A stretch of DNA of 64,000 nt, taken from assembly GCF_034424525.1 (NCBI RefSeq), contig NZ_CP139979.1:1116001-1180000 (forward strand), given 5' to 3'. Positions 1-64,000 of the stretch are shown here, piece after piece (the first letter of the stretch is position 1; each line of letters opens with the position of its first letter). The position numbers were made by a program, and so were the translations under genes. The notes beneath the pieces are model-generated. The model ran no database searches. It was not told the origin of the DNA and worked only from the letters and a program-made list of their open reading frames with translations. The DNA comes from Sphingobium yanoikuyae. GTDB taxonomy: Bacteria; Pseudomonadota; Alphaproteobacteria; Sphingomonadales; Sphingomonadaceae.

Positions 1-414
1 TATTTCTTCAAGCCCAAGGCGACGATCAACTACCCCTATGAGAAGAACCCGATTTCGCCGCGCTTCCGTGGTGAACATGCGCTGCGCCGCTATCCCAACG
101 GGGAAGAGCGCTGCATCGCGTGCAAGCTGTGCGAGGCCATCTGTCCGGCGCAGGCGATCACCATCGAGGCGCAGCCGCGCGACGATGGCAGCCGCCGCAC
201 CACGCGCTACGACATCGACATGACCAAGTGCATCTATTGCGGCTTCTGCCAGGAAGCCTGCCCGGTCGATGCGATCGTCGAGGGCCCGAACTTCGAGTTC
301 GCGACCGAAACCCGCGAGGAGCTGATCTACGACAAGGCCAAGCTCCTGGAAAACGGTGACAAGTGGGAGCGTGCCATCGCTGCCAATCTTGCTGCCGATG
401 CCCCCTATCGTTAA
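1..414 (+). CDS. nuoI: NADH-quinone oxidoreductase subunit I (3' part)
   Basis: This is the C-terminal part of NuoI, the 8Fe ferredoxin-like subunit of complex I that passes electrons from NuoG towards NuoB on the cytoplasmic arm. The reading frame is open from base 1, so the start lies outside the window. Two 4Fe-4S motifs are visible, [12 protein letters not shown] and [12 protein letters not shown], separated by the usual insert. The gene is followed 29 bp later by nuoJ in the usual nuo order. Cluster ligands are intact, so the call is secure. Confidence 0.97.
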
Positions 415-443
415 GCCGCCGGCGTCAAAGGGAATATGAACCT

Positions 444-1055
444 GTGATCCACGTCCTCGCCTTTTACCTGTTCGCCATTCTGGTGGTGAGCAGCGGCGCG
501 CTCACGATATTGTCGCGCAACCCGGTCCACTCGGTCCTCTGGCTGATCCTGGCCTTCTTCAACGCTGCCGGTCTGATGATCCTGCTCGGCGCCGAATTCA
601 TCGCGATGCTGCTTGTCATCGTCTATGTCGGCGCGGTCGCGGTGCTGTTCCTGTTCGTCGTCATGATGCTCGACATCGACTTCGCCGAACTGCGCGCCGG
701 CTTCGTTAGCTATCTGCCGTTCGGTCTGCTGATCGCGCTCGTGCTGCTGGCGGAAATCGTCCTCGGCATCGGCCTGTGGAGCGCCGGTCCGATCGAGCTT
801 GCGCAGCGTGCGGCCCCGGCCAATCCGGAACTTTCCAACATCCAGGCGATCGGCGGCATTCTCTACACCCGCTACATCTTCCTGTTCGAGGCGGCGGGTA
901 TCGTCCTGCTGGTCGCGATGATCGGCGCCATCGTGCTGACCCATCGTGCCCGTGGCGGCGTCCGTGGTCAGAATGTTGCCAAGCAGAACCGCCGTCGTCC
1001 GCAGGACGCCGTGCGCAACATCAATCAGCCCGTGGGGCAGGGGGTGGAGCTGTGA
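444..1055 (+). CDS. nuoJ: NADH-quinone oxidoreductase subunit J
   Basis: NuoJ is a hydrophobic subunit at the junction of the quinone site and the proton-pumping arm of complex I. The 203-residue product shows about five membrane segments and the NuoJ signature around [19 protein letters not shown], with the glycine-containing pi-bulge helix. I chose GTG at 444 ([10 protein letters not shown]) because it gives a normal NuoJ N-terminus; the upstream ATG at 363 lies inside nuoI. The stop overlaps the nuoK start by 4 bp (GTGA), which indicates translational coupling. Confidence 0.95.
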
Positions 1056-1357
1056 TCGGCCTTCAACATTATATGGTGGTCAGCGCCATCCTCTTCGTGA
1101 TGGGGGTGCTCGGCATCTTCATCAACCGCAAGAATGTCATCATCATCCTGATGGCGATCGAGCTGATCCTCCTCAGCGTGAACATCAACCTCGTCGCCTT
1201 CAGCGCCTTCCTGGGCGATCTGGTGGGCCAGGTCTTCTCGATGTTCGTGCTGACCGTCGCGGCGGGTGAAGCGGCCATCGGCCTCGCCATCCTCGTCATT
1301 TACTTCCGTGGTCGCGGCACCATCGCCGTCGACGATGTCAACCGGATGAAGGGCTGA
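1052..1357 (+). CDS. nuoK: NADH-quinone oxidoreductase subunit K
   Basis: NuoK is a small membrane subunit of complex I related to MrpC, with proton-channel glutamates. The 101-residue length is the family norm. Three membrane helices are visible, with acidic residues in [16 protein letters not shown] and in [13 protein letters not shown], matching the two conserved membrane glutamates. The start is GTG at 1052, overlapping the nuoJ stop. nuoL follows after 10 bp. Confidence 0.96.
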
Positions 1358-1367
1358 GCCAAATCCC

Positions 1368-3437
1368 ATGATCCAGCTTATCGTCCTTCTCCCGCTGCTC
1401 GCCGCAGCCATCGCCGGCCTTGGCAACAAGGCCCTGGGCAAGATCCCGGCGAAGATCGTCACGACCGGCGCGCTGTTCGCAGCCTGCGCCATGTCCTGGC
1501 CGATCTTCATCAGCTTCCTGACCGGACACGCCGAACCCTATGTCGCGCCCGTCTTCACCTGGATCGAAAGCGGCAGCTTCGATGCCCAATGGGCGCTGCG
1601 GGTCGATACCATGACGGCGGTCATGCTGGTGGTCATCACCAGCGTGTCCAGCCTCGTCCACCTCTATAGCTGGGGCTATATGGACGAAGAGCCGGATCAG
1701 CCGCGCTTCTTCGCCTATCTCTCGCTCTTCACCTTCGCGATGCTGATGCTCGTGACCGCGAACAATCTGCTGCAGATGTTCTTCGGTTGGGAAGGCGTGG
1801 GTCTGGCCTCCTACCTGCTGATCGGTTTCTGGTTCCGTAAGCCTTCGGCCAATGCGGCCGCGATCAAGGCATTCGTCGTCAACCGCGTCGGCGACCTTGG
1901 CTTCATGATGGGCATTTTCGGCACCTATCTGGTGTTCAATACCATCTCGATCCCGGAAATCCTGGAAATGGCCCCGTCGATGGCGGGTTCGACCATCGGC
2001 TTCCTGGGTCACCGCTTTGACACCATGACCGTGCTCTGCCTGCTGCTGTTCATCGGCGCGATGGGCAAGTCGGCGCAGCTCGGCCTCCACACTTGGCTTC
2101 CCGACGCGATGGAAGGCCCGACCCCGGTGTCGGCGCTGATCCACGCGGCCACCATGGTCACCGCCGGCGTCTTCATGGTCTGCCGCCTGTCGCCGATGTT
2201 CGAAATGTCGCCGACCGCGCTGACCGTGGTCACCTATGTCGGTGCCGCCACCTGTCTGTTCGCCGCCACCGTCGGCACCGTGCAGACCGATATCAAGCGC
2301 GTCATCGCCTATTCGACCTGTTCGCAGCTGGGCTACATGTTCTTTGCTGCCGGTTGCGGCGCCTATGGCGCGGCGATGTTCCACCTCTTCACCCACGCCT
2401 TCTTCAAGGCGCTGCTGTTCCTGGGCGCCGGCTCGGTCATCCATGCGATGCACCATGAGCAGGACATGCGTTACTATGGCGGCCTGCGTAAGAAGATCCC
2501 CGTGACCTTCTGGACCATGACGCTCGGCACTCTCGCCATCACGGGCGTCGGCCTGCCGCTCGTCGGCGTCGGTTTCGCCGGCTTCTATTCGAAGGACGGC
2601 ATTCTCGAAGCGGCCTTCGCGTCGGGCGGTGCGGGCATTGGCGCCTATTATGTTGGCGTGTTCGCCGCGCTGCTGACCAGCTTCTACAGCTGGCGCCTGG
2701 TCTTCCTGACCTTCTTCGGCAAGCCGCGCTGGACCCAGTCGGAACATATCCAGCATGCCATCCATGATGCCCATGGGCATGACGATCACGGCCACGGCCA
2801 TGACGATCACGCCCATGCGCACGCCGATCATGGCCATGATCATCATCATGCCCATGACGCTGGCGACGGCACCGGTGGCTACCACCCGCATGAAAGCGGC
2901 CTGGTCATGCTGATCCCGCTGCTGGTGCTCAGCCTGGGCGCCGTGTTCGCCGGCTTCGTCTTCCACGACCAGTTCATTGGTCCGGAAGGGGGCATCGAGT
3001 TCTGGAAGGGCGCGCTCGCGTTCGACAGCCACCTGATGCACGCCGCGCATGAAGTGCCGACCTGGGTCAAGTTCGGTCCGTTCACCGTGATGCTGACCGG
3101 CCTGGTCATCGCCTGGCTCGCCTACATCAAGAACACCGACTGGCCGCAGCGCTTCGTCGCCACCTTCGGCGCCCTGCACCAGTTCCTGCTCAACAAGTGG
3201 TATTTTGACGAGCTGTACAACTTCCTGTTCGTCAAGCCCGCCTTCGCCATCGGCCGCTTCTTCTGGCAGTTCGGTGACGTCGGCTTCATCGACCGCTTCG
3301 GCCCCAACGGGCTGGCTGCTCTGGTCGTGCAGGGCAACAAGATCACCCGTCGGCTTCAGTCCGGCTACCTCTACACCTATGCGCTGGTGATGCTGATTGG
3401 CCTCGCCGCGGCTGCAACCTGGGCGATGACACGATAA
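1368..3437 (+). CDS. nuoL: NADH-quinone oxidoreductase subunit L with His-rich loop
   Basis: NuoL is the distal antiporter-like proton-pumping subunit of complex I. The 689-residue protein has the expected many membrane helices, the conserved [18 protein letters not shown] segment and the [20 protein letters not shown] block. Between helices, residues about 460-508 form a loop with 19 histidines plus many Asp and Gly, which is not part of the canonical core. A hydrophobic segment resumes directly after it. The gene ends in a 1-bp TAATG overlap with nuoM. Confidence 0.96.
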
Positions 3438-4990
3438 TGGACGGCTTCCCCATCCTCTCCCTGATGATGGCAGTGCCGATGGCTGGTGCCATCGCCTGCC
3501 TCTTCGCTGGCGCCAATAATGCGCGCTGGATTGCGCTGATCGCCACGCTGGTCGATCTGGTCCTGGGCATCGTCCTGTGGGTCAATTTCGATCAGTCGGG
3601 CGCAGGCGCCCAGTGGCAGTTCACCGAATATGCGCCGATCTTCGGCCGCTTCGCGTGGGCGCTCGGGATCGACGGCATTGCCTTGCTGCTGATCGCGCTG
3701 ACCGTGTTCCTGATGCCGATCTGCATCGGCGCCAGCTGGAACGCGATCAACAAGCGCGTCGGCGAATATATGGCGGCGTTCCTGTTCATGGAGGTGCTGA
3801 TGATCGGTGTCTTCACCGCGCAGGATCTCTACCTCTTCTACATCATGTTCGAAGCCGGCCTGATCCCGATGTATCTGATCATCGGTATCTGGGGTGGTGC
3901 GAACCGTATCTACGCCTCGTACAAATTCTTCCTCTACACGCTGCTCGGCTCGGTCCTGATGCTGATCGCGATGATGTGGATGGTGCATGAGGCCGGCACG
4001 ACCCGCATTCCCGACCTGATGGCGTACAACTTCGATCCGAAGATCCAGATCTGGCTGTTCCTCGCCTTCTTCGCCAGCTTCGCGGTGAAGATGCCGATGT
4101 GGCCGGTCCACACCTGGCTGCCCGACGCGCACGTTCAGGCGCCGACCGCCGGTTCGGTCATCCTGGCAGGCGTGCTGCTGAAGATGGGTGGCTATGGCTT
4201 CATCCGCTTCTCGCTGCCGATGTTCCCGGAAGCCTCGGCGCAGCTCGCGCCCTGGGTCTGGGGCCTGTCGATGGTCGCCGTCGTCTATACCAGCCTCATC
4301 GCGCTGGTTCAGTCGGACATGAAGAAACTGATCGCCTATTCGTCGGTCGCGCATATGGCGATCGTCACCATCGGCCTGTTCGCCTTCAACCAGGCGGGCC
4401 TGGAAGGCGCGATGATGGTCATGCTGGGCCACGGCCTGGTGTCGGGCGCGCTGTTCCTGTGCGTCGGCGTCATCTATGACCGCCTGCACACCCGTGAGAT
4501 CAACCGCTATGGTGGCCTCGCGATCAACATGCCGCGCTACGCCGTGCTGTTCCTGCTCTTCACCATGGCTTCGGTCGGTCTGCCGGGCACCAGCAACTTC
4601 GTCGGTGAATTCCTGTCGCTGATGGGCATCTATCAGGTTTCGACCTGGGCGGCGCTGATCTGCACCACCGGAATCATCCTGGGTGCGGCCTATATGCTCT
4701 ACCTCTATCGCCGCATCTGCTACGGCGATCAGGTGAACGCCGATGCCGCCGCCATGTCCGACCTGTCGGCGCGTGAAATCTGGCTGCTCGCCCCGATTGC
4801 CGCGGCGGTGCTCTGGATGGGCGTCTATCCGGAAAGCTTCCTGGCCCCGATGCGTCCCGACATCCGCGCGCTCGAAGCGCGTCTCGCCCCTGCGGCTCCC
4901 GCAGGAGATTCCCAGATCAAGATGGGTGCGCCCAAGCCGGTAGGCGAGGGCCATCATGAAGAAGCCGCTGCGCACGGGGAGGCGCACTAA
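3437..4990 (+). CDS. nuoM: NADH-quinone oxidoreductase subunit M
   Basis: NuoM is the second antiporter-like proton-pumping subunit of complex I. The 517-residue product carries the membrane lysine/histidine region FAVKMPMWPVHTWLPDAHVQ and the glutamate helix in LYLFYIMFEAGLIPMYLII, both hallmarks of the Mrp-like family. The extended C-terminus after the last helix is polar and ends in a His/Glu-rich tail. The start and stop codons overlap nuoL and nuoN by 1 bp each, so the three pump subunits look translationally coupled. Confidence 0.96.
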   Translation: MDGFPILSLMMAVPMAGAIACLFAGANNARWIALIATLVDLVLGIVLWVNFDQSGAGAQWQFTEYAPIFGRFAWALGIDGIALLLIALTVFLMPICIGASWNAINKRVGEYMAAFLFMEVLMIGVFTAQDLYLFYIMFEAGLIPMYLIIGIWGGANRIYASYKFFLYTLLGSVLMLIAMMWMVHEAGTTRIPDLMAYNFDPKIQIWLFLAFFASFAVKMPMWPVHTWLPDAHVQAPTAGSVILAGVLLKMGGYGFIRFSLPMFPEASAQLAPWVWGLSMVAVVYTSLIALVQSDMKKLIAYSSVAHMAIVTIGLFAFNQAGLEGAMMVMLGHGLVSGALFLCVGVIYDRLHTREINRYGGLAINMPRYAVLFLLFTMASVGLPGTSNFVGEFLSLMGIYQVSTWAALICTTGIILGAAYMLYLYRRICYGDQVNADAAAMSDLSAREIWLLAPIAAAVLWMGVYPESFLAPMRPDIRALEARLAPAAPAGDSQIKMGAPKPVGEGHHEEAAAHGEAH

Positions 4991-6426
4991 TGATCGAAAC
5001 CGCTTCCCTTCTGGCCGTATTGCCGGAACTCATCCTCACCGGCTCCGGCCTGGTGCTGATGCTGATCGCCGCCTTTGGTGGTGACCGCTCGACCCATGCC
5101 GTCAACTGGCTGGCAGTGCTGGCACTGCTCGCCGCCGGCCTCAGCCTCTGCACCTCGATGGCGCATGGCCCGGTCGCGTTCGACGGCCTGGTCCGTGCCG
5201 ACGCCTTCTCGGTCTACGCCAAGGCGCTGATCTATGGCGCGGCCGGTGCGGCCATCCTGCTGGCCCCGCGCTTCTTCGCCACCGGCGGCGCGCTGCGTCC
5301 CGAATATGCCGTCCTGATCGTCTTTGCCGCCATCGGCATGGGCATGATGGTCTCGGCCGGTGACATGCTGACGCTCTATGTCGGCCTGGAAATGAACAGC
5401 CTCGCATCCTACGTGCTGGCCAGCTTCATGCGCCAGGACGAGAAGTCGTCGGAAGCGGGCCTCAAATATTTCGTGCTCGGTTCGCTGGCCAGCGGCATCC
5501 TGCTCTACGGCATCTCGCTGCTCTACGGCTTCACCGGTTCGACCGCGTTCGACGGCATTGCCATTGCCATGGGTGACGGCGTGTCGAAGGGCGAGCTGTT
5601 CGGTCTGGTCTTCGTGCTCGCAGGCCTCGCCTTCAAGATCAGCGCCGTGCCGTTCCACATGTGGACGCCCGACGTCTATGAAGGTGCGCCGACCCCGGTC
5701 ACCGCCTTCTTCGGCAGCGCGCCCAAGGTCGCCGCGATGGGCCTGATGGTCCGCGTCGCGATCGAAGCGCTCGGCCCGGCCGGCCTCGACTGGCAGCAGA
5801 TCATCATCTTCGTTGCGCTCGCGTCGATCCTGTTCGGTGCGGTCGCGGCGATCGGCCAGACCAGCATCAAGCGTCTGATGGCCTATTCGTCGATCAACAA
5901 TGTCGGCTTCGCGCTGGTCGGCCTCGCCGCCGGCACGCCCGCCGGCGTTGCCGCGACGATGAGCTACATGGCGATCTACGTCGTCATGACCATCGGTGCC
6001 TTCGCCTGCATCCTCCAGATGCGGGATGCCGACGGCAAGCCGGTCGACACGATCGCCAGCCTTGCCGGCCTGTCGCAGTCGCGCAAGGGCCTGTCGGCCG
6101 CCTTCGCGATCTTCATGTTTTCGATGGCCGGTATCCCGCCGCTGTTCGGCTTCTGGGCGAAGTTCCTGGTGTTCGATGCCGCGGTCGCCGCCAACCTGAC
6201 CGCGCTCGCCGCCTTCGGCATCGCCATGTCGGTGATCGGCGCCTTCTATTATCTCAAGATCATCAAGACGATCTATTTCGACGAACCGGCCGCGCCCTAT
6301 GAGGCGAAGGGCGGGGCGGTCGAGAACATCATCATGGCCGCCTGCGCCATCGTGATCGTCTTCGGTTATCTGCTCAACCCGCTGCTGGACAAGGCCAGCG
6401 CGGCTGCGGCGGCTTCGCTGTTCTGA
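4990..6426 (+). CDS. nuoN: NADH-quinone oxidoreductase subunit N
   Basis: NuoN is the third antiporter-like pump subunit and the last structural gene of the operon. It has 478 residues and about 14 predicted membrane segments. Conserved blocks are LTLYVGLEMNSLASYVLASF, with the key glutamate, and KISAVPFHMWTPDVYEGAPT, with the lysine and histidine of the proton path. Its TGA appears to overlap a CTG start of birA (CTGA), so the cofactor genes that follow are probably read from the same transcript. Confidence 0.96.
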   Translation: MIETASLLAVLPELILTGSGLVLMLIAAFGGDRSTHAVNWLAVLALLAAGLSLCTSMAHGPVAFDGLVRADAFSVYAKALIYGAAGAAILLAPRFFATGGALRPEYAVLIVFAAIGMGMMVSAGDMLTLYVGLEMNSLASYVLASFMRQDEKSSEAGLKYFVLGSLASGILLYGISLLYGFTGSTAFDGIAIAMGDGVSKGELFGLVFVLAGLAFKISAVPFHMWTPDVYEGAPTPVTAFFGSAPKVAAMGLMVRVAIEALGPAGLDWQQIIIFVALASILFGAVAAIGQTSIKRLMAYSSINNVGFALVGLAAGTPAGVAATMSYMAIYVVMTIGAFACILQMRDADGKPVDTIASLAGLSQSRKGLSAAFAIFMFSMAGIPPLFGFWAKFLVFDAAVAANLTALAAFGIAMSVIGAFYYLKIIKTIYFDEPAAPYEAKGGAVENIIMAACAIVIVFGYLLNPLLDKASAAAAASLF

Positions 6427-7136
6427 CGCAGTTTCGCACCGTAGAAGAAACCGGCTCCACCAATGCCGACATGCTGGCATTGGCGGAGCAGGGTGAAACC
6501 GAGGGCCTCTGGCTGCGCGCAAAGCGACAGTCCGGAGGCCGCGGTCGTTTGGGCCGGGCGTGGGAAAGCCCGGTCGGCAATCTCTATTGCTCCACCCTGA
6601 TCCGGCTGCAGCCGGGCGACCCGATGGCGCACACGCTGGCGCTGGTCGCGGCAAACGCCGTCCATGCGCTGGTCGCGCCGCTCTGTGCCGGACAGGCGCG
6701 GATCAAATGGCCCAATGACATATTGGTCGACGGCGCGAAGATCGCCGGCATCCTGCTGGAACGCACCGGCGATGCCGTGGTGGTGGGCATCGGCATCAAC
6801 GTCACCCATTTCCCGCAGGGGCTCGACCGTCCGGTCACCAGCCTCGCAGCGCAAGGTGCGGACGGGGAGGGGGCGGACGCCACCGCGCTGCTGGAGCGCC
6901 TCGCCCAGCTTTTCGGCCATTGGCTGGCGATCTGGCGCGCCCAGGGACTTGATCCGGTGCGCACCCACTGGCTGCTCAATGCCCATCCGACCGGCACGCC
7001 GATGCGTGTCGTTCAGCCCGATGGCGACGTGGTGGAGGGCGGCTTCGGCACGCTCGACAGCCAGGGCATGTTGATCCTGCGCTTGGCGAATGGCGATACC
7101 CGTGCCATTCATGCCGGCGATATCTTTCTCATCTGA
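6423..7136 (+). CDS. birA: biotin--[acetyl-CoA-carboxylase] ligase
   Basis: BirA joins biotin to the carrier domain of acetyl-CoA carboxylase through biotinyl-5'-AMP. The glycine-rich loop [11 protein letters not shown] and KWPNDI motifs are clear, and no N-terminal helix-turn-helix is present, so this is a monofunctional ligase. The first ATG (6471) would cut off the conserved ETGSTN segment that forms part of the biotin site. The in-frame sequence extends back to CTG at 6423, which overlaps the nuoN stop, giving [17 protein letters not shown]. No ATG, GTG or TTG exists upstream in that frame. I therefore infer the CTG start, which is unusual and lacks a clear Shine-Dalgarno sequence. Confidence 0.85.
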
Positions 7137-7146
7137 GGGTTCGGCC

Positions 7147-7929
7147 ATGCTTCTCGCGATCGACGCGGGCAACACCAATGTCGTTTTCGCGCTGCTCGAC
7201 GGGCGTGAGATCAAGACGCGCTGGCGCATCGCCACCGACCCGCGCCGCACCGCCGACGAATATGCGGTGTGGCTGAACCAGCTTTTGATGCTGGAAGGCT
7301 ATGCCATGGCCGATGTCGACGCGGTGATCGTCGCCACGGTCGTGCCGCGCGCGCTCCACAATCTTCAGGTGCTGGCCGACAAATATTTCAAGACCACCGC
7401 GCTGGTCGCCGGCCAGCCGCCGGTCGACTGGGGCATCGAACTGGACGTGGCGGAACCCGCCTCGGTCGGCGCCGACCGGGTTGTAAACGCGATTGCGGCC
7501 CACCATCTTTATGATGGCGACCTGATCGTCATCGACTTCGGCACGGCGACCACCTTCGACGTGGTGGATTATCGCGGCGCCTATAAGGGCGGCATCATCG
7601 CGCCGGGCATCAACCTGTCGCTCGATGCGCTAGTGGCGGCCGCGGCCAAGCTGCCCCGCATCGCGATCGCCCCGCCAGAGAACCGATCGGTTATCGGTCG
7701 GACCACGGCCGACGCCATGCTGATCGGCGTCTTCTGGGGCTATGTGGCGATGATGGAGGGGCTGGTCGCCCGCATGCGGGCCGAGATCGGCCGCCCGACC
7801 AAAGTGATTTCGACCGGAGGACTCGCCGTCCTCTTCAATGACAATAGCGATATTTTCGATGCGATCGCGCCCGACCTGACGATCCAGGGCCTCGCATTGC
7901 TGTACGAACGGAGTTTACAGACAGAATGA
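7147..7929 (+). CDS. coaX: type III pantothenate kinase
   Basis: CoaX phosphorylates pantothenate in the first step of coenzyme A synthesis. The 260-residue product begins [19 protein letters not shown], with the DAGNTN phosphate loop of the type III family, followed by a second ASKHA motif [11 protein letters not shown]. The ATG at 7147 is chosen because it places this loop at the N-terminus; upstream codons belong to birA. The last codons overlap the RNase J gene by 4 bp (ATGA). Confidence 0.95.
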
Positions 7930-9563
7930 CACCCAAAGACGAGCTGCTCTTCCTGGCCCTCGGCGGCTCGGGCGAGATCGGCATGAACGTCAATCTTTAT
8001 GGTTGCCAGGGCAAATGGGTCATGGTCGATCTCGGCCTGACCTTTGCCGATCCGCTTTATCCCGGCGTCGAACTGGTGCTGCCCGACCTTGCCTTCATCG
8101 AGGAGCGCAAGGATGACCTGCTCGGCATCGTGCTGACCCATGGCCATGAAGACCATATCGGCGCCATCCCCTATCTGGCGGCGGACCTGGGCGTGCCGCT
8201 CTATGCCACGCCCTTCACCGCCGGCCTGATCCGGCTGAAGCTGGAAGAGGAAGGCCTGACCAAGGAGGTGAAGCTCCACGTCATCGAGAATGAAGGCAGC
8301 TTCAATCTCGGCCCGTTCGGCTTCCGCTATGTGCCGCTGGCCCACTCGATCCCGGAGGGCAATGCCGTCCTGATCGACACGCCGCACGGCCGCATCTTCC
8401 ACACCGGCGACTGGAAGCTGGACGCCGCCCCGCTGCTCGGCGAGCCCTCCACGCCGGAGGAGCTGACCGCGATCGGTGACGAGGGCGTGCTGGCTCTGGT
8501 GTGCGACAGCACCAATGTCTTCAATCCAGAACCGTCGGGTTCTGAAAGCACCGTGCGCGATGGCCTGATGCAGACCGTCGCAGCGGCGAAGGGCCGGGTG
8601 CTGGTTACCACCTTTGCCTCCAACGCTGCGCGCGTGCAGACGCTGGGCGAGGTCGCGGCCGCCACCGGGCGCAAGCTGTGCGTCGCCGGCCGCTCGCTCG
8701 ACCGCATCATCAGCACCGCCAAGGCCGCCGGTTATCTCAAGGATTTCCCGCCGCTGGTCGACTGGGACGATGCGATGGACCTGCCCCGATCGGAAGTGAT
8801 GTTCATCGCCACCGGCGGCCAGGGCGAGGCGCGCGCCGCCCTGTCGCGCATCGCCTTTGACAGCCACCCGATCAAGCTGGCTGAGGGCGATACCGTCGTC
8901 TTCTCGTCCAAACAGATTCCGGGCAACGAGATCGCGATCGGCCGCATCCAGAATGCGCTGGCGACCAAGGGCATCATCATGGTGACCGACCGCCAGGCAG
9001 AGGTCCATGTCTCGGGCCATCCGGGCCGTCCGGAACTGGAATCCATGTATCGCTGGATCCGCCCCGCCATCCTGCTGCCGGTCCATGGCGAGCGCCGCCA
9101 CATGGCGGAACAGGCGCGGCTTGGCCTCGCCACCGGCATCCCCGATGCGGTGGTGCAGTCGAACGGCGACCTGCTGCGCCTGGCACCGGGCAAGCCGACG
9201 ATCATCGGCCATGAGGATACCGGCCGTCTGGTCCTCGACGGCGATGTCATCCTGCCCGCCGACGGCGCGACCATGAACGAGCGGCGCAAGCTCGGCCTGC
9301 ACGGCCAGATCAGCGTCGCCGTGGCGCTCGACGCCAAGAACCGCCTGATCGGCGAACCCGTGCTGCGCACCCAGGGCGTGCCGGTGGAGGAAGACAAGGA
9401 TGCCTTCCTCGCCGAAGCGGCCGAGGAAGCGGCGGCGGCGGTGGCCAAGGGATCGATGGAGCAGGAAGCCCTGCGCGAACGGCTGCGCCTCGCCGTGCGC
9501 CGCACCGCTACCCGCTGGACCGGCAAGAAGCCGATCGTCGACGTGCTGCTGATCCGCGCATGA
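7926..9563 (+). CDS. rnj: ribonuclease J
   Basis: This metallo-beta-lactamase/beta-CASP ribonuclease acts as endo- and 5'-exonuclease in RNA processing and decay. The HGHEDHIGA zinc motif is at residues 72-80, and later beta-CASP motifs include [10 protein letters not shown] and [10 protein letters not shown]. At 545 residues it matches alphaproteobacterial RNase J. It is the last gene of the nuo-birA-coaX run and is followed by a strong hairpin, so it probably ends that transcription unit. The RNase E inhibitor-like genes at 25453-26195 are separate. Confidence 0.94.
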
Positions 9564-9569
9564 TATGAG

Positions 9570-9613
9570 AGTGCCGTTCGCCATCCTGCGGGAGCAAGGC
9601 GAACGGCGCTTTT
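9570..9613 (+). terminator. intrinsic terminator after RNase J gene
   Basis: A 13-bp stem is formed by 9570-9582 and 9598-9610, with core GCCGTTCGCC pairing with GGCGAACGGC, and a 15-nt loop. A short T tract follows. It begins 6 bp past the stop codon and would end the nuo-rnj transcript. Confidence 0.75.
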
Positions 9614-9630
9614 GCGAGTAACCGGAAACA

Positions 9631-9759
9631 TCTAGAGCGAAATGACATCAGGCGGACTCGTCATTGCGAGCGTAGCGAAGCAATCCACCGGCGCGACATG
9701 GATTGCTTCGCTACGCTCGCAATGACAGCATGGGTTGATCCCATGTCATGCCGCTCTAG
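9631..9759. repeat. nested palindromic element
   Basis: Two inverted repeats are nested. The inner arms at 9660-9687 and 9699-9726 are perfect complements over 28 nt with an 11-nt loop. The outer arms at 9632-9648 and 9743-9759 match at 15 of 17 positions and are bounded by CTAG. The element is non-coding and lies between RNase J and the DUF1467 gene. The shape resembles a miniature inverted-repeat element or REP-type hairpin. No target duplication was identified. Confidence 0.8.
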
Positions 9760-9848
9760 GCTCGGGCAGATCAGAATTGAATCGTCATAGCGAACGACGC
9801 CATGACGGGAGAGGATAGGGGCATGCGCTGCAATAAAGGGCGGGCCGG

Positions 9849-10118
9849 ATGAACTGGTACGCCATCTTCGCCATCTATGTGCTGTTCTGGGTGATCAGCG
9901 CCTTCCTCGTCCTGCCCTTCGGCCTGTGCACGCCCGACGAAACGGGCGAGGTGCTGCTGAAAGGCCAGGCGGACAGCGCCCCCAGCAACTTCCGCCCCGG
10001 CCGCGTCATGCTCCGCGCCACCCTGCTCTCGGCCGTCCTGTTCGGCCTCTATTATGCCAATTATGTGCAGGGCTGGGTCACGATCGACAACATCCCCGGC
10101 CTCCATCCGCCACGCTGA
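9849..10118 (+). CDS. DUF1467 family membrane protein
   Basis: This 89-residue protein matches the alphaproteobacterial DUF1467 family in length and layout: an N-terminal membrane helix (YAIFAIYVLFWVISAFLVLP), a short loop with CTPDETGE, then a second helix (LLSAVLFGLYYANYVQGW). The function is unknown. It is separated from RNase J by a terminator and a palindromic element, so it probably has its own promoter. Confidence 0.85.
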   Translation: MNWYAIFAIYVLFWVISAFLVLPFGLCTPDETGEVLLKGQADSAPSNFRPGRVMLRATLLSAVLFGLYYANYVQGWVTIDNIPGLHPPR

Positions 10119-10208
10119 GCGGGGATGCTATGTACCGGCGGCGCGGGCAAAACCGATGCCGTGGAAGCGCCACGTAGGGATGGCTAACGACCGCCTGCTT
10201 TTCCTCCC

Positions 10209-10296
10209 GTCATCCCCGCGGAGGCGGGGATCCATCTCGCCAGCGTGGGACCAGAGAGAAGGTTAGGAGATAGATTCCCGCCTACGCGGGAATGAC
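10209..10296. repeat. inverted repeat of two GC-hairpin units
   Basis: Arms 10209-10238 and 10267-10296 are inverted copies of a 30-nt unit with four mismatches. Each arm itself contains a small hairpin (CCCCGC...GCGGGG type). The rest of the gap between 10119 and 10352 has no gene that I can support. Confidence 0.7.
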
Positions 10297-10352
10297 GAAT
10301 AGGGTGGTGAGGGGACTGTCGGGTTTCGGCCACGAAATGCAGAAAGCTGCCT

Positions 10353-10829
10353 TTAGAAAGCTGGTTCGGTTCCATCTCCAAGATGTAACTGCCCATCTCG
10401 CACGCTGAACCAACGGGCATCGCCATCGCGTCTATCCACTATATGCCACTGTGGCTGGCCATCCGTTGTAGAAAATGTAAGGAAGCGGAACCCTTCAACC
10501 GTGGTCAGGACGACCTCGGGAAGATAGCCGAGCGCTTCGCACCGCTCAACTCGCGCATCTCGTAGGCAGGATAGCGCAGGTTCCCAGAGATCATCGTCGC
10601 TCCAACTGCCACAGACAATTGCGTGCGTATTTTCGATACGCCAACTCCATTCGACCCCCAGTGATACTTCACCCTCGGGATGCCCGACTGATCCATCCCT
10701 ATTCAAGCGAGGGGTGAGTTCCCCGATTTCGATGAAGATCGCCGATCCGTAGCCGCGCCATATATAACTGATCGGTTGGCCGACCAATGAAAGAGCGAGT
10801 GCTTCAAATGCTTGTTTAGCTGGCATCAT
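10353..10829 (-). CDS. hypothetical protein (158 aa), orphan
   Basis: I do not recognise this 158-residue protein. It is soluble and has no signal peptide or membrane segment. It is rich in Trp and Asp/Glu in its middle and end (SWRIENTHAIVCGSWSDDDLWE; WHIVDRRDGDARWFSVRDG). Base composition and codon use are visibly less GC-rich than the flanking core genes. It lies alone between two repeat-rich gaps. This pattern suggests an acquired gene. Its small acidic make-up would fit an immunity-type protein, but that is speculation. Confidence 0.6.
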   Translation of the reverse strand: MMPAKQAFEALALSLVGQPISYIWRGYGSAIFIEIGELTPRLNRDGSVGHPEGEVSLGVEWSWRIENTHAIVCGSWSDDDLWEPALSCLRDARVERCEALGYLPEVVLTTVEGFRFLTFSTTDGQPQWHIVDRRDGDARWFSVRDGQLHLGDGTEPAF

Positions 10830-11482
10830 AGAAACCTAGCGCGAGCGTCCGCTATCTGGAAGACCAATGCACTAGATCAATGACATCAAATGGTCGCTTC
10901 GAGACCATCCTCCCCTGCAAGGGGGGGATTTTACAGCAGCGATTGGTCGCTAGGCGTCATCCTCAATCCCGTCATGCCGGGCTTGACCCGGCATCCCGCT
11001 TTTCTTGCTTTGCGAGCGCGAGCCGACCAAGGCCGCACACCCTCTGTCCTATTCGGCCCGTTCATGATCTACTCCGGCCATGAACAGCCGTCCCCCTCAC
11101 GCAAACATGTCCGGAATTGTCGCGCCGCTGTCGCGTCGCGGGCGCGTGACAGGTGCAAAAGGCCCTAAATCGCCCGACGACACTGTGAACTTCGGACCGA
11201 AATAAACTGTCGCGTCATCAGCCCGGCTGGTCGACCCTTGAGGCAGCAAATTCGCGCTGTCCTACACCGCGCGCCTCCGCCATAATGCGGACGGCTCTTT
11301 GACCTGTCGGATATGCCCGTGCGCCGCAGAGGCCAGCCCTAGGGGCGATCGACATTCAGATGATGACGTGACGAAAATGGTGGTTTTCCGTGACCCGGAG
11401 CGCAGCGTACTTAAAGTACGTGAGCACCGGAAGCGCGGGAAACCGCCATTTGCAGGCCGTCAGGGCTGGATGTCGATCGCCC
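10830..11482. other. 650-bp gene-poor, repeat-rich gap
   Basis: No credible gene is visible here; short ORFs overlap repeats and lack ribosome binding sites. At 10974-10994 a hairpin ATGCCGGG/CCCGGCAT is followed by CCCGCTTTT. The right part contains the palindromic element starting at 11340. The stretch 11000-11330 shows no structure that I can interpret. Confidence 0.6.
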
Positions 11483-11485
11483 CTA
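11340..11485. repeat. 146-bp nested palindrome
   Basis: The outer arms 11340-11355 and 11470-11485 are a perfect 16-bp inverted repeat. Inside, the region around 11374-11398 and its imperfect complement ending near 11452 form a second stem, and CGTACTT/AAGTACG at the centre forms a third. The right outer arm contains the stop codon of the VWA gene. It looks like a miniature inverted-repeat element inserted at the gene end. Confidence 0.75.
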
Positions 11486-12658
11486 CCGCTTGCGCGTCAG
11501 CTCCCGCATAGCCTCATCCAGCCCCTCCAAGGTCAGCGGATACATGCGCTCATTCATCAAGTCGCGGATGATGCGGGTCGATTGGCTATAGCCCCAATGT
11601 TCCGCCGGCGCGGGGTTCAGCCACACGGTCGCGGGATAGGTGTGTGCAACGCGCTGCAGCCAGACGGCACCGGCTTCCTCGTTCATATGCTCCACCGACC
11701 CGCCGGGATGGCTGATCTCATAGGGGCTCATCGCCGCGTCGCCGACGAAGATCACCTTATAATCGTGGCCATATTTGTGCAGCACGTCCCAGGTCGGGGT
11801 GCGCTCGGCAAAGCGGCGGCGATTATCCTTCCATACGCCTTCATAGAGGCAGTTATGGAAGTAGAAGAATTCCATATTCTTGAATTCGCTGGTCGCGGCC
11901 GAAAACAGCTCCTCGCACAGCTTGATATGCGGGTCCATTGATCCGCCCACGTCCAGGAACAGCAGCAGCTTGACCGCATTGTGCCGCTCGGGCCGCATCC
12001 GGATGTCGAGCCAGCCCTGACGCGCGGTACCGCGGATCGTGGCGTCCAGATCCAGTTCGTCGGCCGCGCCCTCCCGCGCAAAACGCCGCAGCCGCCTCAG
12101 CGCCACCTTGATATTGCGGGTGCCGATCTCGCGATTGCTGTCCAGATTGGCGAATTCGCGCTTTTCCCACACCTTGATCGCGCGCTTGTGCCGACTTTCC
12201 CCGCCGATCCGCACGCCCTCGGGATTATAGCCGCCATGGCCGAAGGGGGATGTGCCGCCGGTGCCGATCCACTTGCTGCCGCCCTGGTGGCGTTCCTTCT
12301 GCTCCTCCAGCCGCTCCTTCAGCGTCTTCATGATCTCGTCCCAGTCGCCCAGCGACTTGATCTTCTCCATCTCCTCGGGGCTGAGGAACTTCTCCGCGAC
12401 CAGGCGCAGCCATTCCTCGGGTATCTCCGCCTCGACCCCATCCTGGCCCAGCAGGCCCTTGAACACCTTGGCAAACACCTGATCGAACCGGTCGATCAGC
12501 CCTTCATCCTTCACATAGGTGGCGCGGGCGAGATAATAGAAATCCTCGGGCCGCCGCTCGATCACGTCGCGGTCCAGCGCTTCGAGGAGCAGCAGATGCT
12601 CCTTGATGCTGGCGGGGATGCCGGCGGCGCGTAGCGCGTAGAGGAAATTGAGCATCAT
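11483..12658 (-). CDS. VWA domain-containing CoxE-like protein
   Basis: This is a 391-residue CoxE-family protein with a von Willebrand A domain in its second half. The metal-ion site is DVGGSMD at residues 236-242, where the classical DxSxS has Gly in the third position. CoxE/VWA proteins normally work with a MoxR-type AAA+ ATPase as a chaperone pair for enzyme or metal-centre maturation. The likely partner is at 17367-18212, here separated by other genes. The stop codon lies within the right arm of a palindromic element. Confidence 0.85.
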   Translation of the reverse strand: MMLNFLYALRAAGIPASIKEHLLLLEALDRDVIERRPEDFYYLARATYVKDEGLIDRFDQVFAKVFKGLLGQDGVEAEIPEEWLRLVAEKFLSPEEMEKIKSLGDWDEIMKTLKERLEEQKERHQGGSKWIGTGGTSPFGHGGYNPEGVRIGGESRHKRAIKVWEKREFANLDSNREIGTRNIKVALRRLRRFAREGAADELDLDATIRGTARQGWLDIRMRPERHNAVKLLLFLDVGGSMDPHIKLCEELFSAATSEFKNMEFFYFHNCLYEGVWKDNRRRFAERTPTWDVLHKYGHDYKVIFVGDAAMSPYEISHPGGSVEHMNEEAGAVWLQRVAHTYPATVWLNPAPAEHWGYSQSTRIIRDLMNERMYPLTLEGLDEAMRELTRKR

Positions 12659-12789
12659 GGTGCCGATCTTGTCGGCTAGCGCGCCGGGCGATGCAAGCGC
12701 CGGGCGGATCGCATTGGCGAAATATTAAGTGTTGCGCCGCACGGTAAACAGTTCAGTATTCATTGTGACAGTTAAGTTGCGGGGGCGGC

Positions 12790-14169
12790 TTGGAAAACGG
12801 AGAATTGTTGGCTGACCTGGGGGAACGGTCGGGCGACATAGCATTGCAATGCAGCGAGACCGCTGGATTTCTGGGCGAGGTGAACCGCCGGATCCAGGGC
12901 GATTCGGCGCGCCTGTCGGACCTGCAGGCGAACATGCAGACGCTGACCGCAAGCCAGAATGAGAGCGTGGCGGCCGCCCAGGAACTGAGCCTCACCGCCG
13001 GGCGCGCCGGGCGCATCATTGCCGAGGGGCATGATGTCATCACCCTGTCGCTGGGCGAGGTGGCGGGGCTGGTCGAACATGTCACCGGCCTTGAAGGCCA
13101 TCTGCGCCAGTTCCTACAGGTGATCGAGGCGGTCGGCGGCATTTCCGACCAGCTCGGCACGATCGCCCGCCAGACTCGCCTGCTGGGTGTCAACGCCGCG
13201 ATCGAGGCAGCGCGCGGCGGCGAGGCAACGATGGGCTTTGCCGTGGTGGCGGAGGAAATCCGGCGGCTTGCCGAGCAGGCGGCCGAATCCTCGGCCTCGG
13301 TCGGCAGCAAGCTTGGCCAGCTCGACCGCGATGCCCGGCATCTGATCGGCGGGGTGGAGGCGAATATCCAGCGCGGCCGCGACGTCGGCACCCATATCGA
13401 CCAGCTGCGTTTGTCGCTGGCCGAAATCGCCTCGCTGGTGACCCAGTTCGGCGAGCGCTCCAGTGCGATCGTCGCCTGCACCGACGAGGCGGACGCCCAT
13501 GTCGCGGCGCTGGATCAGGGGCTGGCACTGTTCGGCCGCTCCTCGACCGAGAGCGCGGGGCGTGTCGACATGGCCCGCGACAAGATCGAGACGCTGGAGA
13601 GCCTGGCCAACGACATGCTCAACACAGCGGCGCAGAGCAGGCTGCGCACCCGCAACAGCCATTATATCGCGCTGGCCGAGGATGGCGCGGCGGAGGTCGC
13701 GGCGCTGATCGAGGATGCACTGGCCCGCGGCGAACTGTCGCAACAGGCGCTGTTCGATCGCAGCCATCGACCGATCGCGGGATCTGAACCGACCCAATAT
13801 CAGACCGGTTTCACCGCCTATGCCGATCTGCGGGTGCGGCCGTTGCTCGACCGCCATACCGCGAAGGACGCGACCATCATCGGCTGCTGCCTGATCGACA
13901 TGGACGGCTATCTGCCCACCCATATCAGCGCGCGCAGCCAGCCGCAGCGCATCGGCGATCCGCGCTGGAACATGGAACATGCCCGCAACCGGCAAATCTT
14001 CATGGACGCCCAGACCCGCCGCGCGCTCGACGGCGACGATGATTTCTACCTCTTCACCTATCGCCAGAATCTGGGGGAGGGGCGCTACCGGGCACTGCGC
14101 AGCGTGTTCGTGCCGCTGCGCTTCGCCGGCCGCCGCTGGGGCCTGTATGAGGTCGGCTATCTGATCTGA
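12790..14169 (+). CDS. soluble methyl-accepting chemotaxis-type protein
   Basis: The 459-residue protein has no membrane segment. An MCP signalling domain comes first (residues about 60-200, with the hairpin-tip-like NAAIEAARGGEATMGFAVVA and EEIRRLAEQA). A C-terminal module follows with ARNRQIF and GRYRALRSVFVPLRFAGRRWG, seen at the C-terminus of many alphaproteobacterial chemoreceptors. It is therefore a cytoplasmic receptor or adaptor. No other chemotaxis gene is nearby. The only start giving the full domain is TTG at 12790, preceded by GGGGGCGG; the in-frame stop is 8 codons upstream. The 3' end overlaps the convergent DUF817 gene by 13 bp. Confidence 0.85.
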   Translation: MENGELLADLGERSGDIALQCSETAGFLGEVNRRIQGDSARLSDLQANMQTLTASQNESVAAAQELSLTAGRAGRIIAEGHDVITLSLGEVAGLVEHVTGLEGHLRQFLQVIEAVGGISDQLGTIARQTRLLGVNAAIEAARGGEATMGFAVVAEEIRRLAEQAAESSASVGSKLGQLDRDARHLIGGVEANIQRGRDVGTHIDQLRLSLAEIASLVTQFGERSSAIVACTDEADAHVAALDQGLALFGRSSTESAGRVDMARDKIETLESLANDMLNTAAQSRLRTRNSHYIALAEDGAAEVAALIEDALARGELSQQALFDRSHRPIAGSEPTQYQTGFTAYADLRVRPLLDRHTAKDATIIGCCLIDMDGYLPTHISARSQPQRIGDPRWNMEHARNRQIFMDAQTRRALDGDDDFYLFTYRQNLGEGRYRALRSVFVPLRFAGRRWGLYEVGYLI

Positions 14170-15011
14170 TCGACGCGCCTTATGCCATGGATCAGCGAGA
14201 CCAGCACGAAGGAGATGATCATCAGCAGATACCAGGCGCCCAGCTTCATCAGGCTGACCATCTCCCAACCATGGCGCTGGCTGGGGTAGGTCCAGGCATT
14301 GGCGAAGGTGCCGATATTCTCCGCCAGCCAAATGAACAGCGCGACCAGGAAGAAGCCGAGCAGCAATGGCATCCGTCGTGGCTCGCGCCAGGGCGTGAAC
14401 CAGATCCAGCTGCGCCCGAACAGCAGAATGGCGGCAGCGAACAGGGCGATCCGCACATCGGGCAGCCAGTGATGGGCGAAGAAATTGACATAGATGGCGC
14501 TCGCCAGCAGCACCGTCGTCCACGCCGGTGGATAGCGGCTGAACCCGAAGTCGAAGATGCGCCAGACCCGCGCAATATAGCTGCCGACGGCCGCATACAT
14601 GAAGCCGGAAAAGAGCGGCACGGGGCCGATATGGAGCAGGCTGGCCTCCGGATAGACCCAGCTTCCCGCATGGGTCTTGAACAATTCCATGATCGTGCCG
14701 ATCAGGTGGAAGGCACAGATCACTAGTGCCTCACGCGGACTTTCCAGCCGCAGGGCCAGCATCGCGATCTGGATCGCGATCGCCGACAGGGTCAGGAAAT
14801 CATAGCGATGCAGCGGCGCGCCGGCGGGATAGAAAAGATGGGTCGCGAGCAGCAGGGCCAGCATCAGTCCGCCGAACAGGCAGGCCCAGCCCTGTTTGAA
14901 GCCGAACAGCAGGAACTCATAGGCCCAGGCGCGCGGCCCCGCCGCGACGCGGACCGATTCCAGATGGGCGCGTATCCGCGCAAAGCGGGTCGCGCCCGTG
15001 GGGTCGTTCAT
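14157..15011 (-). CDS. DUF817 family membrane protein
   Basis: This is a 284-residue integral membrane protein of the DUF817 family with about nine hydrophobic segments. Conserved features include the KTHAGSWVYPE segment, HIGPVPLFSGFMYAAVGSY and FAHHWLPDVR. The function is unknown. The start at 15011 (MNDPTGATRF) is preferred over upstream codons because the N-terminus is then short and polar before the first helix. It is convergent and overlapping with the chemoreceptor gene. Confidence 0.85.
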   Translation of the reverse strand: MNDPTGATRFARIRAHLESVRVAAGPRAWAYEFLLFGFKQGWACLFGGLMLALLLATHLFYPAGAPLHRYDFLTLSAIAIQIAMLALRLESPREALVICAFHLIGTIMELFKTHAGSWVYPEASLLHIGPVPLFSGFMYAAVGSYIARVWRIFDFGFSRYPPAWTTVLLASAIYVNFFAHHWLPDVRIALFAAAILLFGRSWIWFTPWREPRRMPLLLGFFLVALFIWLAENIGTFANAWTYPSQRHGWEMVSLMKLGAWYLLMIISFVLVSLIHGIRRVDQIR

Positions 15012-15132
15012 GTCCCGATGTCTAGCGCGCCATGGCCCGGACGCCAATCATTCCGGCCCCGACGAAAGGGCTTTGCAGCGCGCGCATGATCGTTAAGCTG
15101 ACGGAACGACAAAAAATGAGGAGAGGCTGCCG

Positions 15133-16009
15133 ATGGCGGGACGGCGATGGACGCGGGGTGCGGCTTTGGCGCTGCTCGGCGCGTCGGGCGCGGCGCTGGG
15201 GACCGATACGCCCCAGCAGGCCGAGGACGAGATCATCGTGATCGCCGCCCGGATGAAGATCATCAACATCGAATATGCGCTTCGTGGCCCCTGGCTCAAG
15301 GCCTGTAATCTCGACGGGACGACCGGCACGCCGGCCGCCGACCGCCGACCGGGCGATCTGCATATTATTGCAGCAATGCCTGCTCGACGGGAAGACAAGG
15401 CGCGAAGAGGCCAAGCAATGCGTCAATGCCCGGATCGATGATCTCGCCAGTCATCGTGGAACATTGCCGGCGCTGGTGAGCGAAGCCGCGCTTGAAACCT
15501 CCGCTGCCGGACAGGATGCGCAAGCGGACGAAGGCGGAAAATCCGACGCGATCATCGTCACCGGCGCGCGCCATGTCATCAATCCTGGCCTGTGGCGCTT
15601 TACCGAGATCGGCACCTATGTGAGCAGCATGTCCGGACATCATCCTCCCGGCACCCGCCAGTGGGAGGCGTGCATCCCCGATCGCCGCGATGACCTGGCG
15701 ATCCGCTATGCCGTGGAGGGCCCGCCCCTGCCGGCTGGAACCGGTGGCCCGCATGGATGCCGCCAATGGCGGGTCACTGTGTCAGGGCGCAAATTCGAGG
15801 GGCGACTATATTGCGGCCGTGCGCATGGCGGCTTTTCCTATGGCAGGATGAACGGAACGGTCACCGGCGATGCGCTGGAGGCATCTGCCGAACACAAGAC
15901 TGTTGGCGGACGCGGGCCGCGCGGGAAGGGACCCGAGAAGCCGCGCTTCTTCGGGAGCCTGAAGACCGAATTGTCGGGGGAGCGCGTCGGCGTGTGCCCC
16001 GGTCGCTGA
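15133..16009 (+). pseudogene. secreted hypothetical protein, frameshifted by 7-bp duplication
   Basis: Reading starts at ATG 15133 after a good GAGGAGAGG site and encodes a signal peptide (MAGRRWTRGAALALLGASGA), then DEIIVIAARMKIINIEYALRG. The frame breaks at 15337-15350, where GCCGACC is present twice in tandem. Removing one copy joins the N-terminal frame to a downstream frame reading AADRAICILLQQCLLDG and continuing to 16009. The C-terminal part begins with DAIIVTGARHVINPGLWRF, followed by spaced cysteines, resembling DUF3617-type secreted proteins. In this assembly the gene is broken; a real mutation, slippage-based switching or an assembly error are all possible. Confidence 0.75.
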
Positions 16010-16021
16010 TCGGAAGCGAAA

Positions 16022-16057
16022 GGGCGCTCCGGATAATGTCCGGAGCGCCCAGCATTT
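16022..16057. terminator. bidirectional terminator
   Basis: A perfect 12-bp stem GGGCGCTCCGGA / TCCGGAGCGCCC (16022-16033 and 16039-16050) with a 5-nt loop lies between two convergent genes. It is followed by AGCATTTTCT on the plus strand. It can serve both the pseudogene and the minus-strand gene ending at 16070. Confidence 0.75.
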
Positions 16058-16069
16058 TCTAAAACCGCC

Positions 16070-17116
16070 TCAGTTGGGCTTGCGCGCGCCCTGGCTGATC
16101 GTAACCTCGCCATTGGCGGCATAGAGTGCCGTGGCTTCGGCTTGGGCGGTCTGGGGATCCTTGCCGTCCAGGATCGCGGCGATCTGGCGGCCGCTGGGCA
16201 CCTTGTCATAGACGCCGTAAAGATCGGTCTGGCCGACCATATGGATCGACAGTTGATAGCCAAGGTCGCGGGTGGCGGGATCGAAGGCGAGGACGGTGCC
16301 GCTATCGTCGACCGGCACGATGATCGCGCCACCGCTGCGCCCCGTCTGCTGCAGCATGTCATAGCTGCCCTGCGCGGTCTGGACGGTGCCGCGAATGCAC
16401 AGATTATCCTTGCCCTCGCGCGGGATGCGGACTTCCTGCGGCACGGGCTGGCCGGCGGTGCCGCTGGGCACGGCCTTGGTCAGGCGGGCGTCGCCGCCAT
16501 CGCCGGTCGGGCAGGCGCCGAAGCTGGCGGGGCCGGTCGCGTGAAGGCTTGTCGTATCGTCGAATTTTAGGCCGGCCAGCATGCCGTCCAATCCGGCCAG
16601 CACTTCGGCGCGGCGTTCGGTCGGCCCGGTGACGCGCAGCTTCACCATCCAGCGTCCGGCATGGGCGAAGGCGGCGGCCGTCGTCAGCGCGCCATCGGCG
16701 GCATCGTCATAGACGGCGCGGATCGCCGTGCCCGCGCGGCCGCCGGCGGCGACGCTGTCATAGGCGGTGCGATGGGTCTTGCCGCCGAACCGCTCCATAA
16801 CCGCCTTGTCGGTCATGTAAGCGGCGAGTGAAGCGTCGGCATAGGCGGGCAGATAGACATAGAGGGTCGCCTGGATGGCGCCATCCTGCGAAATATATTG
16901 GGCATAATTGTCGATGCCCTTGCCGCCGTTCGATACTTCGCCGCTCTTGGTCAGCGACAGGCTGCCGACCGTCTGCGGCAGGCTGATGCCGGCGGCGGTG
17001 GCACGTATGGCAGTATCACTGGGCGTCCATGCCTCGATATCGTCCGCCGCCTGCGCCAGCGAGGGCAGAGCCAGGCAGAGGGCCATCGAACATAGGAACA
17101 ACGCACGTCGGGGCAT
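16070..17116 (-). CDS. secreted hypothetical protein (about 348 aa)
   Basis: An Ala-rich signal peptide with ALPSLAQA before the cleavage site marks export to the periplasm. The mature part contains an N-terminal domain with DAIQATLYVYLPAYADAS and a C-terminal domain with one cysteine-containing motif each (SFGACPTGDGG; NLCIRGTVQTAQGSYDM). I do not recognise a family. ATG 17116 is chosen because GAGAGAGG then lies 6 nt upstream; ATG 17122 would touch that site. It is convergent with the broken gene at 15133. Confidence 0.75.
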   Translation of the reverse strand: MPRRALFLCSMALCLALPSLAQAADDIEAWTPSDTAIRATAAGISLPQTVGSLSLTKSGEVSNGGKGIDNYAQYISQDGAIQATLYVYLPAYADASLAAYMTDKAVMERFGGKTHRTAYDSVAAGGRAGTAIRAVYDDAADGALTTAAAFAHAGRWMVKLRVTGPTERRAEVLAGLDGMLAGLKFDDTTSLHATGPASFGACPTGDGGDARLTKAVPSGTAGQPVPQEVRIPREGKDNLCIRGTVQTAQGSYDMLQQTGRSGGAIIVPVDDSGTVLAFDPATRDLGYQLSIHMVGQTDLYGVYDKVPSGRQIAAILDGKDPQTAQAEATALYAANGEVTISQGARKPN

Positions 17117-17366
17117 TGGCATCCTCTCTCTCGATCCAGACCGTCTTGGCGCGGCCTTGAATGACAGAGGATCAGAAAATCACGGATTCCGCAGGGGCGC
17201 AAGCCGCCTTCACGCTGCCGGTGCTATTTGCCCCGGAAATTGCGACAATTGCGGGCCGTGACAGGCCCATTGCTGTGCAGCATCGGTCCGGATGACGCCT
17301 TCGGCCACGATCAGGCCGGGTTCGCCCAATGTCAGGATCGCGATTCGGCCAGGTTGGACGGCGGCC

Positions 17367-18212
<846 letters not shown>

Positions 18213-18311
18213 GGCTCTCTTCCGCTCCATCATTGCTGGAGGACCGGACTAGGCAAAGCGGGATTGGGGCGCAACGCGTTTGTGCGTTGCGGCAAGCGGT
18301 GGGGCGATGGA

Positions 18312-18995
18312 TCAGGCCGGCTGTTGCCGGCGGATGGCGGCGCGCGCCTCCAGCACATCCCACAGGCCACGATGCTGCGCCAGGAGTTGGCGCATGCCGA
18401 ACTGGATCGCGCGATCAACGGCCGGATCGCCACCAATGGCGCGCGCCACGTCCAGCGTTGCTCGATGATCGGGCAAAGAGCAGGGAACCGGTTCGATGCC
18501 CGCACGAAGCGCGGCAATGTCCAGCAGCTTGCGCACGGCGCGCCAGTCCAGCACCAACGCGATCGCTGCGCCCATGGCGCAACCGCGCCGGTCGGACTGG
18601 GCCAGCATGTCGAGCGCATGGCGCTGCTGACTGACGATGGTTTCGCAACTGCTCTGGCCCGCCGTGCTGGGGGCGGGGCCTGCGGCCACGGTGACCTGGG
18701 TCAGATAGGCGCGCTCCCGCGCAAAGGCGTCGGCGGCCTCGATCAGCCAGCGGCGCGCGGCATTGTCGACCGAGCGGGTGGCGGCATGGTCGATCACGCC
18801 GGGATGGCGACCATGGAGCAGGCAGAGATAATAGGCGGCATCGGCAAGGTCGGGCAGGCCAAGGCCATCGCGCGAGCGGGCATCCTGGCTCGCCTGGGCC
18901 AGATAGCTGTGGCTATAGCTGCCATCGGCCCGAACCAGCATGTCCAGGATTTGCGCAATATCGTCGCCCCGGCGCAGCGCCGTCACTTCGCTCAT
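18312..18995 (-). CDS. conserved hypothetical protein (227 aa)
   Basis: This is a soluble, Ala-rich, mostly helical 227-residue protein with no signal peptide. A central segment DLADAAYYLCLLHGRHPGVI and the later LLDIAALRAGIEPVPCSLPD are distinctive, but I cannot name a family with confidence. It lies upstream of the MoxR gene on the same strand with a 99-bp gap, so it may be co-transcribed. Confidence 0.65.
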   Translation of the reverse strand: MSEVTALRRGDDIAQILDMLVRADGSYSHSYLAQASQDARSRDGLGLPDLADAAYYLCLLHGRHPGVIDHAATRSVDNAARRWLIEAADAFARERAYLTQVTVAAGPAPSTAGQSSCETIVSQQRHALDMLAQSDRRGCAMGAAIALVLDWRAVRKLLDIAALRAGIEPVPCSLPDHRATLDVARAIGGDPAVDRAIQFGMRQLLAQHRGLWDVLEARAAIRRQQPA

Positions 18996-19157
18996 AGAAA
19001 TTTCCCTGTGGCAACGGCGTAAGGGGCGCCGCTGGGCACAATCTAGGGCAAGGTGCGTAAACGCCGGGTTAAACTTGTCGCTTCGGCTGGTCGCAAATGT
19101 GGCACCAATGGTCTAGGCCGTTATGGTTAACAAATGATGCTATCGTCTTGAAAAACA

Positions 19158-19191
19158 AAAGGCCCGGCTGGAATGTCCGGCCGGGCCCTTG
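19158..19191 (-). terminator. rpoD terminator
   Basis: The stem GGCCCGGC (19161-19168) and GCCGGGCC (19180-19187) lies 25 bp past the rpoD stop. On the minus strand it is followed by CTTTTGTTTTT (19150-19160), giving a convincing intrinsic terminator. Confidence 0.85.
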
Positions 19192-19215
19192 TTTGAAGCG
19201 ATAATCTGACCGGAT

Positions 19216-21255
19216 TTACTGGTCCAGGAAGCTGCGCATCTTGCGGCTGCGGCTGGGGTGCTTGAGCTTGCGCAGCGCCTTCGCCTCGATCTGGCGGATA
19301 CGCTCGCGGGTCACGCTGAACTGCTGGCCCACTTCCTCCAGCGTATGGTCGGTGTTCATGCCGATGCCGAAGCGCATGCGCAGCACGCGTTCCTCGCGCG
19401 GGGTCAGGCTGGCAAGGACGCGGGTAACCGTTTCCTTGAGGTTCGCCTGGATCGCGGCATCCACCGGGATGATCGCATTCTTGTCCTCGATGAAATCGCC
19501 GAGGTGGCTGTCTTCCTCGTCGCCGATCGGCGTTTCGAGCGAGATCGGCTCCTTGGCGATCTTCATCACCTTGCGGACCTTTTCGAGCGGCATCGACAGG
19601 CGCTCGGCCATTTCCTCCGGCGTGGGCTCGCGGCCCTGCTCGTGCAGGAACTGGCGGCTGGTGCGGACCAGCTTGTTGATCGTCTCGATCATGTGGACCG
19701 GGATGCGGATGGTCCGCGCCTGATCCGCGATCGAACGGGTGATCGCCTGACGGATCCACCAGGTGGCGTAGGTGCTGAACTTGTAGCCGCGGCGATACTC
19801 GAACTTGTCCACCGCCTTCATCAGGCCGATATTGCCTTCCTGGATAAGGTCCAGGAACTGCAGGCCGCGGTTCGTGTACTTCTTCGCGATGGAGATAACG
19901 AGGCGCAGGTTTGCCTCGACCATTTCCTTCTTCGCGATGCGCGCCTCACGCTCGCCCTTCTGCACCATGTTCACGATGCGGCGGAATTCGCTGAGCGACA
20001 TGCCGGTCGCCTGGGCGATCTCGCTCACCTCGTTGCGGATGCGCTCGACCGCGCGGCCTTCGGCAGCGGCAAAGGCGGCCCATTTCTTGTCGAGGCCCTG
20101 CACCTTTTCCAGCCAGGCATCGTCCAGCTCATGGCCCATATAGCGCTCAAGGAAGTCCTTGCGGCTGACCTTGTGGCGTTCGGCCAGGCGCAGCATCTGG
20201 CCACCCAGCGCGGTCAGGCGCCGGTTATAGGCATAGAGCTGGTCAACCAGATATTCGATCTTCTGCTGGTGGAACTGAACGCTCTCGACCTCGGCGGTCA
20301 GCTGCTCGCGCAGCTCATGATAGCTGTCCTCGGCCTTCTGGCTCAGGCTCTCGCCATTGGCCATGGCGACCATGCGCGATTCCTGGGCCTTGGAGAAGGC
20401 GCGGAAGATTTCGGTGATGGTCGCGAACTTCTCCAGCGCCATCGGCTTCAAAGTCTCTTCCATCTGGGCGAGGGACAGGGTGTTGTCCTCTTCCTCGTCC
20501 TCTTCGCGGCGGGCGCGGGGCGCACCATCCTCGTCCTCGTCGCCGTCGGCGGATTCCTCCTCCGGCTCTTCCTCTTCCTTGAAGCTGGGACCGGCGGTCT
20601 TCTCGCTGATCTCGCCATCATCATCCTCGGCGCCTTCCTCCATATTTTCAGGAGCAGGATCCTTGGACAGCATGGCGTCGAGATCGAGGATCTCGCGCAG
20701 CTGCATCTCGCCATTGTTGAGCGCGGTCGACCATTCGATGATCGCGTTGAAGGTGGTCGGGCTTTCGCACAGACCCAGGATCATCGTGTCGCGGCCGGCC
20801 TCGATGCGCTTGGCGATGGCGATTTCGCCCTCGCGGCTGAGCAGTTCGACAGCGCCCATCTCGCGCAGATACATGCGCACGGGATCGTCGGTGCGATCGA
20901 CCGTTTCCTTCTTCTTCTCGGTGACGAGCTTGGGGCCGTCATCGTCGCTCGAATCATCGTCGGCGTCGTCGGCTTCCTCGCGCTCGCGCTGCTCGTCGCC
21001 GTCTTCGCTCGCCTCTTCATTCTCGACGATGTTGACGCCCATCTCGTTGAGCGCCGACATGATGTCCTCGATCTGCTCGGAGGACATCTGGTCCTGCGGC
21101 AGGGCGTCGTTCAGTTCGTCATAGGTGATGTAGCCGCGCTTCTTCGCGCGGGCGATCAGCTTCTTGACGGACGCTTCGTTGAGGTCGAGCAGGGGGGCAT
21201 CGCCATCCTCGCCATCGCCCATCCCGCCATTCTTGCTGTTCGCCTTGGTCGCCAT
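19216..21255 (-). CDS. rpoD: RNA polymerase primary sigma factor RpoD (sigma-70)
   Basis: This is the housekeeping sigma factor of 679 residues. Region 1.1 is at the N-terminus, followed by two very acidic stretches (about residues 80-115 and 210-260) typical of the non-conserved region in this group. Region 2 contains [20 protein letters not shown] and [17 protein letters not shown]. Region 4 has [14 protein letters not shown] and a helix-turn-helix ending [17 protein letters not shown]. It lies 43 bp downstream of dnaG, as in the classical macromolecular synthesis operon. Confidence 0.98.
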
Positions 21256-21298
21256 CTATTCGCCTTAACTCCGTCGTCCCGACAGGAACGAGCCTCAA

Positions 21299-23188
21299 TC
21301 AAACAATGTCTTCGGACTGCGCCAGTTCCGCCAGGCGGCTGTCGTGATCGGCTTTCAGCGCGCGGATGCGCTGCTGTTCAGCGAAATTCTCTTCGCTGAA
21401 GTCGCTCTCGAACCGTCTAGTAGCCTCCGCCAGCGCCGTTTCCAGCTCCGGTCCTTGCGCCATCACCCGGATGGCCTCGTCCAGGTCGCGTTGCACGCGA
21501 CTGGGGTCGGTTGTCATCCTATGTGGGGTGAATGTGAACGTATCGGCCCGGAGCATCCCCTTAGCCATATTATACAAGTCACCTTGCCCCAATATGGTAA
21601 GGAGGGCCTGCGTTTCAACTGTTTCTTTGCGGAAGGATGCGGCGATCATCGCATCCAGCAATTGCGCCAGCGCCGGATCGCCGATTCGCAGGCCTGACAG
21701 CGTCTCGCGGTGCAGGATAATCTGCTTCGGATCGCGCAGCAGGCTGGCCAAAATCGCCCGCAGCAGCCGATGTTCCATGCCGTTTGCGCCGATCTCCCGC
21801 GCCTCGTTGCCGGCGGGCGGGACGGGGGGCTTCCAATTGCCCTTCTTGTCGCGCTGCCAGCCGGCGCGGCTGTCACCGCCACCGGAGCCGCGCGGGGCAC
21901 GCTGGCCGCCGCCAAACCGATCCGGCCGGGCAAAGAAGAGCGCATCATAACGCTCCCGGAATGTCTGGGCATAGAGCGCGCGGACATCGGGATGCTGGAT
22001 CGAGTCACTATGGGCGGCTAGCCGCTGCTTGAGCGCCGCCTTCTGCTCGGGCGTGTCGAGCGGACCGACTTTCTGCTCATGCTCCCACAGGCGATCGACC
22101 AGCGGCTGGGCGCCAGCCAGCACGGCGTCCATCGCGCGCGGCCCCTCGGCGCGGAGCAGGTCGTCGGGGTCTTGCCCGGCGGGCAGGGTGGCGAAGGCCA
22201 GGCTGTGACCAGGGCGCAGCAGGGGGAGGGCGCGGGTCGCCGCGCGGATCGCCGCCTTCTGCCCGGCCGCATCGCCGTCGAAGCACAATATCGGCACCTC
22301 GACCATCTTCCACAGCCGCTCGATCTGATGCTCGGTCAGCGCCGTGCCGAGCGGCGCGACGGCGTCGCCGAAACCGGCCTGGGCGAGCGCGATCACATCC
22401 ATATAGCCCTCGACCACGATCACCCGGCCGCTCTGCCGGCTGGCGGGAGAGGCGCGGTCGATATTGTAGAGGGTCCGCCCCTTGTCGAAGAGCGGCGTGT
22501 CGGGCGAATTCAGATATTTGGGTTCGCCTTGGCCGATGATGCGGCCGCCAAAGGCGATCACCCGTCCGCGAATGTCGCGGATCGGCAGCATGAGACGACC
22601 GCGGAACCTATCGTATGTGTCACGTTCGCCGTCAGGGGCGATGAGCAAGCCGGCCTCGACCAGCATCGGCTCGCCAAATTCCTTGAGCGCGCCTTTCAGC
22701 TTCCCGCGCGAATCCGGCGAATAGCCAAAGCCGAACGTGCGCCGGGTCGCATCGCTGATGCCGCGCTTGGCGAGATAGGCGCGGGCGTCGCCGCCGTCGA
22801 TGCCCGCCAGTTGCTCCTCGAAGAAGCCCTGCGCTGCGCCCATTGCGTCATGCAGCCCTTTGGCCTGCTCGGCGCGCTTGGCCGCACGCGGATCGGCTGC
22901 GGGCACCTCCATGCAGGCGGTCGCGGCCAGTTCCTTCACCGCCTCCATGAAAGGCAGGCCGCGCTGATCGGTCATCCAGCGGATCGCATCGCCATGCGCG
23001 CCGCAGCCGAAGCAGTGATAAAAGCCCTTCTCGTCGTTGATCGTGAAGCTGGGCGTCTTCTCGTTATGGAAGGGGCAGCAGGCCTTATATTCGCGGCCCG
23101 CCTTCTGCACCTTCACGGTCTTGCCGATCAACGTCGAAAGCGACGTCCGCGCGCGCAGTTCGTCCAGCCATTGGGGCGTGAGGGTCAT
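21299..23188 (-). CDS. dnaG: DNA primase
   Basis: DnaG makes RNA primers at the replication fork. The 629-residue protein has an N-terminal CHC2 zinc ribbon (ACCPFHNEKTPSFTI ... YHCFGCGAHGD), an RNA polymerase core and a Toprim domain with VVEGYMDVIALAQAG. The C-terminal part would bind the DnaB helicase. It precedes rpoD on the same strand. Only 4 bp separate its ATG from the stop of the DUF559 gene, so the dnaG leader has been replaced or supplemented by the repeat element. Confidence 0.97.
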   Translation of the reverse strand: MTLTPQWLDELRARTSLSTLIGKTVKVQKAGREYKACCPFHNEKTPSFTINDEKGFYHCFGCGAHGDAIRWMTDQRGLPFMEAVKELAATACMEVPAADPRAAKRAEQAKGLHDAMGAAQGFFEEQLAGIDGGDARAYLAKRGISDATRRTFGFGYSPDSRGKLKGALKEFGEPMLVEAGLLIAPDGERDTYDRFRGRLMLPIRDIRGRVIAFGGRIIGQGEPKYLNSPDTPLFDKGRTLYNIDRASPASRQSGRVIVVEGYMDVIALAQAGFGDAVAPLGTALTEHQIERLWKMVEVPILCFDGDAAGQKAAIRAATRALPLLRPGHSLAFATLPAGQDPDDLLRAEGPRAMDAVLAGAQPLVDRLWEHEQKVGPLDTPEQKAALKQRLAAHSDSIQHPDVRALYAQTFRERYDALFFARPDRFGGGQRAPRGSGGGDSRAGWQRDKKGNWKPPVPPAGNEAREIGANGMEHRLLRAILASLLRDPKQIILHRETLSGLRIGDPALAQLLDAMIAASFRKETVETQALLTILGQGDLYNMAKGMLRADTFTFTPHRMTTDPSRVQRDLDEAIRVMAQGPELETALAEATRRFESDFSEENFAEQQRIRALKADHDSRLAELAQSEDIV

Positions 23189-23192
23189 CTAA

Positions 23193-23594
23193 TTAAAGCC
23201 CCTCCCTTCCAAGGGAGGGGTTGGGGTGGGTGATCTTCTGCCTTTCCGGCATGGCGCGGGCACGATCCAGAATGACGCTCAGCACGCCTTCCAGATTGTC
23301 CCGAATGTCGAAGTTGGAGAAGCGCAAAACCAGATAGCCCTGATGTGCAAGGTCAAAGTCTCTATCTCGATCCTTGATAGCATCATGGCTATCATCATCG
23401 ACTTCTATGATGAGGCCGAGGAGGGGGCAGAGAAAGTCACAGATATAGGGTTCGATCACGGCTTGTCGGCGGAATTTGAAGCCTTCCAGCTGGGAGCCGC
23501 GTAGGGCGCCCCAAAGGCGGCGTTCATATTCCGTAGGCTCCCGCCGCATCTCGCGCGCAAATTGACCGAGTCTCGCATTGATGCGCAGCGCCAT
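23193..23594 (-). CDS. DUF559 (Vsr-like) endonuclease domain protein
   Basis: This 133-residue protein of the DUF559 family has the very-short-patch-repair-like fold. The family core is visible: TEYERRLWGALRG, FKFRRQAVIEPYICDFLCP, LIIEVDDDSH and GYLVLRFSNFDI, with the acidic catalytic residues intact. The start is ATG 23594; its upstream region, including GGGTGGGTG, is an arm of a 36-bp inverted repeat. The last residues (THPNPSLGREGL) are encoded by the opposite arm. The whole gene thus lies inside one repeat-bounded element between yqeY and dnaG. Confidence 0.88.
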   Translation of the reverse strand: MALRINARLGQFAREMRREPTEYERRLWGALRGSQLEGFKFRRQAVIEPYICDFLCPLLGLIIEVDDDSHDAIKDRDRDFDLAHQGYLVLRFSNFDIRDNLEGVLSVILDRARAMPERQKITHPNPSLGREGL

Positions 23595-23628
23595 CACCCA
23601 CCCCAACCCCTCCCTTGGAAGGGAGGGG
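23199..23628. mobile_element. repeat-bounded DUF559 element
   Basis: The 36-nt arms at 23199-23234 and 23593-23628 are perfect inverted complements. Each arm contains its own hairpin (CCCCTCCCTT / AAGGGAGGGG with a 2-nt loop) followed by a GGGGTGGGTGAT tail pointing inwards. The 430-bp unit encodes only the DUF559 nuclease. It interrupts the yqeY-dnaG neighbourhood. A gene-less relative of the same repeat lies at 54519-54635. No flanking target duplication is evident, so mobility is inference. Confidence 0.7.
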
Positions 23629-23671
23629 TTATTATGTCAGTATCGCACGCGCATGTCAGCCCAGCGAAAGG

Positions 23672-24124
23672 TCAGCTCAGCGCCGCCTTCACCAGCCCGC
23701 TCGCCTTGCTCATGTCGATCACGGCGCCATGGCGTTCCTTGAGCACGGCCATCACCTTGCCCATGTCCTTGACGCTTTCCGCGCCGATCTCGGCCTTGAT
23801 GCCCTCGATCGCGGCGCGGGTCTCGTCCTCGCTCAGCTGCGCCGGCAGGAAGGTTTCGATCACGTCCAGCTCGGCCTGTTCCTTGGCGGCCAGTTCGTCG
23901 CGGCCGCCGCTCTTGAACATGTCGATCGATTCGCGGCGCTGCTTCACCATCTTCTGCAGCACCTCGACCACGACGGTGTCGTCGTCGGGCACATTGCTGG
24001 CGGTGCGCAGTTCGATGTCGCGATCCTTGAGCTTGGCCAGGATCAGGCGCACGGCAGCCAGGCGATCCTTGTCGCCGGCCTTCATGGACTCCACTTGGGC
24101 GCTCTTGATGGTGTCGCGAATCAT
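23672..24124 (-). CDS. GatB/YqeY domain-containing protein
   Basis: This 150-residue YqeY-like protein is related to the tRNA-binding tail of amidotransferase subunit GatB. Visible features are MIRDTIKSAQVESMKAGDKD at the start, RLILAKLKDRDIE, and the C-terminal helical part ending DMSKASGLVKAAL. Any ORF reading further upstream would be antisense to carA, so ATG 24124 is the start. It is divergent from carA and upstream of the DUF559 element, dnaG and rpoD, a common alphaproteobacterial order. Confidence 0.92.
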   Translation of the reverse strand: MIRDTIKSAQVESMKAGDKDRLAAVRLILAKLKDRDIELRTASNVPDDDTVVVEVLQKMVKQRRESIDMFKSGGRDELAAKEQAELDVIETFLPAQLSEDETRAAIEGIKAEIGAESVKDMGKVMAVLKERHGAVIDMSKASGLVKAALS

Positions 24125-24277
24125 GGGCGAATTAATCCTGTTTCTCGGGAAAGGAGTAGATATAATGCGAAAAGAGATTTTTAACAGACGTTGACCTTCA
24201 CGCGTTGCGGGAATAGGTGACCGGCCGTTTAACCCGCACCAGACGGGTTCCCGCAAAAGCATAAAGGACCGCAGACC

Positions 24278-25456
24278 ATGGCTGACGCCAAAACCCTCAT
24301 TGTGCCCAAAGGAGCGACAGGGGTATTGGTTTTTGCCGATGGCTCCGCCGTCTTCGGTCGCGGCTTCGGCGCGGTCGGCGACGCGGTCGGTGAACTCTGC
24401 TTCAATACCTCGATCACCGGCTATCAGGAGATCATGACCGATCCCTCCTATGCCGGGCAGATCATCACCTTTACCTTCCCGCATATCGGTAATGTCGGCA
24501 CCAATCTCGACGACGTCGAAGCCGACAGCCCCTATGCGCTGGGCTGCATCGTGCGCCAGGACGTCACCGCGCCCAGCAATTTCCGCAATGTCGAACCGTT
24601 CGACCAGTGGATGAAGGAAAAGGGCCGCATCGGCCTTGCCGCTGTCGACACCCGCGCGCTGACTAGGCTGATCCGCGAGAAGGGCGCCCCCAACGTCGTC
24701 ATCGCCCATGATCCCGACGGCAATTTCGACATCGCCGCGCTCGCGGCCAAGGCGGCTGCCTGGCCCGGCCTTGAAGGCATGGACCTCGCCATCGAAGTCA
24801 CGGGCAAGGAAAGCCGCCTGTGGAAGGACGGCATCTGGACCATCGGCCATGGCTATGGCGTCAATGAAGCGGGGGAGGAACGCCCCCATGTCGTTGCCAT
24901 CGATTATGGTGCGAAGAACAACATCTTCCGCAATCTGGTGAAGGCCGGCGCGCGCGTCACCGTGCTGCCCGCCACCGCGAGCTTCGATCAGGTCAAGGCG
25001 CTCGATCCCGACGGCGTGTTCCTGTCGAACGGCCCTGGCGATCCGGCCGCGACCGGCGAATATGCCGTGCCGGTGATCCAGCAGGTACTGGCCGCCGACA
25101 TTCCCGTCTTCGGCATCTGCCTCGGCCACCAGCTGCTTGGCCTCGCCGTCGGCGCCAAGACGATCAAGATGCATCAGGGCCATCGCGGCGCCAACCATCC
25201 GGTCAAGCGCCTGTCGGACGGCCTGGTCGAGATCACCAGCATGAACCATGGCTTCGCCGTCGATGTCGACACGCTGCCGGCCAATGCGCGCTCGACCCAT
25301 GTCTCGCTGTTCGACGGCAGCAATTGCGGCATCGAACTCACGGACAAGAATGCCTTTTCGGTCCAGTATCACCCCGAAGCCTCGCCCGGCCCGCAGGACA
25401 GCTTCTACCTGTTCAAGAAGTTCGTCGATGGCCTCAAGGGCGCGGTCGCCGCGTGA
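24278..25456 (+). CDS. carA: carbamoyl-phosphate synthase small subunit
   Basis: CarA is the glutaminase subunit that supplies ammonia for carbamoyl phosphate in arginine and pyrimidine synthesis. The 392-residue protein shows the class I amidotransferase nucleophile Cys281 in FGICLGHQLLG and the His/Glu pair in YHPEASPGP. ATG 24278 follows AAAGGA. Upstream, AACCCG/CGGGTT (about 24232-24250) forms a small leader hairpin of uncertain meaning. The TGA overlaps the next gene's GTG. Confidence 0.97.
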   Translation: MADAKTLIVPKGATGVLVFADGSAVFGRGFGAVGDAVGELCFNTSITGYQEIMTDPSYAGQIITFTFPHIGNVGTNLDDVEADSPYALGCIVRQDVTAPSNFRNVEPFDQWMKEKGRIGLAAVDTRALTRLIREKGAPNVVIAHDPDGNFDIAALAAKAAAWPGLEGMDLAIEVTGKESRLWKDGIWTIGHGYGVNEAGEERPHVVAIDYGAKNNIFRNLVKAGARVTVLPATASFDQVKALDPDGVFLSNGPGDPAATGEYAVPVIQQVLAADIPVFGICLGHQLLGLAVGAKTIKMHQGHRGANHPVKRLSDGLVEITSMNHGFAVDVDTLPANARSTHVSLFDGSNCGIELTDKNAFSVQYHPEASPGPQDSFYLFKKFVDGLKGAVAA

Positions 25457-25821
25457 GCCAGAACCTGCCCCCGGTTGACGAAGCGCGCCTTGCCGCAGAG
25501 TGGGAGGCGGACAGGCAAGTCCTCGGCAATCTCAAGCGCAATGGCGACGTCGCGCGTCTCGCGCGGCCCGTGGATGTCAGCTTCCGGGGCAGCGAGAAGG
25601 ATTTCGAGCGCGTCCTGACCATCGCCAGCCAGTTCGGCTTCGTCGAACTGGACCGCGAGGAAGATGAGGAAGGCGACCTGTTCCTGTTCCTGGAATGCGT
25701 GCAGCCGGTCGACGAAGCCTCGATCCGCGCGCTGACCCGGAAATGCCTCCAGATCGAAATTCTCTGCGGCGTCGAATATGACGGCTGGGGCTGCGAGGCG
25801 CAGGCGGGGGGCGTGCATTGA
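25453..25821 (+). CDS. RraB-like (ribonuclease E inhibitor-type) protein 1
   Basis: This is a 122-residue acidic protein resembling the RraB regulator fold. The segment VSFRGSEKDFERVLTIASQF, an acidic stretch REEDEEGDLFLFLE, and a terminal GVEYDGWGCEA fit that family, whose E. coli member binds and inhibits RNase E. The GTG at 25453 overlaps the carA stop (GTGA), indicating coupling. The second gene downstream shares the VEYDGW ending, so the two are diverged tandem relatives. The function here is inferred from the fold only. Confidence 0.7.
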   Translation: MSQNLPPVDEARLAAEWEADRQVLGNLKRNGDVARLARPVDVSFRGSEKDFERVLTIASQFGFVELDREEDEEGDLFLFLECVQPVDEASIRALTRKCLQIEILCGVEYDGWGCEAQAGGVH

Positions 25822-26195
25822 TGGCAAACCGCGATCAGATCGAACTGGCGAAGGAAACCTTGAACGTCTTCGCTGATCGAGGCGAAGATTTCGGCGATGC
25901 CCGTCATGTCCTTCATTTTATGTACGGCGGAAACTTCGAAGCGTTAGGCGCTTCGCTCCGTGAACTAGGTTACGCGGTAAAGCCGACAGTCAATGCAGAT
26001 GGTATTATCGCCGAGCGACATGAAGCCATCGGCGAAGAATGGCGAACTACGACTCTGGCAGCGCTGTGCGACCTCTGTGACAGCTACGGCGTTGAATATG
26101 ATGGCTGGGAGGCTGCAATGATGCGTCAACCTCCAGCGCCCGAACCATCGAAGCCAATCGGCTTTTTCCCCAAGATTTTTGGTAAGAAGAAATAA
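25821..26195 (+). CDS. RraB-like protein 2
   Basis: This 124-residue protein, [20 protein letters not shown] onwards, shares the size, order of elements and [11 protein letters not shown] ending of the preceding gene. It carries an extra Pro/Lys-rich tail ending [13 protein letters not shown] 25821 overlaps the upstream stop by one base. Its codon use is less GC-rich than carA and carB, suggesting faster evolution or later arrival. carB starts 1 bp after its stop codon. The RraB assignment is by pattern and not proven. Confidence 0.65.
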
Positions 26196-26196
26196 G

Positions 26197-29100
26197 ATGC
26201 CCAAACGCACTGACATCTCCTCCATCCTCATCATCGGCGCTGGTCCGATCATCATCGGCCAGGCGTGCGAGTTCGATTATTCGGGCACGCAGGCGGTCAA
26301 GGCGCTGAAGGAAGAGGGCTATCGCATCATCCTGGTGAATTCCAACCCGGCCACCATCATGACCGATCCGGAATTTGCCGACGCGACCTATGTCGAGCCG
26401 ATCACGCCCGAAATCGTGGCGAAGATCATCGAGAAGGAGCGGCCCGATGCGGTGCTGCCGACGATGGGTGGCCAGACCGCGCTGAACACCGCGCTGGCGC
26501 TGTTCAACGACGGCACGCTGGAGAAATATGGCGTCCAGATGATCGGCGCCGACGCTGAAGCCATCGACAAGGCGGAGGACCGGATCAAGTTCCGCGATGC
26601 CATGGACAAGATCGGCCTGGAATCGGCCCGCTCGCGCATCGCCCACACCATGGAAGAGGCGATGGAAGCGCTGGAGTTCACCGGCCTTCCCTCGATCATC
26701 CGTCCCAGCTTCACCATGGGCGGCACCGGCGGCGGCATTGCCTATAATCGCGACGAGTTCATGAACATCGTCCGCGGCGGCCTGGATGCCTCGCCGACCA
26801 CCGAAGTCCTGATCGAGGAATCGCTCCTCGGCTGGAAGGAATATGAGATGGAAGTCGTGCGCGATCGCAACGACAATTCCATCATCATCTGTTCGATCGA
26901 GAATGTCGATCCGATGGGCGTCCATACCGGCGACTCCATCACCGTCGCGCCGGCGCTGACGCTGACCGACAAGGAATATCAGATCATGCGCAACGCCAGC
27001 CTGGCGGTGCTGCGCGAGATTGGCGTCGAAACCGGCGGTTCCAACGTCCAGTTCGCGGTCAATCCCAAGGATGGCCGCCTGGTCGTCATCGAGATGAACC
27101 CGCGCGTGTCGCGCTCTTCGGCGCTCGCGTCGAAAGCGACCGGCTTCCCGATCGCCAAGGTCGCAGCGAAGCTGGCCGTGGGCTATACGCTCGACGAGAT
27201 CGAGAATGACATTACCGGCGCGACCCCGGCCTCGTTCGAGCCGACCATCGACTATGTCGTGACCAAGATCCCGCGCTTCGCCTTCGAAAAGTTCAAGGGT
27301 GCCGAGCCGCTGCTGGGCACCGCCATGAAGTCGGTCGGCGAAGTCATGGCGATCGGCCGCAACATCCATGAATCGATGCAGAAGGCGCTGCGCGGTCTGG
27401 AAACCGGCCTGTCCGGCTTCAACCAGGTCGATCATCTGGTCGGCGCGCCCAAGGACGACATCATCGCCGCCCTGGCACAGCCGACGCCCGATCGTCTGCT
27501 GGTCGCCGCGCAAGCCCTTCGTGAAGGTCTGACCGTCGCGGAAATCCACAATATCGCCAAGTTCGACCCCTGGTTCCTGGAGCGCCTGAAGGAAATCGTC
27601 GAGGCCGAGAATGAGGTGCTGGAACATGGCCTGCCGCGCGATGCGGATGGCATGCGCCGGCTCAAGGCCATGGGCTTTTCCGACAAGCGTCTCGCCTGGC
27701 TGGCGCTCAAGTCCGCCAATCTGCGGGGCAATGAGCGCGGCGTCGCCCGCGGCAGCGGCCTGATCCACGATGCCGTCGTCGCCATGACCGGCGGCGTGAC
27801 CGAGGACGAAGTGCGCAGCCTGCGCCACAAGCTGGGCGTGCGTCCGGTGTTCAAGCGCATCGACACCTGCGCCGCCGAGTTCGAGGCGAAGACGCCCTAC
27901 ATGTACTCGACCTATGAAGCCCCGATCTTCGGCGAGCCGGAGAATGAGGCGCAGCCCAGCGACCGCAAGAAGGTCGTCATCCTGGGTGGTGGTCCGAACC
28001 GCATCGGCCAGGGTATCGAGTTCGACTATTGCTGCGTCCATGCCTGCTTTGCGCTGAGCGAAGCCGGCTATGAGACGATCATGGTCAACTGCAACCCGGA
28101 AACCGTGTCGACCGACTATGACACGTCCGACCGCCTCTATTTCGAGCCGCTGACGGCCGAAGACGTGCTGGAAATCTTGGCAGTAGAAATGTCAAAGGGG
28201 ACGCTGGCCGGCGTGCTGGTGCAGTTTGGCGGCCAGACGCCGCTCAAGCTCGCGCAGGCACTGGAAGATGCCGGCATCCCGATCCTGGGCACCAGCCCGG
28301 ACGCGATCGACCTGGCCGAGGACCGCGAGCGCTTCGCCGCGCTGATCGACAAGCTGAAGCTGCGCCAGCCGGCCAACGGCATTGCCCGCAGCCGCGAGGA
28401 GGCGATCGCGGTCGCCAACCGCATCGGCTATCCGGTGCTGATGCGTCCGTCCTACGTCCTTGGCGGTCGCGCCATGGAAATCGTCGACGGCCAGGCCCAG
28501 CTCGAAGAATATATCACCACCGCCGTGCAGGTGTCGGGTGACTCCCCGGTGCTGATCGACCAGTATCTGCGTGATGCGGTCGAGGTCGACGTCGATGCAC
28601 TGTGCGATGGCGACGATGTGGTCGTCGCCGGCGTGCTGCAGCATATCGAGGAAGCCGGCGTTCACTCCGGTGACTCCGCCTGCTCGCTGCCGCCCTACAG
28701 CCTGTCGGACGAGGTGATTGCCGAGATCGAGCGTCAGACCGAAGTGCTGGCCCGTGCCCTGTCGGTCCGTGGCCTGATGAACATCCAGTTCGCGGTCAAG
28801 GATGGCATCGTCTATCTGATCGAGGTCAATCCGCGCGCCAGCCGGACCGTGCCCTTCGTCGCCAAGGCGATTGGCACCCCGATCGCCAAGATCGCCTCGC
28901 GCGTCATGGCCGGTGAAAAGATCAAGGATCTGCCCAGGATCGATCGCAACGCGATCGACCATGTCGCGGTCAAGGAAGCCGTCTTCCCGTTCAACCGCTT
29001 CCCCGGCGTCGACCCCGTGCTCTCGCCGGAAATGAAGAGCACCGGCGAAGTCATGGGCATCGACAGCAATTTCGCGACCGCCTTTGCCAAGGCGCAGCTG

Positions 29101-29532
29101 GGTGCGGGCACTGTGCTGCCGACCAGCGGCACCGTCTTCGTGTCGGTCAAGGACAGCGACAAGCCGGTGATCCTGCCGGCGGTGCAGAAGCTGGCGGGCA
29201 TGGGCTTCACCATCATCGCGACCGGCGGCACTGCCACTTATCTGGAAGGTCAGGGGATCGCCGTCGAGCATGTGAACAAGGTGGCCGAAGGGCGCCCGCA
29301 CATCGTCGACCGGATCACCGATGGCGACGTGCAGCTGATCTTCAACACCACCGAAGGCTGGCAGTCCCTGAAGGACAGCAAGGCGATCCGCACCAGTGCT
29401 CTACGCGCAAAGATTGCAAGTTTCACCACCGCGACCGCCAGCGTCGCTGCGGCGGACGCAATCGAGGCTTTGCGGGACCGCGCCCTTGAAGTGCGCTCGC
29501 TCCAGTCCTATTATCCTGGGTCGCACGCCTGA
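26197..29532 (+). CDS. carB: carbamoyl-phosphate synthase large subunit
   Basis: CarB carries the two ATP-grasp halves that make carbamoyl phosphate from bicarbonate and ammonia, plus the allosteric domain. The 1111-residue protein shows the duplicated opening motifs [20 protein letters not shown] and [19 protein letters not shown]. Both halves have ATP-binding blocks ([34 protein letters not shown]). The C-terminal MGS-like domain begins near [19 protein letters not shown] 26197 follows AAGAAGAAATAAG. Confidence 0.97.
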
Positions 29533-29613
29533 TCCCCTTCACCAGGAAGCATGCTGCGGGTGGCGCCACGTTCGGCGCCGCCAAAGGGAAGTTTTGACGA
29601 AGGATTTGCAATA

Positions 29614-30090
29614 ATGGCGACCGTCGAGAAGATGCCGATGCTGCAGGTGGGCTATGACAAGCTCAATGCGCAGCTCCGCGAACTGAAGGCCGAGCGCCCT
29701 CTGATCGTGGACGCCATCGAGGAAGCTCGTGCCCACGGCGACCTGTCGGAAAATGCCGAATATCACGCCGCCAAGGAACGGCAGGGGCAGGTCGAGGCAA
29801 CGATTTCCGACCTGGAAGACAAGCTGTCGCGCGCCCAGATCATCGATCCGACCACTCTGTCGGGTAACAAGATCGTGTTCGGCGCGACCGTGACCCTGCT
29901 GGACGAGGATGACAAGCCGGTCAAATATCAGATCGTGGGCCAGGCCGAGGCGGACGCCAAGGCGGGCATGATCAGCTATAACAGCCCGCTGGGCCGTGCG
30001 CTGATCGGTCGCGAGGTCGGTGACGAGGTGGAAGTGTCGGTCCCGTCGGGCGACAAATTCTACCTGGTCGACAAGATCGCGTTCATCTGA
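29614..30090 (+). CDS. greA: transcription elongation factor GreA
   Basis: GreA rescues backtracked RNA polymerase by stimulating transcript cleavage. The 158-residue protein has the N-terminal coiled coil with the acidic tip in [20 protein letters not shown] and the C-terminal FKBP-like domain ([20 protein letters not shown]). ATG 29614 fits the family start. It lies 81 bp after carB and 4 bp before the rhomboid gene. Confidence 0.96.
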
Positions 30091-30094
30091 TCCC

Positions 30095-30754
30095 GTGAAA
30101 CTGCCTGCCGGACGCACGACCAACGCGATTGCGCTGGTCACGTTCGCCCTGTTCCTGTTGCTGCTGGCAACCGGGCAGATCGACAATGCGGCCTTGCTGG
30201 GCGGGTTCATGCCCGCCCGCATCGGCAACCCCGGCTTGCTGGACGGCATGGCGGCGGTGCCGTGGTGGCTGACGCCGCTCAGTTGCACCTTGGTGCATGC
30301 CGGCTGGCTGCATATCGGCTTCAACCTGTTGATGCTGCTTTTCTGCGGGCGGCAGGTCGAGCATGTGCTGGGCCGCACCGGCACGCTGATCCTCTATGTC
30401 GCCGGTGCCTATGCCGCCTGCTTCGCCCAATGGGCGATCACGCCGGAATCGGTCAATCCGATGGTCGGGGCGAGCGGCGCCATTTCCGCGATCATCGCCA
30501 CCTATGCGCTGCTTTACAGCCAGCAACAGGTGCGGCGGATCGGGCCGTTGTCGGCCAATTTCGTGCGGGTGCTGTGGCTGGCAGCCGCCTGGATCGCGAT
30601 CCAGTTGATGATCGGCGTGGCGACGGCGGCGGGATTGGGCGATCTGGGTCAGATCGCGATTGCCGCGCATATTGGCGGCTTCCTGGCAGGGCTAGCCCTG
30701 ACCCGGCCCTTGCTGCGCTGGCGGTTCCGCAAACGGCCCCAGGCTATCAACTGA
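30095..30754 (+). CDS. rhomboid family intramembrane serine protease
   Basis: This 219-residue membrane protease has six hydrophobic segments. The catalytic serine is in GASG (Ser127) and its partner histidine in AAHIGGF (His192). The upstream HAGWLHIGFNLLMLLF block supplies the conserved His and Asn of the oxyanion site. GTG at 30095, 4 bp past greA, is the only start that keeps the first helix. Substrates cannot be inferred. Confidence 0.9.
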   Translation: MKLPAGRTTNAIALVTFALFLLLLATGQIDNAALLGGFMPARIGNPGLLDGMAAVPWWLTPLSCTLVHAGWLHIGFNLLMLLFCGRQVEHVLGRTGTLILYVAGAYAACFAQWAITPESVNPMVGASGAISAIIATYALLYSQQQVRRIGPLSANFVRVLWLAAAWIAIQLMIGVATAAGLGDLGQIAIAAHIGGFLAGLALTRPLLRWRFRKRPQAIN

Positions 30755-30771
30755 TCGTTCGATAAACTGTG

Positions 30772-30809
30772 TTCGGGCGAAACCGGGGCATGATCCGGTC
30801 TCGCCCGAA
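30772..30809. terminator. bidirectional hairpin terminator
   Basis: Arms 30772-30786 and 30795-30809 pair at 14 of 15 positions with an 8-nt loop, between the rhomboid gene and the convergent DUF4170 gene. T tracts are weak on both sides. Confidence 0.6.
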
Positions 30810-30817
30810 ACGGGTCA

Positions 30818-31039
30818 TCAGGCTGCCGGCAGCTCAGGCTCCAGCAGACGGTGCAGATGGACGATCACATAACGCATTTCGGCGTCATCGACGGTGCGCT
30901 GCGCCGCGCCGCGCCAGGCCTTTTCGGCCGAGGCATAGTCAGGGAAGACGCCAACCAGGTCGACCTTGCTCAGGTCCTGGAATTCCAGCGTCTGCGGGTT
31001 GGTTACGCGGCCGCCCATCACCAGATGCATCTTGCTCAT
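30818..31039 (-). CDS. DUF4170 domain-containing protein
   Basis: This 73-residue soluble protein has the DUF4170 pattern: HLVMGGRVTNPQTLEFQDLS at the start, VGVFPDYASAEKAWRGAAQR in the middle and a YVIVHLHRLLEP ending. The function is unknown. AAAGGAGA lies upstream of ATG 31039, somewhat further away than usual. Confidence 0.85.
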   Translation of the reverse strand: MSKMHLVMGGRVTNPQTLEFQDLSKVDLVGVFPDYASAEKAWRGAAQRTVDDAEMRYVIVHLHRLLEPELPAA

Positions 31040-31143
31040 GGCGTTATATGTTCTCCTTTGACTGATCGCGGTGCCTTAGCATCGTCCCTGCGATCCGCCA
31101 AGGAAAGCGGCCTGTGTGTCGATTGCGTTTGCGGCAATCGCGA

Positions 31144-31797
31144 TTAGCTTTTCGGCAATCGCGCCTTGATCGCGTCGCCCAGCGCCTCGACGCGGGTGGA
31201 GACGAGCGCGACCAGCTCGTCCGCCAGCTTCGATGCCTTGCCGCCAAGATCGGCCGATGCCGCAGCGTCACGGGCCGCTGCAGCGGTGTCGCTGGCGCTT
31301 TCCTTCGCGCTCGACAACGCATGGCTTGCCGTTTCGCGGGCCTTGCTCAGCACTTCGCCGGCATTGTCCCGCGCACTCGCCAGTGCTTCGCCAGCATTAT
31401 GGCGCAGCGACTCGCTATTCTCGCTCGCGGCGGTGCGGGCAGTGGCGGCCGCCTCCAGCACGCGGGCGCCGGCGGTGGCGGCCAGACCCGGCAACGCCTT
31501 CATCACCTTACGGCTCTTGGGGAACATCCAGGCGATGACCGCACCGGCCGCCACCGCGCCGGCCACAGCCGCAACCGGATGCTCCTGAATGATCTCGTTG
31601 GCGCGGGCAGCGACCCGCTGGCCCCGATCGCGCGCGTCGCCATAGGCTTCACTCGCCTTGTCCTTGCCGGTCTGGATCAGTTCGCCGGCGCTTTCGCGCG
31701 CCTTGCCGGTGCTGTCCTTGATCATGTCGGTTGCGCTGCCGGCGGCGTCATTGGCCGCTTCGCGGACGCGGGTCAGTTGGGCGCGGATGTCAGCCAT
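31144..31797 (-). CDS. ElaB/DUF883-like helical membrane protein
   Basis: This 217-residue Ala-rich protein has an amphipathic helical N-terminus (AANDAAGSATDMIKDSTGKA), then IIQEHPVAAVAGAVAAGAVI leading into a glycine-zipper-like membrane helix, as in ribosome-associated ElaB/YqjD proteins. A long helical tail of Ala/Ser/Glu repeats follows (residues about 120-190), resembling LEA-type stress repeats. ATG 31797 has GGAG 7 nt upstream and overlaps the preceding stop by 8 bp. The family call is tentative. Confidence 0.7.
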   Translation of the reverse strand: MADIRAQLTRVREAANDAAGSATDMIKDSTGKARESAGELIQTGKDKASEAYGDARDRGQRVAARANEIIQEHPVAAVAGAVAAGAVIAWMFPKSRKVMKALPGLAATAGARVLEAAATARTAASENSESLRHNAGEALASARDNAGEVLSKARETASHALSSAKESASDTAAAARDAAASADLGGKASKLADELVALVSTRVEALGDAIKARLPKS

Positions 31798-32113
31798 CAT
31801 CAATCTCCGAAATTTCCGTGTTACGGTTCCTCAGTCGAACGAACAGGCGTCCGAAAAGTGCCGTGAGGGGGCGGCGGAAGAGAAACAGGCCGATGCCGGT
31901 TGCCGCCGCGCCGGTGGCAACCGGCCGCTGGCGCACCTTGGCACCGACATAGGCGATGCCGTCGAGCGCAGTCGCCGTGATCTTCGCCTCGACATCGGCC
32001 TTTAGCCGATCGGGCGCGATCCGCGCCTGGGCATCGGCAAGGCTCAGGACCGCCTTGCTGCGCAGATGCGCCGCGCGTTCGGTCGCTTCGCGATAGGCCT
32101 GTTCCCGGCTCAT
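31790..32113 (-). CDS. small membrane-associated hypothetical protein
   Basis: This 107-residue protein has a long helical N-terminal half (REATERAAHLRSKAVLSLAD), a single hydrophobic segment (VATGAAATGIGLFLFRRPL) and a basic/acidic tail. It sits in a tight same-strand cluster. ATG 32113 overlaps the stop of the holin-like gene by 4 bp (ATGA), and its own end overlaps the ElaB-like gene. I do not recognise the family. Confidence 0.7.
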   Translation of the reverse strand: MSREQAYREATERAAHLRSKAVLSLADAQARIAPDRLKADVEAKITATALDGIAYVGAKVRQRPVATGAAATGIGLFLFRRPLTALFGRLFVRLRNRNTEISEIDDG

Positions 32114-32484
32114 GACTTGATCGTCTTCAACATATGGCTGATCTGTCCCTTGGCCAGCAGCAGCAGCAGGACGGCAATCAGTACGGCACCGCCGAACACT
32201 GCCAGCGTGGCCCAGAGCGGCCCGATCATCGCGGACAGCGCAATCACCAATCCGATCAACAGGGTGACGATCGCGGCGAACAACAGCATCAGGGCCACGA
32301 TCCCCAGGATCGCGGCGTTGCGGACGCCGGCACCGGCGATGCCGGCGCGCAGCTTCTGCCGCTCGACCTCCGCCTGCGCATAGGCGCGGCCATCGGTGTA
32401 GAGGCGGGCGAATGTCGCGCGGACAGACTCCTCATTCCCCTCGGTCTGCGGCGTTGCCACCGTATCCGCTGGTTCCTGCGTCAA
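32110..32484 (-). CDS. phage holin family (putative holin-X type) protein
   Basis: This 124-residue protein resembles the chromosomal 'phage holin family' of small envelope proteins. It has a charged helical part (RLYTDGRAYAQAEVERQKLR) and two long hydrophobic segments (AAILGIVALMLLFAAIVTLL; LWATLAVFGGAVLIAVLLLL). No phage genes are nearby, so a host envelope role is more likely than lysis. The start is TTG at 32484, supported by GGAGG about 5 nt upstream. Confidence 0.8.
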   Translation of the reverse strand: MTQEPADTVATPQTEGNEESVRATFARLYTDGRAYAQAEVERQKLRAGIAGAGVRNAAILGIVALMLLFAAIVTLLIGLVIALSAMIGPLWATLAVFGGAVLIAVLLLLLAKGQISHMLKTIKS

Positions 32485-32549
32485 TTGCCCCTCCGCCCCG
32501 TGAACCGGGGCCTGCGGTTAGCCGTCACGATAATCCTGTCTTGCGTCCG

Positions 32550-33155
32550 TCAGGCGTCGCTGTCGGACGATCCTTTGGCAAGGCGCATCAGCACGAAGCC
32601 GACCACGGCGGCAGCGCCGATGGCAACGGCCGGGCTCTTGCGCACGAAATCACGCGCCTCGGTCATCAACTGGTCGACGTCCTTGCTATCCAGCGTATCT
32701 GCGGCACTGGCCACCGATTCCGCCGCCTGGCGGGCATAATCGCCATATTGCGGGCCAAGCTTCGCATCGACCGTGCCGGCGGTGTCTGCAATCAGCTTCG
32801 ACAGGCTCTGCATGGCGGAACCGGTCTTGTCCTTGGCACTGCTCGCCGCAGACTTTGCGGTCTTGCCGGCCTGCTCCTTGATCGGGTCGATATGCGCCTT
32901 CCAGTCGACCGAATTGATCTTGTCGGTTGCTGCCTTGGCGGCCTTTTCGGCCTGCGCCTTGATCGGCGCAATCTGTGCTGACCAGCCATGGGCTGCCCCG
33001 TTTCCGGGCTTTGCGGGAGCCTTGCGGGTGGCAGCCTTCTTCACCGGCGCGGCCTTGACGGCCGGGGTGGAGGCCTTGGTCGACGCCGGCTTCGCCTTGG
33101 CGGCAACCGCCTTCTTCACGCGCTTGACGGGCGGGGTTTCCGGGGTGTCGGCCAT
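32550..33155 (-). CDS. Lys/Ala-rich DUF883-like membrane protein
   Basis: This 201-residue protein starts with a histone-H1-like Lys/Ala/Pro region (residues about 10-50), continues as Ala/Lys helical repeats and ends in a DUF883-type segment, EARDFVRKSPAVAIGAAAVV, with a membrane anchor. The basic head could bind nucleic acid or ribosomes; this is inference. GGAG precedes ATG 33155. It heads a run of four same-strand genes (33155 to 31144). Confidence 0.75.
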   Translation of the reverse strand: MADTPETPPVKRVKKAVAAKAKPASTKASTPAVKAAPVKKAATRKAPAKPGNGAAHGWSAQIAPIKAQAEKAAKAATDKINSVDWKAHIDPIKEQAGKTAKSAASSAKDKTGSAMQSLSKLIADTAGTVDAKLGPQYGDYARQAAESVASAADTLDSKDVDQLMTEARDFVRKSPAVAIGAAAVVGFVLMRLAKGSSDSDA

Positions 33156-33219
33156 TGTCCAAAGTCTCCCTAAAGCTCAACCTCATGGTCCCGCGCGAGG
33201 CGGGCTGTCATGATCCTAA

Positions 33220-34656
<1,437 letters not shown>

Positions 34657-34678
34657 TCCACGGCTGATTTCAGGTTAG

Positions 34679-34729
34679 GGATTCGGCTGGTCGCATCGGG
34701 CATGTTTTTGCTTGCGACCAGTCGAATCC
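34679..34729. other. near-perfect 17-bp inverted repeat
   Basis: Arms 34679-34695 and 34713-34729 pair at 16 of 17 positions, between eno and ftsB. There is no downstream T run, so it is either a weak eno terminator or a repeat. The loop holds GTTTTTG. Confidence 0.5.
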
Positions 34730-34746
34730 TGTGATTCAAGCGATTC

Positions 34747-35058
34747 ATGGCGCATATCGCGAAGCTCCGCATGCTATTGATGTCGGCCCTCGGGCCGGCA
34801 ATCGCGGTGCTGTTGCTGCTGTTCTTCGCCGGCTATGTCGTACTGGGCTCCAATGGCGTGCTCGCCTGGGGGGATTATTCGCGCCAATTGCGCGACGCGA
34901 AGGCTGAGCTCAAGATTGTCCAACTGCATCGCCAGGAACTGCGCAACCGGGTCGACCTGCTCAATCCGCGCCGCGTCGATCCCGATCTGTCTGACGAATT
35001 GATCCGTCGCCAGCTCGGCGTGATTCACCATGATGAAGTGATCGTTCCGTTGAACTGA
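34747..35058 (+). CDS. ftsB: septum formation initiator, FtsB/DivIC family
   Basis: FtsB-like proteins join FtsL and FtsQ at the division site. The 103-residue protein has one N-terminal membrane segment (residues about 15-36) and a coiled coil (SRQLRDAKAELKIVQLHRQE) with the glycine-poor tail DLSDELIRRQLGVIHHDEVI. Its position between eno and the pyruvate dehydrogenase genes is typical of alphaproteobacteria. Confidence 0.88.
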   Translation: MAHIAKLRMLLMSALGPAIAVLLLLFFAGYVVLGSNGVLAWGDYSRQLRDAKAELKIVQLHRQELRNRVDLLNPRRVDPDLSDELIRRQLGVIHHDEVIVPLN

Positions 35059-35218
35059 TCCGCGCCCCGACAGGGTGCGCTTTCCATTTATTTGGTAAAA
35101 TCCTGTCGCGGCAACATTTTGTTGCCAGCCGTTCGTGGCCCGTTTTCGACAGCGTTGTCATGGATTGTCGTTTTTGCACTCGGGACATTCATTATGCCGG
35201 GATTCCGTGGGGTCCGCC

Positions 35219-35235
35219 GTTGCAATCTATGCAAC
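35219..35235. promoter_or_regulatory. candidate operator upstream of pdhA
   Basis: GTTGCAATCTATGCAAC is a dyad with 6-bp arms and a 5-nt centre, 54 bp before the pdhA start, in a 230-bp gap that also holds GGCAACA/TGTTGCC at about 35108-35126. No regulator can be named. Confidence 0.35.
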
Positions 35236-35288
35236 TCTGACGCATATCGGGCTTCCTTCCATCCTACCCACGCAAAAGGATAATAGCC

Positions 35289-36362
35289 TTGGCGAAACCA
35301 ACCACGCCGCGCGCCGACAGCGCAAAGGCAAAGGCCGCAGTGCCGGCCGGTGCGGACCATAATCGTCCGCGCCCCGAAACGCCCACCGACTACAAGGCCA
35401 GCAAGGAAGAGCTGCTGGAATTTTATCGGCAGATGGTTCTGATCCGCCGCTTCGAGGAAAAGGCCGGCCAGCTTTATGGTCTGGGTTTCATCGGCGGTTT
35501 CTGTCACCTCTATATCGGCCAGGAAGCGGTTGCGGTCGGCATCCAGTCGGCGCTCAAGCCCGGCAAGGACAGCGTGATCACCGGCTATCGCGACCATGGT
35601 CACATGCTCGCCTATGGCATCGATCCCAAGGTCATCATGGCCGAACTGACCGGCCGCGAAGCCGGCATTTCGCGCGGCAAGGGCGGTTCGATGCACATGT
35701 TCAGCGTCGAGCATAAATTCTATGGCGGCCACGGCATCGTCGGCGCCCAGGTGTCGCTCGGCGCGGGCCTGGCCTTCGCCCACAAATATAATGACGATGG
35801 CGGCGTGTGCGTTGCCTATTTCGGTGACGGCGCGGCCAACCAGGGCCAGGTCTACGAATCGTTCAACATGGCCGAGCTGTGGAAGCTCCCGATCATCTTC
35901 GTGATCGAGAACAACCAATATGCCATGGGCACCAGCGTCAACCGCGCCTCGTCGGAAGACCAACTCTATCGCCGTGGCGAGAGCTTCCGCATCCCCGGCA
36001 TCCAGGTCGATGGCATGGACGTTCTGGCGGTGCGCGGTGCGACCGAGGAAGCGCTCAAGTGGGTCCAGGGCGGCAATGGCCCGATCCTGCTCGAAATGAA
36101 GACCTACCGCTATCGCGGCCACTCCATGTCCGATCCGGCCAAATATCGTTCGCGTGACGAGGTCCAGGCGGTGCGCGACAACAGCGACCCGATCGAGGGC
36201 GTGAAGAAATATCTGATCGACGCCGGCGTCAGCGAGGACGAGATCAAGGTCATCGACCAGGATATCCGCAAGATCGTCGCCGAAGCGGCCGATTTCGCCG
36301 AAACCTCGCCCGAACCTGAGATGCATGAACTCTATACCGACGTGCTGGTGGAGCAATATTAA
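35289..36362 (+). CDS. pdhA: pyruvate dehydrogenase E1 component, alpha subunit
   Basis: The E1 alpha subunit decarboxylates pyruvate with thiamine diphosphate. The 357-residue protein has the TPP motif GDGAANQG (from residue 179) running to ENNQ (207-210), plus the loop [11 protein letters not shown]. The N-terminus has a Lys/Ala/Pro-rich extension of about 30 residues. The start is TTG at 35289 with AAAGGA upstream; no ATG is available before the conserved core. Its TAA overlaps the pdhB ATG by 1 bp. Confidence 0.96.
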
Positions 36363-37729
36363 TGGGTATCGAAATCAAGATGCCGGCGCTCTCGCCGACG
36401 ATGGAAGAGGGCACGCTGGCCAAGTGGCTGGTGAAGGAAGGCGATGAAGTGAAGTCCGGCGACATCCTCGCCGAGATCGAGACCGACAAGGCAACGATGG
36501 AATTCGAAGCCGTCGACGAAGGCAAGATCGGCCAGATCGTGATTGCCGAAGGCACCGAAGGCGTGAAGGTCGGCACCGTCATCGCGACGATGGCGGGCGA
36601 GGGCGGCGAAGCGGCCCCGGCACCTGCGCCGAAGGCCGAAGCGCCCAAGGCTGAAGAAGCCCCCAAGAAGGCGGAAAGCGGCACGTCGAAGCTGGCGTCG
36701 GAAGCCAAGGCGACCGTGCAGGATCCGGACCTTCCGGCCGGCACCGAGTTCGTCAAGACCACCGTGCGCGAAGCGCTGCGCGACGCCATGGCCGAGGAAA
36801 TGCGGTCGGACCCGCGCGTCTTCGTGATGGGCGAGGAAGTCGCCGAATATCAGGGCGCCTACAAGGTGACCCAGGGCCTGCTCGACGAATTCGGTCCCAA
36901 GCGCGTCATCGACACGCCGATCACCGAATATGGCTTTGCCGGCATCGGTTCGGGCGCGGCCATGGGTGGCCTGCGTCCGGTCATCGAGTTCATGACGTTC
37001 AACTTCGCCATGCAGGCGATCGACCACATCATCAACTCGGCGGCCAAGACCAACTATATGTCCGGTGGCCAGATGCGCTGCCCGATCGTGTTCCGTGGTC
37101 CTAACGGTGCAGCCAGCCGCGTCGGCGCGCAGCACAGCCAGAACTACGGCCCATGGTACGCCGCGGTTCCCGGCCTGATCGTCATCGCGCCCTATGACGC
37201 GGCCGACGCCAAGGGCCTGCTGAAGGCCGCGATCCGCTCGACCGACCCGGTCGTGTTCCTGGAGAATGAACTTCTCTATGGTCGCAGCTTCGACGTGCCC
37301 AAGGTCGACGACTATGTCCTGCCGATCGGCAAGGCGCGCATCATGCGTCCGGGCAAGGACGTGACCCTGGTCAGCTACTCGATCGGCGTAGGCCTGGCGC
37401 TCGACGCGGCCGAGCAGCTTGCTGCCGAGGGCATCGATGCCGAGGTGATCGATCTGCGCACGCTGCGTCCGCTCGACACCGCGACCGTGCTGGAGAGCCT
37501 GAAGAAGACCAACCGCCTGGTGGTGGTGGAAGAAGGCTGGCCGACCTGCTCGATCGCGTCGGAAATCGCCGCCGTCGTGATGGAAAAGGGCTTCGACGAT
37601 CTCGATGCCCCGGTCCTGCGCGTCACCAACGAGGATGTGCCGCTGCCTTATGCCGCCAACCTCGAAAAGTTGGCGCTGATCGACGCGGCCCGCGTCGTCG
37701 AAGCAGCCAAGAAGGTCTGCTACAAGTAA
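36362..37729 (+). CDS. pdhB: pyruvate dehydrogenase E1 component, beta subunit with lipoyl domain
   Basis: This 455-residue E1 beta subunit begins with a lipoyl domain (residues 1-80) whose lipoyl-lysine is Lys43 in [12 protein letters not shown]. An Ala/Pro/Lys linker (about 83-120) follows, then the transketolase-like beta subunit ([36 protein letters not shown]). A lipoyl domain on E1 beta is known in alphaproteobacteria. The E2 and E3 genes are not in the window. The gene is followed by a strong terminator. Confidence 0.96.
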
Positions 37730-37735
37730 GAATGA

Positions 37736-37770
37736 AAAAGGGGCGGTCCGATCGGATCGCCCCTTTTTTT
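37736..37770 (+). terminator. intrinsic terminator after pdhB
   Basis: GGGGCGGTCCG (37740-37750) pairs with CGGATCGCCCC (37753-37763), with one G-T pair, preceded by AAAAA and followed directly by seven T residues. This is the clearest terminator in the window. Confidence 0.92.
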
Positions 37771-37794
37771 AATCAGACCTATGGTGGCCGGCTA

Positions 37795-38454
37795 TCAGGA
37801 GCAGGCTGCAGTCTGCGAGGTGGACAGGTTGCCGGCATTTTTCATTGCCTGGTCGGTCCGTTCGCGCACGTTGAACGCGCTGGTGTAGCGGATGACTTTC
37901 GTGCCGAAGATGCTGTTGGAGACCAGCGGCTGATAGGTATAGGCCACTTCCACGAACATCACGGCCGTGCCGCTGCCTGATTTGATCTTGGTCCCGGTGG
38001 GGCCAAGCCCGTCCGCCAATGTGGCGTCGCTGGTGCCGTCGCCGGCCTTGCCGTAAGTGGAGGTAAAGGTACCGCCACCCCAGCAGCGCTGCCAGCGAAT
38101 ATATTGCCCTGCCTTGGTGCCGGTCTGGGTATTGGGCTCCAGGTCGGACAGGAAGATGCGGGTATTCGCCTTGAAATCCTTGAGGTTGGCGCCGGCCAGT
38201 TCGGCGCCGGTGAAGATTTCGTTGATATCCGCCTCGTCAATCGAGGTTCGCTCGCGCGAGGCGTTGTCGGCTACCAGCATCGCGATCTGGCTAACGCGCA
38301 TATGGGCGGTTGCCAAATTGGCGATTTCCAGTCCGCCCATGGAGAGGACCATTAGCACCGGCAACGAATAGGCAAATTCGATCAGGGCCAGGCCGGACTG
38401 ATCGTCGCGCAGACGGCGCGCCCAGCGCGCAAGGGGGAGGTGGGGCGGCTTCAT
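37795..38454 (-). CDS. TadE/TadG-like pilus assembly protein
   Basis: This 219-residue protein has the class III type IV pseudopilin pattern: a basic N-terminus, then DDQSGLALIEFAYSLPVLMV with the conserved Glu of the E-x-F motif, and a single N-terminal membrane helix. Four cysteine-poor, Ser/Thr/Gly-rich regions follow and would be periplasmic. The ATG at 38454 overlaps the stop of the upstream TadE-like gene. No Tad ATPase, platform or secretin is in the window. Confidence 0.85.
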   Translation of the reverse strand: MKPPHLPLARWARRLRDDQSGLALIEFAYSLPVLMVLSMGGLEIANLATAHMRVSQIAMLVADNASRERTSIDEADINEIFTGAELAGANLKDFKANTRIFLSDLEPNTQTGTKAGQYIRWQRCWGGGTFTSTYGKAGDGTSDATLADGLGPTGTKIKSGSGTAVMFVEVAYTYQPLVSNSIFGTKVIRYTSAFNVRERTDQAMKNAGNLSTSQTAACS

Positions 38455-39044
38455 GTGCAGATGATCGGCAATGTTGCCTGGTTGGACCAGGGCTGGTTGC
38501 GGATGGTGGCGTTGGCTGTGGCGGTCTGGGTCGCGCTCCAGCCGAGCAGCTTCGCCATCGGGAACAGTCGGGGCATGGACACAGTCACCTGATAGAAGAC
38601 GATATCGTCAGCACCACCCAGGCCCGTGGAGCCCGCGCTGCTGTCGTAACTGCCATTGCCGTTGGAATCCTCGAAGCAATCGCCCGTGTTGAAGCTGCCA
38701 AGCGGTGCCGTATCCGTGGTGATCTTTTCAGGCTTTCCCACGCGCGAGAAGTTGTAATAGCTCTTCTTGGTCACCGAAGTGGAGCCATTCTTGCTGTTGA
38801 TCGCCTGCATCTGGCTGTCGATATAGGCGTCAATCTGGGTGCTGCTGAGCGTGCCGACCGATGCCGCGCGAGAGGCCCTATCGAGCACGCCCTGGGTCAC
38901 TGAGCGCAGATAGGACTGATAGCCCAAGTCGCCAACGCCCATGATGAACAAGCAGAGCGGCGTGACGATCAGGCCGAATTCCATGAGTGTCGCGCCACGC
39001 TGGTCATGCGCCAGCCTGCGGGGGAGGGGGGAGAGCCAGCGCAT
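38451..39044 (-). CDS. TadE-like pseudopilin
   Basis: This 197-residue TadE-like protein starts MRWLSPLPRRLAHDQRGATL, then MEFGLIVTPLCLFIMGVGDL, giving the conserved Glu and a single membrane helix. The rest is predicted periplasmic, with a short acidic motif ENSNGNGSYD-like stretch (EDSNGNGSYDSSAG). The start at 39044 overlaps the TadG-like stop by 1 bp (TGATG); the longer upstream reading is antisense-like and rejected. Confidence 0.85.
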   Translation of the reverse strand: MRWLSPLPRRLAHDQRGATLMEFGLIVTPLCLFIMGVGDLGYQSYLRSVTQGVLDRASRAASVGTLSSTQIDAYIDSQMQAINSKNGSTSVTKKSYYNFSRVGKPEKITTDTAPLGSFNTGDCFEDSNGNGSYDSSAGSTGLGGADDIVFYQVTVSMPRLFPMAKLLGWSATQTATANATIRNQPWSNQATLPIICT

Positions 39045-41029
39045 CAGTTCGACAACCGGAGGCCGCCAATATTCTTGGCGATATTCTGGAAGGTCGTCTT
39101 CAGGGAGGCCGATGTATAGTTCATGCTCCAGTGGTTTGCGCTGCTGGCGCAATTCTGGAGCTCGCTGCTCATCACGTCCTCGTCGCTGAAACCGATGACC
39201 CAGATGGTGATGCCCTTCGACTTGATCGCGTTGCACATCATTTCCATGCGGCGCTTGTGGATGGCGGTCAGATCGTCATTGCTGGCACCGGAAGGGCCAT
39301 CGCGCTGATCGAGCGCCTGATAACCCCATGCACCATAGACGTTATTATATGCGCTCATCTTGCCATCGGTCATGAAGACGATGTGGCGGGAAACGTTAAA
39401 CCCGTTGGGCGCCGCTGCATTGTCGGACGAGAAGATGCCGGTCGGTGAGAGGAAGCGAGCGCCCCACATCATGCCGATGGTGTGATAGGTGCCGCCGACC
39501 GCGACGAGGCTGTCGACATAGCTGTTATAGCTGCTGGTCTGGCCGGTGGGCACGGTCGTCCGGTTGGCATAAGATGTCAGCTTACGCGCCTGGGTCGGGC
39601 AAGCGACAAAGCCGCCACTGATACTGCCCGAACTATTCAGCCAACTGCCGGTGTAGGCCACTCCCGTGCCGCTGCGCGAGAATTCGACGTCGGGCCAGTG
39701 AGGGCGCCATTTTGTATCCTTGCTGTTGGGCAGGGTATCGATCTGAAGGTCGTATGCCGTGCTGGGGATGGAGGCGGTCGACGTATCTTTGGTGATGCTG
39801 CTGTCGGTGGAGCGTTCCTCGATGCAGCCATTCCAGGTGGATGTCGATGACAGCCCGTCGCTGTTGGACGCCGAATTATAGGCAGGGTTGGCGACCGCAT
39901 TTCCCTTTACGAATTGCGTCACATCCAGCGGCAATTGTGTATATTGCCATTCATATTTGGGTGTGCGCGTCGTCGTCGCGGTGGTCTGATCCTTATAGCT
40001 GTTGTAATTCTTTGCTTCCCAATCCTGCCTGTAGCGACTGTTTGAAGTGTAGCAACTGCCTGATGCGGTGTAGAACATACCGTTGCGCGTGCGCGTGACA
40101 GTCGCTGTTTCGGTGATCACGCCCTTGCTGTCGGTCGTCGATTGGACATTCGAATTACTGGTCGTGGTCGTGCCCGTGCTGCTGGGGATCGACGGGCAAC
40201 TGTTCCTGCTGCTTTCCGTGCCGGTGCTGGTGCTCTCGCTGCCGGAAAGCTTCGTCCAGGTGCCATAGGTCGTGGTGGTGTCATAATTGCCCCAGAAGCC
40301 CCAGCGCCGGGTCTGATAATCCCAGGTTTCGCCTGACGTCCCACCCTGCAAATAGCTGGCAGGTAGTGATTTTCCGACGTTGACCGTGCTGCTATAAGGC
40401 ATGAATCCATAGCGGATGCGGCCGCTGGTATCGGAACCGGGCCCCAGCGTGTCGTAGAAATCCTTCACCGCCTGCTGCAGCGCTGCCAGTTTCGTGGTCG
40501 TTGCGCTGCCGGAACCGGTGGAAATCGAATCCTTCATCGACCCTGTCGTATCCAGCACCAGCATCACGTCGGTATTGCCGATGTCGAAGCGGGAATCGCA
40601 GTTCACGGCCAACGACAATGTCTGGATGCCGAAGATGCGCATGATGGTGGTCGGGATGGTGGTTTCGGCCGACACCTGGACGGTCGTTGTCTCGCCCGGC
40701 TTGCTCTGGATCACGGGCGTGAAGTTGGCGGCGCCGAAGGTCTGCTGCGGGAAGTTGAAGTCGAAGAATTTCTTCGCTTCAGCCTTGTTGTCTTCGGTCA
40801 TCGACGCGGTCGTCATTGCACGGCGCCCCGCCAGTGCTGCGGCGTCACAGGCTTGCTGCATGCGCGCGCGGACCATATAGGCGCGGCTCATGTCCACGCC
40901 GCCCCCGATCAGACCGGCAAGGGGAATGACCGCTGCGGCCACCATGGCGAGCGTGTTGCCCGCCTGGTTGCGCCGAAGCCGGCCAAGGAATGTCATCGCG
41001 CGCTTGATCTGCTTGCCCATGTTCCGCAT
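39044..41029 (-). CDS. TadG-like pilus protein with VWA domain
   Basis: This 661-residue protein begins with a TadG-type N-terminal segment (RNQAGNTLAMVAAAVIPLAG) that anchors it in the membrane, then DAAALAGRRAM. A von Willebrand A domain follows, with metal site LVLDTTGSM (Asp160). Between the VWA beta strands lies a long Ser/Thr/Tyr-rich, low-complexity insert (about residues 220-470). The domain closes with HIVFMTDGKMSAYN and ITIWVIGFSDED. It is the first gene of the three-gene set. Confidence 0.85.
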   Translation of the reverse strand: MRNMGKQIKRAMTFLGRLRRNQAGNTLAMVAAAVIPLAGLIGGGVDMSRAYMVRARMQQACDAAALAGRRAMTTASMTEDNKAEAKKFFDFNFPQQTFGAANFTPVIQSKPGETTTVQVSAETTIPTTIMRIFGIQTLSLAVNCDSRFDIGNTDVMLVLDTTGSMKDSISTGSGSATTTKLAALQQAVKDFYDTLGPGSDTSGRIRYGFMPYSSTVNVGKSLPASYLQGGTSGETWDYQTRRWGFWGNYDTTTTYGTWTKLSGSESTSTGTESSRNSCPSIPSSTGTTTTSNSNVQSTTDSKGVITETATVTRTRNGMFYTASGSCYTSNSRYRQDWEAKNYNSYKDQTTATTTRTPKYEWQYTQLPLDVTQFVKGNAVANPAYNSASNSDGLSSTSTWNGCIEERSTDSSITKDTSTASIPSTAYDLQIDTLPNSKDTKWRPHWPDVEFSRSGTGVAYTGSWLNSSGSISGGFVACPTQARKLTSYANRTTVPTGQTSSYNSYVDSLVAVGGTYHTIGMMWGARFLSPTGIFSSDNAAAPNGFNVSRHIVFMTDGKMSAYNNVYGAWGYQALDQRDGPSGASNDDLTAIHKRRMEMMCNAIKSKGITIWVIGFSDEDVMSSELQNCASSANHWSMNYTSASLKTTFQNIAKNIGGLRLSN

Positions 41030-41159
41030 TCACCCATGTCGCCCGTTTCCCCCCAGAAATCTGGACAGGGCCATCGTCGGCCATGCAACGGGACTGGTTA
41101 GGGTCTCTATGCGAAGTCTGGTTAAAGGATTGATAAGCCATTTTTAGATCGGGATCGAA

Positions 41160-41819
41160 ATGATGGATCGCACGGACGATCTGGCGCCGCTGGCGCGCCT
41201 GCTTTCTGGGCATGCGGGGCGCTTTGCCGAGCGGCATCGGGCGCTCTGGGCGCTGGATCAGCGCTTTGCGCAAATTGCGCGAACCACCAGCGATCCGGCG
41301 ATCGGACAGATGCGCCTCGCCTGGTGGCTGAGCGTCGTCAGTGACGAGGCGGGCGTCAAGGGGCAGGGCGAACCGGTGGTCGACTGGCTCCGCGCGATCG
41401 GTGCGCTGGCCGCGCCCGGTATCCCGGCGATGCTGGATGGCTGGGAAGTGCTGGTGGTGGAGTTGGAAATCGACCTCACCGGCCTGCGCGACTATGCCGC
41501 CGGGCGCGGCGGCGGGCTGTTCCAGGCGCTGGCCGATGTGGCCGATGCACCCGACTGGCTGATCGCGGCGGGCAAGGTCTGGGCCTTGTGGGATCTGTCC
41601 GCCCATAGCGGCGACGAGGCACTGGCCGATGCCGCCATCGGCCTGGCCCGTGACCTGTTACCGCAGGTGGGCGATCCGGCGTGGCCCAGGGCGTGGAAGC
41701 CGCTGCGCATCGCCTATCTGCTGGCGCGGCATGATGTCGAGCGGAGACAGCGGGCGCCGGTCGGGCTGACGCGGAACATGGCCTGGCGACTGATGCGGAT
41801 CGCGCTTGTCGGGCGCTAG
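41160..41819 (+). CDS. squalene/phytoene synthase-fold protein
   Basis: This is a 219-residue protein of the squalene/phytoene synthase superfamily, recognised by GQMRLAWWLSVVSDEAG and the later LPQVGDPAWPRAWKPLRIAY. It is shorter than true synthases and lacks the two DxxxD substrate motifs, so it is unlikely to make prenyl products. Related inactive homologues include NDUFAF6, a mitochondrial complex I assembly factor; a similar role here is speculative. The start may be ATG 41160 or 41163. Confidence 0.75.
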   Translation: MMDRTDDLAPLARLLSGHAGRFAERHRALWALDQRFAQIARTTSDPAIGQMRLAWWLSVVSDEAGVKGQGEPVVDWLRAIGALAAPGIPAMLDGWEVLVVELEIDLTGLRDYAAGRGGGLFQALADVADAPDWLIAAGKVWALWDLSAHSGDEALADAAIGLARDLLPQVGDPAWPRAWKPLRIAYLLARHDVERRQRAPVGLTRNMAWRLMRIALVGR

Positions 41820-41864
41820 TCGATCGCGATAGGTTCGCTGCCGTCACGAAAGGGGGAGCGGGCG

Positions 41865-42329
41865 ATGGGACGGTTGCTGGCTGGGGGCATAGGGGCGTTG
41901 CTGCTGGTCGCGGCGGGCCTGTTCTGGTGGCAGGGGCGGGCGACCAACGAGCCGCCGCCCCAGGCGTTGCTCGCGCCACCGCCACCGCCAGCCAATGAGG
42001 CTCTGCCCGAGGGTGACCCCGATGCGGTTGGCGAGGCACCACCGATGCCCGGCGAAGCCAGCCCGCAGAGCCGCGAGGAAAAGCGCTTCGCCCGTTATGA
42101 CCGCAATCGCGACGGCATCATCAGCCGGATCGAGATGCTGGGCAGCCGCACCGCCGCGTTCAAACAACTCGACGCGAACAAGGATAATCTCCTGTCGTTC
42201 GAGGAATGGGCGGTGGCCACGGCCGATCGCTTTGGCGGGGCCGATGCCGACAAGGACGGCAAGCTGACCCCGGCCGAATTCGCCACCACCGCGCCGAAGC
42301 GGGCGGCGAAACCGCGCTGCAAATGCTGA
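41865..42329 (+). CDS. membrane-anchored EF-hand protein
   Basis: This 154-residue protein has an N-terminal hydrophobic segment (LAGGIGALLLVAAGLFWW), a Pro/Ala-rich linker and three EF-hand-type calcium loops: DRNRDGIISRIE, DANKDNLLSFEE and DADKDGKLTPAE. All three keep Asp at positions 1, 3 or 5 and a final Glu. The protein probably faces the periplasm. It is convergent with trmFO, with a 16-bp gap. Confidence 0.85.
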   Translation: MGRLLAGGIGALLLVAAGLFWWQGRATNEPPPQALLAPPPPPANEALPEGDPDAVGEAPPMPGEASPQSREEKRFARYDRNRDGIISRIEMLGSRTAAFKQLDANKDNLLSFEEWAVATADRFGGADADKDGKLTPAEFATTAPKRAAKPRCKC

Positions 42330-42345
42330 GCCTGTCCCGGAAGGG

Positions 42346-43692
42346 TCAGGCCGGTTCCACCACCTCGCCCAGCCAGCGACCGAAAGAGGCGCGGGCGCGG
42401 GCGGTATAGGCTTCCTTGCGCTGCTTCTTCTTGACGTCGTCGAGCGTCGGGAAAAGACCGAAATTGACGTTCATCGGCTGATAATCGGTGGTCTCGACAT
42501 TGCCGGTGACATGGCCGAGCAGCGCGCCGAGCGCGGTGTCGGCGGGCGGCGGCGCCAGCTCCTGGCCCAATATCTCGGCTGCGGCGAAACGCCCGGCGAT
42601 GAGGCCGATGGCCGCGCTTTCGACATAGCCCTCGCACCCGGTCATCTGCCCGGCGAAACGGATATGCGGCGCGCTTTTCAGGCGCAGCGTCGGATCGAGC
42701 AGCTTGGGGCTCTGGATGAAGGTGTTGCGATGCAGCCCGCCCAGCCGCGCGAACTCGGCCTTTTCAAGCCCCGGAATGGTGCGGAACAGCTCGACCTGCG
42801 CGCCATGCTTCAGCTTGGTCTGAAAACCGACCATGTTCCACAACGTGCCCGACGCATTGTCCTGGCGCAGCTGGACCACGGCATAGGGCCAGCGGCCGGT
42901 CTTGGGATTGTCGAGCCCCATCGGCTTCATCGGGCCGTGGCGCAGCGTTTCCGGCCCGCGCGAGGCCATCACCTCGATCGGCATGCAGCCCTCGAAATAG
43001 GGGGTGCTCGACTCCCATTCCTTGAACTCGGTCTTCTCGCCGTCGAGCAGCCCCTGGACGAAGGCCTGATACTGCTCCTTGTTCATCGGGCAGTTGATAT
43101 AGTCCTTGCCCTCGCCACCGCCGGGGCCGATCTTGTCCCAGCGATTGGCCATCCAGCATTCTTCCATGTCGATGCTGTCGAAATGGATGACCGGCGCGAT
43201 CGCGTCGAAAAAGGCGAGATGCTCCATGCCGGCCGCTTCGCCGATGCTGCTGGCGAGCGCCGCTGCGGTCAGCGGCCCGGTGGCGACGATGGTCATGCCG
43301 TCGGTGGGCAGCGTGTCGATCCGCTCGCGCACGATCTCGACATTGGGATGTTCGGCCAGCGCGCGGGTAACGCCGTCGGAAAAGACATGACGATCGACCG
43401 CCAGGGCAGAGCCGGCCGGCACCTTGGCCGGTTCGGCGCGGTCCATGATCAGTGAGCCGAGGCGGCGCATTTCCTGATGCAGCAAGCCCACGGCATTCTT
43501 GTCCGCGTCATCGGAACGGAAACTGTTGGAGCAGACCAGTTCCGCCAGCCCATCGGTCTGGTGCGCCGGGGTCATCTCTCCGGTGCCGCGCATTTCCGAC
43601 AGGCGGACCTTGATACCGGCCTGGGCGAGCTGCCAGGCGGCTTCCGAACCGGCGAGACCGCCGCCGATGACATGGATCTGATGATTGGACAT
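42346..43692 (-). CDS. trmFO: methylenetetrahydrofolate--tRNA-(uracil-5-)-methyltransferase
   Basis: TrmFO methylates uridine 54 in the T-loop of tRNA using folate and FAD. The 448-residue protein opens with [20 protein letters not shown], the FAD site, then [37 protein letters not shown] closes the fold and carries a conserved cysteine. ATG 43692 is the family start; codons further upstream fall in a repeated 30-nt leader motif (43697-43726). Confidence 0.96.
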
Positions 43693-43696
43693 ATTT

Positions 43697-43726
43697 CGCT
43701 TAACTTCGCACTTTTCCCGCACATTC
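43697..43726. repeat. 30-nt conserved motif, copy A (trmFO leader)
   Basis: This stretch matches 63932-63961 at 28 of 30 positions in the same orientation. Shared cores are CGCTTAACTTCGCA and TTTCCCGCACATTC. It ends 4 nt before the trmFO start codon, so on the minus strand it forms the 5' leader. Beyond it, both copies have a GACATA(T/A)TGTTA-like stretch after a spacer (22 nt here, 1 nt at copy B). Confidence 0.8.
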
Positions 43727-43815
43727 GGCAATTTCCGAACGCCAGTGGGACATATTGTTATAAGATGCAATCAGTATAACGGGGCATGGTTCAATAGGAC
43801 AGGGGCGCGGAAATA

Positions 43816-44223
43816 CTATTCCGGCGTGTAGGCCAGCCAGCCGCTGAGGCCGCTGGTGGCGATCAGGGCAAAGCTCAAATCGGGGACTTCCCCCAGTAGG
43901 TCGCAGCCATAAGCCACGCCGAAGCCGATGGCGGCACCGGCGAGCAACCAGAAGGCGCGGGGTGCAAAAAGGGGGCAATGATATGCCAGGACGCGCATCG
44001 ACGTCGTCCCGATGATGATCGGGATGGCGGCAACCAAGGGGCCGAAGATCAACGCGAAGAGCAATATGAGGGGCAGGATGATGAGGATGCCCAGATCCAC
44101 CGTAATGGCATCGGGTATGCGGCGATAGAGATCGGCGGCCAGATAGAGCGTCATGAACAGCGGGCCGGCGGTCAGGATCGCGCGGCCGGCGCCGCGAAGA
44201 TGGGCAGGATCGGCATGGGACAT
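43816..44223 (-). CDS. hypothetical membrane protein
   Basis: This 135-residue protein has four hydrophobic segments, including ILIILPLILLFALIFGPLVA and AFWLLAGAAIGFGVAYG. ATG 44223 has GGGAGG 5 nt upstream; the earlier in-frame codons lie in the 5' flank. It is the third gene downstream of the SRPBCC gene on the same strand. I do not recognise the family. Confidence 0.75.
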   Translation of the reverse strand: MSHADPAHLRGAGRAILTAGPLFMTLYLAADLYRRIPDAITVDLGILIILPLILLFALIFGPLVAAIPIIIGTTSMRVLAYHCPLFAPRAFWLLAGAAIGFGVAYGCDLLGEVPDLSFALIATSGLSGWLAYTPE

Positions 44224-44275
44224 CGGAACCTCCCGGAAAGGGGGAAGGACGGGGCACACCCCCCCCGGCTGGCGA

Positions 44276-44647
44276 TCAGGCAGCCTGGGTATGGCCGTCG
44301 TGCAGCCAGCCATTCACCTTGCGACCGAAATGGGCGATCGCGCCCATGTTGAAGAAATGCATTCCGCCCAGCACGAGCACGGCGAGGCCGATCTTGGCGC
44401 TGAGGAAGCGGATCGTTTCGGCATAGCTGGTCGGTTCCTTCCCCAGGCTGAGCGTCAGGGTGATGAAGCCGATGTTGACGAGGTAGAAGCCGACGACGAG
44501 CAGATGGTTGGTCGACCGGGCCAGTTGCGCATCATGGCCGAAACATTGGGTCAGGAAGACCTCGCCATTTTTAGACAGGGTGCGCGCGACCCAGATGGTG
44601 ATGGCGAGCGTGATGACCAGATAGAGGGCATAGGCAGTTTCAACCAT
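44276..44647 (-). CDS. conserved hypothetical membrane protein
   Basis: This 123-residue protein has three membrane segments (ALYLVITLAITIWVARTLSK; HLLVVGFYLVNIGFITLTLS; KIGLAVLVLGGMHFFNMGAI). A soluble loop with NGEVFLTQCFGHDAQLARS lies between the first two. AAAAGGAGATGAACC precedes ATG 44647. It lies 20 bp after the SRPBCC gene and is probably co-transcribed. The function is unknown. Confidence 0.75.
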   Translation of the reverse strand: MVETAYALYLVITLAITIWVARTLSKNGEVFLTQCFGHDAQLARSTNHLLVVGFYLVNIGFITLTLSLGKEPTSYAETIRFLSAKIGLAVLVLGGMHFFNMGAIAHFGRKVNGWLHDGHTQAA

Positions 44648-44667
44648 GGTTCATCTCCTTTTGGCAG

Positions 44668-45690
44668 TCAAAGGATGGCGGGCGTGATCGGCCTTTCGGC
44701 GCGCTGTTTGATGAGGGCGAGCAGGTTCTTTTCGATGTCGCCCAGGAAGATTTCGCCCCACAGCCGGGAATAGCCATTGACCGGGGTCTGCATCCAATAA
44801 TGGGTGTCGATGATGACGCGGGTGCGGCCGGGGCCGGCCGGTTCCATGCGATAGCCGCCGGTCGTCACCTTGAAATAGGCGCTGTCGGGCATCAGGTGCC
44901 GGTCGGTGAACTGCCAGGCGTCGAGCCCGCGAAAATCGAAGCGCCAGCCGATGCTGCGGCCCGGTTGCCAGTCGATGATATGCTCGCGAAACCGCACCTG
45001 CCGGCCCCAGTCGGCCATGCGGACTGCGCCGATCCCGTCACCCAGCATATGGGCGCCGAGCGGCCGGGGCACGCCCAGCACATCCTGGGTGAAGGTCCAT
45101 GTGCCGTCGCCCGGCCGGACATCGGGAATGCCGCGGAGCAGCGGCCAGATCCGGTCCGGACTGGCCTCGACGATGATTGAGCGACTGACCGTGGCGGTGG
45201 CGTCGGGCAGGGGGATCATCGGTTCGACCTGCATCGCGATCAGCGGCATGGCGAGCACCGCCATGCAATAGCTGGTGCCACGATCGCCAGCGCGACCGCG
45301 CAGCCGATAGGTGGCATAGGCGCCAGCCAGGCCGCTGGCGATCCAGAGCGGGGCGAGCATGACGATGCAGATCACCCCCTCCTTCAGCACCGGGACGGAC
45401 AGGAGGATGGTCGCGCCCAGCAGCCAGAGCGGCATCGTCATATAATAGCGGCGCGACCTCTGTGCCCAGGGATCGCCCACATAGGCGACGAAGGCGGTGA
45501 GCGCGGCGGGCAGGAGCAGCAGGAAGGTGAAGCTGATGAGTCCGTTCACGCGGGTGGCGTCGAGCAGCAGATAGACGCCGATCGCGAAGGCCATGGCCAG
45601 CGCGACGGCCGAGGCGATGCGCAGCGGCGCCGATCCGGTGCGAACGGGCGGGGCGATGGGATCGGGATTTTCGTCGTTTGCGTCAGACAT
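44668..45690 (-). CDS. membrane protein with C-terminal SRPBCC domain
   Basis: This 340-residue protein has two parts. The first half carries four or five membrane segments (VALAMAFAIGVYLLLDATRV; FTFLLLLPAALTAFVAYVGD; IVMLAPLWIASGLAGAYATY). From about residue 165 an SRPBCC (START/polyketide-cyclase-like) domain begins with TATVSRSIIVEASPDRIWPL and ends with RTRVIIDTHYWMQTPVNGY. A hydrophobic ligand is likely. ATG 45690 abuts a candidate operator. It leads a three-gene minus-strand operon. Confidence 0.8.
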   Translation of the reverse strand: MSDANDENPDPIAPPVRTGSAPLRIASAVALAMAFAIGVYLLLDATRVNGLISFTFLLLLPAALTAFVAYVGDPWAQRSRRYYMTMPLWLLGATILLSVPVLKEGVICIVMLAPLWIASGLAGAYATYRLRGRAGDRGTSYCMAVLAMPLIAMQVEPMIPLPDATATVSRSIIVEASPDRIWPLLRGIPDVRPGDGTWTFTQDVLGVPRPLGAHMLGDGIGAVRMADWGRQVRFREHIIDWQPGRSIGWRFDFRGLDAWQFTDRHLMPDSAYFKVTTGGYRMEPAGPGRTRVIIDTHYWMQTPVNGYSRLWGEIFLGDIEKNLLALIKQRAERPITPAIL

Positions 45691-45707
45691 TTCTGTAAAC
45701 TCCGAAA
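45690..45707. promoter_or_regulatory. candidate GbsR/MarR operator O2
   Basis: TTTCTGTAAACTCCGAAA is a dyad with one mismatch in the right arm and the same TTTCTGTAAA core as the site before the regulator gene. It lies directly 5' of the SRPBCC start codon and overlaps its ribosome-binding region. Confidence 0.55.
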
Positions 45708-45751
45708 TAGCTGGGCGCGATCGGGTGTCAGGGCGCATCGATCAGCAGCGA

Positions 45752-46297
45752 CTAGTCCTTGCTCTTGCCGGTGGGGATAAAGCGGGCAATTTTGTTGCCG
45801 AGCTTCATGAGGGCGATCAGGGTCGACTTGGGCAGCTTGTTGACCTGCTCATACCAGTTGCCGAGCGTCGACATGAATTCATGCATGCGGGTGATGCGTT
45901 CGCGCACATGGGGCGGGCAGCTTTCATCCTTGGCCAGCCGCTGGGCGAGGTCGTTGAGCAGGGCGATGGTCGGGTCGATCTCCCGCCGCTTGCGCTCGGC
46001 AGCGATGCGGGTGAGCATTTCCCACAGGTCGGTTTCCGCGACGAAATGGTCGCGCCGGTCGCCCTCGACATGGACGCGGCGGACGATCGCATAGGATTGC
46101 AGTTCCTTGAGCGCGGTCGAGACATTGGAGCGGGCCAGGCCAAGCTGGTCGACAATCTCGTCGGCGGGCAGGGGATGGTCCGACAGATAGAGCAGCGCAT
46201 GGACCTGGCTGACCGACCGGTTGACGCCCCATTGCGTGCCCATCTCACCCCAGTGGAGCAGGAACGCCTTGGCATCGGGATGGTCGAGAAGTGGCAT
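45752..46297 (-). CDS. GbsR/MarR family transcriptional regulator
   Basis: This 181-residue winged-helix regulator resembles the GbsR branch of MarR. The DNA-binding part reads LPADEIVDQLGLARSNVSTA then LKELQSYAIVRRVHVEGDRR. A helical C-terminal region for dimerisation and ligand sensing follows. ATG 46297 has AAGGA 5 nt upstream. A perfect TTTCTG...CAGAAA dyad sits 9-26 bp upstream, suggesting autoregulation, and a second site lies before the SRPBCC operon downstream. Confidence 0.88.
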   Translation of the reverse strand: MPLLDHPDAKAFLLHWGEMGTQWGVNRSVSQVHALLYLSDHPLPADEIVDQLGLARSNVSTALKELQSYAIVRRVHVEGDRRDHFVAETDLWEMLTRIAAERKRREIDPTIALLNDLAQRLAKDESCPPHVRERITRMHEFMSTLGNWYEQVNKLPKSTLIALMKLGNKIARFIPTGKSKD

Positions 46298-46305
46298 GAC
46301 ATTCC

Positions 46306-46323
46306 TTTCTGTAAAAACAGAAA
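46306..46323. promoter_or_regulatory. candidate GbsR/MarR operator O1
   Basis: TTTCTGTAAAAACAGAAA is a perfect inverted repeat with 6-bp arms and a 6-bp A-rich centre, just upstream of the regulator gene's Shine-Dalgarno. It shares its core with the site at 45690-45707. Confidence 0.65.
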
Positions 46324-46446
46324 TAACGGAATGGAGAGAGTCGGGCAAGGGGGCGGTGACGGCGGAGGAAAAATCGCCGAAATCCGTCGAGCCCGTTGAA
46401 AAGCCGCCACATCTCGGCAATCTGCGGATCAGCAACGGAGCTTTTT

Positions 46447-47604
46447 ATGTCAGCCCTTTCCGACGATCCCGCCTCGCTCGATACCTTGCCAACACCCTGC
46501 CTTGTGCTGGATGCCGACCGGATGGATCGCAACATTACGCGGCTGCGCGCGCATCTGGACGGGCTGGGCGTGGGGATGCGGCCGCATCTCAAGACCGCCA
46601 AGTCGGTCGAGGTTGCGCAGCAGCTGATGCCGACGGCGCAGGGGCCGGCGACGGTATCGACCCTGCAGGAGGCGCGCCGCTTTGCGGCGGCCGGGGTGCG
46701 CGACATTCTCTATGCGGTCGGCATCAGCCCGGCCAAGTTGCCCGAGATACTGGCGCTGCGGGCGCAGGGCGTGGACCTGGCGATCGTGCTGGATTCGGTC
46801 GAGCAGGCGGAGGCGGTCGCGGCTGCATCGCGCGCGGCGGGCACGGCCATTCCGGCGCTGATCGAGATTGATTGCGACGGGCATCGGTCGGGCGTGCAGC
46901 CCGGCGATGCGGCGCGATTGCGGGCGATCGGCGCGGCGCTGGCACAGGGCGGGGCATTGCGCGGCGTGATGACCCATGCCGGCGGTAGCTATGGCGCAAG
47001 GGGCGATGCAGAACTGCGCGCCTGCGCTGACGCCGAGCGGGATGCCGTGGTGGCGGCGGCGCGGACCTTGAAAGAGGCGGGGCATGATTGTCCGGTGATC
47101 AGCGTCGGATCGACCCCCACCGCCCATCATGCCACGGACCTGAGTGGCGTGACCGAGGTACGCGCCGGCGTCTTCGTCTTCTTCGATCTGGTGATGGCCG
47201 GGATCGGCATCTGCTCGGTGGACGACATCGCCCTGTCGGTGCTGGCGACGGTGATCGGGCATCAACGGGACAAGGGCTGGATCTTGGTCGATGCCGGCTG
47301 GATGGCGATGTCGCGCGATCGCGGCACGGCGAAACAGGACGTCGATCAGGGCTATGGCTTGGTTTGCGACCGGGACGGGCGGCCCTATGGCGATCTGGTC
47401 CTGGTCGATGCCAATCAGGAGCATGGCATCATCGCGCTGCGGCCGGGGGCATCCGGCGCTCTGCCGGACCTGGCGGTGGGTGATCGGGTGCGGATATTGC
47501 CCAATCATGCCTGTGCCACCGGGGCGCAGCATGATCGCTACCATGTGGTGCGGGGCGGCAGCGATATGGTGGAAGCGGTCTGGCCGCGATTTGGAGGATG
47601 GTGA
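46447..47604 (+). CDS. DSD1-family PLP enzyme (D-serine dehydratase / D-threonine aldolase-like)
   Basis: This is a 385-residue fold-type III PLP enzyme. The PLP lysine is Lys49 in MRPHLKTAKS, and THAGGSYG plus VGSTPTAHH follow in the barrel. The C-terminal metal site reads NHACAT (His354, Cys356). From memory of characterised members, His plus Cys is the zinc pair of eukaryotic-type D-serine dehydratase, whereas His plus Asp occurs in D-threonine aldolase. That points to D-serine dehydratase. ATG 46447 has CGGAG 5 nt upstream. The stop overlaps ridA. Confidence 0.82.
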   Translation: MSALSDDPASLDTLPTPCLVLDADRMDRNITRLRAHLDGLGVGMRPHLKTAKSVEVAQQLMPTAQGPATVSTLQEARRFAAAGVRDILYAVGISPAKLPEILALRAQGVDLAIVLDSVEQAEAVAAASRAAGTAIPALIEIDCDGHRSGVQPGDAARLRAIGAALAQGGALRGVMTHAGGSYGARGDAELRACADAERDAVVAAARTLKEAGHDCPVISVGSTPTAHHATDLSGVTEVRAGVFVFFDLVMAGIGICSVDDIALSVLATVIGHQRDKGWILVDAGWMAMSRDRGTAKQDVDQGYGLVCDRDGRPYGDLVLVDANQEHGIIALRPGASGALPDLAVGDRVRILPNHACATGAQHDRYHVVRGGSDMVEAVWPRFGGW

Positions 47605-47990
47605 TGGACGTGACGCGGATCGAGACCGACAAGGCACCGGCGCCCGCCGGCCATTATGCGCAGGCGACGATTGCCAATGGCTTCGTCTTTGTGTCGGGGC
47701 AATTGCCGGTGGTGGTGGGGCAGGGGCCGCGCAGCGACCTGTCGTTTGAGGATCAGGCACGGCTGGCGATCGGCAACATGCTGGCGATCCTGGCAGAGGC
47801 GGGATGTGGGCCGGAACGGATCGCGCGCGTCACCGCCTATATCGTCGGCGTCGAGAATTGGCCGCGTTTCAATGCCATCTATGCAGAGATGATGGGGGAT
47901 GCCCGGCCGGCGCGCACGGTGGTGCCCGCGCCCGAACTCCATCATGGCTGTCTGGTCGAGGTGGACGCGATCGGTCTGCTGCCGGGCTGA
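47604..47990 (+). CDS. RidA family enamine/imine deaminase
   Basis: RidA proteins hydrolyse reactive enamines such as 2-aminoacrylate. The 128-residue protein has NGFVFVSGQLPVV near its start and the RTVVPAPELHHGCLVEVDAI ending typical of the family, with the conserved Arg in ARPARTVV. GGAGG at 47593-47597 is correctly spaced for ATG 47604, which overlaps the upstream stop (TGATG). Coupling to a PLP dehydratase makes functional sense. Confidence 0.9.
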   Translation: MDVTRIETDKAPAPAGHYAQATIANGFVFVSGQLPVVVGQGPRSDLSFEDQARLAIGNMLAILAEAGCGPERIARVTAYIVGVENWPRFNAIYAEMMGDARPARTVVPAPELHHGCLVEVDAIGLLPG

Positions 47991-48061
47991 CTACGACCAT
48001 GGGAGCGCTATCTTTCCGTCGCCGCCTGTCCTAGCGATAGGCGAGCGAAGGAGACAGGCGG

Positions 48062-48829
48062 ATGAGAAACAAGGTCGGGGCACTCATCGCCCTGATGGCG
48101 CTGTCGGTGCCCGCAGCGGTGCAGGCGGAGGACCAGTATAAGCTGCTCGTCCTCGCCATCCCGAACAAATATCATTATGAATATATACCGATCGCGCGCG
48201 ACAGCCTGGAGCATCTGGGCAAACTGCATGATTTCAGCTTCACCTGGGCCAACAATACGTCGGTCTTCGACGGCGATCTCAGCCAATATGCGGCGGTGAT
48301 GTTCCTCAACACGCCGGGCGAGGAACTGACCCCAGCCCAGCGCGCGAGGTTCGAGGAATATATGCGCGCGGGTGGCAATGCCATCGTCGTGCATCGCGCG
48401 CTCATCACGCCGCCGGGCGAATGGGCCTGGTACGAGAAGATGGTCGGGCGCAGTTTCGTCATCCATCCGATGGTGCAGACTGCGGTGGTGACGCCGACCG
48501 ACAAGGGATTTCCCGCCACCTATGGCCTGCCCGATCGCTGGGTCTGGACCGACGAATATTATGTCACCGCCAACCCCTATAAGGTGACGATCCATCCGGT
48601 GCTGAATGTCGAGGAAAGCAGCTACGACCCGACCAAAATCTGGCCGGGGCAGGTGGCGAAACCGATGGGGCGGGAGCATCCCGTCGCCTGGTATCATGCT
48701 TATGAGAAGGGGCGGGTGTTCGTCACCACGCTGGGCCATAATGGCGAGATGTATCGCGATCCGCGCTATCTCGACCATCTGATGGGCGGCATCTACTGGA
48801 CGGCGACCGGGCGCGGCCAGTTGCCCTGA
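48062..48829 (+). CDS. secreted ThuA domain-containing protein
   Basis: This 255-residue protein starts with a signal peptide (MRNKVGALIALMALSVPAAV) and continues as a ThuA-like, glutamine-amidotransferase-fold domain: KLLVLAIPNKYHYEYIPIA, DLSQYAAVMFLNTPGEELT and VAWYHAYEKGRVFVTTLGHN. ThuA-like proteins are linked to sugar metabolism, with unclear chemistry. GAAGGAGACAGGCGG precedes the ATG. It is convergent with the symporter gene. Confidence 0.88.
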   Translation: MRNKVGALIALMALSVPAAVQAEDQYKLLVLAIPNKYHYEYIPIARDSLEHLGKLHDFSFTWANNTSVFDGDLSQYAAVMFLNTPGEELTPAQRARFEEYMRAGGNAIVVHRALITPPGEWAWYEKMVGRSFVIHPMVQTAVVTPTDKGFPATYGLPDRWVWTDEYYVTANPYKVTIHPVLNVEESSYDPTKIWPGQVAKPMGREHPVAWYHAYEKGRVFVTTLGHNGEMYRDPRYLDHLMGGIYWTATGRGQLP

Positions 48830-48830
48830 C

Positions 48831-48862
48831 GGCGGCGCGGAACACCCGCGCCGCCCGGTTTT
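48831..48862. terminator. bidirectional terminator
   Basis: A perfect 10-bp stem GGCGGCGCGG / CCGCGCCGCC with a 5-nt loop, followed by CGGTTTT on the plus strand, lies between convergent genes. Confidence 0.75.
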
Positions 48863-48865
48863 CGA

Positions 48866-50167
48866 TCAGGCGGCGACCAGTTCGCCTTCGCCATAATAGG
48901 CGCTCTCGTCGAGAATGCCCTCGCGCTTGGCGACGATCACGCCGACCAGCACCTGGCCCGCAACGTTGACGGCGGTGCGGCCCATGTCGAGGATCGGGTC
49001 GATCGCCAGCAGCAGGCCGGCGCCTTCCAGCGGCAGGCCGAGCGTCGAGAGGGTGAGGGTCAGCATCACGATCGCGCCGGTCAGGCCAGCCGTGGCGGCC
49101 GAGCCGATGACCGATACGAAGACGATCAGCACATAGTCGATGAAATGCAGCGGGATGCCATAGAAGCCCGCGACAAAGATCGCCGCCAGCGCCGGATAGA
49201 TGGAGGCGCAGCCGTCCATCTTGGTGGTCGAGGCGAGCGGGATGGCGAAGGCGGCATAGCCCTTGTCGACACCCAGCCGCTCGGTCACGGTCTCGGTCAC
49301 CGGAAGGGTGCCGACCGACGAGCGCGAAACGAAGGCAAGCTGGATCGCCGGCCAGGCCTTGGCGAAGAAGGGGCCGGGTTTCAGGCCATTGGCGATCAGC
49401 AGCAGCGGATAGACCACCAGCAGGACGAGGCCGAGGCCGAGATAGATGGCGGCGGTGAAGGTGCCGAGCTGCGCCAGCGCGCTCCAGCCATAGGTGGCGA
49501 TCGCGGTACCGATCAGCGCGGCCGAACCGATCGGCGTCAGGCGGATGACCCAGCCCAGGATTGCACGGACGACGGCGAGCAGCGAGCGGACGAAGGAGAG
49601 GAAGGGCTCCGCCTTGTCGCCGACCTTGAGCGTGGCGAGGCCGACCGCGATCGAGATGACCAGCAATTGCAGGATGTTGAACGAGATGCTGGTGCTGGCG
49701 CTGCCGTCGGTGATCTTGGTGCTGCCGGACAGGGCCAGGCTGTTGCCGGGGACCAGGCCTTTCAGGAAATCGAGCCAGCCGCCGACCGAATCCGCCTTGC
49801 CCATGGCGAGCGCGGTGCCGTGCAGGCCCGCGCCCGGCTGGACGATCAGGCCGATGGCAAGGCCGATGCTGACCGCGATCAGCGCGGTGATCGCGAACCA
49901 CAGCAGGGTCTGGCCGGCGAGACGGGCGGCATTGTCGAGTGCGCGCAGATTGGCGATCGACGCGACGATCGCGGCGAACACCAGAGGCGGCACGATAGCC
50001 TTCAAGAGCGAGACGAAGATCGATCCGACCGTCTTGAGCGTGGTCGCCAGCCAGTTGAGGTCGCCATCGGGGCCTGCGCCGATCTGGCGCGCGACGAGAC
50101 CGAGGGCAAGGCCCACGATCATGCCGAGCAGAACCTGGAAGCCGAAGCTGCGATAATTGAGGGCCAT
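48866..50167 (-). CDS. dicarboxylate/amino acid:cation symporter
   Basis: This is a 433-residue member of the DAACS (GltP/DctA/GltPh) family with eight membrane helices and two re-entrant loops. The hairpin loop 1 serine-rich motif appears as AFVSRSSVGTLP, and the NMDGT-equivalent as ASTTKMDGCA. Substrates are probably Asp, Glu or C4-dicarboxylates coupled to sodium or protons. ATG 50167 (MALNYRSFGF) gives a normal N-terminus. Confidence 0.92.
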   Translation of the reverse strand: MALNYRSFGFQVLLGMIVGLALGLVARQIGAGPDGDLNWLATTLKTVGSIFVSLLKAIVPPLVFAAIVASIANLRALDNAARLAGQTLLWFAITALIAVSIGLAIGLIVQPGAGLHGTALAMGKADSVGGWLDFLKGLVPGNSLALSGSTKITDGSASTSISFNILQLLVISIAVGLATLKVGDKAEPFLSFVRSLLAVVRAILGWVIRLTPIGSAALIGTAIATYGWSALAQLGTFTAAIYLGLGLVLLVVYPLLLIANGLKPGPFFAKAWPAIQLAFVSRSSVGTLPVTETVTERLGVDKGYAAFAIPLASTTKMDGCASIYPALAAIFVAGFYGIPLHFIDYVLIVFVSVIGSAATAGLTGAIVMLTLTLSTLGLPLEGAGLLLAIDPILDMGRTAVNVAGQVLVGVIVAKREGILDESAYYGEGELVAA

Positions 50168-50361
50168 GATGGCATTTTTCCTTTGGACGACCGGCGCGCT
50201 ATATCGGATGGCATCTGTCCGATTGCGCGCAAGCAATTCTTTCAAGGGGTTCAGTGCGGATAAGGTGGCCCTCTTTCCGCGCGCCGTCCGATCAAACGCA
50301 TGGAACGGCACGATCCGCTATGCCACAATCGTCGCTCGGGTCCATCAGGGAGTATAAATAT

Positions 50362-51744
50362 ATGCAATTGCGGGGGATATTGCTGGCAGGGGCGATGCTG
50401 GCAGGAGGGGGGCTGGCAATGCCAGTCGGGGCGCAGGCGGCAGCGGATGCGGGCGTGGCCAAGGAGATATTGAAGCGATCGGTCGCCTTCAAAACGGTCG
50501 AGGGCTCGGGGCAGGTGCCCGGGCTGGCCGCCTATTATGCCTCGGTGCTGAAGCAGGCGGGCTTTGCCGATGGGGATATCGTCATCACCCCGATGGGCGA
50601 GACCGCGACGCTGGCGGCGACGATCAAGGGGCGCGACCCCAGCCTGAAGCCGATGCTGATGATCGGCCATATGGACGTGGTGGCCGCCAACCGCGCCGAC
50701 TGGACGCGCGATCCCTTCGTTCCGGTCGAGGAGGATGGTTATATTTTCGGGCGCGGCTCGGAAGATAATAAATATGATGTCGCGATGATGGTCGCGACGC
50801 TGGCGCAGCTCAAGAAGGAGGGCTGGACCCCGCGCCGCACCGTCATCCTGCTCTTGTCGGGCGACGAGGAGACCAACATGATCACCACCAAGGCGCTGGC
50901 GGCCAAGTATAAGGATGCCGAGCTGCTGCTGAACGGCGATGGCGGTGGCGGCCTGCTCGACGAGAGTGGCAAGCCCGTCCTCTACCAGTTGCAGGCGGGC
51001 GAGAAGACCTATGCCGATTTCGAGATCGGCTTCACCGATCCGGGCGGTCATTCGAGCGCGCCGACGCCGGGCAACCCGATCTATCGGCTGGCCAAGGCGA
51101 TCGACCGGATCGCGGCCTATCAGTTCCCGCCGATGATCAACGAGCTGACCAAGGCGTCGCTCAGCCTGTCGGCGCAGCGGATCGGCGGCGACGTGGGGGA
51201 AGCGATGCGTCTCTATGCCGCGACCCAGGATCCGGCTTCTGCGGAACTATTGTCGAGCCGACCGGAATTTGTCGGGCAGGTGCGCACCACTTGCGTCGCG
51301 ACCATGCTGTCGGGCGGCCATGCGCTCAATGCCCTGCCGCAGAGCGCCAAGGTCAGCGTCAATTGCCGCATCTTCCCCGGCGTGAAGATCGACGACGTGA
51401 AGGCGCAACTGGTCAAGGTGGTGGAGGATCAAAGCGCGACCTTCACCACGCTCAACGACCCGACCGGCAGCGATGCCTCGCCGTTGCGCGACGATGTGGT
51501 GAAGGCCGTGGCCGCCGCGATCAAGGCGCGCTCGCCCGCGATCACGGTGATGCCGGGCATGTCGGCCGGCGCAACCGACAGCCTTTATTTCCGCGCGCTG
51601 GGCGTGCCCAGCTATGGCGTCTCCAGCCTGTTCATGAAGGCCGAGGACGGCTTTGCCCATGGCCTGAATGAACGGGTGCCGGTGGCGGGTATCGCCGCAT
51701 CACTGGCCCAGTGGGACAGCGTGGTGCGGGCGCTGGCCAAGTAA
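50362..51744 (+). CDS. exported M20 family metallopeptidase
   Basis: This 460-residue protein has a signal peptide (MQLRGILLAGAMLAGGGLAM) and an M20/M25/M40 catalytic domain. Zinc-binding motifs are GHMDVVAA, GRGSEDNKYD and LSGDEETNM, with the dimerisation lid beginning near FTDPGGHSSAPTPGNPIY. A final FAHGLNERV supplies the last ligand. It likely hydrolyses peptides or acylated amino acids in the periplasm. ATG 50362 follows CAGGGAG. Confidence 0.9.
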   Translation: MQLRGILLAGAMLAGGGLAMPVGAQAAADAGVAKEILKRSVAFKTVEGSGQVPGLAAYYASVLKQAGFADGDIVITPMGETATLAATIKGRDPSLKPMLMIGHMDVVAANRADWTRDPFVPVEEDGYIFGRGSEDNKYDVAMMVATLAQLKKEGWTPRRTVILLLSGDEETNMITTKALAAKYKDAELLLNGDGGGGLLDESGKPVLYQLQAGEKTYADFEIGFTDPGGHSSAPTPGNPIYRLAKAIDRIAAYQFPPMINELTKASLSLSAQRIGGDVGEAMRLYAATQDPASAELLSSRPEFVGQVRTTCVATMLSGGHALNALPQSAKVSVNCRIFPGVKIDDVKAQLVKVVEDQSATFTTLNDPTGSDASPLRDDVVKAVAAAIKARSPAITVMPGMSAGATDSLYFRALGVPSYGVSSLFMKAEDGFAHGLNERVPVAGIAASLAQWDSVVRALAK

Positions 51745-51758
51745 CGGTTGTCCCCACT

Positions 51759-51855
51759 CCGTTCGGGCTGAGCGAAGTCGAAGCCCGACACTGAGCGAAG
51801 CGAAGTGGCCTCCAGATGGTCGGCCGTGCCCTTCGACTTCGCTCAGGGCGAACGG
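51759..51855. repeat. inverted repeat between convergent genes
   Basis: Arms 51759-51783 and 51831-51855 match at 23 of 25 positions (core TGAGCGAAGTCGAAG). The element fills the gap between the M20 gene and leuA and could act as a terminator for both. Confidence 0.7.
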
Positions 51856-51862
51856 ATGGATA

Positions 51863-53536
51863 TCAGCCCCGCACGGCCACCGCATTGGCGGCCGAGAGGA
51901 CGGCCTTGACCGAAGCGGTCGCCACGTCGCTGTCGGTGCCGATGCCGAAGACGGTGCGGCCGTCGGCGGTGCGGCATTCGACATAGGCGGCGGCGTTCAC
52001 GTCGGTGCCGGCGCCGATAGCGTGCTCATTATAGTCGGCGACATCCAGCACCACGCCCAGTTCGTCGCGCAGCGCAGCCAGCACCGACGAGATGAGGCCG
52101 TTGCCGCGGCCCGAGATCGAGCGCTCGCCACCTTCATGAACGATCTTGCCGGTGAAGATGCGGTCGCCCGCACTGCCGCTCTCATGATAGTCGATCAGGC
52201 TGTAGGCTTGGTCGCCGGTCTGGTGATAATAGTCGTCGAACGCGGCCGAGATATCGGCGGCATTGAGTTCGCGGCTCGACTGGTCGGCCAGCGCCTGCAC
52301 CACCTTCGAGAAGTCGGCCTGCATCCGCTTCGGCAGCTTGTAACCCTTGTCCTGCTGCAGCACCCAGGCGACGCCGCCCTTGCCCGACTGCGAATTGACG
52401 CGGATCACCGCTTCATAGTCGCGGCCCAGATCCTTGGGATCGATCGGCAGATAGGGGACGTTCCAGAACAGGTCGTTGCGCGCTTCCTGTGCGGCAAAAC
52501 CCTTCTTGATTGCGTCCTGATGCGACCCTGAGAAGGCGGTGAACACCAGTTCGCCGGCATAAGGGTGGCGCGGGTGGACCGGCAGCTGGTTGCAATATTC
52601 GACGGTCTGGATGACTTCATCGATGTCGCTGAAGTCCAGTTCCGGGTCGACGCCCTGCGTGTACATGTTGAGCGCGACGGTCACCAAGTCGCAATTGCCC
52701 GTGCGTTCGCCATTACCGAACAGGCAGCCTTCGACGCGGTCGGCGCCGGCCATGATGCCCAGTTCGGCGGCGGCGACGCCGGTGCCCCGGTCATTATGGG
52801 TGTGCAGCGAGATCACCACGCTGTCACGGCGCGAGATGTTGCGGCAGATCCATTCGATCTGGTCGGCATAGATGTTGGGGGTCGCGCACTCGACGGTGGC
52901 GGGCAGGTTCAGGATCAGCGGCCGATCCGGTGTCGGCTGCAGGATGTCCATCACCGCCTCGCAACATTCCAGGCTGAAATCCAGCTCGGCGGTCGAGAAG
53001 GTTTCGGGGCTATATTCGAAATGCCAGTCGGTGTCGGGCATGCGCGCCGCATTGTCGCGCAGCAGCTTGGCGGCGTTGATCGCGATCTGCTTGATTTCCG
53101 GCCGTTCCATTTGGAACACGATGTTGCGCCAGGCCGGCGAGATCGCGTTATAGACATGGACGATGGCTTGCTTCGCTCCGCGCAGGCTTTCGAAGGTGGT
53201 GGCGATCAGGTCTTCGCGCGCCTGGGTCAGCACCTGGGGCATGACATCGTCGGGGATGGCGCCTTCCTTGACCAGGCCCGAGATGAAGTCGAACTCGGTC
53301 GCGCCGGCGGCGGGGAAGCCGACCTCGATCTCCTTGACGCCGACCTTGACCAGCAGGTCGAAGAAGCGGCGCTTCTTTTCCGCATTCATCGGGTCGATCA
53401 GCGACTGGTTGCCGTCGCGCATGTCGGTCGATAGCCAGCGGGGCGCCTTGGTGATGACCTTGGACGGCCATTGGCGATTGGGCAGGTCCACCTGGGGGAA
53501 GGGGCGGTATTTCTGCGAAGGATCGGTCAGCATCAT
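51863..53536 (-). CDS. leuA: 2-isopropylmalate synthase
   Basis: LeuA condenses acetyl-CoA and 2-oxoisovalerate, the first step to leucine. The 557-residue protein is the long LeuA type. The catalytic DmpG-like domain has [15 protein letters not shown], with the metal-site Arg-Asp, and [20 protein letters not shown]. The C-terminal regulatory domain (from about 440) binds leucine and ends [19 protein letters not shown] putative leader peptide and pairing regions lie in the 170 nt upstream. Confidence 0.96.
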
Positions 53537-53580
53537 GGGATCAAACTACTTCCTGGCTCGGGACGCTATGGCGCGCTCCG

Positions 53581-53721
53581 GGGTACGACTTGACTGTGAT
53601 GAATGCCCTTAGGCGGATCGACGCTGCCCTTAGCCGGAAGGCAGCACAAAAGCCACGCCTAAGGGCGTGTAAGTCGTAGCAGGGTAAGAAGCGCGACGCT
53701 CTGCATGATGGATGCGCCCAT
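53581..53721 (-). promoter_or_regulatory. putative leucine attenuator of leuA
   Basis: On the minus strand a short ORF (53721 or 53706 to 53659) ends MQSVALLTLLRLTRP. Its five Leu codons are CTT, CTT, CTG, CTA and CTT, mostly rare in this genome. The segment CCCTTAG, which contains the leader stop codon, can pair with CTAAGGG at 53626-53632 or with CTAAGGG at 53606-53612, so these structures exclude each other. A separate hairpin GCTGCC/GGCAGC spans 53623-53645. No T run follows, and the leader lacks a strong ribosome-binding site. Confidence 0.6.
53659..53706 (-). CDS. leucine-rich leader peptide (15 aa)
   Basis: The 15-codon ORF encodes MQSVALLTLLRLTRP with one third leucine. It could start five codons earlier (53721), adding MGASI. 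It precedes leuA by 122 nt and overlaps the pairing segment of the leader. No other role is visible for it. Translation is inferred only from codon content and position. Confidence 0.55.
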   Translation of the reverse strand: MQSVALLTLLRLTRP

Positions 53722-53731
53722 AACGCGAAAT

Positions 53732-53755
53732 GGGGCCGACTTGCAAGCCGGCCCC
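53732..53755 (-). terminator. putative yceI terminator
   Basis: GGGGCCG and CGGCCCC pair across a short loop, 31 bp past the yceI stop. The A5/T3 flanks are weak on the minus strand, so strength is uncertain. Confidence 0.5.
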
Positions 53756-53786
53756 GCATTTTTGACAGAAAATGTCGTGCGCGCGC

Positions 53787-54407
53787 TTATTTCTGGAACG
53801 CGACGATGATCTTCAGTTCGACATTGTCGCCGACGACGGGAACGAAGCCGCCCATGCCGAAATCGCTGCGCTTGATCGTACCGGTCGCGACGAAGCCGAC
53901 ATTTTCCTTCTTGTTCATCGGGTTCGCACCGGCGCCATAGAATTCGGCATCCAGCGTCACCGGCTTGGTGATGCCCTTGATGGTCAGGTTGCCGGTGATG
54001 TCCGCGCCGGTCGCGCCGTCGGGCTTCACGCCGGTCGACACGAAGGTCGCGGTCGGGAACTTGGCTGCGTCGAAAAATTCGGGCTTGGCGAGATGCTCGT
54101 TCAGCGCCGGGATGCCGGTGGTGAGGTTGGCGATCGGCAGGGTGATCGACACCTTCGAAGCCGAGAGGTTGGCCTTGTCCAGCGTCAGCGTGCCGGTCGG
54201 CTGGGTGATGACGCCCATATTGTTGGTGAAGCCCATATGGTCATAGGCGAAGACGATCTGGGTGTGGCTGGGTTCGATGCTATAGGTGCCGCCGGTGACC
54301 TTGGCGACATCCTTGCTGCCGGGGACGGCCATCGGGGCCTGGGCGATGACAACAGTGCCGCCGGCGACCGCGATCAGGGCAGCGGCAGAGATCAGATATT
54401 TGCGCAT
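53787..54407 (-). CDS. YceI family periplasmic protein
   Basis: This 206-residue protein has a signal peptide (MRKYLISAAALIAVAGGTVV) and the YceI lipocalin-like fold: GTYSIEPSHTQIVFAYDHMG, FPTATFVSTGVKP and GNLTIKGITKPVTLDAEFYG. YceI proteins bind isoprenoid-type lipids in the periplasm. ATG 54407 fits the signal peptide; the longer reading includes repeat sequence and is rejected. Confidence 0.93.
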   Translation of the reverse strand: MRKYLISAAALIAVAGGTVVIAQAPMAVPGSKDVAKVTGGTYSIEPSHTQIVFAYDHMGFTNNMGVITQPTGTLTLDKANLSASKVSITLPIANLTTGIPALNEHLAKPEFFDAAKFPTATFVSTGVKPDGATGADITGNLTIKGITKPVTLDAEFYGAGANPMNKKENVGFVATGTIKRSDFGMGGFVPVVGDNVELKIIVAFQK

Positions 54408-54518
54408 GGGAAACGCTCTCCAAAAGCATTCAAAGGACGCGGCACAGAATATGCCACGTCCCTCGATTGTTCCAGAGGCGTAACCGGAAACGGATCGTTC
54501 CGGTTTGCCGCTATTTCT

Positions 54519-54635
54519 CCCCTCCCTTTTCAGGGAGGGGCAGGGGGTGGGTGCGCCGCACTTGCGGCGCCAATTCGCTAGGGCACAGCTCGCTACGCTC
54601 GCACCCACCCCAACCCCTCCCTGGAAGGGAGGGGC
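54519..54635. repeat. gene-less relative of the DUF559 repeat element
   Basis: The arms at 54519-54554 and 54601-54635 are inverted copies of the CCCCTCCCTT...AAGGGAGGGG hairpin plus GGGGTGGGTG tail found around the DUF559 gene at 23199-23628. The 46-nt interior has a GCGCCGCA/TGCGGCGC hairpin and no ORF. It lies 10 bp from the ilvC stop and fills most of the gap to yceI. Confidence 0.8.
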
Positions 54636-54645
54636 TGCTATCCGC

Positions 54646-55701
<1,056 letters not shown>

Positions 55702-55754
55702 TTAGACAATAGTGGTGGAAAGAAACGCCGCCTGTGACGGCGCGGAATGGAATA

Positions 55755-56270
55755 TCAGGCCGGCTCCTTGCCGCGGATCAGGCCGGCAACGCCGGTGCGA
55801 CCGACCTCGACCAGGCCGATCTGGCGCATCAGGCCGACGAAATTGTCGATCTTCTCGGTCGTGCCGGTAATCTCGAAGATGAAGCTCTCGATCGTCGTGT
55901 CGACCACCTTGGCACGGAACACGTCGGCCAGGCGCAGCGCCTCGATCCGGTCTTCGCCGGTGCCGGCGACCTTGACCAGCGCCAGTTCGCGCTCGACGAA
56001 CGGGCCGGCGTCGGTCAGGTCGGTGACCTTGTGGACCGGGACCAGCCGGTCGAGCTGGGCGATGATCTGGTCGATCACCTTGGGCGGGCCGTTGGTGACG
56101 ATGGTGATGCGGCTGATCGCATGATCGTCGGTAATGTCGGCCACGGTCAGGCTGTCGATATTATAGCCGCGCGCGGTGAACAGGCCGGCGATGCGGGCCA
56201 ATATGCCCGCCTCGTTCGACACCGTCAGCGACAGGACGTGCCGCTCGCTCTGTTCTTCGTGGATATGCAT
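55755..56270 (-). CDS. ilvN: acetolactate synthase small (regulatory) subunit
   Basis: This is the regulatory subunit of acetohydroxyacid synthase. The 171-residue protein has an N-terminal ACT domain (HVLSLTVSNEAGILARIAGL; GYNIDSLTVADI) that binds valine and a C-terminal domain (AKVVDTTIESFIFEITGTTE). ATG 56270 overlaps the stop of an unrelated small gene lying between it and ilvB. The symbol ilvH is also used for this subunit. Confidence 0.95.
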   Translation of the reverse strand: MHIHEEQSERHVLSLTVSNEAGILARIAGLFTARGYNIDSLTVADITDDHAISRITIVTNGPPKVIDQIIAQLDRLVPVHKVTDLTDAGPFVERELALVKVAGTGEDRIEALRLADVFRAKVVDTTIESFIFEITGTTEKIDNFVGLMRQIGLVEVGRTGVAGLIRGKEPA

Positions 56271-56617
56271 CAGATGCTGTTCCCGTCTTCCATTTCTTCG
56301 CGCTCGGGGCGCGGCGAGATCATGCCGATAAAGGCATAGTGCCAATCATCGTCCTGCGGGTGGGCGAGGCGGACGGGGAAGGCCGTCACCGCGTCGAACA
56401 TCCGCAGAAGATGTTCGCCCACATAGCGTGGGCCGGCCAGCAGCCGATCGACCTGCAGGCCATGATATTCGAACCCGCTATCCAGATGCACTTCCCATTC
56501 CTCATTGTCGGGGTCAGCATGGTCGCTGGTCCAGCCGGTGAGTTCGGTCGTGCCTGTGATCCGTTCGAAATCCCAGGGTTCGGTCACGAAAATGCGGACC
56601 TTGGCGGGGGTGATCAC
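56270..56617 (-). CDS. small hypothetical protein between ilvB and ilvN
   Basis: This 115-residue acidic soluble protein (KVRIFVTEPWDFERITGTTE; EWEVHLDSGFEYHGLQVDRL; DDDWHYAFIGMISPRPER) is of no family I can name. Its GTG start at 56617 overlaps the ilvB stop by 4 bp and its TGA overlaps the ilvN ATG by 1 bp. Translation of both synthase subunits is therefore coupled through it. Position suggests a link to the synthase, but none is shown. Confidence 0.75.
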   Translation of the reverse strand: MITPAKVRIFVTEPWDFERITGTTELTGWTSDHADPDNEEWEVHLDSGFEYHGLQVDRLLAGPRYVGEHLLRMFDAVTAFPVRLAHPQDDDWHYAFIGMISPRPEREEMEDGNSI

Positions 56618-58365
56618 ACCAGTGCCTTTGCCTCGTCCGACATGACGCCTTCGATCTGGTTGGGATCGAGCAGCATTTCGGTATGGGCCGCGCCCGACGG
56701 GATCATCGGGAAGCAGTTGGAGAGCTTCGCCACGCGACAGTCCACGATGACGGGGCCGTCGGTTTCCAGCATCTGACGGATGCCGGCCTCCAGTTCCTGC
56801 GGTCCTTCGATGCGGATGCCGGTCCAGCCATAGGCCTCGCCCAGCTTCACGAAGTCGGGCAGGCTGTCGGAATAGCTGTTGGAATAGCGACTTTCATAGG
56901 TCAGTTCCTGCCACTGGCGGACCATGCCCATATATTCATTGTTCAGGATGAAGATCTTGACCGGCAGCCGATACTGGCTGGCCGTCCCCATTTCCTGGAT
57001 GTTCATCTGGATCGAGGCGTCGCCGGCGATGCAGATGCTGATGCTGTCGGGATTGCCCATCTGCGCGCCGATGGCGGCCGGGAAGCCATAGCCCATCGTG
57101 CCCAGGCCGCCCGAGGTCAGCCATTTGTTCGGTTCTTCAAAGCCGAAATGCTGGGCCGCCCACATCTGGTGCTGGCCGACTTCGGTGGTGATGATGATGT
57201 CCTTGCCGGTCGCGCGGGTCGCCTTGTAGAGGTCCGCGATCGCCTTTTGCGGCATGATCTCGCTGCCGCTTTCGGGGTAGGACAGGCTCTTCTTGGCACG
57301 CCATTCGGCGATCCGTGCCCACCAGCCCGACAGGTCCGCCTTTTCATGGCCGCGCCGCTTCCACAGGGCGATCATGTCCTCCAGCGCGCTGCCGACATCG
57401 GCGACGACCGCGACATCGACGTCGACGATCTTGTTGATCGAGCTGCGGTCGATATCGATATGCACCTTGCGGCTGTTGGGGGCGAAGGCGTCCAGCCGGC
57501 CGGTGACGCGATCGTCGAAACGCGCGCCGATGCACAGGATCAGGTCCGCCTGGTTCATCGCCCAATTGGCTTCATAGGTGCCGTGCATGCCCAGCATGCC
57601 GACCCACTGGTCGGACGAAGCGGGGAAGGCGCCCAGGCCCATCAGGGTCGAGGTGACGGGCGCACCGGTCATCGCCGCCAGTTCGCGCAGCAGGGCGCTG
57701 GCCTGCGGACCCGAATTGATGACGCCGCCGCCGGTGTAGAAGATCGGCCGCTCGGCCGCGGCCAGCATCTCGACCGCCGTATCGATCGCGGCGGCATCCG
57801 CCTTGGTCTGCGGATGATAGCTGGCATGGACCTTCAGTTCCGGCCGGGCATAGGGTGCGGTCGCGATCTGGACATTCTTGGGAATGTCGACGACGACCGG
57901 GCCGGGGCGACCGGTGGTGGCGATATGGAATGCCTCATGAACGATGCCGGCCAGCTTGGCCGGATCCTTCACCAGATAATTATGCTTGGTGCAGTGGCGC
58001 GTGATGCCGACCGTGTCCGCCTCCTGGAAGGCGTCGGTGCCGATCAGTTGCGTCGGCACCTGACCGGTGATGACGATCATCGGGATCGAATCCAGCAGCG
58101 CGTCGGTGATGCCGGTGACGGCATTGGTCGCGCCGGGGCCGGAGGTGACCAGGACGACGCCGGGCTTGCCGGTCGAACGGGCATAGCCCTCGGCCATGTG
58201 GGTCGCGCCCTGCTCGTGGCGCACTAGGACATGCTTGATCGTGGGGTGATTATAGAGCGCGTCATAGATGGGCAGCACGGCGCCGCCCGGATAGCCGAAC
58301 ACAACTTCGACGCCCAGATCAACCAGGCACTCGACCAAAATGTCCGCGCCGCTCTTTTCGGCCAC
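56614..58365 (-). CDS. ilvB: acetolactate synthase large (catalytic) subunit
   Basis: IlvB is the thiamine-diphosphate catalytic subunit of acetohydroxyacid synthase. The 583-residue protein has the N-terminal catalytic Glu in FGYPGGAVLPIYDAL with VLVRHEQGATHMAEGYARST, and the C-terminal TPP motif GDASIQMNIQEMGTASQYRL. The start is GTG at 58365 with AGGAG 7 nt upstream. The 104-nt gap to miaA contains TTGACC and a GCTGGC/GCCAGC hairpin. Confidence 0.96.
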   Translation of the reverse strand: MAEKSGADILVECLVDLGVEVVFGYPGGAVLPIYDALYNHPTIKHVLVRHEQGATHMAEGYARSTGKPGVVLVTSGPGATNAVTGITDALLDSIPMIVITGQVPTQLIGTDAFQEADTVGITRHCTKHNYLVKDPAKLAGIVHEAFHIATTGRPGPVVVDIPKNVQIATAPYARPELKVHASYHPQTKADAAAIDTAVEMLAAAERPIFYTGGGVINSGPQASALLRELAAMTGAPVTSTLMGLGAFPASSDQWVGMLGMHGTYEANWAMNQADLILCIGARFDDRVTGRLDAFAPNSRKVHIDIDRSSINKIVDVDVAVVADVGSALEDMIALWKRRGHEKADLSGWWARIAEWRAKKSLSYPESGSEIMPQKAIADLYKATRATGKDIIITTEVGQHQMWAAQHFGFEEPNKWLTSGGLGTMGYGFPAAIGAQMGNPDSISICIAGDASIQMNIQEMGTASQYRLPVKIFILNNEYMGMVRQWQELTYESRYSNSYSDSLPDFVKLGEAYGWTGIRIEGPQELEAGIRQMLETDGPVIVDCRVAKLSNCFPMIPSGAAHTEMLLDPNQIEGVMSDEAKALV

Positions 58366-58469
58366 GATGAAACTCCTCTTTTTTAAGATGCTGGCTCGCG
58401 GGTCTGCGCCGTCGCGCCCGCATTGGCAAGGCGCCAGCGTCTAGAGGACATAAAATGCGTGGTCAACCC

Positions 58470-59414
58470 CTATTGTTGTAATTTAATTGCTAATTCATTG
58501 GCAATTTCAGCATCAATAGATCTCTTTTCGCGGTGCCAGTCCTGTGGCGGCTGGTTGGAGAACCAGGTATATTGGCGTTTGGCATATTGGCGCGTGGCGA
58601 GCTGGCCACGGGCCATCATCGTGTCACGATCGATGTCAGCTTTGAGCCAGGCGGCGATTTCCGGCACACCGATCGCGCGCATCACCGGCAGGTCGGGATT
58701 GAGGTTGCGGGGCAGCAGCGCCTCCACCTCGGCAACAGCGCCCTGATCGATCATCAGCTCGAAACGTCGGTCGCAGCGCTCGATCAGCCAGTCGCGCGGC
58801 GGCAGCAGGATCATCGGGGACAGGCTGATGCGGTCGGCGATGCCGCCCTGCTTGTGCTGCTGCCATAGCTTCAGCGGCTTGCCGGTCGATCGCACCACTT
58901 CCAGCGCGCGGGCAACGCGGGTGGTGTCGGCCGGGGCGAGGCGGGCAGCGGCCTCCGGGTCTTCGCTGCGCAATGCTTCGTGCGCCTGCGCCACCGGCAT
59001 GGCGCGGACGGCGGCGCGGATATCGGCATCGATTTCCGGCACCGGCGCGATGCCGTCGAGCAACGTCCGTATATAAAGGCCGGTGCCGCCGACCAGCACG
59101 GGCAACTTGCCGGCTTCATGGGCGGCGTCGATCTCCGCCCTGGCCTCGGCCGCCCAGCGCGCGGCGGAGCAGGCTTCCGCTCCGTCGATATGGCCGAACA
59201 GGCGATGGGGCACGCCGCCCATTTCCTCTTGCGACGGGCGGGCGGACAGGATCGCCAGGTCGGCATAGACCTGGCTGGCATCGGCATTGATGACGACGCC
59301 GTCGGCGATCTGGGCCAGGCGGACGGCGAGCGCGCTCTTGCCGCTGGCTGTCGGCCCGGCAATAAGCGCGACCGGTGGGCGGGATTCGCCTGTTTCTGGT
59401 TCGGAGTTTGACAT
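58470..59414 (-). CDS. miaA: tRNA dimethylallyltransferase
   Basis: MiaA adds the isopentenyl group to adenosine 37 of tRNAs reading UNN codons. The 314-residue protein shows the P-loop GPTASGKS (20-27), [20 protein letters not shown] and [14 protein letters not shown]. The C-terminal part has [20 protein letters not shown]. The ATG at 59414 shares a CATG with the divergent serB start. Its last codons are noticeably AT-rich. Confidence 0.95.
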
Positions 59415-60351
59415 GTTCGTCGCGACCTTAGTGGCAAAAGGTGGGTTGGACCACGACCTGCTCAGCGAAATTGCGCACCAGTTTGATCGCGATTGTACTG
59501 GGTGCGCTGGTTACTCCATATCCATGATCGACGACGGCATCGCTGCGGACATCTTCTTTGAACCGGCGGACGGTGTCGAAAAATCGGATTGCCTCGAAAT
59601 TTCGCGAGCGATCAAAGAGATCGCACTTTCCATCGCGCAGGGCGGGTATGGCCGTGACTTGGCTTTGGATGTGATCGTCCAACCTGCCGCCACACGCGAG
59701 AAGAAGCTGCTGATCGCCGACATGGATTCGACCATGATCACGGTCGAGTGCATCGACGAACTGGCCGATTATGCCGGGATCAAGCCGCAGATTGCCGAGA
59801 TCACCGAACGGGCGATGCGCGGCGAGCTGGATTTCGAAGGCGCGCTGCATGGTCGCGTCGCCCTGCTGAAAGGGCTGCCCGACAGCGCGATCGACCAGTG
59901 CCGCGAGGAGCGGGTGGTGATCATGGGCGGTGCGCGCGAACTGGTGCGCACGATGAAGGCGCGCGGTGCGCGCACCCTGCTGGTTTCTGGCGGCTTCACC
60001 CGCTTCACCGGGCCGGTGGCGGCGGAAATCGGCTTCGACGTCCATGTCGCCAATGTGCTGGAAATCGCCGACGGCGCGCTGCTTGGCACCGTCACCGTGC
60101 CGATCGTCGATGCCGCGCGCAAGCGCACCGAACTGGAGGCCGCGATCGACGGCGGGATCGATCGTGCGCTGACGCTGGCGGTGGGCGATGGCGCCAATGA
60201 CATTCCGATGATCGAGGGGGCGGGGCTGGGCGTTGCCTATCATGCCAAGCCCAAGACCCGCGCGGCGGCAGCGGCCGAGATCGTCCATGGCGACTTGTCG
60301 GTGCTGCTCTATGCCCAGGGTATTGCTTCGGCCGACTGGGTCCGCGACTGA
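59413..60351 (+). CDS. serB: phosphoserine phosphatase
   Basis: SerB releases serine from phosphoserine as the last step of serine synthesis. The 312-residue protein has an N-terminal ACT-like region and a HAD domain with nucleophile motif DMDSTMI (Asp103). [15 protein letters not shown] is motif II, and [20 protein letters not shown] carries the final aspartates. ATG 59413 has GGAG 6 nt upstream and overlaps the miaA start. The first 90 codons are less GC-rich than the rest. Confidence 0.95.
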
Positions 60352-60511
60352 TCCCATATGCTCAACGGCTGGGCGCGCTTGAGGCACGTCCTGCCGTCAT
60401 TGCACAAGGGTAATGGATTCCATTTCGCCCCTGAACCGTTGTCGTCGCACTGCATCCCGGCAGTGGGTCCAATTGGTGTCGCGACAGGATCGCGGCGCAC
60501 AGGGAGATGGT

Positions 60512-60769
60512 ATGAAAATCCAGACAATGGCGCTGGTCGCCGGTAGCCTGCTGGCGCTGAGCGCCTGCTCGAAAAATGATGCGCCGGTGACCAGCGCGCC
60601 GCCGCTCGGGTCGGGCGCGATTGCCGGCACGGTGGCCGCAGACCGCAACGGCGATGGCTATGTCGACGGCTATTATACGTCGGATGGCATCTATCACCCG
60701 GTCCAGGGACCGCCCTGTCCGCCGCCCCCGCCGCCGCCGGCGCCGCCCCGTTCCGGAGAACGCGGCTGA
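60512..60769 (+). CDS. small lipoprotein with poly-proline tail
   Basis: This 85-residue lipoprotein has a signal peptide ending in the lipobox LSAC (Cys at about residue 19). A short domain with ADRNGDGYVDGYY, resembling a calcium-loop sequence, follows, and the protein ends with nine prolines in two runs. AGGGAG lies 5 nt before ATG 60512. The CTG overlapping its TGA is the likely start of the next gene. Confidence 0.8.
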   Translation: MKIQTMALVAGSLLALSACSKNDAPVTSAPPLGSGAIAGTVAADRNGDGYVDGYYTSDGIYHPVQGPPCPPPPPPPAPPRSGERG

Positions 60770-62331
60770 GCAATCTTCCTTTCCGGGCGCGGCATTTCCG
60801 CCGCGCCCCCCGACATCCTGTTTCCCTGATCCTCGTCATGCTGATCGCCGGTTCCGTGCCGGGGATGGTGGCTGCGCAGCCGGCCGCCAGCGACACGGCG
60901 GCGCGGTCGAGCGTGGCAGCTGAAATCCGGTCGGCGGCAAGCGGCAAGCTGCGCGATTTCTATGGCACGCGCGGCTATTGGCCGCTGTGGAGCGACAAGG
61001 GCAAGGTCCGCGCCGAACCGGCGCAAGCGCTGCTGACGCTGCTCGACAGTGCCGATCAGGACGGGCTGCGATCGCGCGACTATGATGCCAGGGGGTTGTT
61101 GCGGGCGATCAAGGAGGCCGATGCCTCGGGCGACCCCAAGGCGCTTGCGCGGGTCGACGTCGCCCTGTCAAAGGCGCTGGCTGCCTATGTCGCCGATGTC
61201 CGCCGCCCGTCCAAGGCGGTGAAGATGCGCTATCTCGACCCCGAGGTGGAACCGCAGGCGCCAGATGCGGCGGAGGTGCTGCGCGCGGCGGCGGTCGCGC
61301 CGTCGCTGGCGAGCTATGTCGAGAAGGCGGGCTGGATGAGCCCGCTCTACATGAAGCTGCGCGCGGCGAGCGGCGCCTATGCGACGCGCTGGGGCGGCCT
61401 GCCGGCGGTGAGCGTGCCGACCGACGTCAAGCTGCGGCCGGGCGGATCGAGCGGCGAGATCGCGATCCTGCGCCATCGGCTGGGGCTGGCCGACGGGGTC
61501 GATTATGACAAGGCATTGGTGGTCAAGGTCAAGCTGTTCCAGGCCGATCATGGGCTGGATGCGGACGGCATTGCCGGCGCCCAGACGATCGAGGCGCTCA
61601 ATCGTGGTCCGGGCCATTATGGCCGGATATTGGCGCTCAATCTGGAGCGGGCGCGGCTGCTGCCCGGTCCATGGGTGCGGCATGTTGAGGTCGATGCGGC
61701 ATCGGCGCGGCTCTATTATTATAGCGGCGGCGAACTGGACGGATCGATGAAGGTCGTGGCCGGCGCCAAGGAAAGCCAGACGCCGATGATGGCGGGCATG
61801 ATCCGCTATGCGACGCTCAACCCCTATTGGAATGTCCCGCCCGACCTGGTCGAGCGTAAGATCGCACCCAAGATCCTTGACGGGGCGACGCTCAGGAAGA
61901 TGCGCTATGAGGCACTGAGCGACTGGACCGCCGACGCGCAGACGCTGAACCAGAGTGAGATCGACTGGCAGGCGGTGGCAGCGGGGCGGCGCGAATTGCG
62001 CGTGCGCCAGTTGCCCGGCGGCAATAATGCCATGGGGAAGATCAAGTTCATGTTCCCCAATGACCTGGGCATCTATCTGCACGACACGCCCGACCGGGCG
62101 CTGTTCGCCAAGCCGGTGCGCCATTTCAGCAATGGCTGCGTCCGGCTGGAGGATGCGCAGCGTCTGGGCCGCTGGTTCTTCGGCAAGACGCCGACCGCAG
62201 AGAGCGACGCACCCGAACAATATGTGCCGCTGCCCCGCCCGGTGCCGGTCTATCTCACCTATCTGACGGTGGTGCCGACGGCGGACGGGGTGCAGTTCCT
62301 GCCGGACGATTATGGACGGGACGGGGAGTAA
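60766..62331 (+). CDS. L,D-transpeptidase family protein (YcbB-like)
   Basis: This periplasmic enzyme forms L,D cross-links in peptidoglycan or anchors outer-membrane lipoproteins. A peptidoglycan-binding domain (LRHRLGLADGVDYDKALVVK) precedes the YkuD domain, whose catalytic Cys is in HFSNGCVRLEDAQ (codon at 62137). From ATG 60838 the signal peptide would lack positive residues. Reading back in frame to CTG 60766 restores a basic n-region (LSNLPFRARHFRRAPRHPVS). GGAG lies 7 nt before that CTG, and it overlaps the upstream TGA. I favour CTG; ATG 60838 is the fallback. Confidence 0.85.
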   Translation: MSNLPFRARHFRRAPRHPVSLILVMLIAGSVPGMVAAQPAASDTAARSSVAAEIRSAASGKLRDFYGTRGYWPLWSDKGKVRAEPAQALLTLLDSADQDGLRSRDYDARGLLRAIKEADASGDPKALARVDVALSKALAAYVADVRRPSKAVKMRYLDPEVEPQAPDAAEVLRAAAVAPSLASYVEKAGWMSPLYMKLRAASGAYATRWGGLPAVSVPTDVKLRPGGSSGEIAILRHRLGLADGVDYDKALVVKVKLFQADHGLDADGIAGAQTIEALNRGPGHYGRILALNLERARLLPGPWVRHVEVDAASARLYYYSGGELDGSMKVVAGAKESQTPMMAGMIRYATLNPYWNVPPDLVERKIAPKILDGATLRKMRYEALSDWTADAQTLNQSEIDWQAVAAGRRELRVRQLPGGNNAMGKIKFMFPNDLGIYLHDTPDRALFAKPVRHFSNGCVRLEDAQRLGRWFFGKTPTAESDAPEQYVPLPRPVPVYLTYLTVVPTADGVQFLPDDYGRDGE

Positions 62332-62342
62332 CCTCCCCGTCC
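62319..62342. terminator. hairpin carrying a stop codon in its loop
   Basis: A perfect 10-bp stem GGACGGGGAG / CTCCCCGTCC surrounds TAAC, whose TAA is the L,D-transpeptidase stop. No T run follows, so it may instead protect the 3' end. Confidence 0.6.
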
Positions 62343-62383
62343 TGCCGGCTCAATGGATGCCGGCAACCATCCGCGTTGTTGGA

Positions 62384-63148
62384 TCAGTGGATGCCTGCCA
62401 GCATCCACAGGGCCATGGCGACCATCATGACATTCTCGGTCAGCGAGACGAAGCCGAGCGGCACGTTGCTGCTGCCGCCGACGCAGGCGCATTTCAGTTC
62501 GCGCTTCTCGATATAGACCGCCTTGAACACCGATATTGCGCCGATGCCGCCGATGAACAGGGCGACCGGGATCGACAGCCAGGGAGCAAGGCCGGTCAGC
62601 ATCAGCGCGCCAGCGCCCAGTTCCAGGAAGGGATAGATGCGGCCATAGGGAATGACGCGTCGGGCGAGCAGGTCGTAGTTCAGGAACATGGTCGCGAACC
62701 GCTCCACATCCTGCAGCTTCAGCATGGCGAGCAGCATCATGGCGATGGCGATGAACCGTTCGAGCGTCAGCAGGCCGACCAGCGGCGCCAAGGTTAGCCA
62801 GTTGATCGCCAGCGCCAGCAGTGCGGCGACGGCGAAGACGGCCAGCACCGGCACATAGCTGGTCGCGCCGGGCACCGGCACCTTGAGGCCCAGGAAGCGG
62901 CGCAGATCGTCATGGCCGCCGATCCGCCGGCCGTCGATGAAGATTTGCGGTGTCGTCTTCACGTCATGCTGCGCCTTGAAGACGTCGGTCTCGGCCCGGC
63001 TGGTAAGGGCATGATCCTCGACCCGATAGCCATGGCGGCGCAGCAGCCAGCGCGCCTTGAGGCCATAGGGACAGACATGACCGGGCATCACCATACGGTA
63101 GAGCTGGGCCGTCTTTTCCGGGGGCGGATTTCCCGAGGCTGGGGACAT
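62384..63148 (-). CDS. glutaredoxin-MauE/DoxX-like membrane fusion protein
   Basis: This is a 254-residue fusion. Residues 14-95 form a glutaredoxin with active site CPYG (Cys26) and glutathione-site elements TTPQIFIDGRRIGGHDDL. A MauE/DoxX-like membrane domain with about four helices follows, ending in the CxC motif KCACVGGSSNVPLGFVSL. The combination suggests thiol or metal handling at the membrane. ATG 63148 has AAGGA 7 nt upstream. It is divergent from a MerR regulator and carries a MerR-type promoter. Confidence 0.82.
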   Translation of the reverse strand: MSPASGNPPPEKTAQLYRMVMPGHVCPYGLKARWLLRRHGYRVEDHALTSRAETDVFKAQHDVKTTPQIFIDGRRIGGHDDLRRFLGLKVPVPGATSYVPVLAVFAVAALLALAINWLTLAPLVGLLTLERFIAIAMMLLAMLKLQDVERFATMFLNYDLLARRVIPYGRIYPFLELGAGALMLTGLAPWLSIPVALFIGGIGAISVFKAVYIEKRELKCACVGGSSNVPLGFVSLTENVMMVAMALWMLAGIH

Positions 63149-63180
63149 TGCATCATCCTTGTTTACGCTGCGATGCCCCT

Positions 63181-63212
63181 CATATAGGGTCTGTACCATG
63201 GTACGGAGTCAA
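63181..63212 (-). promoter_or_regulatory. MerR-type promoter with long spacer
   Basis: On the minus strand, TTGACT (63207-63212) and CTATAT (63182-63187) are 19 bp apart. The dyad GTACCATGGTAC (63193-63204) lies in the spacer. This over-long spacer with an internal palindrome is the classical MerR-family arrangement and drives the glutaredoxin-MauE gene. Confidence 0.75.
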
Positions 63213-63215
63213 GGC

Positions 63216-63623
63216 ATGAGTATGACAATTTCCGCACTGGCCCGCGCGGGCGATGTCGGGGTGGAGACGGTGCGCTTCTACCAGCGGCGCGGCCTGCTGG
63301 ATGCGCCCGATCGGCCGGAGGGCAGCGTGCGGCGCTATGGCGAGGGCGATGTGCGCCGGCTGCGCTTCATCCGGTCGGCGCAGGCGGCGGGCTTCACGCT
63401 GGAGCAGATCGGCGAGCTGCTGCAACTCGATGCCGGGCAGGATCGCAAGCGGGCGCGCGAGCTGGCGGCCGATCGGATCGCGGCGCTGGATGTGAAGATC
63501 GCGGAACTGGAGGCGGCGCGGGCGGCGCTGACGCGACTGGCCCGGCAATGCCATGCCTCCGATGAAGGGCCATGCCCGATCATCGCGGCGTTCGAGGACG
63601 GCGCTCAGACGTCCTGCGTCTGA
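63216..63623 (+). CDS. MerR family transcriptional regulator
   Basis: This 135-residue MerR-like activator has an N-terminal helix-turn-helix (MTISALARAGDVGVETVRFY) and a long dimerisation helix. Cysteines are Cys112 and Cys120 in RQCHASDEGPCPIIAAF, plus Cys134. The position matching MerR Cys82 (here in LDAGQDRKRA) is not Cys, so the trigonal Hg(II) site is incomplete. ATG 63216 has GGAG 7 nt upstream and leaves the operator free. Confidence 0.88.
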   Translation: MSMTISALARAGDVGVETVRFYQRRGLLDAPDRPEGSVRRYGEGDVRRLRFIRSAQAAGFTLEQIGELLQLDAGQDRKRARELAADRIAALDVKIAELEAARAALTRLARQCHASDEGPCPIIAAFEDGAQTSCV

Positions 63624-63769
63624 TCGTCCTGCTTCTGCGCCATCTGCCGGCGCGACATTTCCCGACGCACCGAGTAGCTGGTGGGATCACGGCGAAAATG
63701 GTCGCGCATCATGCGCCGCTGTTCGCTGATGATGTGCCAGATATCTTCCGGACTCTTGCCTTCGGTCAT
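63605..63769 (-). CDS. small hypothetical protein (54 aa)
   Basis: This 54-residue ORF encodes a highly charged helical peptide: SPEDIWHIISEQRRMMRDHF, then RRDPTSYSVRREMSRRQMAQ. Codon third positions are GC-rich, as in real genes here. Its 3' end overlaps merR by 19 bp convergently. GGCGGACGG lies just upstream of the ATG. The 30-nt motif copy B lies 163 nt upstream. Confidence 0.55.
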   Translation of the reverse strand: MTEGKSPEDIWHIISEQRRMMRDHFRRDPTSYSVRREMSRRQMAQKQDDQTQDV

Positions 63770-63931
63770 TGATCCGTCCGCCCTTTTCCGTTCGACTGCA
63801 GGGCAGGGAATATCGCTTTCGCACCGATCAATCCGTGAGCGCGATCACGTAAACGGCGCTTTAACGCTGTTACTTCAGATATATGCAACTCCGGCAGCGC
63901 GTGCGTGACAGGGTAAATGTTGGAAATCGCG

Positions 63932-63961
63932 CGCTTAACTTCGCATATTTCCCGCACATTC
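63932..63961. repeat. 30-nt conserved motif, copy B
   Basis: This copy matches 43697-43726 at 28 of 30 positions in the same orientation. It is followed after 1 nt by GACATAATGTTAC, similar to GACATATTGTTAT after copy A. The 231-bp stretch from 63770 to the window end holds nothing else that I can support. Confidence 0.75.
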
Positions 63962-64000
63962 TGACATAATGTTACGTTCCGCTGATCCTATCGGAAAGCG

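Follow-up and report, generated by a model that had tools for sequence, protein, structure and literature searches.

Introduction

Hairpin repeats are widespread in bacterial genomes, and to our knowledge only the GTAG class of these repeats has a proposed enzyme partner. The REP/RAYT system pairs an HUH tyrosine transposase with repeats bearing a GTAG tag (PMC3116915, PMC2817692, PMC3733652). The CGTC-tagged REPs are hairpin repeats that often occur as inverted pairs and are common in Alphaproteobacteria, and the text cited here reports them without a dedicated transposase (Di Nocera 2013, PMC3733652). A DUF559 protein, Caulobacter VsrA, is put forward in another paper as a mismatch-repair enzyme; by term counts, 'inverted repeat' and 'palindrom-' occur zero times in the text of that paper (PMC12907096).

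Here we describe a 64,000-nucleotide stretch of the Sphingobium yanoikuyae genome (the window) in which a DUF559 gene lies between inverted hairpin arms. We propose that this unit is probably a minimal mobile cassette, comparable to REP/RAYT but built around a different enzyme, and moved by homing-like copying.

A DUF559 gene enclosed by inverted arms

A preliminary description of the window had reported a perfect 36-nt inverted repeat with only a DUF559 gene inside it, one arm reaching up to the ATG and the other coding for the C-terminus, the whole splitting the yqeY-dnaG neighbourhood. All of this was confirmed (Table 1). DUF559 was the sole gene detected between the arms (PF04480, E 8e-30); its ATG (23592-23594, minus strand) lies at one arm's inner edge, with the final 13 residues of the protein, ITHPNPSLGREGL, encoded by the other arm. 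Each arm consists of an outer hairpin and an inner G-rich foot, and in the left arm the foot and the 3' half of the hairpin together supply four G-tracts separated by loops of 1-2 nt. No Rfam match was found at 23100-23750 up to E 1. The gene-less relative noted elsewhere in the window proved to be an arm pair of the same class, at 54519-54634.

Table 1. Positions of the DUF559 cassette, its host neighbours and the gene-less arm pair in the window
Feature	Position	Strand	Remark
Inverted arms, extended	23192-23234 / 23593-23635		43 nt, 93% match
Perfect arm core, locus L005	23199-23234 / 23593-23628		36/36 nt identical
DUF559 nuclease gene	23193..23594	-	133 aa; Vsr/EDxHD-like fold (predicted)
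Left-arm hairpin	23199..23220	+	CCCCTCCC-TTCCAA-GGGAGGGG
Left-arm G-rich foot	23221..23234	+	TTGGGGTGGGTGAT
Right-arm G-rich foot	23593..23606	-	same letters as left foot on - strand
Right-arm hairpin	23607..23628	-	
dnaG	21299..23188	-	flanking host gene, outside cassette
yqeY	23672..24124	-	flanking host gene, outside cassette
Gene-less pair, left arm	54519..54553	+	hairpin + foot CAGGGGGTGGGTG
Gene-less pair, right arm	54602..54634	-	

The closest folds to the predicted fold of the window protein were nucleases, and the model places it as a Vsr/EDxHD-like PD-(D/E)XK enzyme near a homing endonuclease. Its acidic motifs had been called intact, and E24, D53, H70 and D75 are indeed all present and invariant across a 33-row alignment; the conserved E-D-H-D of the Vsr-like catalytic domain, a feature of EDxHD homing endonucleases, is thus found in this protein. 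A Pfam scan up to E 1 returned DUF559 only, with no HUH tyrosine transposase domain. The Vsr model TIGR00632 gave no match to the window protein at E 0.01, and one paralogue scored 16.3 bits, the cut-off being 97.85. The protein also fell short of any anti-phage defence model, the best PADLOC match being E 0.039 over 48 residues. No cytosine methyltransferase is linked to the gene, which stands free between yqeY and dnaG at a site for which both empty and replaced alleles exist. Genomes carried 1-10 DUF559 copies. Across five groups of same-site DUF559 genes (25 genes), median Ka/Ks values were 0.074, 0.112, 0.092, 0.144 and 0.138; purifying selection acts on the cassette gene.

Inverted arms accompany DUF559 genes in several phyla

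Bracketing was scored by local alignment of the 250 bp to the left of each HMM-placed DUF559 domain with the reverse complement of the 250 bp to its right, a score of 18 or more defining a bracketed locus. Controls were positions matched in size and lying 0.8-4 kb off on the same DNA. Loci that were cut or contained N were left out, namely seven of 80 named loci (L188 included) and one of 40 in a second same-family set. The window's genome contains six DUF559 genes, five of them bracketed (0/36 controls), each with its own arm sequence. Bracketing was found at 26/29 loci in a first set from the same family, at 32/39 in the second, at 13/28 in a sample from the same phylum (15/28 not) and at 49/73 in named genomes from a GTDB scan. 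For the second family set a run with fixed coordinates also gave 32/39, against 2/1,232 controls. In total 125 of 175 loci were bracketed and 50 were not, against 6/3,739 controls, fractions that are valid for the part of the family sampled, since the loci were the best-scoring DUF559 hits and not a random draw. The association between DUF559 and the arms exceeds chance. The expectation that DUF559 genes of relatives would mostly be flanked by repeats was therefore borne out for these well-scoring loci, as was the idea that gene and repeat form one unit.

Bracketed named loci outside the window's own phylum included Desulfobacterota (L189, L198) and Chloroflexota (L214, L218), a gastranaerophilalean cyanobacterium (L229) and, barely, an anammox planctomycete (L196, score 18.5); a Rickettsiales genome (L215) was bracketed too. 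Loci from Nitrospirota (L223, L241) and Dadabacteria (L207) scored under the threshold. DUF559 records from Deinococcus, Sphingomonas and Azospirillum scored 20.5-28, the Deinococcus gene being plasmid-borne (20.5). Phage or plasmid carriage was considered as the main route of spread and rejected, as one query protein found relatives in 2/50,697 phage and 44/72,556 plasmid records. At two loci (L045, L233; scores 98.5 and 125) the inverted arms around DUF559 are far longer and differ in sequence.

A within-family control drew on 17 genomes with weak best hits and three with middling ones, out of 149, and yielded 29 further DUF559 loci. None of the 19 weak loci (E above 1e-19, genes placed by HMM) was bracketed, the top score being 10.5, compared with 6/10 stronger loci. 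In 16 of the 19 (L390-L392, L394-L404, L413, L414) acidic or histidine active-site positions were lost, and none of these was bracketed; the remaining three sit in larger ORFs of 301, 444 and 1,877 aa. Two of the ten stronger loci were likewise degenerate and unbracketed, and amongst single-domain control loci with an apparently intact site two of eight were unbracketed. Bracketing therefore tracks the small intact enzyme and not the domain as such.

Arm structure and its relation to the protein

Across most of the bracketed named loci the arms share a common plan, comprising a C/T-rich stem (e.g. CCCTCTCCC), a short loop, the complement of the stem and a foot (e.g. TTGGGGTGAGGGG). A perfect stem of at least 6 bp was present in 211 of 242 arms despite 52 distinct stem strings, many of them overlapping, indicating that pairing is conserved while the letters vary. 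Loop-closing pairs co-vary among the arms at yqeY-dnaG (TTCCAA, TACCTA, GCTTGC). A strict G-quadruplex pattern, defined as four G-tracts with loops of 1-3 nt, occurred in 132/250 arms on the strand running from hairpin to gene (dinucleotide shuffles, mean 2.75), in 18/250 on the opposite strand and in 147/250 on either. With loops of up to 7 nt, the pattern was found in 151/250 DUF559 arms versus 1/46 arms of the GIY-YIG genes described below. We regard a quadruplex role of the arms, suggested by these patterns, as a lead only.

Gene and arms also overlap: the ORF enters or crosses the 3' arm in 100/125 cassettes, and 90 cassettes have an in-frame ATG, 57 of them with such a codon between -15 and +30 nt of the 5' arm's inner end. 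Among the 125 bracketed loci, arm similarity and protein similarity were not significantly correlated (Mantel rho 0.079; permutations up to 0.144). Arms were shared only by the 58 protein pairs with at least 65% identity; median arm similarity was 0.83 at protein identities of 0.65-0.8, 0.92 above that and 0.32 at 0.35-0.55. An arm-protein link of such short range would be expected if specificity drifts.

Whole cassettes are replaced at the yqeY-dnaG site

A dnaG query located the site in 80/81 genomes of the genus, of which 70, including the window genome, were examined. DUF559 occupied 29 of these sites and GIY-YIG genes 20 (fragments L349 and L358 included), with neither at 21. As the preliminary description had anticipated in proposing a comparison of empty with occupied sites, empty ones exist: eight of the 70 genomes have a spacer of 13-16 nt only. 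A Sphingomonas plasmid record carries a bracketed DUF559 gene at this same site.

Single linkage at 60% identity divided the 29 DUF559 proteins into groups of 11 and 18. The foot GGGGTGGGT was present in at least one arm of 11/11 members of the first group, and members of the second had either a GGGGAGGGCATG-like foot (14/18) or a GGGGGGTGGGC foot (4/18); in no cassette did a protein occur with the foot of the opposite group. L370, which belongs to the first group, combines a loop resembling that of the other group with its own foot, which suggests that the foot may carry specificity.

We mapped four cassette types onto a flank tree of yqeY plus dnaG sequence (70 rows, 701 columns, 32/67 inner branches starred). 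The types required 25 changes over 49 genomes, no fewer than in 200 label shuffles (mean 24.1, range 19-28); a dnaG-only tree, poorly resolved, gave 23 changes for the same genomes. Taken with the low Ka/Ks, this indicates that gene function is preserved while the whole cassette is repeatedly replaced.

Gene-less pairs and dispersed palindromes

The gene-less pair at 54519-54634 varies among close relatives, identities here referring to the neighbouring gene. It is whole in L276 (98.9%), reduced to a single hairpin in L277 (98.6%) and absent in L278 (97.5%) and L275, so that an empty site was again found, here in a relative 99.2% identical. Between nrdA and nrdB, the cassette is absent in the closest relatives (L245-L247, 97-98%) and single hairpins are retained in some other genomes of the genus. 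This spacer (L244-L273) is a hot spot holding DUF559 cassettes, single hairpins, CGTC-like repeats and varied small ORFs. Target duplications were sought at nrdA-nrdB, at 54519-54634 and at L322; presence and absence were seen, but flanks were diverged or rearranged and gave no clean junction. A query with the L321 flank matched one of six relatives, over 36 bases.

The window's genome contains 64 exact palindromes of the class, against three of the reversed pattern. Palindrome pairs were spaced at 95-101 bp (at least 10) or 69-78 bp (at least five); at least three lay 408-447 bp apart, all of them DUF559 cassettes. Among the 98-bp pairs, five (L306, L317, L321, L322, L324) belong to a single element, 90-98% identical over 164-193 bp, with copies at unrelated sites of this genome. 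Over 149 family genomes, palindrome number correlated with DUF559 number (rho 0.57, or 0.42 after subtracting two palindromes per gene, both uncorrected for phylogeny), and the reversed-pattern control gave rho 0.06. Median palindrome counts were 31 in genomes with a strong DUF559 hit (71 genomes), 2.5 in those with weaker hits only (56) and 4 in those with none (22), and the highest count was 293 per genome. One genome, G049, is an exception with 83 palindromes of the class and zero DUF559 hits; its gene may have been lost, may be absent from the assembly, or another enzyme may be active.

Parallel cassettes with GIY-YIG genes, and E. coli ycjD

Within the same family, small GIY-YIG genes (L134-L163) were bracketed at 22/30 loci, with the same threshold of 18, against 1/357 controls. 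Their cassettes parallel those of DUF559 but involve other repeat classes, and some of their arms, L142 being the clearest, follow the CGTC-stem-loop-stem-CCA plan as judged from the cited paper's description and not its figure (PMC3733652). In eight yqeY-dnaG spacers (L109, L115, L119, L121, L122, L125, L126, L127) a GIY-YIG gene with its own palindrome lies beside or inside the remains of a C-rich arm.

Escherichia coli ycjD, a DUF559 gene, was rejected as a bracketed case, scoring 9 with a repeat of the class on one side only. The repeat on that side is a 46-bp hairpin and foot unit of the C-rich class (L415:1969-2014), present in 5,376/5,426 E. coli genomes at a median of 19 places; it may correspond to boxC, a described E. 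coli repeat.

Proposed mechanism and alternatives

In the reading that we favour, the cassette would comprise one DUF559 gene flanked on both sides, in inverted orientation, by its cognate arm, hairpin plus G-rich foot, and would be the autonomous form, with gene-less pairs and single hairpins as non-autonomous or decayed ones. The nuclease would recognize its own arm, the foot giving specificity and the hairpin a folded target, and would cut or nick there. Repair of the break would then copy a cassette into it, arms as well as gene, in the manner of homing, and incomplete copying would leave gene-less pairs. Recognition, cleavage and the copying route are steps that we infer. What the data show is the architecture, its recurrence in several phyla, the joint inheritance of foot and nuclease type at the yqeY-dnaG site and the wholesale swapping there, together with the empty sites, the purifying selection, the dispersed near-identical gene-less copies and the predicted fold. 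Wholesale swapping at one site, together with a predicted fold near a homing endonuclease, suggests homing-like copying no less than transposition, and we consider the homing-like route the most economical mechanism. Several results weigh against the proposal: the unbracketed loci (50 of 175, and 15 of 28 in the phylum sample), the unbracketed two of eight single-domain loci with an apparently intact site, the non-significant overall correlation of arm and protein, the palindromes of G049, the lower median palindrome count in genomes with weaker hits only than in those with none, the failure to find a clean junction or target duplication, and the one-sided repeat at E. coli ycjD.

Its main rival is a RAYT-like single-strand route, in which DUF559 nicks the folded arm at the foot and the pair moves as a single-stranded intermediate with no homing step. 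Such a route would fit the scatter of gene-less pairs over unrelated sites at an almost constant size, two of the pairs being 98% identical, as well as the resemblance of inverted hairpin-foot pairs to REPINs and the differences in presence and absence between close relatives. However, the protein is predicted to fold as a metal-dependent nuclease, with no HUH tyrosine transposase in the Pfam scan, so strand joining would require host help, and repeated replacement at one site is better explained by copying into existing arms. We regard the single-strand route as possible but doubtful.

That DUF559 genes are passengers, captured by chance between short inverted palindromes spread by another enzyme, appears unlikely. 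Palindromes do outnumber the genes in the window's genome (64 to six), other small ORFs occupy the nrdA-nrdB hot spot, and G049 has palindromes without DUF559; yet chance capture accounts poorly for the rarity of bracketing in neighbouring stretches of the same size (6/3,739), its absence from weak or degenerate DUF559 genes (0/19), the recurrence of the pairing in several phyla and the way in which the foot tracks nuclease type at one site.

A mismatch-repair role like that proposed for Caulobacter VsrA (PMC12907096), with the repeats incidental, is very unlikely here: no cytosine methyltransferase adjoins the window gene, whose neighbours are yqeY and dnaG, a repair gene with a housekeeping function would hardly occur in 1-10 copies per genome or be swapped at one site, and bracketing is specific to DUF559. 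Least credible is a role of the hairpins as bidirectional terminators or mRNA-stabilizing ends that serve DUF559 expression or insulation and have no part in mobility, for although strong G+C hairpins stand at the ends of a gene under purifying selection, such ends have no need of matching feet or of the numerous gene-less copies (palindromes reach 293 per genome), cassette swapping is left unexplained and the window site has no Rfam match.

Implications

The pairing of repeats with nucleases would account for the occurrence of such genes at one intergenic site with differing repeats in neighbouring species, and suggests a possible role for DUF559, a domain named for unknown function. More tentatively, many non-GTAG hairpin repeats may be spread by homing-type nucleases, DUF559 acting on C/T-rich repeats and small GIY-YIG enzymes on CGTC and related ones; arms would be cut, cassettes copied in, and nuclease families would compete for the same intergenic sites. 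If this is true, the CGTC REPs would gain the enzyme reported missing. With two homing-type nuclease folds linked to repeat classes across several phyla, the question of which enzyme serves which repeat becomes testable with single small proteins and short DNA.

Comparison with known systems

In searches of largely open-access journal literature, none of the matches listed linked DUF559 or GIY-YIG genes with REP-like repeats, and a search with a repeat sequence gave unrelated papers only, among the matches listed. Of the systems known to us, terminal hairpins and non-autonomous derivatives are shared with IS200/IS605-type insertion sequences and MITEs, from which the cassette differs in having no transposase gene and no clean target duplication that we could see. 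EDxHD homing endonucleases such as I-Bth0305I differ in that the cassettes have no intron or intein and encode one small domain of ~110 residues, and in that the arms are repeats at many genomic sites and not one conserved gene. In contrast to Vsr and Caulobacter VsrA (itself a DUF559 protein), the cassettes have no linked methyltransferase, are often multicopy and are swapped between relatives. Repeats of the CGTC plan flank some GIY-YIG genes here, whereas DUF559 occurs mostly with the C/T-rich class.

A close parallel is REP/REPIN-RAYT, in which an enzyme gene likewise lies between inverted hairpin repeats, gene-less inverted pairs are dispersed and repeat families vary from genome to genome. 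The analogy drawn in the preliminary description thus holds for the relation of the gene-bearing cassette to the gene-less pairs. The enzymes are different, an HUH tyrosine transposase (Y1) in REP/RAYT and a nuclease of predicted Vsr/EDxHD-like fold in the cassettes. The REP foot bears a GTAG tag that the cassettes do not have, the window foot being TTGGGGTGGGTGAT and the other feet inspected G-rich variants. Unlike REP/RAYT, the cassettes have a G-rich foot with quadruplex potential in more than half of the arms, and are swapped wholesale at a fixed site.
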